A stretch of 64,000 nucleotides of DNA from Fuerstiella marisgermanici (GTDB lineage: Bacteria; Planctomycetota; Planctomycetia; Planctomycetales; Planctomycetaceae), in NCBI RefSeq assembly GCF_001983935.1, contig NZ_CP017641.1, positions 5,861,001 through 5,925,000 on the forward strand, read 5' to 3'. A model generated the notes under the pieces. The model saw only the letters and a program-made list of their open reading frames with translations. It did not search any database and was not told the origin of the DNA. Positions 1 to 64,000 of this stretch are shown here, piece by piece (position 1 is the first letter of the stretch; every line of letters begins with the position of its first letter). The translations under genes were made by a program, and so were the position numbers.

Positions 1-1281
1 TTCGAAAGCGGATCCTGGTCGAAGATGGATGCTCGGGATCGAGGTAGGCTGATGATGAAGCTGGCCGACTTGATGGAAGAAAATCTCGACGAACTCGCGG
101 CACTGGAAACGCTGGACAACGGCAAACCCATCGGCGACGCTCGAGCCGCCGACCTTCCGCTGGCGATTGACTGCATCCGCTATTACGCTGGCTGGGCAGA
201 CAAGATTCACGGCGACACCATTCCGGTTCGCGGTGATTACTTTTGTTATACACGCCGCGAACCGATCGGCGTGTGTGGGCAGATCATTCCGTGGAATTTC
301 CCCATTCTAATGACGGCCTGGAAGTGGGGTCCGGCCCTGTCGATGGGCAACACCGTTGTGATGAAGCCTGCCGAACAAACACCGCTGACCTGTTTGCGAC
401 TCGGCGAACTCGCATTAGAAGCAGGCTTTCCGCCAGGCGTGATTAACATTGTGCCAGGCTTCGGTCCGACGGCTGGAGCGGCCATCGTAAAGCACGGACT
501 GGTCGACAAGATCGCGTTTACAGGCTCGGGCGAAACGGCTCAGCGAATCATGGTCGATGCGGCCACGACATTAAAACGCCTCACCTTCGAACTGGGCGGC
601 AAGTCGCCCAACATCGTCTTTGCCGACGCTGATCTGGATGCCGCGATTGCCGGTGCTGAGTTCGGCTTGTTCTTCAATCAGGGCCAGTGCTGTTGTGCGG
701 GCAGTCGATTGTTTGTGGAAGATTCGGTGCACGATGAATTTGTGGAACGAGTGGTCTCACGAGCCAGCCAGCGCGTACTGGGCAACCCATTCGACAGCGA
801 GACGACTCAAGGGCCGCAGGTCGACAAGGATCAGTTCGACAAAATCATGCACTACATCGACAGCGGCAACAAGGAAGGCGCCGAATGTGTTACGGGCGGT
901 CAGCGCGTCGGCAATCGCGGGTTCTTTATTGAGCCGACCGTGTTCACAAACGTCAACGATGACATGGCCATCGCGAAAGAAGAAATCTTCGGCCCGGTGA
1001 TGAGCATTCTGAAGTTCAGCGACATGAACGAAGCGATCAGCCGAGCCAACAACACCACATTCGGCCTCGCCGCCGCCGTGTGGACAAGCGACGTGAAGAA
1101 GGCTCACCAGATTGCCGCCAGTGTGCGAGCGGGAACCGTGTGGGTGAACTGCTATGACGTGTTCGACGCGGCAGCCCCGTTCGGCGGCTTCAAAATGAGT
1201 GGCATGGGTCGCGAACTGGGGCAGGCCGGTTTGCAAAACTATACGGAACTGAAAACCGTGACGATGGCTCTGGGTGATTAG
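1..1281 (+). CDS. Aldehyde dehydrogenase, 5' end outside the window
   Basis: NAD(P)-dependent oxidation of an aldehyde to its acid; cytoplasmic. The reading frame is open from the first base of the window, and the residues before the first in-window ATG (25) also fit the family, so the true start lies upstream. The visible 426 residues hold the substrate-path motif PWNFP, the ELGGK motif carrying the catalytic Glu, the FTGSGETAQ nucleotide-binding turn, and the nucleophile in GQCCCAGSR. The C-terminal [15 protein letters not shown] block is typical of retinal/betaine-aldehyde type enzymes. The exact substrate cannot be read from the sequence. Only the N-terminal part, probably a few dozen residues, is missing. 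Confidence 0.93.
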
Positions 1282-1374
1282 GACGACGGGAAAGAGCCCA
1301 AAGCGAATGTAATCCCAGTACCGTTGGTAGTCACAGATCGAAAACGCGGAGGGGAGGGCGAATCCTGAGGACGC

Positions 1375-3375
1375 TTACGACTTCGATGTCGTCAACAAAT
1401 TCGGGTCCGCCTTCCCTAACGTCATCTGAACCTGCTGTTCAACCATCGACTTGTACTTGCCACCGGAACTCATCAGTTCGTCGTGGCTGCCCGTTTGTGT
1501 AATCTCACCGTGCTCGACGACGCAAATCAGGTCGGCTCCTGCAATCGTGCTTAGCCGGTGAGCGATCACAAACGACGTGCGGTCCTTCATCAGTTTAGAC
1601 AGCGATTCCTGAATAAGCTGTTCGCTGTCGGTATCCAGATTGCTGGTCGCTTCGTCCAGAATCAGCAGTTTAGGGTCCGCCAGAATCGCTCGGGCAATCG
1701 CCAGTCGCTGCCGCTGCCCGCCGCTTAGCCGCACGCCGCGTTCACCGATAATCGTGTGCATTCCGTCTGTCATGCGATCGATAAACTCAACCGCGTTCGC
1801 CGCTTCTGCCGCGCGGCGGATGTCGACGTCAGTGGCATCGCGGCGAGCGTACGCGATGTTGTCGGCAATGGTGCCGTCGAACAGGAACACGTCCTGCTCA
1901 ACTACTCCCAGCAAGCTACGAAACGATTCGACGTCGTAGTCGGTCAGCGGAATGCCGTCCAGCAGTACCCGGCCTTCGGTCGCGTCGTAGAAGCGAGCTA
2001 CCAGGTTACACAATGTCGTCTTCCCGGCGCCGCTCGGCCCAACCAACGCCACCGTTTGACCGGCCTTCACTTTCAGATCGATGTGCTGCAGAGCGGGCGA
2101 ATCGGTGCCGGGATAGGCAAACGTAACGTCTCGGAATTCGATGTCACCTTTCGCCGTATCGCTATTGATGCGAATGGACTCCGGCGTCGAAACCATCTCG
2201 CGAGGTTCGTCCAGCAGGTCGAGAACTCGGTCCAGCCCGCTAAGACTATTTTGAAACGATGTCGCGCTGTTGGCCAAAGCTGCCAGAGGTTCCAGCAGCA
2301 TCAGCAGGTAGACCAGAAACATCATCAGGTCGCCGATCGTAAGAGCCCCTTCCAGAACTCGCAATCCGCCGTACGACAGCAGTGCCGCGCTGGTGATGGG
2401 GATCATGGCCTCCCAAATCATCTCCACAATTCGCATCCACCACCATGCGTATAATTCCTTGCGCACCATCAGGTTGTTTTCGGTAATAAACCGAGCCGAT
2501 TCGCGTTTCTGCCGACTGAACGCTCGCACAATGCGAATCCCGGCAAACGCTTCGGTCGCGCTGGCATCAATTTGTTCTCGCTGCTTGCGGATGGCCCGAA
2601 ACTGAGGCCGGATTTTTCCAATCCACGCGCGGTGGCTGAAGAAGACCAATGGCAACAGCACGAGGGCTCCCAGCAGCAGGGTCCAGTCGACCCACGCCAG
2701 CACCAGAAAACTGCCAACCAATTGAATGACGGCCCGCCACGGGTTGTAAAGAAGTCCAAATACGAGCTCACCAACGCTGCCACCATCTTCGCGCAGGATG
2801 GACGCCACGCCGCCGGAACGGATTTCCTGAACTCGGTGCAGCGGCAGACGGATGGCGTGTTCGTAGACTTTGCGGCGCACATTCAACTGAATGTGTTTGG
2901 TAATTCGCGTCGCATACCAGCGTCCCCAAATGTGCAACGCGATCTTCATCAGCGAAATCGTGACGACGACCAGTACGGTCGCCATCAGCAGGTTTTTGGG
3001 ATTCGTCAGCGACGGATACCGCGTTGCCAACCATTCCGGAAACGGCTCGGAAGACAGCACGTAGTCCACCAGAAACTTAGTCCCGGCGGGCGGGATCAAC
3101 GCCAGCAGCGTGGCAACGGTCAACGAAGAAAGGATCGTGACGATCTGCCAACGAAAAGGTGACAGCAGCCCGAAAAAGCGAAAAATCAACTCCTTCGCGG
3201 GGCGCACTCGGTCTTTCCGGCCGCGTGCCGGTGTGGAAGAATGCACGCTGCCGCGCGGCAATGCGCCCGACTGAGCCTGCTGGCGGTAATTTTCGAAACG
3301 GGCTCGACTACTTGCCTTGGCTGTCTGAGTCAGAGCCTCTAGTGCATTCTGCGAATCGCTGTTAGAACTGTGCAT
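1375..3375 (-). CDS. ABC transporter, fused permease and ATPase (MsbA-like exporter)
   Basis: Half-transporter of 666 residues that would work as a homodimeric exporter in the inner membrane, possibly of lipids or drugs. Six membrane segments lie between about residues 75 and 370. The ATPase domain follows, with Walker A GPSGAGKTT (446-454), signature LSGGQ (550-554), Walker B LLILDE (570-575) and the H-loop in VIAHRLS. I chose the ATG at 3375; a longer frame reaches 3504 but would overlap the divergent mgtE start, and its extra residues look random. The first 60 residues are polar and not part of the standard domain. Substrate is unknown. Confidence 0.9.
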   Translation of the reverse strand: MHSSNSDSQNALEALTQTAKASSRARFENYRQQAQSGALPRGSVHSSTPARGRKDRVRPAKELIFRFFGLLSPFRWQIVTILSSLTVATLLALIPPAGTKFLVDYVLSSEPFPEWLATRYPSLTNPKNLLMATVLVVVTISLMKIALHIWGRWYATRITKHIQLNVRRKVYEHAIRLPLHRVQEIRSGGVASILREDGGSVGELVFGLLYNPWRAVIQLVGSFLVLAWVDWTLLLGALVLLPLVFFSHRAWIGKIRPQFRAIRKQREQIDASATEAFAGIRIVRAFSRQKRESARFITENNLMVRKELYAWWWMRIVEMIWEAMIPITSAALLSYGGLRVLEGALTIGDLMMFLVYLLMLLEPLAALANSATSFQNSLSGLDRVLDLLDEPREMVSTPESIRINSDTAKGDIEFRDVTFAYPGTDSPALQHIDLKVKAGQTVALVGPSGAGKTTLCNLVARFYDATEGRVLLDGIPLTDYDVESFRSLLGVVEQDVFLFDGTIADNIAYARRDATDVDIRRAAEAANAVEFIDRMTDGMHTIIGERGVRLSGGQRQRLAIARAILADPKLLILDEATSNLDTDSEQLIQESLSKLMKDRTSFVIAHRLSTIAGADLICVVEHGEITQTGSHDELMSSGGKYKSMVEQQVQMTLGKADPNLLTTSKS

Positions 3376-3464
3376 GACTGATTGTACGGCGGAATATGAC
3401 CTTGCCAGCCTTCGATCGGCGCAGCATTCCTGTTTTTGACGAACTTGAGAACACTTAAAACGCG

Positions 3465-4859
3465 ATGACTGAAACGGCAGAACCAGAAGCGACACCGGAA
3501 ACAACCGCCATCGGCGATGCGTGGGATCAACTCGAAGTCATTGTCGAAGCCGCCGACCCGGATGCCGCGCATGAATTTCTGCGAGAATTGCCGCCCGGCG
3601 AAACGGCTCGGCTGGTTGCTCAACTTTCCGATTCTGAGCAACACGAATTCATCACGCTGCTGCACGATACAGACGCCGCCAGCCTGATGGAATCGCTGCC
3701 GGAATTGCAGGCGGCTCAGTTGCTGGCCGCTTTGCCCGCCGAACAGGCGGCTCAAATTTTTGACGAAATGGAGAGCGACGAGCAGGTCGACCTTCTGGAC
3801 CAGATGACGGACGAACAGTCCGAAGCCATTCTGGAGGAAATGGATCCGGACGAAGCCGAGAACGTCCGCTTTCTGGCGAAGTACGACAGCAACAGCGCCG
3901 GTGGCTTGATGATCACCGAATTCCTCGCATTCGAAGAATCGGCAACCGTCGACGACGTGCTGAAGGATCTGCGGCGCAATGCGGAAGAGTACGCGGAATA
4001 CAACGTTCAATACATCTACGTCCTGGACCACGACAAACAATTGATTGGCGTGCTGCGTTTGCGAGACCTTTTATTGGCCCCGCCAACGAAGGCCATCGCA
4101 CGACTGATGATTGCAAACCCGGTCAGCGTTTCGGATTTGACAACGCTGGAAGACCTGCAACACATCTTTGACGGTCGGCCGCTGTTTGGACTTCCCGTCG
4201 TCGATGCAGCCGGAGCGTTGGTTGGAGTGGTCCGCCGCAGCGATATCGAAGAAGCGGGCGAAGAGCAGGCGGGCCGAACGTTTCTGCGCTTCGCTGGGAT
4301 TTTGGGTGGCGAAGAACTGCGCAGCCTGCCCCTGAAAACTCGCTGCGGACGTCGCCTGTCGTGGTTGAGCATCAACATCGTTCTGAACATCGTCGCCGCC
4401 AGTGTCATTTCTATGTACGAAGAAACTCTGTCGGCCGTGATCGCACTCGCCGTATTCCTGCCGATGGTTTCCGACATGAGCGGCTGCAGCGGCAACCAGG
4501 CGGTCGCGGTTAGCACGCGAGAACTGGTGCTGGGCGTGATCAAACCGGGCGACTTTCTGCACGTGTTCCGTAAAGAGTTTACGCTGGGACTCCTGAACGG
4601 AATTGCACTGGGTGTGTTGCTGGGAATCGTAGCTTTGGTCTGGAAAGGAATGCCGGCACTCGGCCTGGTAGTGGGCGGAGCGTTGGCGGCGAATACGCTG
4701 ATCGCCGTTTGCCTGGGAGCCCTCATTCCACTGTTGCTGAAGGGCTTCAAACTGGACCCGGCGCTCGCATCAGGTCCGATTCTGACCACGCTGACGGACA
4801 TGTGCGGGTTCTTTCTGGTGCTGTCATTCGCCCAGCTATTGCTGCCGTGGCTGACGTGA
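3465..4859 (+). CDS. mgtE: Magnesium transporter MgtE
   Basis: Mg2+ channel/transporter of the MgtE family, 464 residues, inner membrane. Order of domains: an acidic, helical N domain of MgtE type (about 20-140) with repeated Asp/Glu-rich helices that in the family bind cytoplasmic Mg2+, a CBS pair (about 145-265), and a membrane domain with five hydrophobic segments (about 300-464). The pore-region block FLPMVSDMSG followed by GNQA and the later conserved Asp in LDPALASGP are visible. It is divergently oriented from the ABC exporter with about 90 bases between the starts, so they may share a control region. Confidence 0.92.
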   Translation: MTETAEPEATPETTAIGDAWDQLEVIVEAADPDAAHEFLRELPPGETARLVAQLSDSEQHEFITLLHDTDAASLMESLPELQAAQLLAALPAEQAAQIFDEMESDEQVDLLDQMTDEQSEAILEEMDPDEAENVRFLAKYDSNSAGGLMITEFLAFEESATVDDVLKDLRRNAEEYAEYNVQYIYVLDHDKQLIGVLRLRDLLLAPPTKAIARLMIANPVSVSDLTTLEDLQHIFDGRPLFGLPVVDAAGALVGVVRRSDIEEAGEEQAGRTFLRFAGILGGEELRSLPLKTRCGRRLSWLSINIVLNIVAASVISMYEETLSAVIALAVFLPMVSDMSGCSGNQAVAVSTRELVLGVIKPGDFLHVFRKEFTLGLLNGIALGVLLGIVALVWKGMPALGLVVGGALAANTLIAVCLGALIPLLLKGFKLDPALASGPILTTLTDMCGFFLVLSFAQLLLPWLT

Positions 4860-5321
4860 TCGCTGTGGGCTGGTGATTGGTTGGCGGTGGCGGCGTGTCT
4901 GCCGATTGGCTCGCTAATTCTCCGCGTGCCCATGGGCTCTGTTTCGAGTGTCGGGCAACGCAAGCGGCCTCTGGTTTCCTGGAGCCCAACCGAAACATGG
5001 GCTGGAAGGGCAAAACAGGCACGGTGGCAACTTCCGTCACAGTGTTCACGGCCGGACCTAACTTCCGCAGCGGAAACGACTTTCAACCGATTCGACGAAC
5101 GTGGTGGCGATGGGGCAGCGAATGGTTCCCAGACGTCAGGCCAATGGTGTAGACTTGGCGATGTTAGCCCTGTCATGTGACGGGCCGGGAAGTGCGGGAC
5201 ATCGCAGACCAGTCATGATGACGGACCTCCTGTGCCTCAATTATGAAGTTCGCTTCTCGTCGGGAACGCCGCTGAGCAATTCGCTCAGTCAATCGGAATG
5301 GACTCCGAAAAGGACTAAGAC
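4860..5321. other. Intergenic region, no gene seen
   Basis: The 462 bases between mgtE and the citrate-synthase-like gene carry only overlapping short frames in several registers, none with a recognisable protein. A small inverted repeat, CTGAGC/GCTCAG with a 5-base loop (5272-5288), lies about 33 bases before the next start codon, and an AAAGGA ribosome-binding sequence precedes that start. I see no RNA gene. Confidence 0.5.
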
Positions 5322-6455
5322 ATGGATGCAATGCCCGCTTCTCAACTGGTGAAAGGACTTCGCCATCTGGTGAAGGATGTCGCCACGCCGCCCGTCTCCA
5401 AAGTCAATCGAATCGGCACTGGCGAATTGAACGGTGCCGCCACTAAATCGACCAGCCTGATCAGTTTCGACGACCAGCAGGTTCGATACTGCTCGATTGA
5501 TGTGCAGCAATTGTGCGACGAAGGATCGTTCGAAGCCGTGATTTGGCTACTGCTGAACGGCGACGTCGCAAACGGCGAACAGCTTGCAGATTGGTGTTCG
5601 ATTCTGAATGAAGCAGCCGTCGTCGATCAGCCAATCGCCGACATGATCGGCGCAGTGCCGCTGCAGACTCGCCCGCTGGACTTGCTGCCATTGGGTATCT
5701 CGCTGCTGTCCTGCTTCGACCCGACTCCGTGCGACCGCAACCTGGCGGCCACAAGGTCTCAATTTTGGCGCGTGCTGGCTCAGTTGCCCGTGCTGCTGCA
5801 CGTCGCATTTGGCGGTCGCCTGTCCGACGGGCGAGCTTTCGACGAAGACACCGACCGATCAACTTCGTTTGCCGGGCGGCTGTTGCGGATTCTTCGCGAT
5901 GACAACGTCGCTCCGTCGCCGACCGAAGAACACGCCATGAATGCCGTGTTAATCTGCGAATGTCTCACAGAGCAGCGGCCCGCCTGCATGCTGGCTCGGA
6001 TGTTTGGCGACACGGTCAACGACGCCGTGGCGGGGCTGAAAGCCGCTTCCGCAATGTACGTTTCTCAACTTCGCAACGATCCGTTCGCATGGACAGCAGA
6101 GAAACTAAAGTCGTTCAAGACCCCTGAACAAACAGAACAATGGTGGCTGGCTCGCACGCCTCAGGCAATGCCGTTCGGCTTTCAGGAAGAACGGGAAGAT
6201 GGCCGGAGCGAAGTGCTACGGCATCACTGCCGGGAATTGCTGGGCACCGTCGAAAACATGGTGATGGAAGCGTCCGCCTCGCGGCTGGAAACGCTACTGG
6301 CTCGCGAAAACCAGCAGCCAACAGTCGACTGGACTGCCACGCGAGCACTCACGCTGCTGGGTGTGCCGGAAGACCGCGTTTCTCTCGCAATCGGGATCGC
6401 CCGCATGGTTGGCTGGGCCGCTCAGACAATTGAGCAACACGGCTCTGGAAACTGA
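5322..6455 (+). CDS. Citrate-synthase-like protein lacking catalytic histidines
   Basis: A 377-residue protein with the overall pattern of citrate synthase but probably no such activity. Family landmarks are the SFEAVIWLLLNGD block (69-81), EEHAMNA at 202-208 where the family has a DHxMNAST-like stretch, and the C-terminal ARMVGWAAQTIEQ (360-372). The segment that should carry the first catalytic His (HGGAN type) reads GLKAASA (239-245). The one that should read GFGHRVYK is FGFQEERED (285-293). An Asp (336) fits the third catalytic position. The protein is somewhat shorter than usual. A good ribosome-binding site (AAAGGA) precedes the ATG. It sits 79 bases before threonine synthase on the same strand, so co-transcription is plausible; its role is unknown. 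Confidence 0.7.
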   Translation: MDAMPASQLVKGLRHLVKDVATPPVSKVNRIGTGELNGAATKSTSLISFDDQQVRYCSIDVQQLCDEGSFEAVIWLLLNGDVANGEQLADWCSILNEAAVVDQPIADMIGAVPLQTRPLDLLPLGISLLSCFDPTPCDRNLAATRSQFWRVLAQLPVLLHVAFGGRLSDGRAFDEDTDRSTSFAGRLLRILRDDNVAPSPTEEHAMNAVLICECLTEQRPACMLARMFGDTVNDAVAGLKAASAMYVSQLRNDPFAWTAEKLKSFKTPEQTEQWWLARTPQAMPFGFQEEREDGRSEVLRHHCRELLGTVENMVMEASASRLETLLARENQQPTVDWTATRALTLLGVPEDRVSLAIGIARMVGWAAQTIEQHGSGN

Positions 6456-6534
6456 TTGCCTGCCGATCTACGCTACGCGGAAAGTGCGGCCGATCGGATA
6501 AGCAATTCAGAACAACCTCGGAACCTAACAAATC

Positions 6535-7923
6535 ATGTCCCATGCGTTTCAGCAGTGTATTCACCCCGACTGCCAGGCCACGTTCGATCTGAATCAGATT
6601 CTGACCGCCTGCGAAAAATGCGGCAGCCTGCTGGACGTGCAGTACGACTGGGATCAGCTGCCGGTTCCGAAGTCGCTAAAAGACTTCGAACGCCGCTGGA
6701 GTAATCGGCTGAACCCACTGGATTTCAGTGGCGTCTGGCGGTTTCGCGACCTGCTGCCGTTTCCCAAAGACAGCGACATCGTCACGATCGGTGAAGGGCA
6801 GACGATTCTGCAACAAAACGATCGCCTGGCAAAACATGTGGGCATGGATGCTGGCCGACTGTTTCTGCAATACGAAGGACTAAATCCGTCCGGCAGCTTC
6901 AAAGACAACGGTATGACCGCCGCATCCACGCACGCACGCATGGTCGGCGCGAAGATGACGGCCTGTGCATCGACAGGCAACACAAGCGCGTCGCTGGCGA
7001 TCTATGCCGGAGTATCCGGGCTGTTTCAATGCGTCGTGTTTGTTGGCAGCGGAAAAATCGCCTACGGGAAACTGTCTCAGGCTTTGGATTACGGAGCCAC
7101 CACGCTGCAGATCAAAGGCGACTTCGACGACGCGTTAGCGCGAGTCCGCGAAGTGTGTGCCGAACATCCCATCTATCTTTGCAACAGCGTGAATCCGTTT
7201 CGGCTGGAAGGTCAGAAGACGATCATGTTTCGCGTGCTGGAAGGTCTCGGCTGGGAAGTGCCGGACTGGATTGTGGTGCCCGGCGGGAATCTCGGAAACA
7301 GCAGCGCCTTCGGCAAGGCCTTCATGGAACTGAAGAAACTGGGTCTGATCGATCGCATCCCACGACTGGCGATTATCAACGCGGCAGGTGCGGGCACGCT
7401 GGACGATCTGGTGAATAACAAAGACCTGCAATGGAACGACGGTCGCAACGACGCTGACATTATTCGCAGTTACTACGCCTCGATGGACGCTGACGACCGT
7501 CGAGCCAGCACATTGGCTTCGGCCATTGAAATCAATCGCCCCGTGAATCTTGTGAAGGCACTGCGAGCCCTCACCATTTGCGACGGTGTCGTTCGCAGCG
7601 TAGTGGATCAACAGATCGTGGACGCTCGCGCACTAATCGCAGCCAATGGTTTTGGCTGCGAACCCGCCAGCGGTGCCACCATTGCGGGATTGCAGCAGCT
7701 TCGCGAAGAAGGTGTGATTGCGGCCAGTGACCGAGTCGCCTGTGTGCTGACTGGTCACCAGTTGAAAGACCCGGACCTGACGGTGGCGTACCACACGGGC
7801 GATCCGGAAAAACAGGCTGAGAAACTGCATCCCGCCGGAGTCCACCTCACGCCGCACGCGAATTCGCCAGTGGTCGTCGAGAACGACAAGCACGCGATCC
7901 TGAAGGCGTTGGGACTCGGGTAA
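6535..7923 (+). CDS. thrC: Threonine synthase
   Basis: PLP-dependent fold-type II enzyme of 462 residues that converts O-phosphohomoserine to threonine in the cytoplasm. The N-terminus carries a small Cys pair region (CxxxxC, then CEKC at 26-29), as in zinc-ribbon-bearing threonine synthases. The PLP-lysine motif GSFKDNGM places the Schiff-base Lys at 123, and the ASTGNTSAS segment and PGGNLGN phosphate-binding loop follow. The length agrees with the plant-like/archaeal-type branch. A threonine-dehydratase-like enzyme is less likely because of the N-terminal ribbon and the pattern around the Lys. Confidence 0.9.
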
Positions 7924-7929
7924 CTTCCG

Positions 7930-9372
7930 TTACGCGAAAATATCTTTGACCACTCGCCCAAAGACGTCGGTCAACCGGAAATCGCGACCGGCGTAGCGGT
8001 AAGTCAGTTGTTCGTGGTCGAGACCCAGCGCGTGCAGGACGGTGGCGTGAAGGTCGTGCATGTGGACTTTGCCGTCCACCGCTTCATGGCCAATTTCGTC
8101 CGTAGAACCGTAGCTAAATCCCTTCTTCACGCCGCCTCCCGCAAGGAACACTGTAAAGCCACGCGGATTGTGGTCTCGGCCGTCATTGCTTTGATTAAAC
8201 GGAGTACGGCCGAATTCTGCGCCCCACCAAACGAGAGTGTCTTCCAGTAAACCGCGTTGCTTCAGGTCCGCCAGCAGCCCGGCCACCGGCTTATCGGTGG
8301 CGGTCGCGTGTTCCATGTGTTTGGGCATGTTGCTGTGCTGGTCCCAACGCGGGTTGGGTGATTCGTCGGCGTAATTGATCTGCACAAAACGCACGCCGGA
8401 TTCTGAAAGTCGGCGAGCCATCAGGCATTGACGCCCGAAGGCGTCGGTAGGCTTCGATCCGATGCCGTACATTTCCTGAGTCGTCGCAGTTTCTTCTGAC
8501 AGATCCAGAATGCCGGGAGCTTTGTTCTGCATTCGCCAGGCGAGTTCGTAGCTTTTGATGACGGCTTCCAGGCGATCGTCCTGTTCCGTACGCCGCTGAA
8601 GTTGAGCTTGATTAAGTTGCTGCGTGAGGCGAAAACGACTCTCAGTTTCCGCATCGTTCAGGACCGGATTGCGAATATGATCGATCGTCATCTGATCGAT
8701 CGACCGGCTGGCTCGGCCGATCGCGGTACCCTGATACACCGAAGGCAAAAACGCATTGGAATAGTTTCGTGGTCCGCCTTTTGTGTCCGAAGGCTGCAAC
8801 TGGACAAAGCCAGGCAGGCTCTGATTTTCTGTTCCCAACCCGTACATCAGCCACGAACCCAACGACGGCCGAACCAGATTAGTGGCTCCCGTATGCATGA
8901 AGAGCGTCGACGGGCCATGAGCCACACCTTCCGTGTGCATGCCCTTCAGAAAGCACAGGTCATCAACGTGCTTGGCGATCTCCGGAAACAGTTCACTCAC
9001 ATGCTGGCCGCAATTGCCGTACTGCCGAAACTTCCACAGTGGCTTCATCAGAGTGCGCTGGCTGACTTTGCCGAAACTGTTGAACCGTACTCCGGTAAAA
9101 TCAATCGTCTTGCCGTCTCGCGCAATCAGGTCCGGCTTGTAATCGAACGTGTCCACATGGCTGGGTCCGCCCTGCATAAAAATGAAGATCACTCGCTTCG
9201 CTCGCGCTGGCAGCAACGGCGTTCTCGCGCGCAGCGAATGGTCGACTGCTGGCGCTGCTTGAGCTTTCTGTTCCGCCAGCATGCTGCCCAGGGCCAGTGA
9301 ACCGAAACCGCAGCCGGACGACTTCAACCAGTCTCGCCGGCTACGTACAACGTTGTTTGCGTATGAGTTCAT
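7930..9372 (-). CDS. DUF1501 family secreted protein, first copy
   Basis: A 480-residue protein of the DUF1501 family, abundant in planctomycetes and related to alkaline-phosphatase/sulfatase-like folds. The N-terminus carries twin arginines followed by a hydrophobic stretch (RRDWLKSSGCGFGSLALG), suggesting Tat export. FMQGGPSHVDTFDYKP near residue 70 and the LVWWGAEFGRTP and GRDHNPRGF segments are family marks. I prefer the ATG at 9372; a GTG three codons earlier would overlap the stop of the upstream PSD1 gene. The pair is read from the minus strand with PSD1 first, so they are very likely one transcription unit. The biochemical role of this pairing is not established. Confidence 0.88.
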   Translation of the reverse strand: MNSYANNVVRSRRDWLKSSGCGFGSLALGSMLAEQKAQAAPAVDHSLRARTPLLPARAKRVIFIFMQGGPSHVDTFDYKPDLIARDGKTIDFTGVRFNSFGKVSQRTLMKPLWKFRQYGNCGQHVSELFPEIAKHVDDLCFLKGMHTEGVAHGPSTLFMHTGATNLVRPSLGSWLMYGLGTENQSLPGFVQLQPSDTKGGPRNYSNAFLPSVYQGTAIGRASRSIDQMTIDHIRNPVLNDAETESRFRLTQQLNQAQLQRRTEQDDRLEAVIKSYELAWRMQNKAPGILDLSEETATTQEMYGIGSKPTDAFGRQCLMARRLSESGVRFVQINYADESPNPRWDQHSNMPKHMEHATATDKPVAGLLADLKQRGLLEDTLVWWGAEFGRTPFNQSNDGRDHNPRGFTVFLAGGGVKKGFSYGSTDEIGHEAVDGKVHMHDLHATVLHALGLDHEQLTYRYAGRDFRLTDVFGRVVKDIFA

Positions 9373-9380
9373 AGTCTTCA

Positions 9381-12230
9381 CTAATCAACGTAACGAAAGT
9401 CTACAGAAGCAAACAATGCCTGAAACACGGCCGTCCATGCCTGCTGTGGTTCTGCCGAAGAAGATTTCACAAAGCTGGTCAGTGTTCGCAATTCTGCGTC
9501 ACTGGGCGGTCGACTCAACGTTGCCAGGTACGCTTTTTGAATCAAAATATCTATCGTCGCCGGATCAGACGATTCTGTTGCCAGAAAGTGTTTAGCTGCG
9601 AGCTCAGACTGTTCCAGCACAAACGGGCTGTTTAACAGGTACAGGGCCTGCGAAGGCAGGGTGCTGCTGGCGCGGCGCCCCGTCACGAGGTTCGGGTTGG
9701 CCACGTCAAAGACACTGAAAATTTCCAGCATGGAGTTTCGAAAAAACGGCACGTACACACTTCTCATCGTGCGGCTGAATTTGCGGTGATCGTAGGCGTT
9801 GTCGTATTGAGCAATCCGTTCGATTGTTCGTCCGCCCGTCGTATCCAGATCCAGTTGCCCGCTGATTTGCAACACAAAATCACGCAACGATTCTGCGTCC
9901 AGACGTCGACGGAAGCCCTGCGTAAGCAACCGATTGTCCGGGTCGCCTGCCTGTCGCGGGGACGACGCCAGCCGATAGACGCGTGACGTGGCGATCCTTC
10001 GGATGAGCTTCTTAACCGACCAATGATCTTCATGCACAAATGTGTATGCGAGATAGTCCAGTAGTTCTGGATGAGTCGGTGGCCGGCCCATTTTTCCAAA
10101 GTTGTCTGGCGTGCGGACGAGGCCTTCGCCAAACAAGTGCAGCCACACACGATTCACGAATACTCGGGCAGTGAGCGGATTTTCAGGCGATACCACCCAA
10201 TCAGCCAGTTCTAACCGACCGCTGCTACCGTCCGGAATCTGCAGACGCTGAAATTCCCCCTGTTCGTTCAACGGGCTAGCGACCGTAACGGCCGTGCGCG
10301 GCACGACCGGGCCCAAATTCCGAATGCCGCCTCGCACGTGAATATGCCAGTCGCCAGGCTCCGCTTCGTCCTTCACGCCCATCGCCGCCGGCTTTTTCGG
10401 TTTGGACCTTCCATGCTGCTTCAGCTTTGCCTCCAACTCCCGTAGTTCCGCAACCAGCGTCTGAATGTGTTTTGCACGTTCCGGATCGACCTTGTCGCCC
10501 GCCACTAATTCGACTGGCACAAACTGAACCGCGTCAATAATCAACACACCGTTACCCGCTTCTTCCGGGTTCACTGAAACGACGGCGGGTTGATCTGCTG
10601 TGAATTCGAATTCACCAAGATCTGCGAACAGACCATCCACGCCCGGCCGAGTTCGTTGATCAATTGTGACGGTCGACATGCCGCCCGCGTGGTGAACGTC
10701 GATCGGCACGCGATCGCAGCGGTTACTCGACGAACTATACGCATAGCGAACTCGATACCTGCCTGATTGCGGCAACATCGTTTCGAATGCTGCTCGCCGG
10801 TCCACCTTCATGTTTGCATCATGCTGATACCCTTTGCCAACGTAGGCCTGCACGCTGGCGGACGGTGTCCAGTCACCGGCCAACCTGGCATCCACGTCAT
10901 CCACTACAATGCCGGGCAGCGAGTCAGGATTCACGGCCGCCAGCGATGTCGCGGCAGACACGGGTACCTGCTTTTTAAGGGCCGCAATTTGTTGCTTGAG
11001 TGCTTTGTCCGTTGTCGTCCATTTTTCCAATGCGGTCGCATCGATGCCGTTGTTAAGGCTGGTGGTCACATACGTGCTGACATTGCCGGGCAGCAGTGTT
11101 TGAGTACTCCGAAAGATGCCCGCCATGCCGTAGTAGTCGGCCGTTGGCAGCGGATCGAACTTATGATCGTGACAGCGAGCACAACCAAGCGTGAGCCCCA
11201 AAAAGGTGCGACCCAGCGTGTCGATTTGTTCGTCCACAACTTCCATTCGCAGCAGTTCCTTGTCCTGCTGCTCATAGTTGGTTGGTCCCAGAGTCAGATA
11301 TCCAACGCCCGTCACCTGATCGTCGCGCTGCTGGTCGGTTTCGAAGGGGAGAAGGTCGCCAGCGATGTGCTCACGGGCTAACTGATCGAACGGCTTGTCA
11401 TCGTTGAACGACTGAATCACATAGTCACGAAACCGCCAGGCTTCAGGAAACATCAGGCTTCGTCCGCCGCCGCTGGATTCGGCAAAGCGGGTCACATCCA
11501 GCCAGTGTCGCCCCCAACGCTCGCCGAAATGCCGTGACGCCAGCAGTTGATCGACGACGTTCGCAATCGCACCGTCCGGATCTGTTTCGTAATCGTCGAT
11601 GAAGGCGGCGATGTCATGTCGCGACGGAGGCAGGCCCACCAGTCCGAAGTGCAGTCGCCTCAGTATTTCATACGGCGTAGCATCGGAGTTCGGCTTAAGA
11701 CCTGCTTCGCGATGTTTGGCGACCACAAAACGGTCGATGTCCGTCATCGGCCGATCATCTGAAGCTGGCGGCGGTGGAACATTTGAAATCGGCTGAAAAC
11801 TCCAGAACTTCCGGCCTTCATGCAGATCGATGGAAGTGCGAGTGATCGTCTTGCCACCGGCGCGAGGATCTTCCGCACCGTCACGAATCCATTTTTCGAA
11901 ATCGGCGACGACTCGGTCAGGCAACTTCCTGTCCGGCGGCATCTCAAACGATTCATGCTTCAAGGCAGACAACAGCAGACTGTCCGCAGGGTTACCGGGC
12001 ACAACCGCTGCCCCCGATTCACCACCGTCTCGCGTGCCAGCTTTGGAATCCAGCAACAGCCCGCCACGCACGTTCTTTGCATCGGCGGAATGGCATTCGT
12101 AGCAGTGTTCAATCAGAACGGGACGAATTCGCGACTCAAAGAAGTCAATCTTTTCGTCGGCGCGAACTGTTGTCGTGACCGCAACAATCAGCAGGACGGC
12201 AATTCGAAACGGCGGGATTGATCGGCTCAT
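9381..12230 (-). CDS. PSD1 / planctomycete cytochrome-C domain protein (DUF1549, DUF1553), first copy
   Basis: A 949-residue exported protein. After a signal peptide (about residues 1-24) comes the planctomycete cytochrome-C-like domain with the haem-type motif CYECH (43-47). The DUF1549 domain (about 150-360) has a second CxxCH motif (CARCHDH), and the C-terminal DUF1553 domain starts near RVFVNRVW. A carbohydrate-binding-like beta region sits between them. I chose the ATG at 12230 because the longer frame (to 12281) adds 17 residues ahead of a normal signal peptide. The stop abuts the DUF1501 gene downstream. A redox or polysaccharide-related role is often suggested for the family but is inference. 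Confidence 0.88.
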   Translation of the reverse strand: MSRSIPPFRIAVLLIVAVTTTVRADEKIDFFESRIRPVLIEHCYECHSADAKNVRGGLLLDSKAGTRDGGESGAAVVPGNPADSLLLSALKHESFEMPPDRKLPDRVVADFEKWIRDGAEDPRAGGKTITRTSIDLHEGRKFWSFQPISNVPPPPASDDRPMTDIDRFVVAKHREAGLKPNSDATPYEILRRLHFGLVGLPPSRHDIAAFIDDYETDPDGAIANVVDQLLASRHFGERWGRHWLDVTRFAESSGGGRSLMFPEAWRFRDYVIQSFNDDKPFDQLAREHIAGDLLPFETDQQRDDQVTGVGYLTLGPTNYEQQDKELLRMEVVDEQIDTLGRTFLGLTLGCARCHDHKFDPLPTADYYGMAGIFRSTQTLLPGNVSTYVTTSLNNGIDATALEKWTTTDKALKQQIAALKKQVPVSAATSLAAVNPDSLPGIVVDDVDARLAGDWTPSASVQAYVGKGYQHDANMKVDRRAAFETMLPQSGRYRVRYAYSSSSNRCDRVPIDVHHAGGMSTVTIDQRTRPGVDGLFADLGEFEFTADQPAVVSVNPEEAGNGVLIIDAVQFVPVELVAGDKVDPERAKHIQTLVAELRELEAKLKQHGRSKPKKPAAMGVKDEAEPGDWHIHVRGGIRNLGPVVPRTAVTVASPLNEQGEFQRLQIPDGSSGRLELADWVVSPENPLTARVFVNRVWLHLFGEGLVRTPDNFGKMGRPPTHPELLDYLAYTFVHEDHWSVKKLIRRIATSRVYRLASSPRQAGDPDNRLLTQGFRRRLDAESLRDFVLQISGQLDLDTTGGRTIERIAQYDNAYDHRKFSRTMRSVYVPFFRNSMLEIFSVFDVANPNLVTGRRASSTLPSQALYLLNSPFVLEQSELAAKHFLATESSDPATIDILIQKAYLATLSRPPSDAELRTLTSFVKSSSAEPQQAWTAVFQALFASVDFRYVD

Positions 12231-12407
12231 TTGACTGCGCGTTATCAAAAAGGCGGGGCGAACAGCGGGCCGGGGGACCAATCATGGTAACCAATAACGT
12301 TGCCTGATGAAAGAATGGCTCGTGAATCGCCAAAATTTGCTGGCCACAGCGCCGATTAAGTCGTGCGATGCGGGCCATCCACGGTCGAATTCAGTATCAC
12401 GCGGCCA

Positions 12408-13418
12408 TCAGTCTTCGGGCGGCTGATCCAGTGCACCGGGCTTCTTGAGTTCTTCGACCGCATCCTGAGCGTCTTCGCGATCTCCAGCGTCGAGGTCGGG
12501 TGCTGATTGCTCCTGCTGCGCATCGGGCTCGTAACTCAAAACAACCGACAGTGGCAAATGATCAGACCCAATATGCGACAATGTCTTCAGCGACACGACG
12601 CGGAAGTCGTCTGAATGAAACAGATGATCAAGCGGATATCGCCACACTCGCGAATTTGCATTGAACGTCGGGTACAAGCCACGACCTTTTCGCGGGTCGA
12701 GCAACCGGCTGACTTCCTGAAACAGGTCCGTTGTGCGCGACCAACCAACGTCATTCATGTCGCCCAACACGATCGCACTTTGCTGGTCGCGTATTTCCCG
12801 TCCAACTAACACCAGTTCGGCATCGCGTTTGGTGGTATCTTCACCCGGCCGAGGTGGATTCGGATGAACGACGAACAACCGGACAGGGTGTCCGCATCGC
12901 AACTTGACCATCGCGTCAATCGACGGAATCGATTCTTTGACGATGCCTCGCACTTCGGCTGAAAGAATTTCCAGCTTCGAATACATCGCCAGCCCATACT
13001 TATTCTCCAAAGGATGCTCAACACGATAAGGAAACTTCGAACGAAGTGGGCTGAGGTCGTCGACCCAGCGTTGATTAACTTCGCACAGCACAACAACGTC
13101 TGGCGATTGCTGTTCAACAAGGTTTAGCAGCGCACTGGCATCGTCGTTATCCTGCAAGACGTTGGCTGTCAAAAATTGAATCCGAACCTCTGGATCTTTG
13201 GACGTCGCCCACTGCACCTGGCGCGGGGCGACCGGCAGATAGGGAAAAATCCAGTACAACTGAATACAAACGCCGACAGCAAGAAGCACGGCCGCCGGTT
13301 TTGCGTATGGTTGTTTGTACAGAAACCCCAACACCACCAACCAAATCAGGTATGCGATCAAAAGTTGCACGCGCGGGAAGTCGCCGATTCGGACCCACCA
13401 CCAGTTGACCGGCAATAG
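12408..13418 (-). pseudogene. Endonuclease/exonuclease/phosphatase family gene, 3' part cut off by an IS
   Basis: This is the main body of a membrane-anchored EEP-superfamily protein (Mg2+-dependent phosphodiesterase fold). The frame still encodes 335 residues from a TTG at 13415. Two hydrophobic segments lie near the front (about 18-35 and 40-60). The metal/catalytic motifs are complete: TANVLQDN, the Glu in LCEVNQ, VVHPNPP, LGDMND and GSDHLPL. The 5' end is interrupted at 13418 by an ISAs1-family element. Removing the IS and one 10-bp repeat joins it in frame to the piece at 14710-14785, giving an intact protein of about 358 residues. A shortened product might still be made from the TTG, since only the first membrane helix is lost. 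Confidence 0.85.
13409..13418. repeat. Target-site duplication, left copy
   Basis: The 10-bp sequence CCGGCAATAG directly abuts the left end of the insertion element and recurs exactly at 14710-14719 directly after its right end. This is the expected footprint of transposition into the nuclease gene. Confidence 0.93.
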
Positions 13419-13438
13419 CAGGGCCAGCGCATACTAAG
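13419..13438 (+). repeat. Terminal inverted repeat, left end of the IS
   Basis: Starts CAGGGCCAGCGC and matches the right end (14690-14709, read on the opposite strand) at 16 of 20 positions, including the first 12 without mismatch. Confidence 0.88.
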
Positions 13439-14606
13439 TTGTTTTGCCGGTAAGGATTTGCATCAAATAGTCAATGTTCCATCCGGCCATTCTTCTTTTC
13501 ATGACGTTGCTTTGTTTGCCAGGATGTTTCTTGATGAGGCTGAGTGTGAGTCGTCTGAGCCATGACAAATTGTTCGCGAAGATTCGGTTTCGGACTCGAC
13601 TCTCATCCTCGCGGTAGGTCATGTCGAGACTCCAGTGCAGCGTGTTTTCTATGGCCCAGTGACCACGAACCGTTGTTGCGAACAGCTCGCCTTTGCGACG
13701 CAGACTGCTGATGTAGTAGCGAACGTCAGAATGATGAATGCCGTCCTGCTCGTACATTCGGATCGCCGTTCCGATGGTCTTGAGTCCGGCCCATTTGTGG
13801 CCCACGTCAAAATCGACAGGCACGGTCGCCTGATAGTAGATTCTCTGTTCCTGCCGACCGTGTCCCTTCTCTGTTTCTTCATAGCGACTGACGGGACAGC
13901 GAGCGAAGTCATCCTCCAGGTGATCGAGAAAAAACTTCTGCACGACCTCATAGAGTTTCGGTTGGTTGCCTTTCAGGGCTAACACATAGTCTGCATTGCC
14001 AGACACGATCTGCTGCGCAATGTTTTTTTGACAACCCGCTGCGTCAATCGTAATGATCGCCTCATCGATATTGATTTCGTTCAGTAATTTCGGGATCGCG
14101 GTGATCTCGTTCGACTTCTCTTCCGTCGCCACCTGTCCCAGAGAAATCCCCTGATCAGAAGCCCACGCACTCACGATGAACAACGCACCCAGCCCATTCT
14201 TTTTGTCATGTGATCGACGGAGTGCTTTGCCATCAATCGCAATCTGTTTTCTGTAGCCTTCTTTCTGTTCGTCGGAAAGTCCTTCCAGCGATTCAATCCA
14301 TTGCACGAAGCACGCTTGAAAGTCGTTCGGCTTCAGGAGAGAAAGGACGCGCCGGTACGTATCTTTTTTCGGAATGCCATGCGGAAGTGCCAGGTGTTTC
14401 TGCAGGCCATCGGCATTCAGTCGCGCCCATTCCGCAATCGCACTGGGGCCGTCGGCGTTGGCCAGCACTCCGCAAATGGCGATCACAATCACATCACCAA
14501 GCAGATGCAGACGATTGATGTTGGAACGCGGGTCTTTCAATTGATCAAAGTAATGAACAATGTTTCCTGTCAGCTCCTGGGTGACCGCCAGTTCAACTGT
14601 CGACAT
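13434..14606 (-). CDS. ISAs1-family DDE transposase
   Basis: A 390-residue transposase, full length for the family (related to the H-repeat-associated proteins). The catalytic triad can be read as Asp125 in AIDGKALR, Asp188 in TIDAAGCQ and Glu320 in HWAIEN. The block EKSNEITAIPKLL (163-175) and DYVLALKGNQ (206-215) are characteristic. The N-terminal region, with YFDQLKDPR, matches the helical domain found ahead of the catalytic domain in this family. A GAGGAGAGGA-type purine-rich ribosome-binding site lies just before the start. No frameshift or stop is seen, so the element may be active. Confidence 0.93.
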   Translation of the reverse strand: MSTVELAVTQELTGNIVHYFDQLKDPRSNINRLHLLGDVIVIAICGVLANADGPSAIAEWARLNADGLQKHLALPHGIPKKDTYRRVLSLLKPNDFQACFVQWIESLEGLSDEQKEGYRKQIAIDGKALRRSHDKKNGLGALFIVSAWASDQGISLGQVATEEKSNEITAIPKLLNEINIDEAIITIDAAGCQKNIAQQIVSGNADYVLALKGNQPKLYEVVQKFFLDHLEDDFARCPVSRYEETEKGHGRQEQRIYYQATVPVDFDVGHKWAGLKTIGTAIRMYEQDGIHHSDVRYYISSLRRKGELFATTVRGHWAIENTLHWSLDMTYREDESRVRNRIFANNLSWLRRLTLSLIKKHPGKQSNVMKRRMAGWNIDYLMQILTGKTT

Positions 14607-14689
14607 CTCTTGTCCTCTCCTCGTGAAGTCCGATGTTACGACACGAAAAGACTAACCAATACTCACTTGTCGCGCCAGCCTAAATTGCC

Positions 14690-14709
14690 CAAAGTGCGCG
14701 CTGGCCCTG
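14690..14709 (-). repeat. Terminal inverted repeat, right end of the IS
   Basis: Reverse complement of the left end, with a perfect 12-base outer core and mismatches only at positions 13, 14, 18 and 19 counted from the tip. Confidence 0.88.
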
Positions 14710-14719
14710 CCGGCAATAG
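14710..14719. repeat. Target-site duplication, right copy
   Basis: Exact second copy of CCGGCAATAG, adjoining the right end of the IS. It is also the last part of the interrupted nuclease reading frame on this side. Confidence 0.93.
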
Positions 14720-14785
14720 TGGAGCCAGGGCCGTGACGATCAGGACCACGGCAACCGAAAGAACAAAAAGCATCAACAGGAACAT
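14710..14785 (-). pseudogene. Severed 5' end of the endonuclease/exonuclease/phosphatase gene
   Basis: Reading the minus strand from the ATG at 14785 gives about 25 residues of a strongly hydrophobic helix beginning MFLLMLFVLSVAVVLIV and ending APLLP. Past the duplicated target site the frame enters the IS and soon stops. After conceptual removal of the IS and one repeat the frame continues directly into PVNWWWVRIGDFPR of the large fragment (12408-13418). This is strong evidence that both belong to one former gene whose product had an N-terminal membrane anchor. Confidence 0.85.
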
Positions 14786-15053
14786 AAGCGGGCGTTTCTC
14801 AGTATTATCGCATTCAACATCGCGGCTGCCGCGTGGCAAAACGTGACAGTCGAGGCAGAAAAGAGTAGTGTAAGTAGTCCGGCCTATTGTCGGTGAGCTT
14901 CACACGATCGTACCGGGATTTTTAGCAATTATCGTGTCTTCGAGCGTCAGACAAAAATTGCGGCAAACAACGGACGCATGGCATTCGCGCTGTTGAGCCG
15001 CAAGGCAGTGTCGTGGTCCACAGATTGACATCTCCCCTAAAGTTGGAATCTGA

Positions 15054-15923
15054 ATGATGGCAGATACGTCAAAGATCAGGCTACGCATTCTCGTCACCGC
15101 CGGACGGGTATCACTTGCCGTGTTGATATTGTGCTGTTTTTTGGAACGCAGCTTCGGCCAGAAATCCGCACCTTCAGCAACGGAAACGACGACGGTTGAA
15201 CGCGGCTCAAAAACCGCGAAGGACGGATTTAAGAACGAAGATGACATTCGCGATCGGTTTAACAACTGGAAACAGGACGACAACGCAAAAGCATGGCTAA
15301 AAGCCATGAACTACCGCATCGCGGACATTGAAAACGTCAACGCCGTTAAACCGCACGGCTATAAGGCAGATGTGGAAGTCACTGTGAAAACAGCAAAGGC
15401 AATACAGGTCGAGCGGATTTCCATCAAGCTGGTGAGTTCCGCCAATGGCTTCAACCAAATCGACAAACGCTGGCTGGCGACCTACGCCAAGATGTGGAAG
15501 ATGCCGCCGGTTGTCGTGAAGGGGCTGAAATACTTTGTGGGAGAAACTCCGCCCTATAAAGCAAGCCGACGTGACGAACGGATGTACCTGAATGAACTGC
15601 CCGAAGAAACTCAAAAAGCAGTGCTGAAGTTTTTCGCCAGCCACAAGAAGCAAATCGTTTCGGACTTGCTGGAAGGCGACGGCGAACACAGGGCGAATTG
15701 GTTCATGGTGACCTTTAAAGGGAGCGACAAACCCCAATGGCTGATTAAACCAACAGCGGACGCCGTAAGATTTTTCAGCGAAGGAGACGTCGTGATGACG
15801 CGAGCTGGGAACCTGAAAATCGGCCGGATCGGCGTGCAGCGTAAGGGCGGAGACAATGGCCGAGAAACAGCAAAGATGCTGCAGTTCAAAATCAACCCCG
15901 TACAGTTGTTTGACGCGGAATGA
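15054..15923 (+). CDS. HinP1I-like restriction endonuclease homologue with export-type leader
   Basis: A 289-residue protein. From residue 51 to the end I recognise strong similarity to the type II enzyme R.HinP1I (site GCGC, about 247 residues): GSKTAKDGFKNE (51-62), GFNQIDKRWLA (132-142), FVGETPPY (161-168), QRKGGDNGRETAKMLQFKI (262-280). The family active site is of the SD...QxK type. Here it appears as Asp106 and S-I-K at 123-125, so the Lys (125) is kept but the Gln position is Ser. Residues 1-48 have no counterpart in HinP1I: basic residues, then a hydrophobic run (VSLAVLILCCFL) and a polar SFGQKSAP stretch, like a signal peptide or anchor. No DNA methyltransferase is visible nearby. 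The similarity rests on my recollection of HinP1I and should be aligned. Confidence 0.82.
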   Translation: MMADTSKIRLRILVTAGRVSLAVLILCCFLERSFGQKSAPSATETTTVERGSKTAKDGFKNEDDIRDRFNNWKQDDNAKAWLKAMNYRIADIENVNAVKPHGYKADVEVTVKTAKAIQVERISIKLVSSANGFNQIDKRWLATYAKMWKMPPVVVKGLKYFVGETPPYKASRRDERMYLNELPEETQKAVLKFFASHKKQIVSDLLEGDGEHRANWFMVTFKGSDKPQWLIKPTADAVRFFSEGDVVMTRAGNLKIGRIGVQRKGGDNGRETAKMLQFKINPVQLFDAE

Positions 15924-16217
15924 ACTTAACGCCGCGTTTGCCGAGGCGGTGTGTTCGAATACAGGAAATACATACCTGACGGGATCGGGCCCGATTCCTC
16001 GATAAGGGATACAGCGAGGTTCGCACACAAGTTTCCGGGAATATTCGGTGGTATGTTTACGCGGTCAATCGCCCCAACACGGTATAGTTTGAAGAGAACT
16101 CGGCTGGGCAGCAAGTCGACTACGCAGCGCGCCAACCTGTGCACGAACAAACCGGCCAACGGCGTTGCACAAACAATTATAAGCGGAAGCACTAGATAGA
16201 CAGGAAGAATCAGGGCA

Positions 16218-17978
16218 ATGAAAAACCGTCGTCGTTCGCGCCAATTGGGATTAGCGATGCCAGCCACTTGCAGGACAGGCGTGCAGGCGCTGGAAGATCG
16301 TCGCCTGCTAAGCGTCAGTGCTCAGGAACAGTTCTTCGTCTACCGGCTGAATCGAGCGAGACACGACCCGCAGGCTTATGCGGGTGAAGCCGGGTTGGGC
16401 AACATCCTGTCGAGCCAGCCCGTCCGGCCACCGCTGGCCGTGAACAACAAGCTGTTTGATGCGGCCAAATTTAAGAGCCTGGAAATGGCAAACAACGACT
16501 ATTTCAGCCACACGAGTGCGGTCACCGGCGTCTCGCCAAACAAATTGGTACGCGATTTCGGCTACGAGTTGCAGTCAAACTGGGATAACAACGCCAACTT
16601 TGTTGAATCGTTGGCGGGCGGACATATTTACAGCACAGCTGCGCAAGCTATGGACGCCCTCATTATTGACGAAGGTGTCGTGGGGCTGGGGCATCGCAAA
16701 CACCTGCTCAGCACGCCCAACGATTTCGACAAAGAGATCGGAATCGGTTACGCCAAGAACTCCAGCGCAACCTATGAAAGCTACTGGACAGTCCACATCA
16801 CGCGATCCCATCCAGACGATCGGTTCCTCACCGGCGTCACCTTCAATGATGCCAACAACAATAACCGCTACGATCTGAACGAAGGAATTGGCGGCGTTCA
16901 GGTTAAAGCGGGCGACAAGCAGACCACCAGCAACGCTCACGGCGGCTGGTCGATCAAAGTTGATCCCGGTACGTACAACGTCACCGCGTCCGGTGGCGGA
17001 TATACTGGCACGTCGTTTGTTCGTGCAACGGTGGGTGAAGGCAATGTAGAAGTCGATTTTGAATCAGGCCTGGCCACAGGCTACCTGGACTTCGACCTGT
17101 TTACGCAAACGCCTGGCTTCTCCGTCACCGAAAGCGATGGTAGCACAAGCGTTTCAGAAACTGGATCCACAGATGCATTTGAAGTTGCGCTGACGGCTCG
17201 CCCGCAGTCCAATGTCGTGCTGAACATCAGCAGCGGCGATACCACCGAGGCTACAGTCAGTCCGAACACGGTTACCTTCACACCTTCCAACTGGGATCAA
17301 CCTCAAGCGGTTACGGTGACCGGAATCGACGATGTGCTGGTTGACGGAAGTCAGACGACCAGCATCACGGTCTCGGTCAACGACGCCGCCAGCAATAACG
17401 AATTCGACAACCTTGCCGACCAGGTCATCACCGTCACCACAACCGACGATGACGTGGCTTCGCAGGCGCCGGGAAATGTCGACGGCAGCATAAATTTCGA
17501 CGCGAACGATTCGTTTCTTATTCACCTTGTGCAGCTGGCTGGCACGAACGATCAGATTGCTCAATCACTGGGCACCAGCCAGTTAACGCCGCAAGCCATA
17601 CGCACCGCAGTGACGAATCTTGGCACCGCGGGAGACGTAGACGGCAGCGGAACGTTTAACGGCAACGACTCGTTTTTGATCCACCTTGTACTGCTCGCCG
17701 GAACGGACGACCAGATCGACCAATCCAAGGGAGCCAGCACGCTAACGGCGACCGAAATCCGAAGCCGAATCACCAGCCTCGGCACAGCGCCGCGACGCTC
17801 GCGACTTTCTTCACGGACGACTTCCCCAACTCTGCCGCCATTAGACAAGGATGAATTGTTCGCAGCGGCAGACCAACCAGGTGGCTCGCCTGCAACCATT
17901 GAAGCAGCCGCTCCCTACGAGGATTCAGCGGTCGACTTCGCTGACGAGGCCTTCCGTAACTGGATCGACATCCTTTGA
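16218..17978 (+). CDS. Secreted CAP-domain protein with dockerin-like calcium repeats
   Basis: A 586-residue exoprotein. The N-terminus has the planctomycete leader motif LEDRRLLS (25-32). A CAP/SCP (YkwD-like) domain follows (about 35-195, with NRAR, YFSH and GHRKHLL), then an SdrD-B-like beta domain (about 205-290, GVTFNDANNN...). Next is a beta-sandwich of the type found in planctomycete exoproteins (about 300-410, TFTPSNWDQPQAVTVTG). Two tandem 53-residue repeats start at 419 and 472, each with a DVDGSG-like calcium loop and a NDSFLIHLV helix, resembling a dockerin pair. The tail is low in complexity. Such proteins are extracellular; the substrate or ligand is not evident. Confidence 0.85.
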   Translation: MKNRRRSRQLGLAMPATCRTGVQALEDRRLLSVSAQEQFFVYRLNRARHDPQAYAGEAGLGNILSSQPVRPPLAVNNKLFDAAKFKSLEMANNDYFSHTSAVTGVSPNKLVRDFGYELQSNWDNNANFVESLAGGHIYSTAAQAMDALIIDEGVVGLGHRKHLLSTPNDFDKEIGIGYAKNSSATYESYWTVHITRSHPDDRFLTGVTFNDANNNNRYDLNEGIGGVQVKAGDKQTTSNAHGGWSIKVDPGTYNVTASGGGYTGTSFVRATVGEGNVEVDFESGLATGYLDFDLFTQTPGFSVTESDGSTSVSETGSTDAFEVALTARPQSNVVLNISSGDTTEATVSPNTVTFTPSNWDQPQAVTVTGIDDVLVDGSQTTSITVSVNDAASNNEFDNLADQVITVTTTDDDVASQAPGNVDGSINFDANDSFLIHLVQLAGTNDQIAQSLGTSQLTPQAIRTAVTNLGTAGDVDGSGTFNGNDSFLIHLVLLAGTDDQIDQSKGASTLTATEIRSRITSLGTAPRRSRLSSRTTSPTLPPLDKDELFAAADQPGGSPATIEAAAPYEDSAVDFADEAFRNWIDIL

Positions 17979-18004
17979 TTGAAGGCTCACCCAGCAGCGT
18001 GGCT

Positions 18005-18637
18005 CTAAGTTCCTCTAACGGCCCTTGCAAGGTGAGGCGTGCCTGCGACAGCGGTGGTGCGACGTCCATCGATACTCGCGACACCTGGTTGCCTTGGAGA
18101 CTGCATGGTTAGCGTGCGATCGGGCGACGTGATTCGTTGTTCGCTGGCTTCGATACGATCAATGCCATCAGCGGTGATTGCGTATAGCCCACATTCCTCG
18201 CGCTTGATCCACCCTTTTTCGCGAAAGTACCAAAGGTGAAACTCCAGCACTTCTGCGGGGCAGTCCATGACCTGTTCCAGCGATGACGAACCGATCCCCG
18301 GTTGCCGCATGTCACGTCGACGTTGCGAATAGAACAGAGAAAGCAATCTGTGTCGATCATCACAGTCCGCGGCGGTCGATTTTGCCCCCTTGGCAATTTC
18401 TGATTTTTCGACCTGAAATTCTTTGTACCTGACGTCATAAGCCGCCCGCTTCTGCGGATCACGCAGCGTGGTATACGCGGCCAATAGTTGGCGGAACTTC
18501 AGACTGTCGCCGGTCTCCGAATTGTCCGGATGATAGCGTTGCCCGAAAAAGCGGAAAATGCGTTCGATTGTTTCGCTGGTCGCGTTCGAACTCACCTCCA
18601 TGACCTCGTAGAAATCAATAAATTCGAGGTCGTTCAT
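18005..18637 (-). CDS. DnaJ-domain protein with C-terminal winged-helix-like region
   Basis: A 210-residue protein. The J domain occupies about residues 6-72, with the HPD tripeptide at 36-38 (RYHPDN), and should stimulate a DnaK-type chaperone. Residues about 95-165 (LEQVMDCPAEVLEFHLWYFREKGWI followed by ITADGIDRIE) look like a winged-helix module, as seen in small regulators. The tail from about 170 is Arg/Thr/Pro rich and probably disordered. There is no Gly/Phe region or zinc domain, so it is not a full DnaJ. Single-gene unit; the partner is unknown. Confidence 0.8.
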   Translation of the reverse strand: MNDLEFIDFYEVMEVSSNATSETIERIFRFFGQRYHPDNSETGDSLKFRQLLAAYTTLRDPQKRAAYDVRYKEFQVEKSEIAKGAKSTAADCDDRHRLLSLFYSQRRRDMRQPGIGSSSLEQVMDCPAEVLEFHLWYFREKGWIKREECGLYAITADGIDRIEASEQRITSPDRTLTMQSPRQPGVASIDGRRTTAVAGTPHLARAVRGT

Positions 18638-18906
18638 TTTGGCACTGCTTTGCTGAAAACGGTTTCCCGACTGCCTTATGTTTGCCTCGGTGTTGCGGCG
18701 TCAATGAGGGAGCAAACTGGCATCGGCGATCGCTGCCGGGAGAGGCCGGAGCGGCACGTAATCGATAACGCTTGAAGCCTAGTTTGCGGTGCGCACTCGT
18801 CTCGAATTCGTCGCCGGCTGGCGACGTACTTCGGGTTTTCCAGCACCGTGCGTGCGGCCTTTGCGGATTGCATCGAAAATACCGCCATAAAACAGACCGG
18901 AACCTG

Positions 18907-19686
18907 TCACGCGAGGCGGAACAATCGCTTCGCGTTCGCCGTCGTCTGAGCGGCCAGCTCTGCGGGACTCATGCCATGAACCGCGGCGAGGCATTCGGCG
19001 GTGTGCCGTACCCAGGCCGGTTCATTTCGCTTGCCACGCTTCGGATGAGGCGCCAAATACGGCGAATCGGTCTCGACCAGCAATCGCTCCAGAGGAACAG
19101 TCTTCGCGACCTCACGAAGTTGGTCATTTTTCTTGTAAGTCACCATGCCGGCAAACGAAATATGCATCCCCATAGAAACGCACTCGGCCGCCATGTTGGC
19201 GTCACCGCAGAAGGAATGCATCACTCCGTTCAGTGCTCCGTGCTTGAAATCGTCTTTCAACATCGCCAATACGTTTGCTTCAGCGTCGCGGCAATGCACG
19301 ACAAACGGCTTCCCGCATTCTCGAGACAACTGAAGGTGCAGCTCAAAGTACTCCTGCTGCACATCCAGCGGGGCGTGATCCCAGTACTGATCTAACCCCG
19401 TTTCTCCAATGCCGACTGCTTGAGGATGTGCGGCCAGCTCCACAATTCGCTCCCAGTCGCCAGGTTGAACCTCCGACGCGTAATTGGGCTGAATACCAAC
19501 GACCGCAAAGACCTGCGGAAACCGATCGGCCAGAGCCACCGCCGCTTCGCTGGTCTGAACGGTGATTCCAATCGTTAGCATCTTTTCGACACCGCTGTCA
19601 ATCGCCTGCTGAACGACTTCGTCGAGGTCGTTATGGAAGGCTTCTGCATCAAGATGGCAGTGCGTATCGATCAATACAGGTGTCAT
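18907..19686 (-). CDS. tatD: TatD family metal-dependent deoxyribonuclease
   Basis: TIM-barrel hydrolase of 259 residues, normal for TatD. Metal-binding positions can be seen in IDTHCHLD near the start, GETGLDQYW (the Glu), FVVHCRDAE, MHSFCGD and ETDSPYLAPHP. Family members are 3'-5' DNA/RNA exonucleases in the cytoplasm, with roles in DNA repair and turnover. It is followed on the minus strand by the DnaJ-domain gene after about 270 bases with no recognisable gene. Confidence 0.92.
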   Translation of the reverse strand: MTPVLIDTHCHLDAEAFHNDLDEVVQQAIDSGVEKMLTIGITVQTSEAAVALADRFPQVFAVVGIQPNYASEVQPGDWERIVELAAHPQAVGIGETGLDQYWDHAPLDVQQEYFELHLQLSRECGKPFVVHCRDAEANVLAMLKDDFKHGALNGVMHSFCGDANMAAECVSMGMHISFAGMVTYKKNDQLREVAKTVPLERLLVETDSPYLAPHPKRGKRNEPAWVRHTAECLAAVHGMSPAELAAQTTANAKRLFRLA

Positions 19687-19922
19687 GCGGCGTTCAACTT
19701 GAAATAGCGGATTGCGCAGGTCTGTTTATGCAAAGCGTTTCGCTCCCACGCGTCCGCTGTGAAATCTCGCCGCGTGTCGAAACGAAATCATGTCAGGCCG
19801 CACACAGTAGGAAATTTCGCGCAGCACGTCACCCAACCACGCAATCAGTCCGCGGCACAAAATGTCTCTTCATCGCTCTCGAAAGATGACGGCCGTTTAA
19901 CAAAGTTTCTGGCACAAAAAAA

Positions 19923-19953
19923 GCGAGCAACAGACAGGCAGTCTGTTGCTCGC
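19923..19953 (-). terminator. Rho-independent terminator of the DUF1559 gene
   Basis: A perfect 13-bp stem (GCGAGCAACAGAC / GTCTGTTGCTCGC) with a 5-base loop, followed on the minus strand by a run of seven T. It starts 41 bases after the stop codon of the DUF1559 gene, on the side where its transcript ends. Confidence 0.9.
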
Positions 19954-19994
19954 ATCGCGTTTACGTCAGTTAGTTAGCTAGTTGGTGCGACGGT

Positions 19995-20900
19995 TTAGAA
20001 CTCGCCGACCACTTCTCCGCCCTTGGTCGTGCTCAACGCTCGCCAGTTGTCGAGGTCAACATTCTCAGAGACGAACCGAACTGCTCCGTCACCCATCAAC
20101 ACCTGAACGCCACCGGTGTGCATACTGCGGGCCGCGAACATTGTTGGGTTCGTTGAATTGGAAACATCGCACGGCAGGTTCTGCAATGGCTCGTTGTTGC
20201 AGTAGCTGGACGAATAGATACGGTCTGGCAGATTTGAGTTAGGGCCAAGATAAGTTGTGAACTGACTCGCGTCACCCCACCATCCAAAGCCACGCAAGTC
20301 TGTGCCGTTGCCCTGAACAACTTCAGCCATGAGGAAAGTGTTTGACGTCCCGTCCTGCAGGTCACGCATTTTGAAGGCTTTGAGATTAGCGAACGGTGCT
20401 CCGCCAAACTTGACGCCGTTCAAGTCACTCTGCTGACCGTAGCCAGTGTTCCCGAAGTTCACAGAATAGTTGTGAGAGGTAATACCAGAGAACGGGCGAT
20501 TGTCTTTGTCACTCGGGCAACTCAGCGCTGCTAGCCGTGTCGTCGTAACTGGAAGATTGGCGGCCGAACCATATCGTGGCCCGGTCGCATCGTTGCCGCC
20601 GCTGTTCTGGTACAGCTCGTAGAGATTTGCCTGTTCAATGTAAGGCAGGATCGGTACCTGCCATGTCCCCCAGCAGCAATTGTGTCGACCAATCGGAAAC
20701 GTCAGAAAGACGTCGTGGTAGTTATGCATGGCCAGACCAAGCTGCTTCATGTTGTTTTTGCACTGCGTTCGGCGAGCCGCTTCTCGCGCTTGCTGAACAG
20801 CTGGCAACAACAGTGCAATCAGAATCGCAATGATGGCGATCACCACAAGTAATTCGATGAGTGTAAAGCCCCGTTGACGGGCCCGAGTTTGTGTCTTCAT
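19995..20900 (-). CDS. DUF1559 protein with prepilin-type N-terminus
   Basis: A 301-residue protein of the large planctomycete DUF1559 family. A type IV prepilin methylation motif [17 protein letters not shown] lies near residues 12-26, cut after the Gly, with the helix continuing into [18 protein letters not shown]. The C-terminal half ends in the usual H-X9-DG segment ([13 protein letters not shown]). I chose the ATG at 20900, with GAGGAAG as ribosome-binding site; a longer frame to 20948 adds non-family residues. It follows the small lipoprotein gene after 56 bases, an arrangement seen repeatedly in these genomes. Surface or pseudopilus function is inference. Confidence 0.9.
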
Positions 20901-20956
20901 TGGTCTCTTCCTCAACTCAGAAATGGAAAAACAAAAAGTATTTATCACACCGCCCG

Positions 20957-21373
20957 CTATTTGGCGGCTTCGATATCCAATTTGTAAACGTTGTCCTCGC
21001 CCGCCTTGACGGTGAAGGTTTCAGTACTGTTTTTGTTGTACTTGGCAGGTATCAACTCGGCCGCAATCTGGCGGGATTCGCCCGGCATTTCGACCAACTC
21101 GGCAGTTTCGTCTGATGCACTGATGCGGACGAGATAGTCTCCGGGTGGCAACCCCTTGTCCTCAGGAACAGCAAATTTCCCAACGTCTATCTTCGCGCCA
21201 GATGCGATTCCTTCGCCTTTAGGCGTGAATTCAATAGAACCGCGCGCGAGTGGCTCGCCACCATAAGTGATCTCGCCCGTCACGGCCTGACGGTTGAGCG
21301 GGTTTCCGTCTCCGCAACCCGTGAAAATCAGGGCGATGACGAGTAAAAAAGCGTACTGAAGTCGAGTTTGCAT
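20957..21373 (-). CDS. Small lipoprotein paired with DUF1559 (transthyretin-like)
   Basis: A 138-residue envelope lipoprotein. The leader ends in a lipobox-like IFTGC (about 17-21). The rest is a single beta-sandwich of the carboxypeptidase regulatory/transthyretin type ([32 protein letters not shown]). I chose the ATG at 21373; the open frame runs on to 21682 but the extra 103 residues are not protein-like and include the putative promoter. It is the first gene of a two-gene unit with DUF1559. Confidence 0.85.
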
Positions 21374-21825
21374 TGTTGGCCTTATGCAGGTTGGGAAAGA
21401 GCCTATCTGGAAGGCGCCAGTGCGACTTCTCAAGGCAGATGCAGGGGTGAACGAACGATTACGGCAGGATATTGGCAGGCGTTCAGTACTATAGTACCGG
21501 TCGAGATAACGCGATTCAACTGGCCAGAACGGAAATAAACGGCAATCCAGGCTGCATCCCTTCGCCATTTCGAAGCAAATCCCGGACCATTCATCTCTCT
21601 TCAATGACAAGCTATGGCTCTGTGCCATCGCGTCCAGGGAGTTCAATTTCTGTTTACGAATACGTTCCCTGGTTAGCAGCAACGGGGGGCACTGAGTGCT
21701 TCGACACGATAGCTAGAAGCACGCGTATCACGTGCCCCCAAACGCGGGCCAGTGGCATATTCCTGGAAACCGGTCGGTTGCGCCGCTAGATTGCCCGGAA
21801 GCCAACCAACCTCCGGAGCAACAAT
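21374..21825. other. Intergenic region with one possible promoter
   Basis: The 452 bases separate the divergent lipoprotein and glycerophosphodiesterase genes. Apart from the putative minus-strand promoter at 21491-21519 I see no gene, RNA or repeat here. Confidence 0.5.
21491..21519 (-). promoter_or_regulatory. Putative sigma70-type promoter for the lipoprotein/DUF1559 unit
   Basis: On the minus strand TTGAAT (21519-21514) and TACTAT (21496-21491) are separated by 17 bases, close to the bacterial housekeeping consensus. The expected start of transcription is about 110 bases before the lipoprotein ATG. Found by eye; not verified. Confidence 0.4.
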
Positions 21826-23247
21826 GTGATCAGATTCGTTTTCACCACAATCGCCATCACCGTCACTTTCCTGGGACACCTGTCGCCTATGGACCATCGA
21901 TGCTCAGCTCAGGTCGCGAAGTCGGGAGACGAGCCAGTCCTGATGGAAACCTTTGATCAGGCCGGAACATCGCCGCCAGCCGACTGGAACGTGGTCGAGG
22001 GCTATTGGCGGGTGGAAGATGGTTTGTTGGTGGCCGATTCGCTGGATGGTGAATCGTATATCACCTTTGGCGAACCGTCCTGGCAGAACTACGAAGTGGA
22101 GGCGACCGTCACATTTCGCGAGGTGCGGAATGAGGCGCGGTGGGTGTCGATATTGGTGCGAGCGACTCCGAACGGTGAAACCCCATGGTCGCAGGCGGTG
22201 GTGCGTTTCGACAGCACCAAGCCCAACGGTATGGAGTTCGCCGTGAAGACATCCGCGAAGCAATGGAGCGTGCGCAGCAAAGGATCGACCGCCGCCAAAC
22301 GGAAACTCAATCAGCCACAACGACTGAAAATCGCAGTACGCGGTTCGCGTGTAGACATCTTTCTGGATGGCCAGCAGGTTGTTAACAGCCAGCTATGTGT
22401 CGACCGAGCGACAGGCTGCGTCGGGCTGGGCGTCAGTGGCTGCGTTGCCGCATTCGATGACGTTGCGGTGCGACAGTTGCCGCCGTCAGAGAACAAGCCA
22501 GCCGATTCCTCACGCCGGGCCGACGTTGTCGCGCACCGCGGTTTTTCAGCAATTGCTCCTGAGAACACATTGGCCGCTATTCGAGCCGCCATCAAGGCCG
22601 GAGCAACCGGTTGCGAGTTCGACGTCTACGCCTGTGCCGACGGGACGATTGTGTTGATGCACGACAAAACGGTAGAGCGAACGACCAACAGCACCGGTCA
22701 AGTGACCGACTTAATGCTACAACAATTGCGAAAACTGGACGCCGGTTCGTGGAAAGATCCGAAGTATGCAGGCGAACCAGTCCCGACGCTCACCGAGGCG
22801 CTAAAGCTGCTGAAGGGCACAGGGTGTCAGCCGGTGATTGAAATCAAGATGGAAGGAATCGCGAAGCAGGTGGTCAGCGATGTACGAGCTCTGGAGATGG
22901 TTGATCAGGTCGCGATCATCGCATTCAGTGCCGACGTTGTGCGAGAAGTGCGGGAGCTTGAACCACGCATCGTGTGTGCCTGGTTGAGTAGCAAAGAACT
23001 GTCGGGGTCAGTGACCGAACAGGCCGACTGGCTGCAGAAGCAAGCTCGAGCATGCCACGCAAAACTGCTGGACCTGCGTTTCACGATGCTATCACCCGAA
23101 CTGGTGACTGAACTGAAAAAACGTGGGCTGGGCGTGTGGACGTGGACCGTTAACGAATCGGCAGTGATGCAGGCATTGCAGCAATGGGGCGTTGACAGCA
23201 TCACCACCGACCGGCCGAATTTACTAAATCAATCGGCGGATTTTTGA
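21826..23247 (+). CDS. Secreted glycerophosphodiester phosphodiesterase with N-terminal beta-sandwich
   Basis: A 473-residue exported protein. After a signal peptide (about 1-29) comes a concanavalin/LamG-like beta-sandwich (about 38-215; YWRVEDGLLVAD, WVSILVRATPNG) as in DUF1080-like domains. A GDPD TIM barrel follows (about 230-470) with HRGFSAIAPENT, the metal pair in CEFDVYACADG, and MHDKTVERTT. The barrel hydrolyses glycerophosphodiesters to glycerol-3-phosphate and an alcohol; the front domain may bind carbohydrate or surfaces. It converges on an alkaline phosphatase gene and overlaps its 3' end by 19 bases, which suggests a phosphate-scavenging locus. Confidence 0.88.
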   Translation: MIRFVFTTIAITVTFLGHLSPMDHRCSAQVAKSGDEPVLMETFDQAGTSPPADWNVVEGYWRVEDGLLVADSLDGESYITFGEPSWQNYEVEATVTFREVRNEARWVSILVRATPNGETPWSQAVVRFDSTKPNGMEFAVKTSAKQWSVRSKGSTAAKRKLNQPQRLKIAVRGSRVDIFLDGQQVVNSQLCVDRATGCVGLGVSGCVAAFDDVAVRQLPPSENKPADSSRRADVVAHRGFSAIAPENTLAAIRAAIKAGATGCEFDVYACADGTIVLMHDKTVERTTNSTGQVTDLMLQQLRKLDAGSWKDPKYAGEPVPTLTEALKLLKGTGCQPVIEIKMEGIAKQVVSDVRALEMVDQVAIIAFSADVVREVRELEPRIVCAWLSSKELSGSVTEQADWLQKQARACHAKLLDLRFTMLSPELVTELKKRGLGVWTWTVNESAVMQALQQWGVDSITTDRPNLLNQSADF

Positions 23248-24869
23248 ACGAGTACTTCCGGCTGAACCAAGTGAAAATAGTGGCCATGGTCAGCGGTTAA
23301 AATCAGAGCCGTTTCGTCCCAGCCACCGTTTTCTTCAATCCACTTAACGACTGCACGGAAGGCATCATCGCCGCTGATGACGGCACCGATTGAGCTGTCG
23401 ATGTTGTTGGAATGGTTCGCCCAATCGACGTCGCCCGATTCAACCATCAACCACCAGCAATCAGAACGTGACTGAAGCAGGTCGACCGCGGCCAGAGCCA
23501 TCTGTTGCAGCGTCACGTTCTCGCGCAAATCTTCTTTGCTGTAGGCTTCTGCCTTGGCGGACGACGGGTTGCCAACATTCACAACGGGGTCGTAATTACC
23601 GTCCGCGGTGCGATAAGGCAGATGCCCTCGTTCAACGCCGAAATAGCCAAACAACCGCTGCTGCTGCTTCTTCGCCTGCGACACGGCCGCGTTCAATACT
23701 TCAGGGCCGGGCTCGCCACTGGTCCGTTGAGCAACAACATACTTGCCACCATTCGCAACATCGATGGCAGCGAGGTCGTCATCCGTAATGTACCGATTTC
23801 CCGGTACGAAATTCTTTCCCTGCGATCCATCTTTGTCCTGGTCGATCCCCCATCCGCCTCCCATCAAAACATCAACTCCCGGTAGGCCGTTCGGGTTAAA
23901 CACTGACGGCCGACCGATCAAGTCGCGCGTGATATCCTGGTAATCGTTCCGATGCACGTTGTTGGCATACGCGCAGGCAGGCGTGGCGTGACTGATGGGG
24001 ACACTCGTCACCACACCGATTGCGAACCCGTCATCCTGCAGCGTTCGGGCGATTGGCAGCACGCCATTGCCAGTCGCGTCGACGTTAATCGCCGCGTTGT
24101 AAGATTTGATGCCCGCCATAAGTGATGTGGCTGATGAGGCCGAGTCCGTGTACGCATGCGGCGTAATTTCGCTTTTACCGATGGGGTATTGGGCGTCCGT
24201 GACTTTGCTCCATGGTGCTTCTCCGCCAAGCGTCACGTCATAGCCACCTCGCAACTTTCCGCCCGGCGTCGTCACGGTTTGCTTGTCGACATTGACAGCC
24301 GTTCCGTCGTTGTGAGGGCTCGTCACAAAGTAACCGAAATCCGTCTTCGCACCTCGATAATCCAGAAAAGCCAATCCTTCGCCACGACCTTCGTCATACG
24401 CCACCTTTCCTGCCTTGACGATGGCTGCGTTGCGAGTTGTTTGCCAGTCCATCCCATCGAACACAAACAGGATCACTCTTTTTTTTCCAGCCGCGACGGC
24501 AGCTTCCTGCAATTTGTAGATGTCCGTCTGGTCGAAGTACTCCGCCTTCGGGTTCAGCGTTTTCTCAGGCAGATACCCATACAAATTCTTGATGCCATCT
24601 TCATCGCGATACACACTGTTTTCGCCAGCAAACGCCTTGAGGTCGATGCCGAATGTATATGCCGGGATTAGCCGGTTACTGTGAGTCGTCCAGCTGGAGT
24701 ACTTTTCTGGATTCGGCCCCCAATGGCCCCAGTCTGATTTGTTAGACGTGGCAGCGGCCGCCTGCAATTCGGCAATGCGGTCGGCAGCCTGCGACGAAGG
24801 AAGGCTGTTGCCTGTCGTCAGCGTGGCTACGGCGAGGATGGAAACGCACGTACGGCGCAAACGAATCAT
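23229..24869 (-). CDS. Alkaline phosphatase
   Basis: A 546-residue exported phosphomonoesterase. It has a signal peptide (1-28) and FVFDGMDWQT with a metal-binding Asp. The nucleophile motif TDSASSATSLMAGIKSYN corresponds to the Ser102 region of the E. coli enzyme. MVESGDVDWANHSNN and LTADHGHYF supply the remaining metal ligands. It is longer than PhoA and closer to the planctomycete/PhoA-like branch. It would release phosphate in the periplasm, fitting the convergent glycerophosphodiesterase. I saw no clear Pho-box. Confidence 0.9.
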   Translation of the reverse strand: MIRLRRTCVSILAVATLTTGNSLPSSQAADRIAELQAAAATSNKSDWGHWGPNPEKYSSWTTHSNRLIPAYTFGIDLKAFAGENSVYRDEDGIKNLYGYLPEKTLNPKAEYFDQTDIYKLQEAAVAAGKKRVILFVFDGMDWQTTRNAAIVKAGKVAYDEGRGEGLAFLDYRGAKTDFGYFVTSPHNDGTAVNVDKQTVTTPGGKLRGGYDVTLGGEAPWSKVTDAQYPIGKSEITPHAYTDSASSATSLMAGIKSYNAAINVDATGNGVLPIARTLQDDGFAIGVVTSVPISHATPACAYANNVHRNDYQDITRDLIGRPSVFNPNGLPGVDVLMGGGWGIDQDKDGSQGKNFVPGNRYITDDDLAAIDVANGGKYVVAQRTSGEPGPEVLNAAVSQAKKQQQRLFGYFGVERGHLPYRTADGNYDPVVNVGNPSSAKAEAYSKEDLRENVTLQQMALAAVDLLQSRSDCWWLMVESGDVDWANHSNNIDSSIGAVISGDDAFRAVVKWIEENGGWDETALILTADHGHYFHLVQPEVLVQKSAD

Positions 24870-25180
24870 CGGGATTTCCTGATCTAAACGATGTGGAGGA
24901 AGGAGAATATTCGGCGAGGCTGTTGGGGACCGGTCATTTCACGCACGAGTTGCCGGTCAAAGGGGAGGATCATTATTAGATCGCGTGTTGGAAAAAGAAA
25001 GAGACGGCAATCAATTTCACAACAGTACAACGACGGCCTCTCTCCGTTTCGGTGCTGTGGTGAGCAGTTGTCTGAGATTCGCAACAAAACTATGATTCCG
25101 CCTGTGCGGGCCACATTTCCGGACCGATGATGCACATGGATCGACAGTGTCGGCACCTGAGCTTCACAACAGAAGAAAGA
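24870..25180. other. Intergenic region, no gene seen
   Basis: About 310 bases between the alkaline phosphatase start and the next plus-strand gene. Open frames here are short and unconvincing. No hairpin terminator or promoter stood out. Confidence 0.45.
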
Positions 25181-25603
25181 ATGACTGTGGACGAGTTTAT
25201 CTCAATGGTGACACAGAAACTTGGCGTTGGTGAAAGCGAAAGCCGATCCGCAACGGGCGGTCTGCTGAAGATGCTGAAAGAGCAACTGGATGACTCCACG
25301 TTCAGCAGCTTCGTCGAGAAACTGCCCGGCGCCAGCTCGCTGCTGGACGAAGCAGAATCCGACGGTGCCGGTGATTCTGGCGGCGGTGGCCTGATGGGCA
25401 AACTGACATCAATGGCTGGCGACTTGTTGGGCAGTGGTGGTGGCGCGGCAGGGCTCGCAAAAATTATCGGAGAATCTGGCATCAGCCTCGACAAAGCAGG
25501 AGGCTTCCTGGCGGCCTTCATGGGCTTTCTGAAAGCGAAGCTCGGCGATGACATGTTTGCCAGGTTGGCGTCGAATATTCCAGGCTTTGGCGACGCTGAA
25601 TAG
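25181..25603 (+). CDS. Small glycine-rich protein resembling DUF2780/DUF2267-type proteins
   Basis: A 140-residue protein starting MTVDEFISMVTQKLGV, chosen over an upstream ATG (25127) because an AAGAAAGA ribosome-binding stretch lies just before 25181. Residues 1-50 form a helical domain (SATGGLLKMLKEQL). A Gly-rich linker follows (about 65-90), then a second helical part (SLDKAGGFLAAFMGFLKAKLGDD). The pattern, with a helix pair and a G-rich hinge, resembles DUF2780 (VcgC/VcgE-like) proteins, but I am not sure. No signal peptide. Lies 59 bases before ribF on the same strand. Confidence 0.6.
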   Translation: MTVDEFISMVTQKLGVGESESRSATGGLLKMLKEQLDDSTFSSFVEKLPGASSLLDEAESDGAGDSGGGGLMGKLTSMAGDLLGSGGGAAGLAKIIGESGISLDKAGGFLAAFMGFLKAKLGDDMFARLASNIPGFGDAE

Positions 25604-25662
25604 TCAGCTCCCTCGGCCTTCTGCCCGCAGTTTTCTACAAACCCAGATTCGCTCAGTCCGTT

Positions 25663-26580
25663 ATGCCATTTTCCGAATTGCAGGTGCCGGCGTCCGCGAC
25701 GCGCGGTGTCGTCACCGTCGGAAATTTTGACGGAGTCCACCGCGGCCATCGTTCGATGCTGGCCAAAGTGCGCGACATTGCTGATCGGGCATCAGCGCCA
25801 GCCGTGGTTGTGTCGTTTGATCCTCACCCGATCAACGTACTGAAACCACACGTCAACCTGCCGCGGCTGTCCACAATTGCAGTTCGCACCCAATTGCTCA
25901 AACAGTTCGGGGCGGATGAAGTTGTGATTCTGCCTGTCGATCAACAACTGTTGGGAATGTCACCTGAGAATTTCTTTCAGGACGTCATGCTCGACCGGTT
26001 GCAGGCCGTTGGTCTTGTGGAAGGGCCCGATTTTCGATTTGGCAAAGATCGAGCCGGAGACACGGGCGTCCTGAGGCAACTTTGTGGGCTGCACGACGTC
26101 ACGTTAACCGTGATCGACGCGGTCTGTTTGGACGACGAAATGATCTCGTCGACCCGCATTCGGCAACTGATTCAGGCTGGTCAGCTGGATGCCGCAATCG
26201 AAATGTTGGGCCATTCCTACACGCTGTCAGGGAAGGTCGTCCATGGCGCAGGTCGAGGAAGAACGATTGGAATTCCAACCGCGAATCTTGCCGACATCGA
26301 AGTGCTGCTGCCCGCAGCCGGTGTCTATGCGGGACGTTGCTGCCTGGACGGGCAAACATTTTCTGCAGCCGTGAACATTGGCTCCAACCCGACGTTCGGT
26401 GACGACGAACAAAAGGTCGAATGTCACGTGATCGACTACTCGGGCGACCTTTATGGCCAGAACATGGACGTTGAGTTACTCGCAAAGATTCGCGACGCTC
26501 AGCAGTTTGCGAACGCGGAAGCACTAACGAACGCAATCAAGAGGGATATCGAACGCTGTAGATTGTCCGCCTCCGAATAG
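25663..26580 (+). CDS. ribF: Bifunctional riboflavin kinase / FAD synthetase
   Basis: A 305-residue enzyme that phosphorylates riboflavin to FMN and adenylates it to FAD. The N-terminal nucleotidyltransferase part shows VTVGNFDGVHRGHRSML (about 18-35), FDPHP, and SSTRIRQLI near 160. The C-terminal kinase part shows the GRGRTIGIPTANL motif (about 197-209) and VYAGRC. Length is normal for RibF. It sits alone on the plus strand, with the PQQ-like protein convergent behind it. Confidence 0.93.
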   Translation: MPFSELQVPASATRGVVTVGNFDGVHRGHRSMLAKVRDIADRASAPAVVVSFDPHPINVLKPHVNLPRLSTIAVRTQLLKQFGADEVVILPVDQQLLGMSPENFFQDVMLDRLQAVGLVEGPDFRFGKDRAGDTGVLRQLCGLHDVTLTVIDAVCLDDEMISSTRIRQLIQAGQLDAAIEMLGHSYTLSGKVVHGAGRGRTIGIPTANLADIEVLLPAAGVYAGRCCLDGQTFSAAVNIGSNPTFGDDEQKVECHVIDYSGDLYGQNMDVELLAKIRDAQQFANAEALTNAIKRDIERCRLSASE

Positions 26581-26646
26581 CTGGGACGTCGTGCGGATTT
26601 CGCCGACAGCCCTCGCGAATATCCAGCACAAGCTGAACTGATCTCG

Positions 26647-27963
26647 CTACTTGCCGATGCAGTAAAGGTGCTCGAACGTTCTAAGATACAGCTTCCCATC
26701 AGCCACGGCCGGCGAGGCTCGCATGCCTGACGGAAGGCGACTTTTGCTGACGAGTTCGAATTTGTCGCCAGTCCGAATTACGATCATATCGCCTTCGACA
26801 TTGAAGCAATAAATCAGCCCATTTGCGTAGATCGGAGACGCGACGTGGTCGCCGCCGATGCGCCCCTTCCAGATTTCTTCGCCCGTTTTTGCGTCCAGAC
26901 AAATCGCCACGCCAGTATCAGTAACCATGTAGAACCGACCGTCAATCAGCAGTGGCGTGGCCAAGCGCGAATTTCCCTTTACGCGATCCCAACGGATGTT
27001 GGTGTCCGTGACATCGCCCTTCGTGGTTTGGTCGACTTCGATCGCAACCGTATGAGCATTCCGATCGCCCGTATTGATGATGACAAGGTTTTCAAAGAAG
27101 GCCGGCGGCGTGGCTGCGTTGAAGTTGGCGTGACGGATCTTCCAAATCTCCTCGCCCGTCATGGCGTCGTATCCGTAGGCGGCTCGCGAACCGATCGAGA
27201 TGATCTGCGTCTTGCCGCCGACTTTCAGCAGCCCCGGTGTGCCGAACGCTTTTCGCAGGTCGCCTTCGCGTTTCGGGTTGCCGTCTTTGTCCAGGTCGCC
27301 GTAGTCGGTGGTTCGGTCGGTTCGCCAGATGGACTCGCCGGTCGTCTTGTTGAGTGCCGTCAGATACTGATGGCTGGCTCCGTCAAAGGTCAGAATCAGT
27401 AGGTCTTCAAAGATCACTGGCGACGACCCGGGGCCTCGATAATGACGGCACTTCAAATCACGCCGCTGCCATTCGACTTCAGCCGTTTCAGGGTTTAGTC
27501 TGGCCGTGCCGTATTCGCCAAAGTGGACGTACACCGCATCGCTCTCCAGCACGCATGACGGCGACGCGTAAGTGTTAACATCGTTGAACAGTGGCTCCGG
27601 GTCTTCGTTTTCAAACAGCAGCTTGTGATGAAGAACTTCGCCGCTGTTCGCATCGATGCAATAAACCCATTGCTTCGCCCCGTCTTCGGTTGCCGATGTA
27701 AACCACACCTTGCCGCCACCGATCACTGGCGTGGAATTGCCCAAGTTCTCGAGCGGTGTCTTCCACTTGATGTTTTCACCCGTCGCCACGTTGAACTCGG
27801 TAGGCAGCCCCTTTGCATTTACTTCGTCAACAAATCCGTCCTTGGTGGGCCCGTTACGATCGGGCCACGGCAGGCTGTCTTCTGCTGCGGTGAACTGACA
27901 ACAAAGCAGGGCGGCCATCAGAGAAACGAAGGGAAGTTTGCTAAACATGGCGGAAGGCTTCAT
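26647..27963 (-). CDS. Secreted PQQ-like (pyrrolo-quinoline quinone) beta-propeller protein, first copy
   Basis: A 438-residue exported protein with a signal peptide ending near CCQFTAAED. The rest is a beta-propeller built from repeats of the pattern GKVWFTSATEDG...YCIDANSGEVLHH, and EEIWKGRIGGD, as in PQQ-binding-like/BamB-like proteins. Start could be the ATG at 27963 or the one at 27948 (MFSKLPFV); a longer frame to 28077 lacks a signal peptide at its front. Such proteins are numerous in planctomycetes, and none of the usual PQQ dehydrogenase active-site features stand out, so an enzymatic role is unproven. Confidence 0.82.
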   Translation of the reverse strand: MKPSAMFSKLPFVSLMAALLCCQFTAAEDSLPWPDRNGPTKDGFVDEVNAKGLPTEFNVATGENIKWKTPLENLGNSTPVIGGGKVWFTSATEDGAKQWVYCIDANSGEVLHHKLLFENEDPEPLFNDVNTYASPSCVLESDAVYVHFGEYGTARLNPETAEVEWQRRDLKCRHYRGPGSSPVIFEDLLILTFDGASHQYLTALNKTTGESIWRTDRTTDYGDLDKDGNPKREGDLRKAFGTPGLLKVGGKTQIISIGSRAAYGYDAMTGEEIWKIRHANFNAATPPAFFENLVIINTGDRNAHTVAIEVDQTTKGDVTDTNIRWDRVKGNSRLATPLLIDGRFYMVTDTGVAICLDAKTGEEIWKGRIGGDHVASPIYANGLIYCFNVEGDMIVIRTGDKFELVSKSRLPSGMRASPAVADGKLYLRTFEHLYCIGK

Positions 27964-28234
27964 GTGGTGACGAAACGCGGAGAACGAGGCACAATAGAGC
28001 AGTTTACCTAAACACGTGGCCGCGTGGGGCTCGTGGGAACAGGCGATTTGCTGTCGAAGACGGTTCGCCGCGGCCACAAGTCAGCGTAACACGCTGTAGC
28101 TTCCACAGCTTAGCGTGGTTGCCGCCACAATTCCCGCGTTCCGGCCAGGATTGAAGGGTTCGCGATCCTGACTCCCACTCGCTCGGCAAGACGCCGAGGC
28201 CGCAACTCACCAAAGTGGAAACGAACCTGCCGCT

Positions 28235-29737
28235 TTATAGCCTCGGTTCGCCAACGTAATCAACGATGGCTTCTACAATGCCATCCCACGTATAAGTTGT
28301 TGCTTCTGTGTCTACAATCAGGCCAGCTTCCTTAGCCGCTGCTGTTGTGACAGGACTGATAGTGGCGAGTTTCGCATTCAAGTGAAACGGTTCCAGCCCA
28401 TGCGTCTTCACCATCGCGGCGAACTGACGCGCAATCGATGGGCTACTTAGGCCGACCCAGTCGAGCTCCGCAACGTTGGCCGAAAATTCGGTAGCGTCGT
28501 CGTTGCGATACACGACGCACTCGGTGACGTTCGCTCCGGCTTCACGCAGAGTGTTTGGCAGCACATCGCGGCCCCGATTGGCTCGCGCCCACAACACATT
28601 CTGCCCTTCAACCAGCGGAGCCAACTCAGCTGCCAGCGCCTCGGCGCGAAAAGAATCGGGGACGACGTCGGCTCGCAGCGAATGCTGTTCCAGGGCCTTT
28701 GCCGTCGAAGATCCAATGGCGGCGATCTTTAGGTGCCCAAGTCGTCTGACGTCACCGCCGGTGCCCCACAAACGCTGCATGAATGCTGCAACGCCGTTGA
28801 CGCTGGTGAGAATCAGCCACTGATACTGGTCGAGCTGCTGCAACGTTTTGTCGACCACCGCCAGACCCGCATCGTCGACGGGATTGATTTCGATCAGAGG
28901 CATGATGACCGGCTGGCCGCTGAGGGCGGTGATCTTGTTTGCGATAATGTCGCACTGATGTTGTGGTCGTGTGATTCCGATCCGCTGACCGAACAACGGC
29001 CGTTCCTCAAACCACGACGCGCCTTGCCGAAGGCTGACACATTCACCAACCACGATCAGCGACGGTGGATTCAGGCCCGCCGCTTCAACGGCCTCAGGCA
29101 GATCACTGAGTGTCGACGTCACCACCTTTTGATTTGGCAGAGACGCTTTGCAAATGACAGCGGCCTCGGTGTCGGGCGGCTTGCCTTCAAGAATAAGCTG
29201 CTCGCAGATGTTGCGAATGCGGCCGAGTCCCATGTAAAAAACGAGCGTACCCGGAAACGCGGCCAGCGCCGCATAATCCAGGCGGCTCGCGTCGCGCGAG
29301 GGATCTTCGTGTCCCGTCACGAACGCCACGGCTGACGCGATGTCGCGATGGGTAAACGAAAAGCCAGCGTACTCGCCAGCCGCCGTCGCCGCCGTAATGC
29401 CAGGAACAACTTCGAACGGGATCCCAGCCGCTTCCAAAGCCGCCGCCTCCTCGCTGCCTCGACCAAAGATATACGGATCGCCGCCTTTTAGCCGAACAAC
29501 GGTCTTCCCAGCCGTCGCTTCTGCGATTAGACGATCGTTTATGTCGGCCTGCGGGACAGTCTTATCGGACCCGACTTTTGTGCGAGCCGTACGTTCGCAA
29601 ACTCCGCTGGTGAGCCGCAATAGCAGCGAATTGGCGAGGCCGTCGTAGAGTACAAGGTCGGCCTTTGCCAGGACTTCGGCCCCACGCAATGTGAGCAGGC
29701 CGGGATCGCCAGGCCCGGCTCCGACCAGATAGACCAT
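28235..29737 (-). CDS. Fused uroporphyrinogen-III C-methyltransferase and uroporphyrinogen-III synthase
   Basis: A 500-residue fusion protein (CobA/HemD type). Residues about 1-240 form the SAM-dependent methyltransferase (VYLVGAGPGDPGLLTLRG at the start, VRLKGGDPYIFGRG near 75), which makes precorrin-2 for sirohaem and B12. Residues about 250-500 form the HemD-like synthase (GQRIGITRPQHQ, then LTSVNGVAAF). This fusion is known in several bacteria. I chose the ATG at 29737; a GTG four codons earlier overlaps the stop of the NHL gene upstream. The 8-base gap suggests co-transcription with the NHL gene. Confidence 0.92.
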   Translation of the reverse strand: MVYLVGAGPGDPGLLTLRGAEVLAKADLVLYDGLANSLLLRLTSGVCERTARTKVGSDKTVPQADINDRLIAEATAGKTVVRLKGGDPYIFGRGSEEAAALEAAGIPFEVVPGITAATAAGEYAGFSFTHRDIASAVAFVTGHEDPSRDASRLDYAALAAFPGTLVFYMGLGRIRNICEQLILEGKPPDTEAAVICKASLPNQKVVTSTLSDLPEAVEAAGLNPPSLIVVGECVSLRQGASWFEERPLFGQRIGITRPQHQCDIIANKITALSGQPVIMPLIEINPVDDAGLAVVDKTLQQLDQYQWLILTSVNGVAAFMQRLWGTGGDVRRLGHLKIAAIGSSTAKALEQHSLRADVVPDSFRAEALAAELAPLVEGQNVLWARANRGRDVLPNTLREAGANVTECVVYRNDDATEFSANVAELDWVGLSSPSIARQFAAMVKTHGLEPFHLNAKLATISPVTTAAAKEAGLIVDTEATTYTWDGIVEAIVDYVGEPRL

Positions 29738-29745
29738 GCCTGTCG

Positions 29746-30834
29746 TCACGGCGTGAAAACTCGCACGCGGTGGTTGCTGCTGTCGCCGATGTACACTTTA
29801 CCAGCGTCGTCGACGAAGACGCCATGAGGCCGGTCCATGCGGCATTTGAGTGGGTCGCCATCGGGCCCGTCACCCTTTTTTCCGTCGCCCACGATTGTTT
29901 CAATGTTGCCGCTGTCCGCTCGGATGACTCGGACGGTATGGCTTTCGGTATCAGCCAGATAGATATCACCGTTCGGCCCCAACGCGACGCCCTTCGGTCC
30001 CGAAAGCTTTGCCATTTTTGCGGGGCCGCCGTCGCCCGTGTATCCATTTTTTCCGGTGCCGGCCAGATGATGCAGCGTGCCGTGCTGCAGGTCCATGCGG
30101 TAGACAGCGTTGCCTTCACGCAGCGCCAGAATCAGGCTGTGCTTGCCGTCGAAGTCGAGTGCTCGTGGGCCATCTAACGGCGTGCCGGAAGTTTTCGCAC
30201 CGTCCGGCGTTGGCTTGCGTTCGCCGGTGCCGCTAAAAGTTGTGACGATGCCGGAAGCAAGTTCAACCTTGCGAACGCGGTGATTTCCGATGTCGCAAAT
30301 ATAGAGGTTGCCGGAATTGTCGAGTGCGATCGAATGCGGTCGGTGGAACGTCGCTTTGACGGCCGGGCCGCCGTCGCCGGAGAAACCTTTTTCGCCGGTT
30401 CCCGCCACAAGAGAAATCACGCCGGTTTTTGCGTCGACTCGCCGGACGATGTTGTTAATCATCTCAACGAAGAACATGTTACCGCTTTTGTCGAAGCGAA
30501 CTTCATACGGTTCGTTCAGTTTGGCCGCCGTTGCTGGTCCACCATTGCCGGAATAGCCCGGTTCGCCAGTCCCTGCGACGGTCGTAATGGTGTGAGTTTG
30601 CATGTCAATTCGTCGGACGACATGCGAACCGACCTGACAGACGTACAAAGCCTTGTCCGGTCCGATCACCACCCCGAAAGGCTGTGACACGGCGGCATCT
30701 ACGGCTGGGCCGCCATCGCCGGAAAACCCATCGGTATGATTGCCTGCGATGGTCTTCACGTCGGCCGCATGGGTTACGGCTGCGACGTATAACAACACGA
30801 CGAAACAGAACAGGCGCGGTAAAACTCGCGTCAT
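29746..30834 (-). CDS. Secreted NHL-repeat beta-propeller protein
   Basis: A 362-residue exported protein. The signal peptide ends near VTHAADV. Six or so NHL repeats follow, with the recurring core TVAGTGEPGYSGNGGPA followed by PYEVRFDKSGNMFFVE and NIVRRVD. This is an extracytoplasmic propeller of binding or scaffold type; no catalytic motif is visible. I chose the ATG at 30834; the frame extends to 30990 but the extra residues precede a normal signal peptide. Confidence 0.87.
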   Translation of the reverse strand: MTRVLPRLFCFVVLLYVAAVTHAADVKTIAGNHTDGFSGDGGPAVDAAVSQPFGVVIGPDKALYVCQVGSHVVRRIDMQTHTITTVAGTGEPGYSGNGGPATAAKLNEPYEVRFDKSGNMFFVEMINNIVRRVDAKTGVISLVAGTGEKGFSGDGGPAVKATFHRPHSIALDNSGNLYICDIGNHRVRKVELASGIVTTFSGTGERKPTPDGAKTSGTPLDGPRALDFDGKHSLILALREGNAVYRMDLQHGTLHHLAGTGKNGYTGDGGPAKMAKLSGPKGVALGPNGDIYLADTESHTVRVIRADSGNIETIVGDGKKGDGPDGDPLKCRMDRPHGVFVDDAGKVYIGDSSNHRVRVFTP

Positions 30835-30993
30835 GGCAATCTCCGAATTGGAAACCGTCCCGAGATGAAAGTGGCTGCGGCTTCCGAGCTGCAGCGCCAA
30901 GGAAAGACTGCGGCCGAAAGCCCCAGTCACGTTGACCCGGAATTTCACCTGATGAAGTCTTGTCCTCAGGCGAATTCCCGATTGGCACAACGT

Positions 30994-31617
30994 CTAGTCG
31001 TCAGCCGGAGCCAGATTCATGGCTGGCTGAGAGACCGCCGCGGTGGCCGCATTCCACGCTGCGAAGAACACCGGGACAGCGATCAGATTTCCGACAATCG
31101 TTCCGCGTGCGAACGGCAGTGCTAAGGTAAAACAATTCACTAAACCAGCCGCTGTTCGCGGATAGCTGTCCGGCCAGACGTACCACACACCGAAGTTACT
31201 CACGAGAAAGTAAGTCACCACTGAGGCCAGACCACCAAAGCAAACGGCCGCGTATTTTTTTGGAGGGATGACTGTGCCGAGGAAGAAAATCAATCCATAA
31301 ACTGCGTAGTCGAACGGCCAGCTCGCAAAAAATCCGTAGCCTGTCTTCCAGTGAATCAAGCAGTCCGTGGCCACGCGAATGGCCAAAGGCAGCAACACGG
31401 CCAGCGGGTGCTTGAAGACAGATCCACAAAACAGAGCCAGTGCCACCATTGTGCCGAGATTCGCCATCGGCGTATCGGCCAACCTTAGACACACGGTCAG
31501 CAGGCAGGCAGCAAACACCACGGCAATCTGCTTCGCCGAAAATCGCGAGGACACTTTGCTCGCCGACGAATCAGGATTTGAGGCCGCGTACGGATTGGAT
31601 GCGGTTTCTTGTGACAT
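30994..31617 (-). CDS. Multi-pass membrane protein (DUF6580-like)
   Basis: A 207-residue integral membrane protein. After a Ser/Ala-rich cytoplasmic front (1-27) come about five to six hydrophobic segments (about 29-45, 53-70, 72-88, 99-118, 122-142, 170-195). The pattern (ANLGTMVALALFCGSVF, then WPFDYAVYGLIFFLG and FGVWYVWPDSYPRT) resembles small predicted membrane proteins now called DUF6580; some are adjacent to vitamin-transport genes. A transport role is inference. It ends 159 bases before the NHL gene on the same strand. Confidence 0.7.
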   Translation of the reverse strand: MSQETASNPYAASNPDSSASKVSSRFSAKQIAVVFAACLLTVCLRLADTPMANLGTMVALALFCGSVFKHPLAVLLPLAIRVATDCLIHWKTGYGFFASWPFDYAVYGLIFFLGTVIPPKKYAAVCFGGLASVVTYFLVSNFGVWYVWPDSYPRTAAGLVNCFTLALPFARGTIVGNLIAVPVFFAAWNAATAAVSQPAMNLAPADD

Positions 31618-31764
31618 GACGTTCTATGTTGAATTGGGATCGCGTTTGAAATTTAACCAGAGGCAGTTCAGCCCTGCAGCGCATGAGCCGCGAAGCTCCG
31701 TTTGCGAACAGAACGTCTGCAACGACCGAAATTCCGTTCACAAAACACGGGACCGGACAAGCGG

Positions 31765-32745
31765 CTAGCCACTGGCTCGCTTCAGCCGATCGTTCAGGGC
31801 GACGCCAAGCCCGGTCGGCGGAAAGCTGTGAGCGATGATAACGTCCAGATTCTGTGAGTCGAGACTTCTGAGCCCCGCGAAGAAATTTGCGGCGCAAGTT
31901 TGCAGGTCCGCCGTCTCGGACAACCGCTCTACCGCGTCGAAACCACTCGCCACCTCACTGGCCCCATAAGTGAGCAAACCACTGCGTTTTCCGACGACTG
32001 GAACCGCTGTCTGCCCCGAAGCAATCACTGTCAGCAGAGTAGCCGGGGCATAGTGACGGCTGAGCATGCCGGGCGATGGCTGTGCAGAATCATCCCGCGA
32101 CGGGTCGCTGACAGCTCGCGCAACCGGCCCAATGACGGCTTCAAGGTCCTCGATCGGAAGTCCGCCGGGTCGCAAAACCGTTGGTACTTTCGTCATCAGC
32201 GACAATACGGTCGACTCCACGCCGACACCGCAGGGGCCGCCGTCCAACACTAAGTCGACGCGACCATCGAGCCCATCCCGCACGTGCAGAGCCGTCGTCG
32301 GACTGATACCGCCAAACGGATTCGCACTGGGCGCCGCTACGGGGCAACCGGCCGCCGAAAGCAGTTCGAGAGCGAGCGGGTGATTCGGGACGCGAATTCC
32401 CACGCCCGGCAATCCGGCCGTCACGAGATCCGATATTTCGTCGCGTTTCGGCAACACCAGCGTGAGCGGTCCCGGCCAGAAGGCGTCGGCCAGCTGCTGA
32501 GCAACTTGTGGAAAATCCAGCACCAATTCGCGGACAGACTCCACGTTGGCCGCATGAACGATCAGCGGGTCAAACGTCGGCCGCTGCTTGGATTCGAAAA
32601 TTCGAGCGACAGAAACCGGATTTCTTGCATCCGCGCCCAGCCCGTACACCGTTTCCGTGGGAAAGGCGACCAATCCGCCGTTTCGCAGCATATCTGCGGC
32701 AGCGGAGACGTCGCGTGTCAGGACTGTTTTTGAAGTGGGAGGCAT
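31765..32745 (-). CDS. L-threonylcarbamoyladenylate synthase (Sua5 type)
   Basis: Makes the threonylcarbamoyl-AMP intermediate for the t6A modification of tRNAs that read ANN codons. Length 326 residues, so it is the long Sua5 form. A YrdC domain (about 10-200) has GGLVAFPTETVYGLG near 28-42, then SANPFGGISPT and the DGGPCGVGVESTV motif. A C-terminal Sua5 domain follows (about 230-326). Another t6A enzyme, TsaB, is encoded at 58901-59602 in this window. Confidence 0.92.
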   Translation of the reverse strand: MPPTSKTVLTRDVSAAADMLRNGGLVAFPTETVYGLGADARNPVSVARIFESKQRPTFDPLIVHAANVESVRELVLDFPQVAQQLADAFWPGPLTLVLPKRDEISDLVTAGLPGVGIRVPNHPLALELLSAAGCPVAAPSANPFGGISPTTALHVRDGLDGRVDLVLDGGPCGVGVESTVLSLMTKVPTVLRPGGLPIEDLEAVIGPVARAVSDPSRDDSAQPSPGMLSRHYAPATLLTVIASGQTAVPVVGKRSGLLTYGASEVASGFDAVERLSETADLQTCAANFFAGLRSLDSQNLDVIIAHSFPPTGLGVALNDRLKRASG

Positions 32746-33020
32746 TTTGGCAATTCGAGCGGACGGGCACGAGGCCGGACGGACGATCTGAATTTCACGC
32801 GATTCGGCACGAGTTCAGCGAAGCCGCTATAACGGGATGTCTGATCGCGAACGCCCGGATCGTTGCGGCGGCGAGCAGATGATAAGCGAGGAGCGGCGAT
32901 TATGACGGCCGGGCCGCGAAGAAATTTGGCGTTCTGTGGACAGAAGACGGCAATCCACGAACAATGCGAGTGACATGAGAGTTAGCGTTTTATTGAACCC
33001 CGGCGGACACGGTGAGAAAA

Positions 33021-33680
33021 ATGCCTGATGCTGGCGTACTGGCAACCATACTACTAATCGTGGGCCTATTCCTGCTCGCGCTGGAACTGATGGTCCCCAG
33101 CTTCGGAATGATCGGCATCTTGTCGGCCATCGCTTTGCTGGTTTCTGCGTGGAGCGCGTGGCAAGCGTGGTGGGGCACAAGTCCCGGCTTCTTCTGGACG
33201 TACGCTGCCTTCTGGCTGCTGGGAATTCCGTCCGTGCTGGGCGGGGCGCTGTTTCTGTTGCAGAACACAAGTCTGGGCGACCGCCTCGTACTGCGTGGAC
33301 CAAGGGCTGCATCCAAATCGACTTCCGTCCAGGAACAGAATCGCCTGGAAGCACTCATTGGTCGCGTCGGCGAAGCTCAATCACTGCTGACGCCCGGCGG
33401 GATGGTGACAGTGGACCACGAAAGGTATCATGCCGAATCGCCAGGAATGATGGTCGAATCCGGCACGCCCATTAAAGTGGTCGGTGTGAAGGGAAATCGC
33501 CTGGTGGTGAAGGTGCATGACCCGAATCAGGCGGTCAAGGCACCAGCCTCGGCCAAAGGTTCTGATTCGAAAGCCGATCCGCTGGCCGATACGATTGCGG
33601 CGGTCGACCTGACAGATGCAGTGACAGACGATGACGAGGATACTTCGGCGAGTCTTGACTTCGACATTCCCGAAGATTGA
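33021..33680 (+). CDS. NfeD-like membrane protein, partner of FloA
   Basis: A 219-residue short-form NfeD protein without a protease domain. Three hydrophobic segments at the front (about 5-25, 27-48, 58-80) are followed by a small OB-fold beta domain (RVGEAQSLLTPGGMVTVDHERYHAES, PIKVVGVKGNRLVVK). The tail is acidic. I start at 33021, preceded by GGTGAG as ribosome-binding site; a GTG at 33012 is possible. The gene is 24 bases before floA. NfeD proteins accompany flotillin/stomatin-type proteins in membrane-domain organisation. Confidence 0.85.
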   Translation: MPDAGVLATILLIVGLFLLALELMVPSFGMIGILSAIALLVSAWSAWQAWWGTSPGFFWTYAAFWLLGIPSVLGGALFLLQNTSLGDRLVLRGPRAASKSTSVQEQNRLEALIGRVGEAQSLLTPGGMVTVDHERYHAESPGMMVESGTPIKVVGVKGNRLVVKVHDPNQAVKAPASAKGSDSKADPLADTIAAVDLTDAVTDDDEDTSASLDFDIPED

Positions 33681-33704
33681 CAAGAGAAATAACAGGAACC
33701 AAAC

Positions 33705-34745
33705 ATGCTCACTCAGATGTTGACCTTCATGCAGATTTCCGGCGGCCAATGGGTCGTGATCGTGGTGATCCTGCTGGTGGCGATCATCGCGCTCGCGATC
33801 TTCGCTCAGTTTGCCAGCCTGTGGCTGCAGTGCGTGATGACCCGAGCAAACGTTACGCTGTGGGATCTGGTCACAATGCGATTTCGAAAGGTGAACCCCA
33901 CCGTCATTGTTCGCAGCATGATTATGGCTGTGCAGGCGGGGCTGACGAAAAACTACCCGATCACACGAGCCAAGCTGGAAGCCCACTACCTTGCTGGCGG
34001 CAACGTGCCCAACGTGATTCGAGCCCTCATTGCAGCGCAACGAGCTCAGATCGATCTCGACTGGGAAACGGCTCAGGCAATCGACCTTGCCGGACGAGAC
34101 ATCCTCGACGCCGTCCGCACGAGCGTGTATCCCAAAGTGATTGACTGCCCGGATCCGAAGCGAACGTCGGGAACTCTGGATGCCGTCGCCGGCGATGGCA
34201 TTCAACTTTGTGCTCGAGCCCGAGTGACCGTGCGAACCAACATCAGTCAGTTGATCGGCGGAGCAACCGAAGAAACCGTCATCGCTCGCGTGGGGCAGGG
34301 CATCGTACAGGCAATCGGCTCAACCGATTCGTACAAGCGAGTGCTCGAGAATCCCGACAGCATCAGCCGCATCGTGCTGGGGCAGGGCCTGGAAGGAAAT
34401 ACGGCGTACGAAATCGTATCGATCGACATCGCGGATATCGACGTGGGCGAAAACATCGGAGCTCGCCTGCAGGCCGACCAGGCCGAAGCCGACATGCAGG
34501 TCGCTCAGGCGAAGGCCGAACAACTGCGAGCGGACCAGACCGCGCGAGAGCAGGAAATGATCGCTCGCATTCAGGAAAACCGAGCCAAAGTCGTGCTGGC
34601 GGAAGCTCAGGTTCCCAAAGCTGTGGCAGAAGCGTTTGGCAGCGGAAAACTGGGACTGTTGGATTTCTACGAGCTGAAGAACGTGCAGGCCGATACAAAT
34701 ATGAGGCAGGCGATTGCCGGCAGCGGTTCCATCAGCAAAGACTAA
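33705..34745 (+). CDS. floA: Flotillin-like protein FloA
   Basis: A 346-residue SPFH-family protein that assembles at inner-membrane microdomains. A hydrophobic N-terminal segment (about 18-45, [17 protein letters not shown]) is followed by the SPFH region with the characteristic [21 protein letters not shown]. The C-terminal helix is rich in Ala, Glu and Gln ([17 protein letters not shown]). Length is normal for the UPF0365/FloA family. Its NfeD partner lies directly upstream and a coiled-coil protein follows after 49 bases. Confidence 0.93.
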
Positions 34746-34794
34746 TAGCGGACCCAGCTTTGTTCCTGTCGCAAAAATTTGAGTCGGATCTGTC

Positions 34795-35433
34795 ATGGAA
34801 ATTCAAGCCATCTTCTTCCTGATCGTCGTCGTCTTCAGCGTGATCCAATCGATCATGAAGGCGGCCAAAGAGAAGGCTCAAAAGCAACAGCAGCTGATGA
34901 AGCCGGCGCCTGAACGTCGGCAGAAAGCTCAAAGTGAAATCGAAGCGTTTCTGGCTCAGGTCACCGGTGGCGGCGCTGTCGCCCAGGCAGTCGATCCGCA
35001 GGAAGAAGAAGATCGAAAACGGCGGCAACGCGATCAGGCAGAAGCACGCAAGCGGCGGCAGCTTAAAAAGAAACGCGAACAGCAGGCCGCCGAGCGTCGA
35101 GTGGCGAACGCTCGTTCGCAGGGCAATCAGCCGAAAAAGAAGAAACGTACCGGCGTCGCAGAGCATGTCGACCAGTACATGGGCAAACATATCAACACGC
35201 ACCGGGATCGTGATACCGGCGAATATGTCGATGTGGCAATCGCCGACAGCGTCAACGCACACCTTGGCCGCCGCGACGCCGAAATGCCCGCATTAACGGT
35301 CACTCGGCACCAGAACACAGCGGCCGCCAACACTATTGCCGACCTGCTGCGTAGTCCGACGGGCATCCGCAACGCGATATTGGTTAACGAAATCCTATCG
35401 CGACCAAAGGCGTTGCGAGGCCCGGCAGAGTAG
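34795..35433 (+). CDS. Hypothetical membrane-anchored coiled-coil protein downstream of floA
   Basis: A 212-residue protein I do not recognise. One hydrophobic N-terminal segment (3-17, IQAIFFLIVVVFSVI) would anchor it in the membrane. Residues about 22-120 are highly charged, rich in Lys, Arg, Gln and Glu, and probably form a long helix or coiled coil. Residues 120-212 are more mixed (HVDQYMGKHINTHRDRDTGEY, IADLLRSPTGIRNAIL) and may be a small globular domain. The position behind nfeD-floA suggests a role at the same membrane domains, but this is inference. Confidence 0.75.
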   Translation: MEIQAIFFLIVVVFSVIQSIMKAAKEKAQKQQQLMKPAPERRQKAQSEIEAFLAQVTGGGAVAQAVDPQEEEDRKRRQRDQAEARKRRQLKKKREQQAAERRVANARSQGNQPKKKKRTGVAEHVDQYMGKHINTHRDRDTGEYVDVAIADSVNAHLGRRDAEMPALTVTRHQNTAAANTIADLLRSPTGIRNAILVNEILSRPKALRGPAE

Positions 35434-35526
35434 CGAATCGGACGCACGCCCGTTCGCCACCGAGTTCATCCTGACCGGTCTGGCCACAACAGATTTCCCC
35501 CCTGTGGCATTCGGCCTTTCACACGG

Positions 35527-35808
35527 TTACTCAGTGCGAGCCGTGATTTCCAACAGGTGGTAGCCGAACTGTGTTTTCACTGGACCATGCACGGTGTTCA
35601 ACGCTTCGTTGAAGACAACCTGATCGAATTCCGGCACCATCTGTCCCTCACCAAACGTACCCAAATCGCCGCCTTTGGCTCCAGAAGGACACTGGCTGTG
35701 TTCTTTGGCAACATCAGCGAAGTCGGCCCCTTGTTCGATCTGCTGCTTCAGATCCTGACAGGTGGATTCTTCGGGAACGAGAATGTGGCGAGCGGCTGCG
35801 GTTGCCAT
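35527..35808 (-). CDS. ppiC: Parvulin-type peptidyl-prolyl cis-trans isomerase
   Basis: A 93-residue single-domain parvulin, the same length and layout as E. coli PpiC. ARHILVPEE starts strand 1, QIEQGADFADVAKEHSQCPSGAKGG covers the helix and active-site Cys, FGEGQMVPEFDQVVF follows, and TQFGYHLLEI ends it. No signal peptide, so it is probably cytoplasmic. It catalyses prolyl bond isomerisation in folding proteins. Confidence 0.92.
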   Translation of the reverse strand: MATAAARHILVPEESTCQDLKQQIEQGADFADVAKEHSQCPSGAKGGDLGTFGEGQMVPEFDQVVFNEALNTVHGPVKTQFGYHLLEITARTE

Positions 35809-36044
35809 GATGCGTAAGCTTTCTGTTTGTAACTAAGCGGTTCCGAGTGAAGTTCTAACGCTGGAAAGCTAACATTTCCGATCGTCACCTTCGACCGATC
35901 TTTCGACATCATTCCAAATTCTCACGAGGCCAGTGCCTCAGACGATCGAGCGGCCGCTCAGAAACTCGCCGTTCTCACTTAGAAAACTTGACTCAACGTG
36001 AACAAGTTTCGTTCCATCCGAAGTCCAACAATCCGAAATACACC

Positions 36045-37436
36045 ATGCCACTCACTCGTGTCGCCACTCTGCTCTCAGACGCAAGGCCTGACGAAACCGT
36101 CACCGCCAAGGGCTGGGTTCGCACTCGCCGGGATTCCAAAAACGGCTTCAGCTTTATCGAACTCAACGACGGAAGCTGCATGAAAAATCTGCAGATCGTT
36201 GTCGACGCCGACGTGCCGGGCTATTCAGATTCCATCAAAAACGTGACCACCGGAGCCAGCATTGCTGTCGAAGGCACCGTGAAGGAATCGCCAGGCAAGG
36301 GCCAACGGATCGAACTGCACGCCACGTCACTGAACGTACTCGGCACGGCAGATCCGGCCACATTTCCGCTGCAGAAAAAGGGCCACAGCTTCGAGTTTCT
36401 CCGTGAGATCGCTCACCTTCGCCCTCGCAGCAACAGCTTCGGAGCCGTCGCGCGAGTACGAAACTGCATCAGTCGGTCGATCCACAACTTCTTCCAGACG
36501 CGCGGCTTTCTGTACCTGAACACGCCCATCATCACCACCAGCGACTGCGAAGGCGCGGGCGAGATGTTTCAGGTGACAACGCTGGATATGGCGAAGCTCG
36601 CACAGCGGCAAACGGAAATCGACTGGAAGCAGGACTTCTTCGGCAAACCCGCGTCGCTTACGGTCAGCGGACAACTGGAAGCAGAAACTTACGCGACTTC
36701 CGTCGGCGACTGCTACACATTTGGGCCAACCTTTCGAGCCGAAAACAGCAACACAACTCGGCACCTGGCGGAATTCTGGATGGTCGAACCGGAAATGCCG
36801 TTCTACGAATTGCCGGACAACATGGACCTGGCGGAAGCCTTCATCAAGACGATCATCAACGACGTGCTGGCGCAATGCCCCGAGGACATGGAATTCTTCA
36901 ACCAGCGCATCGACAAGACTGTCCTGGAAACTCTGGAGAACATCCGCACAAACGAATTCGTCCGCCTGTCATACACCGAAGCCGTCGACTTGCTGAAAAG
37001 CTGCGGAAAGAAATTCGAGTACCCGGTCGAATGGGGAATCGATCTACAAAGTGAGCATGAACGATTCTTAACCGAAGAACACTTCAAGCAGCCGGTCATC
37101 CTGTTCGACTATCCTCGCACCATTAAGCCATTCTACATGCGTTGCAACGACGACGATAAAACCGTTCGAGCGATGGACGTGTTAGTGCCGCGCGTCGGCG
37201 AAATCATTGGCGGCAGCCAGCGTGAAGAACGCCTGGATGTGCTGTTGGCTCGCATTGAAGAATGCGGGATGAACCCGGACGACTACTGGTGGTATACGGA
37301 TTTACGTCGCTACGGCACCGTCCCCCACAGCGGCTTCGGTTTGGGCCTCGAACGAGCCGTCCAACTCATCACCGGCATGACCAACATCCGCGACGTGATC
37401 CCGTTCCCTCGCACACCCGGCCACGCCGAATTCTGA
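36045..37436 (+). CDS. asnS: Asparaginyl-tRNA synthetase
   Basis: Class II aminoacyl-tRNA synthetase, 463 residues, charging tRNA-Asn in the cytoplasm. The N-terminal OB-fold anticodon-binding domain shows [16 protein letters not shown] near the front. Class II motif 2 is the [23 protein letters not shown] region, and motif 3 is [20 protein letters not shown] is the usual end of AsnRS and separates it from AspRS. I chose the ATG at 36045; an in-frame upstream GTG/ATG region from 35988 would add 19 residues not seen in relatives. A direct AsnRS route makes an amidotransferase unnecessary for Asn-tRNA. Confidence 0.94.
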
Positions 37437-37493
37437 CGGTGTTGGCCGCAGTCGCCGTGGTCTCGGCAACGCTTCAGCGGCGCGCATTCACCA

Positions 37494-37521
37494 CCCCTCC
37501 CGCAATTTATTGCGGGAGGGG
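37494..37521. terminator. Palindromic hairpin between convergent genes
   Basis: A perfect 13-bp inverted repeat (CCCCTCCCGCAAT / ATTGCGGGAGGGG) with a 2-base gap, so a strong stem with a tiny loop on either strand. It sits about 60 bases after asnS and about 50 bases before the end of the minus-strand esterase-like gene, so it could end transcription from both. No clear T-run follows, and GC-rich sequence containing GTTCGGGG follows it. It may instead be a dispersed palindromic repeat copied around the genome. Confidence 0.6.
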
Positions 37522-37570
37522 TCGAACGAGCGAAGCAAGTTCGGGGGAGGGCCCCGCGCCTCACCGGGCT

Positions 37571-39634
37571 CTACTTCTTCAACTGCCACTGCTCATCAAA
37601 AAAGTCAGCAGCCACAACTTTCCCGGGCCAGACGTTCCCCGGCGGCGTGCGCAGATCAACGACGGCCCAGTCGGGCAGCATGGGAACCTGGCGAGCGTTG
37701 TTCAGGTACGCATAGTCGCGAAATGTGAAGCTGCTGTTGAAGACGACGTAGCGATTCTGATTGAGTGGATTGGGATAGATCAGGATCGGCGCGTGATGAC
37801 CCGCGTCGTACGTTTTCTGCCCGACAACGATCTGCTTGTCCGTCCATTTTACGGGCAGCTTGTCGGCAACTTTCGCCATCACGCTGTTGGACGACGGATC
37901 ACCCCACAGCACTAGATTCGCGGATTCGATAAGCTCATCGGTAACGTCAGTGTCGTCAACCACGCGAGCGTCACCACGAAAGTGACGCCGCCAATGTTCG
38001 ATGGCTCGTTCCAGTTCCGCCTCTGCCCACTTGCCTGCGGCCTCGTTGGCCGCTTTGCCGGTGGGACGGACAAAGACAAATGAGTCCATGAAGGCGTCGT
38101 CGATCGGGCCTTGAAGGTTGTGGCGTTTGCGAAGGGAATCGTCCGGAGGTCCGGCGCACCACTTTCCATCGTCGCTTCGATGCACTTGCAAGCGGGCCGA
38201 ACCGTCTGAGAACGGACCCTCTCCTAAAATACGTTCATTGGGTTTTCCATTGCCAACTTCCAGCCAAAGAGCAACGGGCAAAGGAAAGTCAGGATCCTCC
38301 TCTGGGTCGTCCGAAAACGTACCTGCGGGAAAATCGACAGTGAACGCTGAAATGTTGTCGACTGAGCAACGCATGTCGAACTTGGAAGAATCAGATTCGT
38401 CGAAGCGTGGCTGAAGGTGGATGCTGGCCGGCTTCCAGTGGTCATCAAGTGCGTCAACCGTCAACCAGTACATCCGGTTGTACTTCAGCGTGTGTGTCTG
38501 AAAACGCAGATTTCGTGGGAATGACGTGTGCTCGCGGTCGGCAAGTGTTGTCATTACTTTTTCGATTGTCCGTTTCGAAACGTCATCAATCTTGTGCCCC
38601 ATTCCTGCACCAATAATATGCCGCAGACGAATGCCATGTTCCTTCAACGCCGCTTCCATCACGTCCGCTGCCTGCTTCTGAATATCGTTCTCACCGCTGT
38701 ACGCAATCGTCGGGCAGTGAGCAAGATTGGCGGCGTACTTGTCGCAGTCGTACAGGTTCCAGAGCTGCTTTTCCCACGGTGTTGGGTTCAGAGTTTCCTT
38801 TTGGAAGAAGTCCAGAAACTGCGGCGTTTCAGAAAAACCAGCACCCGGATTGGCCGCGAACCAACGGTCCGGATAGTGAACCGCAAACTGCCAGCAGGCT
38901 GCTCCGCCCATCGAAAAACCTCGCACGCTGATGCGGTCCTCATCAATCCGATACCGTTTTTGCGCATCTTCCAATGCCTCCAGCACGTCGACTTCACCGG
39001 CGAATTTGAAGGCATTCGAATAGCGTCCGTATGGGTGCAGCATAATCGTGTGCTCCGGCGTGTACCGGCCGGGATTCTTCATACGGTCCCAAATGAAGTT
39101 AACTTCACTTAACGTTTCGCCTCGACCATGAAACCACAGGTCGCAGCGAGTTGGCACGCTGTGATTGAATGCATACGTTTTCGGCACGACCAAACCATAC
39201 GGTTGGACCGTGTGGTCAATGCGACTGACGTAACCTCGCACGATCAGCCCGCTTTGATTCGGCCATTCCGGTTCTCCCGCCAATAGCTGATCGGCACGAG
39301 CACTTCCTTCGACCAGCAACGCATCCGCTTTGTCGATGTCCTTCGGGGAAAAGAATTCGTCATAATCCAGAGCGACTCGCACCGCCCGTTCGAAAATCAT
39401 CACATCCGGCAGCAACGCCTTGGCGTTTGCGTCGCCCACCTTCTGCACCTGAGCGATCTTTCCCTGCAGCTCGCTCAGGCCGGCTCGCAGCGAGTTCGCT
39501 CGTTCTTCCGGAACCGGCACGCCGGCTTTGGGAATTCGCCGGACAACTTCCGGGTTGTTATCCCGCTCGCCATCGGCGAAGGCAGAACTGAAGCAAAGGA
39601 AGGGAACCAGCAGGAAGGCAATTCGGTTAGGCAT
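37571..39634 (-). CDS. Secreted alpha/beta hydrolase of esterase/peptidase type
   Basis: A 687-residue exported protein. After a signal peptide (about 1-20) and a helical front, an alpha/beta hydrolase core (about 170-380) contains the nucleophile elbow GFSMGG (within VRGFSMGGAACWQ), HGRGETLSEVNF-type oxyanion segment, and AYSGENDIQK as a likely acid region. MGHKIDD could supply the His. A C-terminal beta-rich region follows (about 400-680). The core resembles PHB-depolymerase/feruloyl-esterase-like and prolyl-oligopeptidase-like enzymes. Substrate is unknown. Confidence 0.8.
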   Translation of the reverse strand: MPNRIAFLLVPFLCFSSAFADGERDNNPEVVRRIPKAGVPVPEERANSLRAGLSELQGKIAQVQKVGDANAKALLPDVMIFERAVRVALDYDEFFSPKDIDKADALLVEGSARADQLLAGEPEWPNQSGLIVRGYVSRIDHTVQPYGLVVPKTYAFNHSVPTRCDLWFHGRGETLSEVNFIWDRMKNPGRYTPEHTIMLHPYGRYSNAFKFAGEVDVLEALEDAQKRYRIDEDRISVRGFSMGGAACWQFAVHYPDRWFAANPGAGFSETPQFLDFFQKETLNPTPWEKQLWNLYDCDKYAANLAHCPTIAYSGENDIQKQAADVMEAALKEHGIRLRHIIGAGMGHKIDDVSKRTIEKVMTTLADREHTSFPRNLRFQTHTLKYNRMYWLTVDALDDHWKPASIHLQPRFDESDSSKFDMRCSVDNISAFTVDFPAGTFSDDPEEDPDFPLPVALWLEVGNGKPNERILGEGPFSDGSARLQVHRSDDGKWCAGPPDDSLRKRHNLQGPIDDAFMDSFVFVRPTGKAANEAAGKWAEAELERAIEHWRRHFRGDARVVDDTDVTDELIESANLVLWGDPSSNSVMAKVADKLPVKWTDKQIVVGQKTYDAGHHAPILIYPNPLNQNRYVVFNSSFTFRDYAYLNNARQVPMLPDWAVVDLRTPPGNVWPGKVVAADFFDEQWQLKK

Positions 39635-39800
39635 GGTAGGTGGTTCTGAAGTAGACAGCGGAACGGATTCTTGGCTCGTCAGTATATGGAATCGCCGGTG
39701 ATTTCGCTGCTACGCGCGAAAAAGACCGCTGGCTACGTGCTTATCGATACGAATCCGAGAAGACGAGCATCAGCGGTCATGAGTTTCATCGCCGGACACT

Positions 39801-40619
39801 TTAACGCTTCCGAACAGCGGCTCCCTGAGCGGTCTCAAGCCCCAGCTTGTCGACATCAATCTCATCCAGCGGCGATGGCGCAACCTTTTCAGGAACCGCC
39901 GGCACCGTCGCAGACGGCGCGCTTGGTGCCGGAGTACTCGGCACGGGAACAGAATCTGCAACCGGCACCTCTTCAGCTTCAGCCACCAACAAACCGATGT
40001 TGCAGCGTTTCAGAATCTGGACGTTGTTTAATTCGTCGCATTCCAGCAGTTCGTCAAAGCTGTCGACGGCGACGATTAGAGTATCAAACGGTGCTTGTTG
40101 ATTGACCAGTCCCATCGCCATACACGTGACCGGCAACTGAATCCGGAGCTGCGATTCCTGCCCGGCTTCCAGACGCGGCACATGCACCGTGGCTGTCGGC
40201 GAATGCACGTGAATCTGCCCACGCACGCCGACCAGCGAAACCCGAAAATCACCAATCGGGATCTGGCTGTTGTTTCGAAGGCTGACCTGAAACACGGGCC
40301 CCTTCGTTTCGTCGCCATCGCACACCAAATGCACGCACAACAGTTCGAGGTCACCCGGCGTCAGTGGTACGGACAGATGAGCCATCTGAATCTGCGGCGT
40401 GCCGCTCAGGTGTCCTGCCTGCTGACGAACGCGGTTATGCAACAGCAGGTTGATCACATGGCCGCAATGCGACGACGGAATGCCCAGCACCTGACTGGTT
40501 CGAAGATGATCGGCGTTCACCGGCTGCAACACCTGTTGCTGAGCGATCGCCGTCCCAAGAGTTGAAACTATTGCTAAGCCCAGAGCGACAAGTCTGAGGG
40601 CTGGCTGTTGAGCAATCAT
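39801..40619 (-). CDS. Secreted protein with CARDB-like domain and proline-rich tail
   Basis: A 272-residue exported protein. A signal peptide ends near TAIAQQ. Residues about 90-200 form a beta-sandwich of CARDB type (FQVSLRNNSQIPIGDFRVSL, then VDSFDELLECDELNN, the usual acidic/Asn-Asn end). The tail (about 215-272) is rich in Ala, Pro, Ser and Val, and looks like a linker. An adhesion or scaffolding role is inferred from the domain type. The gene lies behind the Tyr-rich secreted protein on the same strand but is separated from it by a terminator. Confidence 0.72.
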   Translation of the reverse strand: MIAQQPALRLVALGLAIVSTLGTAIAQQQVLQPVNADHLRTSQVLGIPSSHCGHVINLLLHNRVRQQAGHLSGTPQIQMAHLSVPLTPGDLELLCVHLVCDGDETKGPVFQVSLRNNSQIPIGDFRVSLVGVRGQIHVHSPTATVHVPRLEAGQESQLRIQLPVTCMAMGLVNQQAPFDTLIVAVDSFDELLECDELNNVQILKRCNIGLLVAEAEEVPVADSVPVPSTPAPSAPSATVPAVPEKVAPSPLDEIDVDKLGLETAQGAAVRKR

Positions 40620-40690
40620 GATTATGATCCTTTCTTATTGCTGATGTGAAGGTCAGCAAAATGAGCGAGCTGAAATTTCCACACAAAAAG

Positions 40691-40717
40691 AGCCCGGCTT
40701 CTCTAAGAAGCCGGGCT
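40691..40717 (-). terminator. Rho-independent terminator after the Tyr-rich protein gene
   Basis: An 11-bp stem (AGCCCGGCTTC / GAAGCCGGGCT) with a 5-base loop. On the minus strand it is followed by a CTTTTTGTG stretch. It starts about 32 bases after the stop of the gene at 40749-41132, so it should separate that gene from the CARDB-like gene. Confidence 0.85.
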
Positions 40718-40748
40718 TCGAAAACAGGGCCGCTTGTCCGCATCTTTT

Positions 40749-41132
40749 TTAGTGACAGCCCCAGTAGTAGTGGTAGATCGGCGTAGCGACGCAGCGGTAA
40801 ACCGGCGGGGCGTAGCAGATCGTGCGGTAGCTGTAGAGCGGACGGCAGTAGCTATAGCAGCGGTTGTAATAGCTGTGTCCATAACCGCAGCCCCAGCTTC
40901 GGTAGCCGCCGCGGTATCCAAACCGACGGAAGCAGGCTTCAATCGCATCGCTGCCGCTTTCTTCGCCCGCCTCGGCACTCAGTTGATCCACATCGATGTC
41001 CAGATCCACATCGACGATTTCCACGTCCGAATCTGTAATCGACGCGACATCAATGGTCAGTTCTTCATCAGCTTTTACAGACGAAGCCAGCATGGTCACA
41101 GGCACGAGTGCCAACATCAGGTTCTTCAACAT
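40749..41132 (-). CDS. Small secreted protein with Tyr/Cys-rich C-terminus
   Basis: A 127-residue protein of unknown function. The start at 41132 has GGAGAAG a few bases upstream; a longer frame to 41204 is less likely. A signal peptide covers about 1-21 (MLKNLMLALVPVTMLASSVKA). Residues 22-60 are strongly acidic (TDSDVEIVDVDLDIDVD). The last 55 residues are unusually rich in Tyr, Cys, Arg and Gly (GYGHSYYNRCYSYCRPLY and similar), with about 16 Tyr and 8 Cys. Such a tail might be cross-linked or bind surfaces. I know no family for it. Confidence 0.75.
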   Translation of the reverse strand: MLKNLMLALVPVTMLASSVKADEELTIDVASITDSDVEIVDVDLDIDVDQLSAEAGEESGSDAIEACFRRFGYRGGYRSWGCGYGHSYYNRCYSYCRPLYSYRTICYAPPVYRCVATPIYHYYWGCH

Positions 41133-41424
41133 TTCTACTTCTCCAGATCCGGCAGGGTTGAGTAAATCAGAAACAGCCAAAAGCCGGTTGCTGGCCGTTT
41201 CCATTCGTTTCTACTCACCTAAGCGACGAAGTCCGAAAAGTGTTACAAACCGAAACGCACAAAATCACGACAGGACCGTATCGCCCGCGTTTGTCGCACA
41301 AAGAATGGCGAACGGCAGGCGCAGGTCTGGTGATTCGCCACGACGTCTGCAGCCTCGTTGACGCGAAACCTCAGTGGCAGTAATCTCACGCACCAATTCA
41401 CCATTCACCTGCAAGCGAATCACC

Positions 41425-42300
41425 ATGCCTTCGCCAAATCCTGTCAACGTGTCGCTCATTCAGATGACCTGTAGCGACGACGCAAACACAAACCTTGACC
41501 GCACCATCCAACAGATTCGTGAAGTCGCTGCCGAAGGGGCTCAGGTCATTTGCCTGCAGGAAGTCTTCAATACGCAGTATCCGTGTCAATCAGAAGATCA
41601 CGCCAACTTTGCACTGGCGGAAACGATCCCCGGCCCGACCACGGACGCCATTTGCAAAATTTCCAAGGAGCTTCAGGTTGTCGTCGTCGTCCCGTTGTTC
41701 GAAAAAAGAACGCATGGGCTGTACCACAACTCAGCCGTGGTTGTGGACGCCGACGGTTCGGTGGCCGGGCTGTATCGCAAGATGCACATTCCCGATGACC
41801 CGCTGTACTACGAAAAATTCTACTTCACGCCGGGTGATCTGGGCTTTCACGCCTTTCCGACAAAGTACGCGAAAGTTGGCGTGTGCATTTGCTGGGATCA
41901 GTGGTACCCGGAAGCAGCGCGGCTGACGGCCATGAAAGGCGCGGAGCTCTTGTTTTATCCGACCGCAATCGGCTGGATCCCCGGCGAGAAGGAAGAATTT
42001 GGCGAGAGTCAGTATTCCGCGTGGCAAACTATGATTCGCAGCCATGCGATCGCCAACGGACTGTTCGTGGGTGCTCCAAATCGAGTTGGAGTCGAAGGCG
42101 AAATCCAGTTTTGGGGCGGTTCATTCCTGGCCGATCCATATGGCAAAGTTCTGCAGCAGGCGTCTCATGATGTCGAGCAGAATCTGGTTTTGGAATGCGA
42201 CCTCGGACTCATCGATACCGCTCGCACACATTGGCCGTTCTTCCGCGACCGCCGCATCGACGCGTTTGGCGACCTGCAGAAACGTTGGTGTGAAGATTAG
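41425..42300 (+). CDS. aguB: N-carbamoylputrescine amidase
   Basis: Nitrilase-family carbon-nitrogen hydrolase of 291 residues that converts N-carbamoylputrescine to putrescine. The Glu-Lys-Cys triad appears in LQEVFNTQYP, YRKMHIPDDP and CICWDQWYPEAAR. The triad context and the DPLYYEKFYFTPGD segment match the plant/bacterial AguB group. I chose the ATG at 41425; the frame opens at 41374 but the earlier residues are not family-like. The next gene, aguA, follows after 13 bases, so the two act in one pathway. Confidence 0.92.
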   Translation: MPSPNPVNVSLIQMTCSDDANTNLDRTIQQIREVAAEGAQVICLQEVFNTQYPCQSEDHANFALAETIPGPTTDAICKISKELQVVVVVPLFEKRTHGLYHNSAVVVDADGSVAGLYRKMHIPDDPLYYEKFYFTPGDLGFHAFPTKYAKVGVCICWDQWYPEAARLTAMKGAELLFYPTAIGWIPGEKEEFGESQYSAWQTMIRSHAIANGLFVGAPNRVGVEGEIQFWGGSFLADPYGKVLQQASHDVEQNLVLECDLGLIDTARTHWPFFRDRRIDAFGDLQKRWCED

Positions 42301-42313
42301 CGGCCCACACCAG

Positions 42314-43366
42314 ATGACTCACATCAACCTCATCAACTACCGTTGGCCTGCCGAATGGGAACCACACGAATCTACGTGGGTAGCATGGCCTGTCAGCGAA
42401 CAGACATGGCCCGGCATCTTCGAAAAAATCCCGCCCGCGTTCGCGCAGTTTGTAGCGGAGATCGCTCGATTTGAACTGGTCAACATTCTGGCGGGCGGCG
42501 ACGGCGTTGCAGAGAACGCCCGCGAACTGGTGGATGCTGCCTGCGACGCAGCGGCAGCAACCTTCGATGTTCGTTTCGTCGACATCCCCGTCAACGATTC
42601 ATGGTGCCGAGACCACGGCCCGATCTTTCTGAATCGTCGAGCCGACGTAACCGACGGGCCGTCGCAGGTGATTGTCGACTGGGACTACAACGCCTGGGGC
42701 GGCAAGTATCCGCCGTGGGATCTGGATGCGAAAGTCGCTCGTAAAGTTGCCCACCGATTGGACGTCCCCACTGTCCGTCCAGGCGTGGTCCTCGAAGGCG
42801 GCGCTATCGAAGGCAACGGCGCGGGCAAGCTGATGACCACAGAAAGCTGCCTGCTGAATCCGAACCGCAATCCGAGCGTCAACCGCGATGCAATGGAAGC
42901 CTTGCTGCGAAAACACATGCAGGTCGATTCGATCATCTGGCTGCCCGGCCACGGCATCATCGGCGACGATACCGACGGCCACATTGATCAGGTGGCTCGC
43001 TTCGCCGACGAAAACACCGTGCTGCTGGCGGCACCATTCGACGACGATGCACCAGAAGCCGCCGACCTTCGAGCGAACCGGAACGCTCTTGAGTTGGCCG
43101 ATATTGGCTGCAGAATCGTCGACTTAAAGATGCCGTCGCCAAAATTTCAGCAGGAACATCGTCTGCCCGCGTGCTACTGCAATTTCTATATCGCCAACGG
43201 GGCCATCATCGTGCCGACCTTCGACGATTCAGCAGACGACGAAGCGATGCAGGTGCTTCAAGCAGCGTTTCCGCAACACGAAATCGTTGGCGTCTCGGCA
43301 ATCGACCTCGTCTGGGGCCTGGGTGCGTTCCACTGTATGACGCAACAGCAGCCAGCGTTCTCGTAG
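42314..43366 (+). CDS. aguA: Agmatine deiminase
   Basis: A 350-residue guanidino-group-modifying hydrolase that turns agmatine into N-carbamoylputrescine and ammonia. Family marks are WPAEWEPHESTWVAWP at the front, WCRDHGPIF, the GVVLEGGAIEGNG loop, LPGHGIIGDDTDGHIDQVARF with the catalytic His, and the nucleophile Cys in ACYCNFYIANGAII. The true start is the ATG at 42314; a longer frame reaching 42044 overlaps aguB. Together with aguB it completes agmatine to putrescine. Confidence 0.93.
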   Translation: MTHINLINYRWPAEWEPHESTWVAWPVSEQTWPGIFEKIPPAFAQFVAEIARFELVNILAGGDGVAENARELVDAACDAAAATFDVRFVDIPVNDSWCRDHGPIFLNRRADVTDGPSQVIVDWDYNAWGGKYPPWDLDAKVARKVAHRLDVPTVRPGVVLEGGAIEGNGAGKLMTTESCLLNPNRNPSVNRDAMEALLRKHMQVDSIIWLPGHGIIGDDTDGHIDQVARFADENTVLLAAPFDDDAPEAADLRANRNALELADIGCRIVDLKMPSPKFQQEHRLPACYCNFYIANGAIIVPTFDDSADDEAMQVLQAAFPQHEIVGVSAIDLVWGLGAFHCMTQQQPAFS

Positions 43367-43473
43367 CCCTCCCTGATTTCGCTGGGAGCTTCCCCGAATA
43401 CCGTTATGGCAAGCAGCGGTCTACGCGTATACAATGAAAACTCCGTATCTGCGAACGTGAACAGGATTGGCCG

Positions 43474-44052
43474 ATGTCAACCATAACCGAACAAACGATG
43501 ACCGCGGAAGAATTCTTCCAGTGGGTCCAATTGCCTGCCAATCGAGGGCGACGGTTTGAACTGGTCCATGGAGAGGTTGTCGAAATGCCGCCCGCTGGAA
43601 AGTACCACGGTTTCGTTTGCGGAAATGTTGCGCGCATCCTCGGCAACTTCGCAGCCGCCCAAAGCGTCGGCTATGTGTGCACGAATGACGCCGGTGTCAT
43701 CGTAGGCCGAGATCCCGATTCCGTGCGCGGCCCTGATGTCACATATTACATCGACGACGAAACAGCGGACAACATGCAGCGGAAATACGCGCAGAGGCCG
43801 CCGGTGCTCGCTGTGGAAGTTGTATCGCCGACCGACCGCATCAACGACATCATGCTACGAGTGACTCAGTTGTTGGCTCAAGGAGTAGCAGCTGTCTGGG
43901 TGGTCGATCCGGAAGCGCGAGACATCAGCATCTGCCGCGCTGGCAAGGAACCTCAACTGGTGCAGGCCGACGAACACATCGCTGGCGGCACCGAACTCCC
44001 GGAGTTCCGCTGTGCGGTCGCAGAATTCTTCGCCACACCGGCGGGCACGTAG
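43474..44052 (+). CDS. Uma2 family (DUF820) putative endonuclease
   Basis: A 192-residue protein of the Uma2/DUF820 family, which has a PD-(D/E)XK nuclease-like fold. The layout is typical: MTAEEFFQWVQLP at the front, RRFELVHGEVVEMPP, GPDVTYYI, then PPVLAVEVVSPTDR (the Glu-x-Val motif) and LLAQGVAAVWVVDPEARDI. These genes are very numerous in planctomycetes and cyanobacteria; their biological role is unclear. Single gene on the plus strand. Confidence 0.9.
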   Translation: MSTITEQTMTAEEFFQWVQLPANRGRRFELVHGEVVEMPPAGKYHGFVCGNVARILGNFAAAQSVGYVCTNDAGVIVGRDPDSVRGPDVTYYIDDETADNMQRKYAQRPPVLAVEVVSPTDRINDIMLRVTQLLAQGVAAVWVVDPEARDISICRAGKEPQLVQADEHIAGGTELPEFRCAVAEFFATPAGT

Positions 44053-44056
44053 CTGA

Positions 44057-45508
44057 TCACAGCAGTTCTCGCAAAACGTGCCCGTGTACGTCGGTCAGGC
44101 GGCGGTCAATCCCGTTGTGTTGGTACGTGAGCCGCGTGTGGTCCAGACCCAGCAGATGCAGAATGGTTGCGTTCAAATCGTGAATCGATGAAACATCCTG
44201 CACGGCCTTGAAGCCCAGCTCATCGGTTACGCCGTAACTAACGCCCGGCTTGATACCCGCTCCGCCAAGCCACGCGGTGAAGCCCTGAGGATTATGGTCG
44301 CGACCTTTCGCCCCCTTTTGAAACATGGGCATGCGGCCAAATTCCGTGCACCAAACCACCAACGTGTCTTCCAGCAGGCCGCGCTGCTTCATGTCGTTGA
44401 ACAAAGCGGCTGCTGGCTGGTCGAGAATCTCACCGTGAATATCGTATTGGTTTCGCAGGTCGGAATGCCCGTCCCAGTTCAGTCGCCCGGCACTCGCGTA
44501 CGCACCGTTAAACAACTGCACAAAGCGGACGCCGTTTTCGATCAGTCGCCGAGCCAGAATGGCATTCTTCGCGAAGGCCGCTTTGGTTTCGTTGGGCGAA
44601 TCTGCTCCGTACATTTTTAGTGTGTGAGCGGACTCGGTCGAAAGATCAGCGATGCCAGGCACCGACAACTGCATTCGAGCCGCCAGTTCGTAGCTGGCGA
44701 TCCGCGCAGCCAGATCGGTATCGTCCGGGTTGCGAGCCAGATGCTGTTCGTTCAACATTGCAAGCAGTGATCGAGCGGCGTTGTCCTTGTCTTTCCCGAT
44801 CGACGCAGGCGGCGCGAGATTACGAATGGGCTGACTGCTGTTAAACGGCGTTCCCTGAAAGACGGCGGGCAAAAATCCGGGCGCCCAGTTGTTGACGCTG
44901 GCCTGAGGCACACCACGTGGATCCGGGATTGCGACAAAGGCTGGCAGATCCTGATTCTCGGTCCCCAGCGCGTACGTCACCCACGCTCCGATGCTGGGGA
45001 AGCCATCGAGCACGAAACCGGTGGAGAGAAAGTTTTCCGCCGGGCCATGCGTGTTCGACTTGTTTGTGAGGGTATGCACAAAGGAAATGTCGTCGACGAT
45101 CCCGCCCAGATGAGGCAGCATGTCTGACACCATCTTGCCGCATTCGCCGCGTGGACGGAACCGGTACTGCGGCCGAGCCAGATTTCCGGACGGCCCCTGA
45201 AACGTGACAGCAGGCCCGCCCTTCATCGGTTGCCCGTCACGTTTGATCAGCTCTGGCTTGTAGTCATACGTTTCAAGCTGGCTGCACGCTCCGGCACAGA
45301 AAATCACCAGCACGTTTTTCGCTTTCGCCTCGTGATGGCCCATTCGTCGCGCGTGAGGCATCGACGCGTCGAAGTTCACAGAATCGCCCAGCACGTTCTG
45401 TTGCTTCAGCAGACTGGCCAGCGCAACACCGGCGAGCCCCGACACGGTCTGGCCGAACAAGTCGCGCCGCAGCATTTGCTGTCCGTTATTGGAAAGAGGT
45501 GTGGTCAT
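44057..45508 (-). CDS. DUF1501 family secreted protein, second copy
   Basis: A 483-residue member of the same family as the gene at 7930-9372. The front ([19 protein letters not shown]) is Tat-like. Family marks include [31 protein letters not shown], and [15 protein letters not shown]. It is preceded by 5 bases after the stop of the PSD1 gene, so they form one unit. It differs from the first copy at many positions, so it is not a recent duplicate. Confidence 0.88.
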
Positions 45509-45513
45509 AGGCT

Positions 45514-48500
45514 CTACGGTATGAATAAGAATTCACTGCTGTTGAAGAGGGCTCGACACAGTGGTGACAGACCATGCTTCGCGACGGAACTCGCCGCTGC
45601 CTGAGCTTCAATGTCTGCGGGGGCTCGGCCAATAGCCAAACGGAATGCAAGTGCCACCTGAGCGTTAACGTCATCGCCTGCTTCGGCCTTCAGCCGTCGA
45701 GCAAACGCATCGGCTTGGCCAATCACAAACGAACTATTAAACAGGTTCAGCGCCTGAATGGCGGTGGTTGATCGACTTCGGACCGGCGTCGGCAGGCCAG
45801 CGTCGGGGCAATCGAACGCTCCAAAGATGGGTACTCGCTCCATGCGAATCTTGTGAGCATAAATCATGCGACGCTTTTGTTCGGGCGTAAATTCTTCGAC
45901 GGGCGGAAAGCCGCTTAGTCCGCCGCGACTTTTGAAAAAGTTGAAGCCCGGCCCACCCGCCTTCAAATTCAACTGGCCACTGATCTGCAGCATGCAGTCG
46001 CGAATTGCTTCGGCTTCCATGCGTCGGCTGGGATAGTGCCAGAGCAACCGGTTATTGCCGTCGACTGTTCGCCCTGAGGTGCCGGCCGCCGGAACGGCGG
46101 ATTGCTGGTAAGTTCCTGACGACATGATCAGCCGATGCATGTGCTTGACGGACCAGCCGTTGCTGACGAATTCGTTCGCAAGCCAATCCAGCAATTCAGG
46201 ATGACTGGGCGCTGCTCCGTTCAGTCCGAAGTCGCTGGGTGTTTCGACTAAGCCGGTTCCAAAATGGTACAACCAGATCCGGTTCACCATGACTCGCGCG
46301 GTGAGCGGGTTGTTCTTTTCTGTCAGCCACTTCGCCAGCACGGTGCGGCGCTCGCGGTCGCCGGAATCTGGTGGCAGTCTTGTGGCACCAATCGACGTGG
46401 GAACATACGGTGAAATTTCATCAAGCTTTTGTTCCGGGTTGCCCCGGTTAAGTACGAACGTGGTATCCGGTTCGCGAAACCTGCCTGCAAAGACCAGTTG
46501 AGGCTTTTGCAGTTCGGTTTGCCGCTGCTCAAGTTTCTTCAACTCCGTCGCGAGCGCAGCGACATCTGAGCCGCCGAGTGTCGTCGCGTTTCGAACCAGG
46601 GCCACCACATCGTCGTGAGGTGTCCCCAACGGCAGGCGGTCATCAGACGAAGCCAGCAGCGTCCAGCTCTTACCGTCAAGCGATGATTCGATCTGGTATC
46701 GTACGGGAAGACGGTCTTTAAATTTGCCTTCGCGATCTCGGCCCCATGCGACGCGATCGATCATGGTGGCCTCAGGAAATTCCAACTGAACCCAGCCCTG
46801 GCCCTTTTCGTTGGAAATCCAACTGCGGCCATTGCCGTACTTACCGTCGTTGACGTGCTTTAACTGATGCCTGCCGGAGTTCGAATAGTCGCCCGACGAC
46901 GTTGCGATCGCCCCGTGACTGGCAAGTGCGATGTTCGTCGCATCCGGCCCTGCGGTAAGGACTTCCAATTCATCGATGCATGGCTCATGCCTGTTTTGGT
47001 CGATCGTTTCGAACGACGTGAAGCGCACAAACTTCGCGTGCGTTGGTGCAAATCGCTCGATGTTCGTCGCCGCGTCGACTGGCGATCGAAACTGAGGAAG
47101 GTCGCTTTGCTGCTCAGTTTCCTGCAGCACGATTACGTCAGCCGTGATGCCGGTTCCGGTATCGCCACCGCGCAGAATCAGGCGAGTTGACTTGTTGAAG
47201 TCATGAACGCCGACATCGAGCAAACCACTCCACAGCGGCTTCTGTACTGTTTTGCCTTTTGACACGCCCGCGAAATAGTATTGATCCGCGCGAGCGATCT
47301 CTTTTTGATCGTCGATCGTTGCCAGGTCACCGTCCAAGTCCAGCACATAGCGAGCGTCTCGCGTGTGGACACCGCTGCCATGCACGCCCCACGAAATCCA
47401 CAGCCGAAAACGACCTTCGGCTGCTGGGTCCCACGTGAACACATCTTCGCCCGGCTTGTTGTCCCACCATGTGTACCGGCCTTTACTAAGATTGCCATAT
47501 CGCGAACCATCACCGATGTCGTCGCGGTAACCTCGCCCTGATCCTGCCGGATTTTTGCCGTGTCCGTTCTTCGGTTTCAGCGATGTCACGCGGTCTGCAT
47601 TCTCGTCGTCAATGATGATCGCGCGCCCTGTACTTGCCAGAGGTCGGAAGGCTTGCAGCTTGCTTCGAATCTCATCAATGCGCGGTTGCAGCTTGCTGGC
47701 TTGAAGACGTCGCTCTTCCACTTCGCTACCGGAAATTTGCCGATCGCCATAATCCACGCCGGCAAAGAACGCCTGAAACGCGTAGTAATCTTTCTGTGGG
47801 ATCGGGTCGAATTTGTGGTCGTGGCAGCGAGCACAGCCAACGGTCAAACCCAAAAATGTCGCGGTCGTGCCTATGATAATTTCATCGAGTTCGTCCTGCC
47901 GAGCCAGCCGTTTAGATTCTTCGTCCTTGCCGATTTGCCCCGGCAACAACGCCGCAGCAGCCACCATAAATCCCGTGGCCGCGTCAGCATCAGCCGTGTC
48001 GCCAGCGAGTTGTTCAAACACAAACTGATCGTAGGGCTTGTCGAGGTTGAAGGCATCAATCACATAGTCTCGATACGGCCATGCGTTTGGCCGCGGCGTA
48101 TTAACTTCAAAACCATGAGTGTCCGCATAACGAACCACGTCCAGCCAATGCTGAGCCCACCGCTCACCGTAACGCGGGCTTTCAAGCAATTCGTCAACGA
48201 GTAGATCTGTCGTTCCGCCGTCAGCAAAATGTTGCTTCCATTTCTGAAGCTGCTGTGGAGTTGGCAGTAACCCGTGCAGATCCAGAAACATACGACGCAC
48301 AAGCGCTGTTGAATCCGCAAGCGGCGCGCGTTGAAGTCCGGCCGCGTTGAGTTTGCGATCAATGAATGCATCAATCGGGTGGCCATCGCCGGGCGGTGAA
48401 ACCTGTTGAACCGGTTGAAAAGCCCAATGCGTGGCCGGATTGGCCTGAGGCTTTTCGTCCAGTGGCGCGGAAGCACCTTCGGCCAACCATCGCTTAACCA

Positions 48501-48825
48501 GCGTAATTTGTTCGGGCGACAGCGGTTCGCCTTCCGGTGGCATGCGGAGGTCTTCGTCGTGACTTGAGATGCGGTCCAGCAAATGGCTGCCGGAAGCATC
48601 CTCGAGGTCAATCGCCGGGCCGGAATCGCCACCGGCTCGCATCAGCTTGACGGTGTCCAGTCGCAGGCCAGCTTCCTGCTTCAACGCCCCGTGACACGCA
48701 TAGCACTTCGCCTTCAGAATCGGCTTAATGTCGCGCGTGTAGTTAATATCCGCCGCCGCAGTTGCGGTGATGGCGAACAATGCAAGAAATGTGAGGGGGG
48801 CGAGATATCGAGGCGGGAGTCTCAT
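45514..48825 (-). CDS. PSD1 / planctomycete cytochrome-C domain protein with discoidin-like insert, second copy
   Basis: A 1103-residue exported protein. Signal peptide (about 1-25), then the planctomycete cytochrome-C motif CYACH (41-45) and a DUF1549 domain with [21 protein letters not shown] long middle region follows with a discoidin/F5-8-type C segment ([36 protein letters not shown]) and a carbohydrate-binding-like region. The C-terminal DUF1553 domain starts near [13 protein letters not shown]. The ATG at 48825 begins a normal signal peptide; the frame reaches 48885. An ECF sigma factor gene lies 56 bases upstream on the same strand. Confidence 0.87.
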
Positions 48826-48881
48826 CCTGCAAATGATACAAACACGACCGTCCGAAGGCACGTGTAAAGTGCGAACTGGCT

Positions 48882-49433
48882 TCAACCGGTCGCCAGCAAA
48901 GCCGCCATTGCTGGAGACGACTTCACGGCCTGCGTGGCGTGATGCAAGCGAGACTTGACGGTGCCCAGCGGCAGATCGAGGGCAGTCGCGATTTCGGGCT
49001 GGGTCATGTCGTCGACAAAACGCATCAGCAGAATCTCACGATGCGCTTCAGACAGCGAATTCAGCAGTTGTCCGAATTCATCACGAGCCAGCGAATCCTG
49101 CGAGGGCGACTCCGGAAATGCGTCGAAGTCTTCACCGCTGCTGGTCGCTCGTTGACGCTTTTGGCGAGCGGCAATCGACAAGTTGCGGACGGCCGGATAC
49201 AGGAACGTGGTCATCTGAGCTGTCAGTTCGAAGCCCGGGAACTTCCGCACCAGGTACGCGAACGTTTCCTGAAGCACATCCAACGCGTCGTCGTGGTGAT
49301 TGGTGAATCGAAAGGCCAATCCGACGACCCAGTCTTTGTAACGATGGTACAGAACGGCGAACGCGTGCTGGTCGCCGGCATTGATTGCCGCCACCAGTTG
49401 CTGATCAGTCTGATTGTTTGGCTCGCCCGTCAT
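48882..49433 (-). CDS. ECF-type RNA polymerase sigma factor
   Basis: A 183-residue sigma70-family factor. Region 2 covers about 25-95 (FAVLYHRYKDWVVGLAFRFT, DALDVLQETFAYLVRK with the DVLQETF core). Region 4 covers about 120-175 (LNSLSEAHREILLMRFVDDMTQPEIATALDLPLGTVKSRLHHA, read in parts), with a helix-turn-helix. No separate anti-sigma gene is obvious next to it. It directs transcription of the downstream PSD1-DUF1501 pair and/or the divergent envelope genes only by inference from position. Confidence 0.9.
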   Translation of the reverse strand: MTGEPNNQTDQQLVAAINAGDQHAFAVLYHRYKDWVVGLAFRFTNHHDDALDVLQETFAYLVRKFPGFELTAQMTTFLYPAVRNLSIAARQKRQRATSSGEDFDAFPESPSQDSLARDEFGQLLNSLSEAHREILLMRFVDDMTQPEIATALDLPLGTVKSRLHHATQAVKSSPAMAALLATG

Positions 49434-49575
49434 TCACGCGCCTTAAGTGTCGCCACCGGTCGGGCACGACAATTGTAGTTTGCGAAACTTTTCGTTTTGT
49501 TTGAACCGAGCGACGCCCCCGATCGCTTCACCGGTGGAACAACAATCCGACCACCGTTCAATACGGGAGCGCACC

Positions 49576-50436
49576 ATGACGAGTAATCGTTCAATACTTC
49601 TGGGCACTTTTCTGTTTTCCGTGCTGATTGGCTGCAGTCAGAACGGCTCGGTCCCGCAGGCGATGTCGGGGTCGGGGTCGAGTGAAATGTTTGCACTGGC
49701 TGACGAATCCCAGAGAGAAGCGCCACAGGCTGAAGAAAAAGCGGCGGTTTCAGATCCGGTTGCTCGGATGATTATCCGAAATGGTGAACTGGCATGGAAG
49801 ACGGCCGATCGCACCGCCACAGGCACGCGAATTCGAGCCGCCGCTCAGCGATCAGGCGGCTACTTGTCCGGCGAACATGAAACTCGTAGCGAACACAGAA
49901 TTGACAACTATCTGACCGTGCGGGTGCCGGCAGATCGATTCGAACCACTACTGGCTGACGTCAGCGATGGCGTCGATCATTTTGACACGCGCCAGATTTC
50001 CGCAACCGATGTGACCGACCAGTTCGTCGATCTCGATGCGCGGCTGCGTGTAAAAAAAGACACAGAAACGCGTTACCGTGAATTGCTGAGTGAAGCTCGC
50101 AACGTGGACGAAGTGTTGAAAGTGGAACGAGAACTCAGCAAATTGCGCGGCGACATTGAGGCGATGGAAGGCAAGTGGAACCTGCTTAAGAATCAAGCAG
50201 CCATGAGCACGCTGACCATTCGCTATTACGAAATCACCAGCGTATCGAACCACTTTACCGATCGTTTTGCTGACAGTTTGCGGCTCGGCTGGTTAGGTAT
50301 CGTGGAGTTCGTGATTGCGATCGCGGTCATGTGGCCCATGCTGGTGATCGGTTTATGTGTGGCTTTGGTTGTGCGGCGAATAATAAGCGCCTCAACCGCG
50401 CGGAGCGCTGTCCAAACCGAGTCAGGAGTTGCTTAA
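49576..50436 (+). CDS. DUF4349 family lipoprotein
   Basis: A 286-residue membrane lipoprotein. A signal peptide ends in the lipobox-like VLIGC (about 15-19). The DUF4349 domain (about 70-260) begins MIIRNGELAWKTAD and contains the coiled-coil helix RLRVKKDTETRYRELL...VLKVERELSKLRGDIEAMEG. A C-terminal transmembrane segment follows (about 238-262, VEFVIAIAVMWPMLVIGLCVALVV). It is divergent from the sigma factor gene, sharing 142 bases. DUF4349 proteins are surface-associated with unknown role. Confidence 0.85.
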   Translation: MTSNRSILLGTFLFSVLIGCSQNGSVPQAMSGSGSSEMFALADESQREAPQAEEKAAVSDPVARMIIRNGELAWKTADRTATGTRIRAAAQRSGGYLSGEHETRSEHRIDNYLTVRVPADRFEPLLADVSDGVDHFDTRQISATDVTDQFVDLDARLRVKKDTETRYRELLSEARNVDEVLKVERELSKLRGDIEAMEGKWNLLKNQAAMSTLTIRYYEITSVSNHFTDRFADSLRLGWLGIVEFVIAIAVMWPMLVIGLCVALVVRRIISASTARSAVQTESGVA

Positions 50437-50551
50437 GTGACGTCGGTTGAGGGACGGCTGTTCCGTCCTGTGACGGATTTCTGGCGAATACACCACAAAG
50501 ATTGAACCAATGGGTGAGGCTGCTCGCTGAAGTTATTGGAGGACCGAAACA

Positions 50552-51085
50552 ATGTCGGACACAAACATGTCTCAAACGCCCGAAGATCAATTACCACAGG
50601 AAGTTGTGGCGGAACTGCGCAAGCGGCTGAAGTCGCCGGTGACAGTGCCGAGCAACATTGACGAAGCCATATTGGCGGACGCTCGTGCGGTGTTGATGTC
50701 GTCAAGCACACTGGATCGTCGTCGATTCGGTTGGCGCAGATGGACGCTGGGAATTGTGTCGGTCGGCAGCCTTGCGGCGGCCCTGGTGATCGCAATATTG
50801 CCTCAGAACCCAATGGGTGAAGGCCCGGCAATCGCGACGCGGGATGCAGCTAAATCTGTGTCAGATCAGGTAACGTCGTCGTCCGCGATTGAAAGGACCG
50901 GCCTGAAAGAAGACTTCGACCAGAACGGCAGCGTCAACATTCTGGATGCCCTGGCACTGGCTCGTCGGATCAGCGATGCCAATGATCACTCAGCGGATCA
51001 GTTGTCGGCCGGCGACCTAAACAGCGATGGAGTGGTAGATCGATCTGATGTCGATCTGATCGCGATGACGGCCGTGATGCTGTGA
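50552..51085 (+). CDS. Membrane-anchored dockerin-like protein
   Basis: A 177-residue protein. The first 60 residues are polar and cytoplasmic in appearance (PQEVVAELRKRLKSPVTVPSN, ADARAVLM). A single transmembrane segment follows (about 64-84, TLGIVSVGSLAAALVIAIL). The C-terminal 60 residues hold two calcium-loop segments (DFDQNGSVNILDALALARR and DLNSDGVVDRSDVDLIAMT), the pattern of a type I dockerin. The cytoplasmic part has some resemblance to short anti-sigma-like regions but I cannot claim that. It sits third in the divergent run after the sigma factor. Confidence 0.78.
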   Translation: MSDTNMSQTPEDQLPQEVVAELRKRLKSPVTVPSNIDEAILADARAVLMSSSTLDRRRFGWRRWTLGIVSVGSLAAALVIAILPQNPMGEGPAIATRDAAKSVSDQVTSSSAIERTGLKEDFDQNGSVNILDALALARRISDANDHSADQLSAGDLNSDGVVDRSDVDLIAMTAVML

Positions 51086-51151
51086 TCGACGGAACTGTGA
51101 CGATTCTCGCCACGAGCGGCAGAACTCAAAAAAAACGAAAGGCGACGAACG

Positions 51152-51715
51152 ATGAACGTTGCAATCAATAATTCGGAATACTGTGGCCGCCGCTGGCAGC
51201 TACCGCTGGCATGGCTGGTGTTGATCGTCTTCGATCTTTGCCTGGTCGCGCTGGTGTGTGCCCAAGACGGCAAGAGATCAGCAGAGCCAAACGAGACTTC
51301 GGTGCCTGTTGAAATCGTACAGATCGAAGGCGTGAACGAAGCCAAACCGGACGGCGTTCGCTTTGAAGCGATCGATGTGTTCGTCGACAGCGGCGAAGAA
51401 CGACTGGCGGCCTATCAGTTCGAGCTGGCCAGCAAAACGGATGGTGTCCAGATCGTTGGTATCGAAGGCGGCGAACACGCGGCCTTCAAAGAGCCCCCTT
51501 ATTACGATCCGAAAGCCATGAACAACAATCGCGTGATTATTGCAGCGTTCAACGCCGGAGAAAATCTGCCGGCGGGTCGCAGCCGAGTCGCTCGGATTCA
51601 TGTGCAGTTGCGTGGCCCAGGCGTTAAGGAATACGAAACGAAACTTAGCGTCTCAGCCACATCGGACGGAGAACAGATTCCGGCGAAAGTGGCTATTGCA
51701 AAAGCGAAGGCATAA
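51152..51715 (+). CDS. Exported protein with possible cohesin-like beta-sandwich
   Basis: A 187-residue protein. A signal peptide or anchor covers about 18-38 (LPLAWLVLIVFDLCLVALVCAQ). Residues about 65-175 form a beta-rich domain (FEAIDVFVDSGEERLAAYQFELASKTDGVQ, read in parts, then VIIAAFNAGENLPAGRSRVARIHV). The alternation and the AAYQFEL/GVQIVGIEGG pattern resemble cohesin domains, which bind dockerins. The preceding gene encodes a membrane-bound dockerin, so a partner relationship is possible. The similarity is weak and by eye. Confidence 0.6.
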   Translation: MNVAINNSEYCGRRWQLPLAWLVLIVFDLCLVALVCAQDGKRSAEPNETSVPVEIVQIEGVNEAKPDGVRFEAIDVFVDSGEERLAAYQFELASKTDGVQIVGIEGGEHAAFKEPPYYDPKAMNNNRVIIAAFNAGENLPAGRSRVARIHVQLRGPGVKEYETKLSVSATSDGEQIPAKVAIAKAKA

Positions 51716-51778
51716 GCGGGTCGCTCATTGCCCCAAATAATGCAGATAAACAACTCACCTTTTCGAAAGGTCGACAGA

Positions 51779-54310
51779 ATGTACCGCACAGTGATAAATG
51801 TTCGATGGGCTGCCGCAGCATTGACAATTTCAGGCCTACTGCTGGCTGTCGGCTGCAGTGAAACGCAGGACCAGACAACCGGCGACGTTGGAGCGACTCA
51901 GCATGCCAACGACAACGAAAGGTTAGCCCAGGAAAGCTACCCAGAGCTTGCCGGTGGGACTAGCGTCGTATTTACAGACGATAGTGCTGAGGCAGCGAAA
52001 GAAGCGCCGCCGATCAACTCACAACACTCGCCGTTCTCCGTTACAGAGGATGCGCCCGCCGAGGCCGCTGAATCGATCATGCCGGAAGCGGAAGGTCTGG
52101 GCGTGGGTGGAGGCGGGTTCGGCAGAGGAATGTCGGCACCCAAAACAGAGCCACAGGCACCAACTCCGGGAGCAGCCGACGAGTACAAGCTGAAACTCGC
52201 CGACTCAGAACCGGCCAGCCCAACACTCAGGTCACGCGCGGCCACGCCAAAGTCAGAAGACGGGTTAAACGCCGCTGACGGTGAACGTGGTGGCGTCACT
52301 TCAAAAGGCGGCCGAGGCATTATTAGTCGTGGAAAAAAACTTTACTTCGAAAGTAGGCTGAGCGAAAGCAAAGAGCGAGTCCTCAACTTAAGCCTGCAAC
52401 CCGGCGAAGAACTCTGGGTCATTGCTAAAGCCACAGCTGCTCGGACTGCGACTCCGGATTCGGAAACGCCTGGTTGCGGAGCGTTGATGGCCACTCTGCC
52501 GAACGAACCGAAGGAGGTGCCCGTGCCGTTGAAGCACACAGCGGTCGAAGGCAGCATTGACGGCTATATCGCAACGGTCAACGTCACTCAGCAGTTCCAC
52601 AACCCGTACGATTCCAAAATCGAAGCCGTCTACGTCTTCCCGCTGCCAAACAATGCAGCCGTTAACGAATTCGTCATGACCGTCGGCGACCGCAAGATCC
52701 GCGGGATCATTCGCGAACGAGAACAGGCTGAGAAGATCTACGCGGCCGCAAAATCGCAGGGACACGTCGCGTCACTGATGACTCAGGAACGCCCGAACAT
52801 CTTCACTCAGAAAGTCGCCAACATCGAACCGGGCAAACAAATCGACATCAACATACGCTACTTCAACACGCTGCAATACGACGATGGTGCCTACGAATTC
52901 GTGTTTCCAATGGTCGTTGGACCTCGCTTTAACCCGCCCGCTACGACCGATGGCGTGGGCGCTGTGGCCCGAAATACTCATGGCAGCAGCGGCCAGAAAA
53001 CGGAAGTCCAATATCTGGCTCCCAACGAACGCAGCGGCCACGACATTTCTCTTTCGCTGAATATCAGCGCGGGGGTCGACATCGAGGGCGTTCAGTGCGT
53101 AAACCATCAGATCGACGTGAAAGACATTTGTGAATCGCAGCGTAAGGTGGTGCTGGCAAATCGCGACTCGCTGCCAAACAAAGACTTCGTGCTGCGTTAC
53201 AAAGTGGCGGGAGATCAAATCAAAACAGCGATGCTGACTCACGAAGACGACCACGGCAAGTACTTCACCATGATGCTGTACCCGCCGAAGGATCTTTCTC
53301 ACGTGCAGCGCAGCCCAATGGAGATGGTCTTCGTGCTGGACTGCTCGGGCAGCATGCGTGGCAAACCAATGGCTCAGGCAAAGGCCGCGATTAGTCATGC
53401 GTTGAAGTCACTGACACCTCGCGACACATTTCAGATCATTCAGTTTTCCAATAACGCCTCACAGCTTGGTGCCGAACCGGTTTTGGCGACACGGGAAAAC
53501 ATCGAGGCCGGCCTGAAGTACCTGTCCACGTTAAGCGGCAATGGGGGAACACACATGATCGAAGGCATCAAAGCCGCACTCGATTTCCCTCACGACGAAG
53601 GTCGCTTTCGCCTCGTATCGTTCATGACTGACGGTTACATCGGCAACGAACAGCAGATTTTGGGGACGCTGCACGACAAGCTGGGTGCCTCGCGAATCTT
53701 CAGCTTCGGCGTCGGTCAGTCACCGAATCGTTTTCTCATGAATCGAATGGCGGGCCTGGGGCGCGGGGCCGTCGCTTACTTGAGTCTTAACGACGACGCA
53801 GTGGCGATCATGGACCGATTTAACCAGCGGATCAGCCACCCGGCGATGACGGATCTGGCGATTGACTGGGGCAAAATGGAAGTGACCGACGTCTACCCGC
53901 AGCGTCTGCCGGACCTGATCGTCGGTCGCCCGGTTGTGCTCACGGGTCGATTTGAAGGCAATCCGGACACGGTCCGCATGAACGGCCGAGTCGACATGGA
54001 ACCGGCGTCGTTTGCTGTTGCTCTGAACGAGGATGACGCTCAGGCCGAACACAAAGGCATCGCGGCCGTGTGGGCTCGACTAAAGATTAAAGACCTGATG
54101 AATCACCAGATTGTCGCGCCGGAATTGGCGGGCGAAATTCGCGAAACCGTGACCAAAACCGCGCTGGCGTACAACCTGATGAGTTCCTTCACCGCGTTTG
54201 TGGCTGTGGATTCAATGACCAAGACAGAAGGCGACTTTGGAACGACCGTTGCCGTTCCCGTGCCGGTTCCGGAAGGAGTGAAGTACGAAACAACAGTCGG
54301 CGGCAATTGA
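51779..54310 (+). CDS. VIT and von Willebrand factor A domain lipoprotein
   Basis: An 843-residue envelope lipoprotein. The leader ends in a lipobox-like LLAVGC. A long low-complexity region follows (about 25-200, rich in Ala, Pro, Glu and Gly), then a VIT domain (about 247-350; EGSIDGYIATVNVTQQFHNPYD, read in parts). A vWA domain follows (about 514-675) with the MIDAS motif DCSGSM and FMTDGYIGNE, and a C-terminal tail. Such proteins resemble inter-alpha-trypsin inhibitor heavy chains and are often surface adhesins or regulators. I chose the ATG at 51779; a longer frame from 51728 precedes the signal peptide. Last gene in the plus-strand run. Confidence 0.85.
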   Translation: MYRTVINVRWAAAALTISGLLLAVGCSETQDQTTGDVGATQHANDNERLAQESYPELAGGTSVVFTDDSAEAAKEAPPINSQHSPFSVTEDAPAEAAESIMPEAEGLGVGGGGFGRGMSAPKTEPQAPTPGAADEYKLKLADSEPASPTLRSRAATPKSEDGLNAADGERGGVTSKGGRGIISRGKKLYFESRLSESKERVLNLSLQPGEELWVIAKATAARTATPDSETPGCGALMATLPNEPKEVPVPLKHTAVEGSIDGYIATVNVTQQFHNPYDSKIEAVYVFPLPNNAAVNEFVMTVGDRKIRGIIREREQAEKIYAAAKSQGHVASLMTQERPNIFTQKVANIEPGKQIDINIRYFNTLQYDDGAYEFVFPMVVGPRFNPPATTDGVGAVARNTHGSSGQKTEVQYLAPNERSGHDISLSLNISAGVDIEGVQCVNHQIDVKDICESQRKVVLANRDSLPNKDFVLRYKVAGDQIKTAMLTHEDDHGKYFTMMLYPPKDLSHVQRSPMEMVFVLDCSGSMRGKPMAQAKAAISHALKSLTPRDTFQIIQFSNNASQLGAEPVLATRENIEAGLKYLSTLSGNGGTHMIEGIKAALDFPHDEGRFRLVSFMTDGYIGNEQQILGTLHDKLGASRIFSFGVGQSPNRFLMNRMAGLGRGAVAYLSLNDDAVAIMDRFNQRISHPAMTDLAIDWGKMEVTDVYPQRLPDLIVGRPVVLTGRFEGNPDTVRMNGRVDMEPASFAVALNEDDAQAEHKGIAAVWARLKIKDLMNHQIVAPELAGEIRETVTKTALAYNLMSSFTAFVAVDSMTKTEGDFGTTVAVPVPVPEGVKYETTVGGN

Positions 54311-54312
54311 AC

Positions 54313-55632
54313 CTACGGTGTGCCGATGCAGTATAGGTATTCCTGCCGATCGGGACCGTTGCCCGTCGCGACTCTCGCGAAAATGCGATCTCCACACGCA
54401 ACCAATGACGCAAACGCTTCTGTGCCAAGTTGGTTCTTCGCGACTTGCTTGTATGCGTCAGCGCTGGCTTCGAAGACCCATGTTGTGCCGGCTTCGTTGG
54501 TGGCGTAGATCAGGTCACCCACCAGCAACGGCGACGCGCTGAAGGCTCCTTGTAATCGCTGTTTCCACTTCACCTTGCCGGTCTTTGCATCACGGCACAG
54601 CGCGATGCCGTCATCGTTGACAGCGAATAGATGGTCGTTGGCAATCAGCATTGATTGCTCATAACACTTGACCTTGTCATCCCACACCTTGCGGCCGGTT
54701 GTCGCATCGACGCAAACCGTTTGTCGCGACGGATAACCACCGCTGGCGTACACAAGGTTATCGTGCCAGACTGCAGTGCCACAGGTCGCTTCAGCTGTGC
54801 CAGCGCAACTCCACAATTCCTTACCGGTCAATGGAGCGTAGCTGGCAACCCGGTCGTCGCCGCTGATCAACAGCTGCGGCTCGTCGGCAATGTTTGCCAG
54901 CACCACTGGCGAATAGGTGTTTACGTTGTTGCGAGCCTTCCGCCAGACAACATCGCCAGTGTCTCGATGCACGGCCGCGATGAATCCACCGCCTTGATTA
55001 TCGGCGGCGTAAATGGCGAGTGATTCGAACAGACAGGGCGAAGGAGCGTAGCCGAACCTTGACCCAAAGTAGCCCAGGTTCTGTTGCCAGCGAATGGTGC
55101 CGTCAAGCGTCAGACTGGTGGCGGTGATGTGTTCTGAATTCAAAAAGCCAACGTAGATGGATTGACCGTCGCACGCCACAGTGCAGTTGGCATGAGTACT
55201 CTTCGGATGCATTTGCCCGCGACCGGGCAGGCCACCGGTATGGATTATCGTTTTCCAAAGTTCCGTGCCGCGTTCGCGGTCGAAGCAGACCACGAATTGC
55301 GTCGCAGCCTCTTCATCGGCGGAACATAGGAAGATTTGATTTCCAACAATCGTGGGCGAACCGTGTCCCCGACCAGGCACCTGCGTTTTCCAGTCAACGT
55401 TTTCGGAATCACTCCAGCTTGTGGGAACGCTGGTCACTGACGCAACGTTCTGACCACTCGGTCCTCGCCACCACGGCCAGTCGTCATCGCTGATTTCGAT
55501 CGGAGTCGCTTCGGCAATTTGGTCCGGATCAACTGTCACTTCCTGGACTGGTTTGGCCGCCGGCCCGCAGCCGGAAACGATCAGAAAGGTGCCCGAGAAA
55601 ACAAAGCAGGCGCGGCGAAAAACGCTGTCCAT
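54313..55632 (-). CDS. PQQ-like beta-propeller lipoprotein, second copy
   Basis: A 439-residue protein with a lipobox-like SGTFLIVSGC front (about 10-19), so probably membrane anchored. Repeats of the type WDDKVKCYEQSMLIANDHLF and DAKTGKVKWKQRLQGAFSA mark a PQQ/BamB-like propeller. It converges on the VIT-vWA gene with only a few bases between their stops. It is distinct from the copy at 26647-27963 and likewise lacks an obvious active site. Confidence 0.85.
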   Translation of the reverse strand: MDSVFRRACFVFSGTFLIVSGCGPAAKPVQEVTVDPDQIAEATPIEISDDDWPWWRGPSGQNVASVTSVPTSWSDSENVDWKTQVPGRGHGSPTIVGNQIFLCSADEEAATQFVVCFDRERGTELWKTIIHTGGLPGRGQMHPKSTHANCTVACDGQSIYVGFLNSEHITATSLTLDGTIRWQQNLGYFGSRFGYAPSPCLFESLAIYAADNQGGGFIAAVHRDTGDVVWRKARNNVNTYSPVVLANIADEPQLLISGDDRVASYAPLTGKELWSCAGTAEATCGTAVWHDNLVYASGGYPSRQTVCVDATTGRKVWDDKVKCYEQSMLIANDHLFAVNDDGIALCRDAKTGKVKWKQRLQGAFSASPLLVGDLIYATNEAGTTWVFEASADAYKQVAKNQLGTEAFASLVACGDRIFARVATGNGPDRQEYLYCIGTP

Positions 55633-55728
55633 AGCGAAGGTCTCATCGAAAAAGCAAAGCAGCAAAACGACGCGGTCAGGTGATCGCTGACAGGAAGGTC
55701 AATCACTTGGGCTAATCCAGCACCTGGG

Positions 55729-56658
55729 CTAATCCAGCCCGTTGAGGAAATCTCGCAGATCGTCCTCCAGATTTTCGTCGGATGACGATTGCCTGTCGGC
55801 CGCCGGCAGTTCCGGCGAAACGTCGTCCTCGTCAACCAGCAGCTCATCGTCGGCGACGTGTAGAAAATCCTGGTTCATGCCGGCAGCGTCATCACCTTCG
55901 ATGTTGACGGTCTCGTCTTCGGCATCGACTTCCTGGACTTCATCGGCTGACAGCAGTTCAAAGCCATCATCCGCTAACTCAGCATCTACACGACCACCGA
56001 TACCGCCGTTCGCAGAACTGGCGATCGTGTCCGGTTCGCGACTCGTGTGTTTTGGTTCAACGGGCGGCACGTCCCGATCATCAATTATCGAGACAACGGA
56101 ATCACTTCCATCGTCGAACTGGTTGTCGCCGTCGGCTGAATCTGTAGCGAGATAGTCTGTCGTTGGATCGTCCTCATCCGCCGCATGGCCACCGGACTCG
56201 ATGGCAAAGTTCATCGAGCTCGGATCATTTGCCCCGGTACCACCCGCCGCAGCCGCTGCCACTTCGTTGTCTGGCGGGGTACCACCGTCAGTCTGCGCGG
56301 ATTCGGATTCGATCCGAGCATCGTTGACGCCAACTTCGAGGACCTCCGGAGCCAATACTTCGGAAAGCACCCGAATGGTGAACTGAACCGGCCCTATCGC
56401 GAGGCTTGCGCCGTCTTCCAGCGTATAACGTTTGCTGGATGTAAGACGCTGGCCGTTCAGATATGTGCCGTTGCTGCTTTCCAAATCTGTGACTGTGGCT
56501 GAGTCTTCGCTAATTCTTAGAAAGCAGTGCCGACGGCTGACCTGCGGGGCAGAAAGGCGCAAATTGCAGTCAGCACCTCGGCCAATCACAATGTCATGAC
56601 GCACAGTCACCTTCTTGATGTTGGATGGCTGATCCTGCAACTCCAACACAACTTTCAT
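55729..56658 (-). CDS. FHA-domain protein with acidic tail
   Basis: A 309-residue protein. The N-terminal FHA domain (about 1-95) binds phosphothreonine peptides; it shows VIGRGADCNLRLSAPQVSRRHC near 20-41 and SSNGTYLNGQRL, the usual family marks. From about 110 to the end the protein is very acidic (Asp/Glu with Ser and Gly) and has no clear fold. The ATG at 56658 is preceded by GGAAG-like sequence. It probably reads Ser/Thr-kinase signalling, and the tail may be an adaptor. Confidence 0.85.
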   Translation of the reverse strand: MKVVLELQDQPSNIKKVTVRHDIVIGRGADCNLRLSAPQVSRRHCFLRISEDSATVTDLESSNGTYLNGQRLTSSKRYTLEDGASLAIGPVQFTIRVLSEVLAPEVLEVGVNDARIESESAQTDGGTPPDNEVAAAAAGGTGANDPSSMNFAIESGGHAADEDDPTTDYLATDSADGDNQFDDGSDSVVSIIDDRDVPPVEPKHTSREPDTIASSANGGIGGRVDAELADDGFELLSADEVQEVDAEDETVNIEGDDAAGMNQDFLHVADDELLVDEDDVSPELPAADRQSSSDENLEDDLRDFLNGLD

Positions 56659-57024
56659 AGGTGACTTCCTCAAGACAGAAGGGACAGCTTTCGAACGGCC
56701 TTAGGCCATTCACTGTGCCGTGATGTGGGAGCGAGACGGGTGAGCCAGGGTGCGATCACACAGGGACAACCTTGCATGGTGGTCGTTTCGTGATCTAACC
56801 GACACCAACAAATTGCCAAAACGGGCACAGACCTGCAACCCGGATGTTGGAAAAACGGGGCTTTTTGGGGGATTCCGCAACTTATAGACGTCACTGGACG
56901 CACAGTTTGCCACCCGCTGCCGTAGAGTTTGCCCGCAGCGACGCTGGCGGAGTCCTGCTGCTACAATGCGGAAACCGGACGCGCCATTCGTGCGGCTGCT
57001 GATTACGCGAAGCAAGAAACCAGT
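56659..57024. other. Intergenic region, no gene seen
   Basis: About 366 bases between the divergent FHA and LipB-like genes. Short frames exist in several registers but none resembles a protein. The region has several short A/T-rich patches that could hold promoters for either gene; I could not fix one. Confidence 0.45.
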
Positions 57025-57771
57025 ATGACGGTCGATTGGGAATCATTCACTGACAAGACGATTGAAGTTGCAGAAGTACGACTTCTGGGGCTCGTCGATG
57101 CGCCGTCTGTATTCGCCCTGCAGAAACTGATGGCTCATGAAGTGAGGCAGCAGGCTCAGGTGAGTGCTTCGATTCTGATCTGCGAACACCCACCAACGCT
57201 GACCGTGGGAACAGAAGGTAACCTGCTGGACCTGCCCGCCGATCCACGGGAACTGGAATCGCGGTCGCTTCAGGTTCACCGCGTTGGACGCGATGGCGGA
57301 ACGTACCTGCATGTGCCGGGTCAGCTGGCGGCTTACGTCGTCGTGTCGCTCGACGAGTGCGTTTTCGGTGAAAATGAGTTTCGCTGGCGGCTTCAGGATG
57401 CCGTCATCCAAACCTGCAAGGATTCCCAAGTGATCGCTCATCGTCGTGAAGGCGACAGCGGCGCGGTCTGGGGCCGACATGGTTTGGTCAGTGAGATCGG
57501 CATTTCGATGGACCGCGGCGTGACTGGCTTCGGCGTTTATTTGAATGTGAGCTGCCCGCTGGAAGATCTGCGCCAGTTTGGCCGCGGACTGAAGGGAGAC
57601 AGGATATCATCCTTGAGTGCCGAACGCGTGCGACCGTCGATTATGCCTCAGGTCCGCTCTTCCCTGATTCAACACCTGTGTGAACAGGTCGGCTATCCCG
57701 AGTACCATATTCACACAGGCCATCCTTTCCTAAAACGCGTCCAGCGAGCGGGCGGCATGCCAGCCGAATAG
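57025..57771 (+). CDS. LipB-like protein with altered active site
   Basis: A 248-residue protein of the LipB/LplA fold, the family of octanoyl-ACP:protein N-octanoyltransferases. Family signs are VGRDGGTYLHVPGQLAAYVV (87-106) and RHGLVSEIGISMDRGVTGFGVYLNV (read in parts, 151-175). The canonical catalytic Lys (E. coli LipB Lys135) falls on Leu154. The canonical catalytic Cys (Cys169), normally in a PCG motif, falls in GRGLKGDRIS (186-195), which has no Cys. The only Cys nearby is 177. It sits directly before lipA. Either a degenerate paralogue, a regulatory protein, or an enzyme with a relocated active site. Start at 57025 chosen over 56929 because the extra residues are not family-like. Confidence 0.72.
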   Translation: MTVDWESFTDKTIEVAEVRLLGLVDAPSVFALQKLMAHEVRQQAQVSASILICEHPPTLTVGTEGNLLDLPADPRELESRSLQVHRVGRDGGTYLHVPGQLAAYVVVSLDECVFGENEFRWRLQDAVIQTCKDSQVIAHRREGDSGAVWGRHGLVSEIGISMDRGVTGFGVYLNVSCPLEDLRQFGRGLKGDRISSLSAERVRPSIMPQVRSSLIQHLCEQVGYPEYHIHTGHPFLKRVQRAGGMPAE

Positions 57772-57820
57772 ATTTCTGCGACAACTTCCTCAACAACGTC
57801 ACTCAATAATCATTGCACCA

Positions 57821-58777
57821 ATGACCAGTTTACCCATCATTGAAGCTCCTTCTGAGCCACCGAAACGACGACTTCCCAAGTGGTTAAAGCGACCGCTGCC
57901 GCAGCCCGGCATGGCGTACACGGACGACGTGATCTCCGACCTGCGCCTCGAAACCGTATGCGAAAGCGCGAAGTGTCCGAATCGTTCGGAATGCTGGAGT
58001 CAGCAGACGGCGACGTTCATGATTGGCGGCAACGTCTGCACGCGACCGTGCGGTTTCTGTTCGGTGCCGAAGGGCAAGACAACGGCCCTGGAAATCGACG
58101 AACCCGAACGAGTCGCCGAAGCGGCCGAACGTCTGGGTTTGAAGTACGTCGTGATCACATCCGTCACGCGAGACGACCTGCCCGATGGTGGTGCCGAACA
58201 CTGGTACGACACCGTCCTCGCAGTGCGCAACCGCACCGGCGCGGATGTGGAAGTGCTGACGCCGGACTTCATGGGCAATCGAGCGGCCATCAGCCGCGTC
58301 ATCGAAGCTCGCCCCGACGTCTTCAACCACAACACAGAAACCGTACCTCGGCTGTATCACAAGGTGCGAAGAAACGCCGAATACCAGCGGACTCTTGATC
58401 TTCTAAAGCAGGTCAAGGACGAAGCGCCCGACATGCCCACCAAAAGCGGCTTGATGCTGGGGTTGGGGGAAACTCGCGAAGAATTAATGGACGTCTGTGC
58501 CGACCTGCGAGCCGTCGGTTGCGACATGATCACGCTGGGTCAGTACCTGCAGCCATCGCCCGATCACCTGCCCGTTGATCGCTATGTGCCGCCTGAAGAA
58601 TTCGACGAAATCGGAGAACTCTGTCGCAAACTCGGGTTCCGCATGGTCGCCAGCGGGCCTTTCGTCCGCAGCAGTTACCATGCTGGCGAAATGACGGACC
58701 ACATGGATTCCGGAACTCAGCCCGTGATGATGAATGAGGGCATGGCCCTCAACCCGGTGCCAGGGAAAGTCTTTTGA
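57821..58777 (+). CDS. lipA: Lipoyl synthase
   Basis: Radical SAM enzyme of 318 residues that inserts two sulfurs into octanoyl groups on carrier proteins. Both iron-sulfur cluster motifs are present: CESAKCPNRSEC (C-x4-C-x5-C) and CTRPCGFC (C-x3-C-x2-C, the radical SAM site). SVTRDDLPDGGAEH and GLGETREELMD are typical. Length and ending agree with LipA. It follows the LipB-like gene by 49 bases on the same strand, so they probably belong to one unit. Confidence 0.94.
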   Translation: MTSLPIIEAPSEPPKRRLPKWLKRPLPQPGMAYTDDVISDLRLETVCESAKCPNRSECWSQQTATFMIGGNVCTRPCGFCSVPKGKTTALEIDEPERVAEAAERLGLKYVVITSVTRDDLPDGGAEHWYDTVLAVRNRTGADVEVLTPDFMGNRAAISRVIEARPDVFNHNTETVPRLYHKVRRNAEYQRTLDLLKQVKDEAPDMPTKSGLMLGLGETREELMDVCADLRAVGCDMITLGQYLQPSPDHLPVDRYVPPEEFDEIGELCRKLGFRMVASGPFVRSSYHAGEMTDHMDSGTQPVMMNEGMALNPVPGKVF

Positions 58778-58900
58778 CGAATAACGTCGCGCCGCCCACA
58801 CACTCCCGCTGGTCACTTTCCTGACACCTGGCGGGGCGAGGCGGCATTCGCCCTGCCGCAATCACGCTGCTTAACATCGACGCCGAAACAGCAAACTAAG

Positions 58901-59602
58901 ATGAGAATCCTGGCAGTTGATACGTCCGGCTTCGAAGGCTCCGTCGCGCTGTCTGACGACCGCACCGTGGTCGCTGAACGTCAGCTCAGCGCAGAAGGTC
59001 GTCGGCATGCTCAGACACTGGTCTCTGAAGTCGACGCCTTGCTGAAGGAACAGTCGTTGCGGCCATCTGACATCGATGCGGTCGCCGTCAGCATCGGCCC
59101 CGGCAGCTTCACCGGCTTGCGAGTCGGCGTGGTGTTCGCAAAGACGTTTGCCTGGGCCAACGGTGCACAGCTTGTCGCAGTCGACACGCTGCAGGCGGTT
59201 GCTCAACAGATCGGCGAGGAACATGAAACCGTCACCGTCATCAGCGACGCTCAACGCCGTGAAGTTTTCCTCAACGAATATCAGTGGGATGCAGCCACCA
59301 ACGCACGCACACCTGTTGGTGAAATCCGTATCTGCACAGTCGATTCATTGCTGTCCGCAGTGGAAGACCACGAACCCAGCGCAACCGAACTTTTCTCCGG
59401 CCCCGGTCTCACGAAGTTTGGCGAGGAGCTTGCCGGTCGATATTCACTGGCCGAAGAGTCGCTTTGGATCCCACGAGCCGCTTCGGTAGCCCAAATCGGC
59501 AGCCTCATGCTGAACGACAACAAGATCGCCGACGCGTACACGCTGGAACCCTTGTACATCCGCCGCAGCTACGCCGAAGAAAAAGCTGCAAAAACGTCGT
59601 AG
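58901..59602 (+). CDS. tsaB: tRNA threonylcarbamoyladenosine biosynthesis protein TsaB
   Basis: A 233-residue ASKHA-fold protein that partners with TsaD in t6A formation, cytoplasmic. MRILAVDTSGFEGSVAL starts it, and SIGPGSFTGLRVGVVFAK is the family's central motif near 66-84. The C-terminal half is more variable, as in TsaB generally. A Sua5 protein for the preceding step is encoded at 31765-32745 in this window. Confidence 0.92.
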   Translation: MRILAVDTSGFEGSVALSDDRTVVAERQLSAEGRRHAQTLVSEVDALLKEQSLRPSDIDAVAVSIGPGSFTGLRVGVVFAKTFAWANGAQLVAVDTLQAVAQQIGEEHETVTVISDAQRREVFLNEYQWDAATNARTPVGEIRICTVDSLLSAVEDHEPSATELFSGPGLTKFGEELAGRYSLAEESLWIPRAASVAQIGSLMLNDNKIADAYTLEPLYIRRSYAEEKAAKTS

Positions 59603-59605
59603 CTG

Positions 59606-60568
59606 TCACACGGCTGCTCGCGACACTGCCGGACCACGGCGCTGCAATGCGTCGTCAATTCGCTGCTTCGTTGTGGTATTCAGTTCCAACGACATTGCCT
59701 CTGCCGTTTCGCGGATCTGCCAGTCTCGCTTTGCTCCGCACAATGCTGACGTGATTCCCGGACGACTGATCGTCCATGCCACGACCAGTTGAGCGACCGT
59801 ACAGTCGACGTCTTCGGCGATCAGACGCAGGTCATCAAGAAAGTCTTGATTCTTCTGCCACTCTTCGCCCTGAAACATCGGGTACTTGGCTCGGCCGTCT
59901 TTCGGATCAAACTTGTGATCGCGAGGCAGTTTCCCCGCCAGCAGCCCCTTCATTAGCGGCCAATAGATGCACAGTGAGACCTGGTTTTCGCCGCACCACG
60001 GAGCGATATCCAGTTCGATTTCCTGCTGCAGCATGTTGAAGTGCGGCTGCACTGCCGTTAGCGGACAGACGTCATGAAACTCTTTTAACTGAGCGACATT
60101 CAGATTCGATGCGCCAGCCGTCAGTACTTTGCCCTGCTGAATCAAATCCGCGATCGCGGCAGCGGTCTCCGCAATCGGAGTGTTGGGATCGGGAGCGTGC
60201 AGGTAGTACAGCTCAACGCGATCAGTGCCGAGTCGTGCCAGCGATTCGTCACATTCTCGCCGAATGGTCTCCGGCCTAGCGTCGTAATCCTGCCCTCTTC
60301 CGACGCGGTGAATGCCTCCTTTCGTAGCGATGACCACATCATCCCGACGGTCGCGAATGACCTCACCGATCATCGATTCACTTTCGCCATCGATACCGTA
60401 AGCGTACGCTGTATCGAAGAAATTGATGCCGCAGTCGATCGCAGCTTCAAGAGTTCTCAGGCTCTCGGCCTTTGTCGCATTCAGTGTCGTGATGCCTGCG
60501 ATCGGCCAACAGCCCATCGCAACAGTCGACACCTGAATGTCCGATCGTCCAAGTTGACGGCGCTTCAT
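59606..60568 (-). CDS. Aldo/keto reductase
   Basis: NAD(P)H-dependent oxidoreductase of 320 residues, TIM barrel, cytoplasmic. The catalytic Asp and Tyr are seen in FFDTAYAYGIDGESE, and VELYYLHAPDPNTP carries the His region. The Lys is in VVIATKGGIH. The ending ITSALCGAKRDWQIRETAEA matches the cofactor-binding tail. It resembles the YajO/Gcy-like group; substrate unknown. I chose the ATG at 60568; a TTG two codons upstream is less likely. Convergent with tsaB, with stops 4 bases apart. Confidence 0.9.
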   Translation of the reverse strand: MKRRQLGRSDIQVSTVAMGCWPIAGITTLNATKAESLRTLEAAIDCGINFFDTAYAYGIDGESESMIGEVIRDRRDDVVIATKGGIHRVGRGQDYDARPETIRRECDESLARLGTDRVELYYLHAPDPNTPIAETAAAIADLIQQGKVLTAGASNLNVAQLKEFHDVCPLTAVQPHFNMLQQEIELDIAPWCGENQVSLCIYWPLMKGLLAGKLPRDHKFDPKDGRAKYPMFQGEEWQKNQDFLDDLRLIAEDVDCTVAQLVVAWTISRPGITSALCGAKRDWQIRETAEAMSLELNTTTKQRIDDALQRRGPAVSRAAV

Positions 60569-60621
60569 GTTCAACGATTCCTGTTGTCGTAGTCTTCACT
60601 CACAGCTTCCGGAGGTTCGAA

Positions 60622-61698
60622 ATGCGGTGCCTTGTCTTTGCAGTCGGCTTAATGATGTGCAGCATACTGCTGAGTCCGGCCCGCGCGCAGTCGTCTGCCA
60701 ACAACAGAACGTACCAAAACAAGCTGACTCGCATTCCCGATCCGAAACCCATTCTCGCAGATCACCCCGAGTTCTTCGAACCCATTCTGGAGCAGGCTCA
60801 TTTCGAAGCACCGGCGCTGGTGGTGGATGAGAACGCCACGCTTGATGTACGAGCCTGGCGATTCTCGTACAACGCGCGCGGAATCATTGAAATGCCGAAC
60901 GCTTTGAATGGAGCTCACACGGCCGTCATCATGGTTCATCCGTGGGGTATCGATGACGGCCAGGGCTGGAACACACCGGAACCAGCCGGCGTCGCGGACT
61001 TCTGTACAAAGGAAAAGAATACTGTCGCGGGTCGACACACTCGCACAATCGTTCGACCGTTCATCAACTCGCTACGGGACGACGTCGCATTCGTGATGTA
61101 CAGCCTGCCGGGTAGCAAGGATGTCATTCGAAAAAAGCTGTACCGTTCGTTCACACACAAGCCAACAAAAGCAGAACGGCAGCGGGGCCAGACGGAACTG
61201 CAAGACAAGCTGCACAACTTCGACTACAAAGGCGAGGCACTCCCGGCCCAGCTGACTTTGTCCAGGGACAAACCTGTCATCGACTACTTCCGGCAGTTTC
61301 CGGGCCTGGACGCTGGACCAAAATTCAACAACGAAGGTTTTTGGAACCAGCCCATCCCGGTTTCCTCAGATGTTGACGTGCATCCGGATGATGTTGTTAT
61401 CTATGACGCGGAAGTCTACGCGCCTTTGAAGACGTTTCTTCAAGAGAACGGTGTCCGCCATGTTCTGCTGACTGGCTACGCCACGGATATGTGTTTCTGT
61501 CGCACCACGGCTGGCTACGAAAACCTGTCGAAAGACTTCAACGTTTTCCTGGTTGGCGACGCATCTCTTGCCACATTTCCTTCCAATAACACTCCGCGGT
61601 TCGCAGTGAATGCCGCCATTTCCTACGCCGCGTTAAATCAATTGGTGACTCAGGTATCGTGGATTAAAGCCACGGCAGCAAAGGCAGATTCGGAATGA
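60622..61698 (+). CDS. Secreted isochorismatase-like protein
   Basis: A 358-residue exported protein with a signal peptide ending near LSPARAQ. The alpha/beta hydrolase-like fold of the isochorismatase family is seen in HTAVIMVHPWGID near the front and TGYATDMCFCRTTAGYENL, where Cys aligns with the family nucleophile. The usual Asp of the triad (in LLVIDMQ-type motifs) aligns with His, and the usual Lys aligns with a Tyr/Asp in VIYDAEVYAP. So activity may be different or lost. Its stop overlaps the next gene's start by 4 bases (ATGA), indicating translational coupling. Confidence 0.78.
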   Translation: MRCLVFAVGLMMCSILLSPARAQSSANNRTYQNKLTRIPDPKPILADHPEFFEPILEQAHFEAPALVVDENATLDVRAWRFSYNARGIIEMPNALNGAHTAVIMVHPWGIDDGQGWNTPEPAGVADFCTKEKNTVAGRHTRTIVRPFINSLRDDVAFVMYSLPGSKDVIRKKLYRSFTHKPTKAERQRGQTELQDKLHNFDYKGEALPAQLTLSRDKPVIDYFRQFPGLDAGPKFNNEGFWNQPIPVSSDVDVHPDDVVIYDAEVYAPLKTFLQENGVRHVLLTGYATDMCFCRTTAGYENLSKDFNVFLVGDASLATFPSNNTPRFAVNAAISYAALNQLVTQVSWIKATAAKADSE

Positions 61699-62702
61699 GT
61701 ATCTCAACACCGATCAACCGGCGGCAGTCCTTGAGCCTGCTGGCCGGCGCCGCTTCTGCAATGTTGCCACGCAGAATCTGCGCGGCAGGTACTGATTCGG
61801 AACAGGCCCAGATCGCGATCACGCTTGATTTGGAAATGAGTCGCAATTTCCCGCGCTGGGAAGATACCAAGTGGGATTACGAAAAAGGGAATCTGGACGA
61901 CGCAACAAAGGCTTACACCGTCGAAGCGTGTCGGCGGGTTAAGCAGAATGGCGGTGTGATTCACTGCTTCTGCGTCGGTCAGGTGCTTGAGCACGAAGAT
62001 GTAACGTGGCTGTCAAATATCGCGAAGGACGGTCACCCGATCGGCAATCACACCTATGACCATGTCAACATCCTCGCAGAAAAATCAGGCGCCATTCAGT
62101 TCAAGTTCAAGAGAGCCCCGTGGCTCATCAGCGGGAAGAAGCCCGGTGATGTCATTCGAGAAAACATTCAGCTAACAACGAAGGCTCTAAAGCAACGGAT
62201 CGGCGTCGACAACCGAGGCTTCCGCACGCCGGGCGGCTTCCACAATGGTCTTGCTGAACGTGAAGACTTGCAGAAAATGTTACTGGAATGCGGCTTCAGG
62301 TGGTGCAGCGCAAAGTATCCTCAACACGCCAACACAAAGCCCGGTCAACAACCGACTGAAGACGTGTACCGCAGGATCGTGGAAGCTCACGCGAGTGCTC
62401 AACCGTTCGTTTATCCATCGGGGTTGATCGAAGTCCCCATGAGTCCAATCAGCGACATCGGTGCGTTTCGTAGCGGCCGTTGGAAACTGGACTGGTTTCT
62501 GGAATCCATCCGCCGCGTGTTTGCGTGGACCGTCGAACACAAGGCTGTGTTCGATTTTCTGGCTCACCCGTCCTGCCTTGTGGCCATCGATCCAAAGTTT
62601 CGCGCAATCGATCTGCTATGTGAACTGGTCGCGGAATCCAAAGGTCGAGCCCGAATTGCAGACCTTGACATGATCGCGGCGACAGTCGCCAAATTTCAAT
62701 AA
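61695..62702 (+). CDS. Polysaccharide deacetylase family protein
   Basis: A 335-residue exported protein. A Tat-like front ([17 protein letters not shown]) is followed by a NodB-type barrel (about 45-320). Metal-binding motif GNHTYDH is clear near 115-121, and RTPGGFHNG gives the arginine motif. The first catalytic motif (usually TFDDG) is LDLEMS, so the proton-transfer Asp is replaced or shifted. It would remove acetyl groups from a surface polysaccharide or peptidoglycan-like polymer if active. Coupled to the isochorismatase-like gene by a 4-base overlap. Confidence 0.82.
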
Positions 62703-63490
62703 CGTGCAAGATCGCTGGTCTTTGCCAAGCCAAGAGCTTCGACGTGTTCCTGAGCCTTGGTGACCATCATCTTGAGCTCACTTTGCAACGCCAGAAACTG
62801 CCAACCTTCGGCGATGCGTTGTTCGACCTCCGCGACTGACTGCGTGTGCAGGCCAACCGGAGTTCCCGTCTTCTTACCAGCGGCCAGAATTCGTTGCAGC
62901 ATCGCTTCGAATTCTTCCGGTGAAGGATCACTGCCGTCTTCCGGTTTCATCTGCCAGAACAAATCGTTTGGACCAACAAAGATCGCGTCGACGCCGGGCA
63001 GGCTGTAGATTTCTTCTGCGTTGCCGACACCTTCCGGCGATTCCGTTTGCAGAATCACCAGCACGTTGTCGTTGGCCCGCTGATAGTATTCTCCCGCTGT
63101 GGTGTCGAAGTTAAGAGCCGGAATGCTGCCGCCAATTGAGCGGTTTCCGGTGGGCGGATACTTCGCCGCGGCGATTGCCGTCTTCGCTTCTTCAACCGTA
63201 TTCACCATCGGCACGACAATGCCCATGGCACCGCCGTCGAGGACTCGTTTGATCAAATCGTGATCGCCACGCGGCACACGAGCCAGCGGGACGCAGCCGG
63301 AATCGGCGATTGTTGCGAACATCAACGACGCTGTTTGCCAGTCGATCGGGGAATGTTCCAGATCCACAGTCAGCCACGGATATCCGACTCGCGCCATCAG
63401 CCGAGCGGTAAAAACATCACCAAAAGACAGCCATGTGCCAACCTGCGGCTCGCCGGCAGCCAATGCGGCTTTGACAGGATTCGTTTTCAT
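62696..63490 (-). CDS. HpcH/HpaI family aldolase
   Basis: A 264-residue metal-dependent class II aldolase of the 4-hydroxy-2-oxoheptanedioate/2-keto-3-deoxy sugar acid type. The barrel shows [11 protein letters not shown] near the front, [28 protein letters not shown] (metal and substrate region, read in parts), IFVGPNDL, and VGLHTQS. Substrate could be a sugar-acid aldol product. I chose the ATG at 63490; a TTG at 63514 would add eight residues. It converges on the deacetylase gene. Confidence 0.9.
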
Positions 63491-63690
63491 TTTAGTACTC
63501 ACGGTTGATTCCAAATTAGCGTCGACGTGGTCACGTTTGGCCAGACACGTCGGTCAGCGGCAAGTTTCGCGACCGGACCGCGCGAACGCAAGTGGCAAAA
63601 TTTGGCGGCGTTTTCCGTGTTTCCACGACACCAGCCAACCCGAATGGTGTTAAATCGGGTGTACCACAGTCTTCGCACGGAATTTCCGCT

Positions 63691-64000
63691 ATGAATGTCG
63701 CCGTTCTTTTTACCGCACTCTTGCTTCCAACCGCCGCCACAGACGCAACGGACAGCTTGTTCGCGGCGCTGGATACGAATGGCGACGGCAAGGTGGCCGC
63801 GTCAGAGATCTCCGAAACACAGCGGCCCTGGTTCCAGCGGGCATTGCGAGTCGCCGATCGCAACGATGATGGCGTGCTTTCGTCGCCAGAACTGTCGATT
63901 GCGGTTTCCGACCCCAAGCCTGTTGATATCGCTGAATCAAACCGCCGTCCCGGTCGCCGCGCAAATTTCGATATCACGCGATTCGACCGCAACAACGACG
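63691..64000 (+). CDS. EF-hand calcium-binding protein, 3' end outside the window
   Basis: An open frame from the ATG at 63691 to the window end, so at least 103 residues. A short signal peptide (about 1-16, MNVAVLFTALLLPTAA) is followed by EF-hand loops DTNGDGKVAASE (about 28-39), DRNDDGVLSSPE (about 55-66) and the start of a third, DRNNDG, at the window end. Exported calcium-binding EF-hand proteins are common in planctomycetes. No ribosome-binding sequence is obvious. Confidence 0.8.
   Translation, partial: MNVAVLFTALLLPTAATDATDSLFAALDTNGDGKVAASEISETQRPWFQRALRVADRNDDGVLSSPELSIAVSDPKPVDIAESNRRPGRRANFDITRFDRNND

Follow-up and report, generated by a model that had tools for sequence, protein, structure and literature searches.

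How can a bacterium live with a restriction endonuclease gene that has no methyltransferase beside it? Restriction endonucleases are generally regarded as cytoplasmic enzymes kept harmless by methylation. The gene considered here lies in a 64-kb window (the whole stretch of DNA analysed, 5.861–5.925 Mb of a genome consisting of a single contig of 8.92 Mb) and encodes a relative of R.HinP1I, an enzyme whose target is GCGC, behind an export-type leader. We favour, at a probability of roughly 0.6, the reading that its product is a competent, probably GCGC-cutting endonuclease that is translocated by Sec and restricts double-stranded DNA outside the cytoplasm, the chromosome being spared by separation. 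The relevant features of the window are:

15054..15923, plus strand: HinP1I-type restriction endonuclease with an export-type leader (289 aa, ATG at 15054)
15054..15158, plus strand: predicted Sec-type signal peptide, residues 1–35; this type of leader recurs in 50 related loci
15159..15194, plus strand: linker opening the mature protein, residues 36–47; homology to R.HinP1I begins at residue 47
15195..15920, plus strand: PD-(D/E)XK nuclease domain, assigned by homology, predicted fold and residue correspondence
13434..14606, minus strand: DDE transposase (PF13808/PF01609), separating the enzyme gene from that of the Exo_endo_phos protein and outside the system
12408..13415, minus strand: Exo_endo_phos protein (by Pfam), earlier described as a membrane-anchored nuclease

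What kind of enzyme is this? The first-pass annotation had called residues 51–289 homologous to R.HinP1I, and this is amply borne out. The Pfam profile PF11463 (R-HINP1I) matches residues 85–286 over its full length (positions 1–208 of 208) with 208.2 bits (cut-off 25; E=1.3e-61), R.HinP1I itself (PDB 1ynm) aligns over residues 47–287 (E=2.4e-70) and the PADLOC model of a type II restriction enzyme matches as well (E=7e-80); NCBIfam holds no model matching the HinP1I-type enzyme, and PF11463 is the only Pfam domain in the 289-aa protein. An AlphaFold2 model of the mature part (residues 36–289, built from a 53-row alignment) reached a pLDDT of 89.3, with values under 50 for model residues 1–23 (protein residues 36–58), and superimposed on 2fkc with Z 30.9 and rmsd 2.4 over 241 residues at 40% identity, and on 1ynm with Z 30.7. 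The next-best fold match, MspI (1sa3, Z 16.0), has a similar PD-(D/E)XK fold but shares only 13% identity and has another target, CCGG. Asp106, Ser123 and Lys125 are the counterparts of HinP1I D62, Q81 and K83, of which Asp62 and Lys83 are catalytic, and residues 262–279 hold the conserved stretch QRKGGD.G...MLQFK. The window enzyme thus has the whole nuclease domain of R.HinP1I (residues 47–287), its predicted fold and its catalytic Asp and Lys, but differs from it in the signal-peptide-like leader, in a Ser in place of Gln81 and in the lack of an adjacent methyltransferase. Judged by sequence and fold, the gene is a member of the HinP1I family, but it is no classical type II restriction-modification (R-M) system.

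In the leader, a positively charged start goes with a hydrophobic run whose Kyte-Doolittle mean reaches 3.01 in its best 11-residue stretch, and a cleavage-like small-residue site follows residue 35, between SFG and Q; the leader is called a signal peptide, here as in the relatives, by a lenient, purpose-made composition rule. From the earlier description of a leader of about 48 residues with a hydrophobic run, the leader and the run stand, and the length does not, being nearer 35 residues followed by a 12-residue linker. In-frame GTG or TTG codons occur inside the leader at residues 23, 24, 26 and 30. Weak purine stretches, seen by eye, precede both the ATG and residue 23, so the sequence before the candidate starts does not decide between them, and we prefer the upstream start because the leader recurs in relatives.

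To what extent is this leader shared? From a search of one genome per species, 294 relatives were confirmed and the best 80 kept (L006–L085), many of them loci of metagenome-assembled genomes (MAGs). Among these best 80 of 294, 50 loci (L006–L055) are leader-bearing and 30 leaderless. By record titles, which may misname the organism, the leader-bearing set comprises 30 acidobacterial loci, 19 planctomycete loci plus the window gene, and one unlabelled locus; the gene's closest relatives are titled as planctomycetes. In leader-bearing relatives, the core signature GS.TAK.GF.NE is preceded by an in-frame start that usually lies about 30–60 codons upstream; in the leaderless loci, no more than about 16 codons separate the likely start from the core. 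In the 50 loci, as in the window gene, the leader contains a hydrophobic run, and its small-residue site frequently reads A-x-A or x-x-G, with Q next. Taken as the best 11-residue value in the 45 residues preceding the core, hydropathy has a median of 2.95 in the 51 exported-type rows, with the lowest value in L013, which a contig end cuts, and the next at 1.95; in the 30 leaderless rows, 8 of which have fewer than 11 residues there, its maximum is 1.12, and inside the cores of exported-type rows it is at most 1.78. Net charge ahead of the hydrophobic run is positive in 44 of the 51 leader-bearing rows and negative in none. The leader is thus present in every row of the 51-row branch except the contig-cut L013, and in two phyla. 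Cysteine-free cores are found in 42/51 leader-bearing compared with 13/30 leaderless rows, but R.HinP1I itself has no cysteine in its aligned part, weakening the cysteine argument for export. In composition the leader is what Sec-exported proteins look like, and composition and recurrence together point to export.

A quick maximum-likelihood tree built from the cores, with 84 rows and 244 columns (L061 was left out of the alignment for its broken frame, and the divergent planctomycete L004 and L005 were assigned to neither group), places all 51 leader-bearing rows on one side of one branch (SH-aLRT 96), the leader label changing once on the tree as compared to 26.4 times in shuffles. Since 19 of the 20 planctomycete rows share a 26-row clade (SH-aLRT 96) with seven acidobacterial rows, L034 lying elsewhere on a long branch, the tree suggests that the planctomycete enzymes were acquired by transfer from Acidobacteriota. 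Carriage by a virus, phage or plasmid was considered and rejected: viral-contig and phage collections gave no match to the enzyme, and the three matching plasmid records, all from Mollicutes, align only from residue 48 or 51 on, past the leader; in one of them (CP047439) the enzyme follows a C5 methyltransferase. Separately, L004, L005 and L200 are divergent, leaderless PF11463 enzymes. In L004 and L005, the enzyme gene overlaps at its end with an ORF that carries a PF01555-type motif, and this ORF in L005 resembles the planctomycete core enzyme L086 discussed below (53% identical); the target of this branch may therefore not be GCGC.

How do the two forms differ in their surroundings? A methyltransferase lies directly upstream of the enzyme in 27 of the 30 leaderless loci (15 of the C5 type, 12 of the PF01555 type; BLAST and motif searches identified them, and Pfam confirmed 7/7 of those submitted to it, that of L048 included), and in the other three a contig ends less than 260 bases upstream. 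These 30 loci look like ordinary R-M systems. HinP1I-type R-M systems, whose methyltransferase is either an M.HhaI-like C5 or an N4-type enzyme, thus share the enzyme family with the window gene but have a leaderless enzyme directly after its methyltransferase. In the flanks of the 50 leader-bearing loci, 46 of which retain at least 1 kb of upstream sequence, no partner-type methyltransferase was found except in L048. Nine leader-bearing loci have ORFs with methylase motifs in their flanks, and Pfam identifies only that of L006 as a DNA methylase, a planctomycete core-type DPPF enzyme 1.3 kb downstream of the endonuclease gene; those of L008, L011 and L017 are Fe-ADH proteins, that of L044 is a peptidase and that of L049 an AMP-binding enzyme, and those of L020, L053 and L054 belong to no Pfam family.

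The exception, L048, from an acidobacterial MAG, holds both forms in tandem:

6132–7178: M.HhaI-like methyltransferase
7117–7887: leaderless enzyme
7917–8732: leader-bearing enzyme

Its C5 enzyme matches M.HhaI, target-recognition part included (E=1.5e-114), and its leader-bearing copy (L048b) is the first row inside the leader-bearing branch (SH-aLRT 98 for the other 50). Such a gene order would be expected of an exported form that originated by duplication within an R-M operon, and L048 is a possible transitional locus.

Could a methyltransferase protect the chromosome from a distance? Searching the 64-kb window with PF00145 and PF01555 gave no match, so by these profiles there is no linked cognate methyltransferase; the matches in the genome lie at 8.81, 2.69, 7.07, 7.19 and 3.00 Mb, in agreement with the earlier statement that the window holds none. 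Nor is a GCGC methyltransferase recognisable by homology anywhere in this single-contig genome, which again sides with the first-pass annotation. Two C5 enzymes are present. One, L001, has its best PDB matches in 3lx6 and 3me5, presumably both Dcm, and was rejected as a protector of GCGC, its target region following theirs and not that of HhaI. The other, L002, matches HhaI in the catalytic half only; on the same segment (L002:1-2532), a GmrSD_N-like ORF, a MAE_28990-type HEPN gene and the C5 methyltransferase stand in a row, a probable separate defence locus. The PF01555 matches are L086 (motif DPPF), L087 (DPPY) and L088 (SPPY), and the best match in this genome to the N4-type partner is 35% over 75 residues. 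Both L002 and L088 could conceivably protect GCGC in the host. The DPPF methyltransferase L086 (G000, at about 7.073 Mb) is conserved in planctomycetes. Its type occurs in 13 of the 20 planctomycete hosts and in all 27 same-family genomes (family taken from listing order) of a 392-genome sample in which the exported-type enzyme occurs in this genome only; an association of the two was accordingly rejected. In addition, DPPF is a motif of N6-adenine enzymes, and there is no adenine in GCGC. In one core DPPF methyltransferase (L154:451-2295), a C-terminal extension reads by eye as GIY-YIG nuclease-like, Pfam reporting N6_N4_Mtase only.

The sites themselves are plentiful. GCGC had been described as frequent in this DNA, and it is, with 233 sites in the window, although this amounts to 0.54 of expectation; the enzyme gene holds none. 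At this frequency, a cytoplasmic copy that was active and unprotected would presumably kill its host. In 144 kb of the same genome there are 531 sites (0.57 of expectation). GCGC is below expectation (0.53–0.91) in all nine planctomycete genomes sampled, enzyme or not (window and L176–L195), and avoidance caused by the enzyme was discarded as an explanation, since the eight relatives without it show similar ratios (0.53–0.91).

In the host genomes at large the picture divides by phylum. An M.HhaI-like query found some C5 match in 24 of 51 host genomes (38 matches), and among the best 12 of these 38 the match in L048 alone has a target region like that of HhaI, as judged by a regular expression and reading by eye; the remaining C5 matches are 36% identical or less, or short pieces. 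The N4-type partner query recovered an enzyme 51–64% identical in 28 of the 31 non-planctomycete hosts; in the 20 planctomycete hosts, homology search recognised neither an N4-type nor an M.HhaI-like partner. All 31 non-planctomycete hosts fall in one listing of 119 genomes of a single acidobacterial family, in which 38 genomes have the endonuclease (all leader-bearing as read), 39 the N4-type methyltransferase and 35 both; without the endonuclease, the methyltransferase occurs in 4/81 (Fisher p 4e-22, a value that ignores shared ancestry). The endonuclease genomes lacking the N4-type enzyme are G405, G409 and G434, the last of which has an M.HhaI-like enzyme. In a sample of 396 Acidobacteriota genomes, PF11463 was found in 18, of which 16 are leader-bearing and two (G672 and G759) leaderless, and the N4-type enzyme in 16/16 of the leader-bearing genomes and in two others.

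That the N4-type enzyme modifies GCGC is suggested by its kinship with the partners of the leaderless enzymes. In 11 of 12 acidobacterial places read, its neighbours, named by eye, are an RsmE-like gene and a gene for a small protein that looks exported, and it lies apart from the endonuclease. In the exception (L101/L141, G417), a second methyltransferase copy sits beside a leaderless, distantly HinP1I-like ORF; this ORF (L141:6493-8164; PF11463 20.4 bits, below the cut-off; motif QRKGGNG) perhaps represents a further R-M branch. With the endonuclease near core-looking genes in many acidobacterial loci and the methyltransferase in a recurring site, both look vertically inherited in the acidobacterial family, and their association may partly reflect ancestry. 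The first-pass annotation had argued that export would by itself do away with the need for methylation. As a general rule this fails: 35 of the 38 endonuclease genomes of the acidobacterial family carry an unlinked partner-type methyltransferase and one more an M.HhaI-like enzyme, which counts against a simple export model because such enzymes would be unexpected had export made methylation needless.

Conservation speaks for a working enzyme. The residues corresponding to D62 and K83 are kept in all 51 leader-bearing and all 31 leaderless rows, N92, Q93, K96 and R135 are unchanged in 51/51 leader-bearing rows, and QRKGGD, G228, Q236 and K238 are kept in all 50 leader-bearing rows with letters there, motif and contact residues being as conserved as in the leaderless R-M enzymes. 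The conserved motif residues are suggestive of GCGC cutting by the leader-bearing enzyme. Position 81 is Ser in 51/51 leader-bearing rows; leaderless rows have Gln in 26/31 and Ser in 5/31 (L048, L073, L075, L076 and L080). Ser in place of Q81 could alter metal binding and activity; since each of the five leaderless Ser rows adjoins a methyltransferase, the exchange is compatible with an R-M system. With dN/dS at 0.06–0.18 in 14 pairs (dS approaches saturation in 3 to 4 of them), the leader-bearing branch is under purifying selection and not decaying.

The neighbourhood offers little by way of function. The first-pass annotation had noted a membrane-anchored nuclease gene before the enzyme, which is no conserved partner: the gene lies on the opposite strand, behind the transposase, and in no cluster shared by at least five of the compared loci. 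The Exo_endo_phos superfamily also holds phosphatases, and this neighbour is probably incidental. Among ORFs of at least 100 aa within about 8 kb, no conserved functional neighbour was found except acidobacterial genes that look like core genes (miaA, tmk, holB and a SpoIID-like gene, named by eye), and across the compared loci none of this length ties the enzyme to DNA uptake or secretion.

Together, this leads us to propose that Sec translocates the enzyme, which would then act in the periplasm or outside the cell, nicking and cutting double-stranded DNA that arrives from outside, be it taken up, released by phage or environmental, before it enters the cytoplasm. Transforming DNA is a double strand while in the periplasm and a single strand after entry into the cytoplasm, so an enzyme in the envelope could restrict it at a point that is closed to cytoplasmic enzymes. 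Spatial separation alone would protect the chromosome of Planctomycetota; Acidobacteriota may add to this protection, or replace it, with an N4-type methyltransferase encoded elsewhere, which would be kept either to guard against enzyme that is not yet exported or to spare the DNA of kin. The branch may have had a single origin, an ordinary HinP1I R-M system in which the endonuclease gene was duplicated and gained a signal peptide, an arrangement that would survive in L048, with a later passage from Acidobacteriota to Planctomycetota without the methyltransferase.

Other readings deserve to be weighed against this one. We entertain tentatively, as a possibility well short of even odds, that the two acidobacterial genes form an R-M system working across the membrane, in which the cytoplasmic methyltransferase would mark the cell's own DNA and the exported endonuclease would destroy unmarked double-stranded DNA within the envelope or beyond it, ahead of an uptake that leaves only single strands, which ordinary restriction enzymes are unable to cut; the planctomycete enzyme would then be an unconditional barrier or a feeding enzyme. 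Somewhat more doubtful, yet the main rival to our preferred reading, is a secreted DNase for nutrition or matrix remodelling that fragments environmental DNA for uptake, its sequence specificity being a relic. Many environmental MAGs are predicted to encode secreted nucleases, and Acidobacteriota belong to the phyla with several per MAG (PMC11495043); the 20 planctomycete hosts without a recognised partner-type methyltransferase would suit such a role; relic specificity, however, should drift, and motif and contact residues have held as firmly as in the leaderless R-M enzymes, a sequence-specific 4-bp cutter would presumably make a poor DNase, and the methyltransferase co-occurs with the enzyme in one acidobacterial family.

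An improbable alternative is that the leader goes unused, or that translation starts downstream of it at one of the GTG or TTG codons, leaving a cytoplasmic enzyme from which a methyltransferase of unrecognised type protects the host. The partner-type enzymes in 28/31 non-planctomycete hosts would fit, as would L002 and L088, whose targets homology leaves unassigned, but leaders with a positive start, a hydrophobic run and a cleavage-like site are found throughout the branch, and fewer cysteines fit an oxidising compartment. By a general rule of membrane topology, even an uncleaved leader of this type, acting as an anchor helix, would be expected to put the nuclease outside the cytoplasm. Only a slim chance attaches to an interbacterial toxin, a secreted nuclease that harms competing cells through their DNA. 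Exported polymorphic toxins commonly contain domains of the restriction-endonuclease fold (PMC3482391), but HinP1I goes unmentioned in the text consulted, the single Pfam domain (PF11463) after the leader leaves no modular delivery region, and no conserved neighbour of at least 100 aa could serve as immunity. Negligible, finally, is a decaying R-M remnant with a chance leader: the replacement of Q81 by Ser and a split frame in G863 would agree with decay, but dN/dS values of 0.06–0.18 contradict it, the catalytic Asp and Lys are kept in 51/51 rows and the leader is missing only where a contig end truncates the row.

Known systems offer partial likenesses only. Among the matches listed in a search of the open-access literature, no title or abstract opening describes an exported type II restriction endonuclease, and the main text of a review of type II enzymes (PMC4081073) is without the words 'periplasm', 'secreted' and 'signal sequence'. 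Restriction-endonuclease-fold toxins have been described as exported (PMC3482391). The secreted nucleases of environmental bacteria share with the window enzyme the predicted export and a nucleic acid substrate, but those of the sludge-MAG survey belong to other nuclease families, and its main text does not contain the word 'restriction' (PMC11495043).

What would an exported restriction enzyme mean? A branch that is conserved and apparently exported would add a second way of protecting a host from its own endonuclease, namely keeping enzyme and chromosome in different compartments, and sequence-specific restriction would then operate at a stage when transforming DNA still has both strands. 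L048 hints at the origin of the exported form, and in the one acidobacterial family in which an unlinked methyltransferase accompanies the enzyme, the idea of labelled self-DNA outside the cytoplasm can be put to a direct test. If true, Acidobacteriota would discriminate self from non-self among environmental DNA, and in Planctomycetota the enzyme, after its transfer without the methyltransferase, would have become an unconditional DNA barrier or a feeding enzyme. An apparently solitary restriction gene, then, need not be dead.
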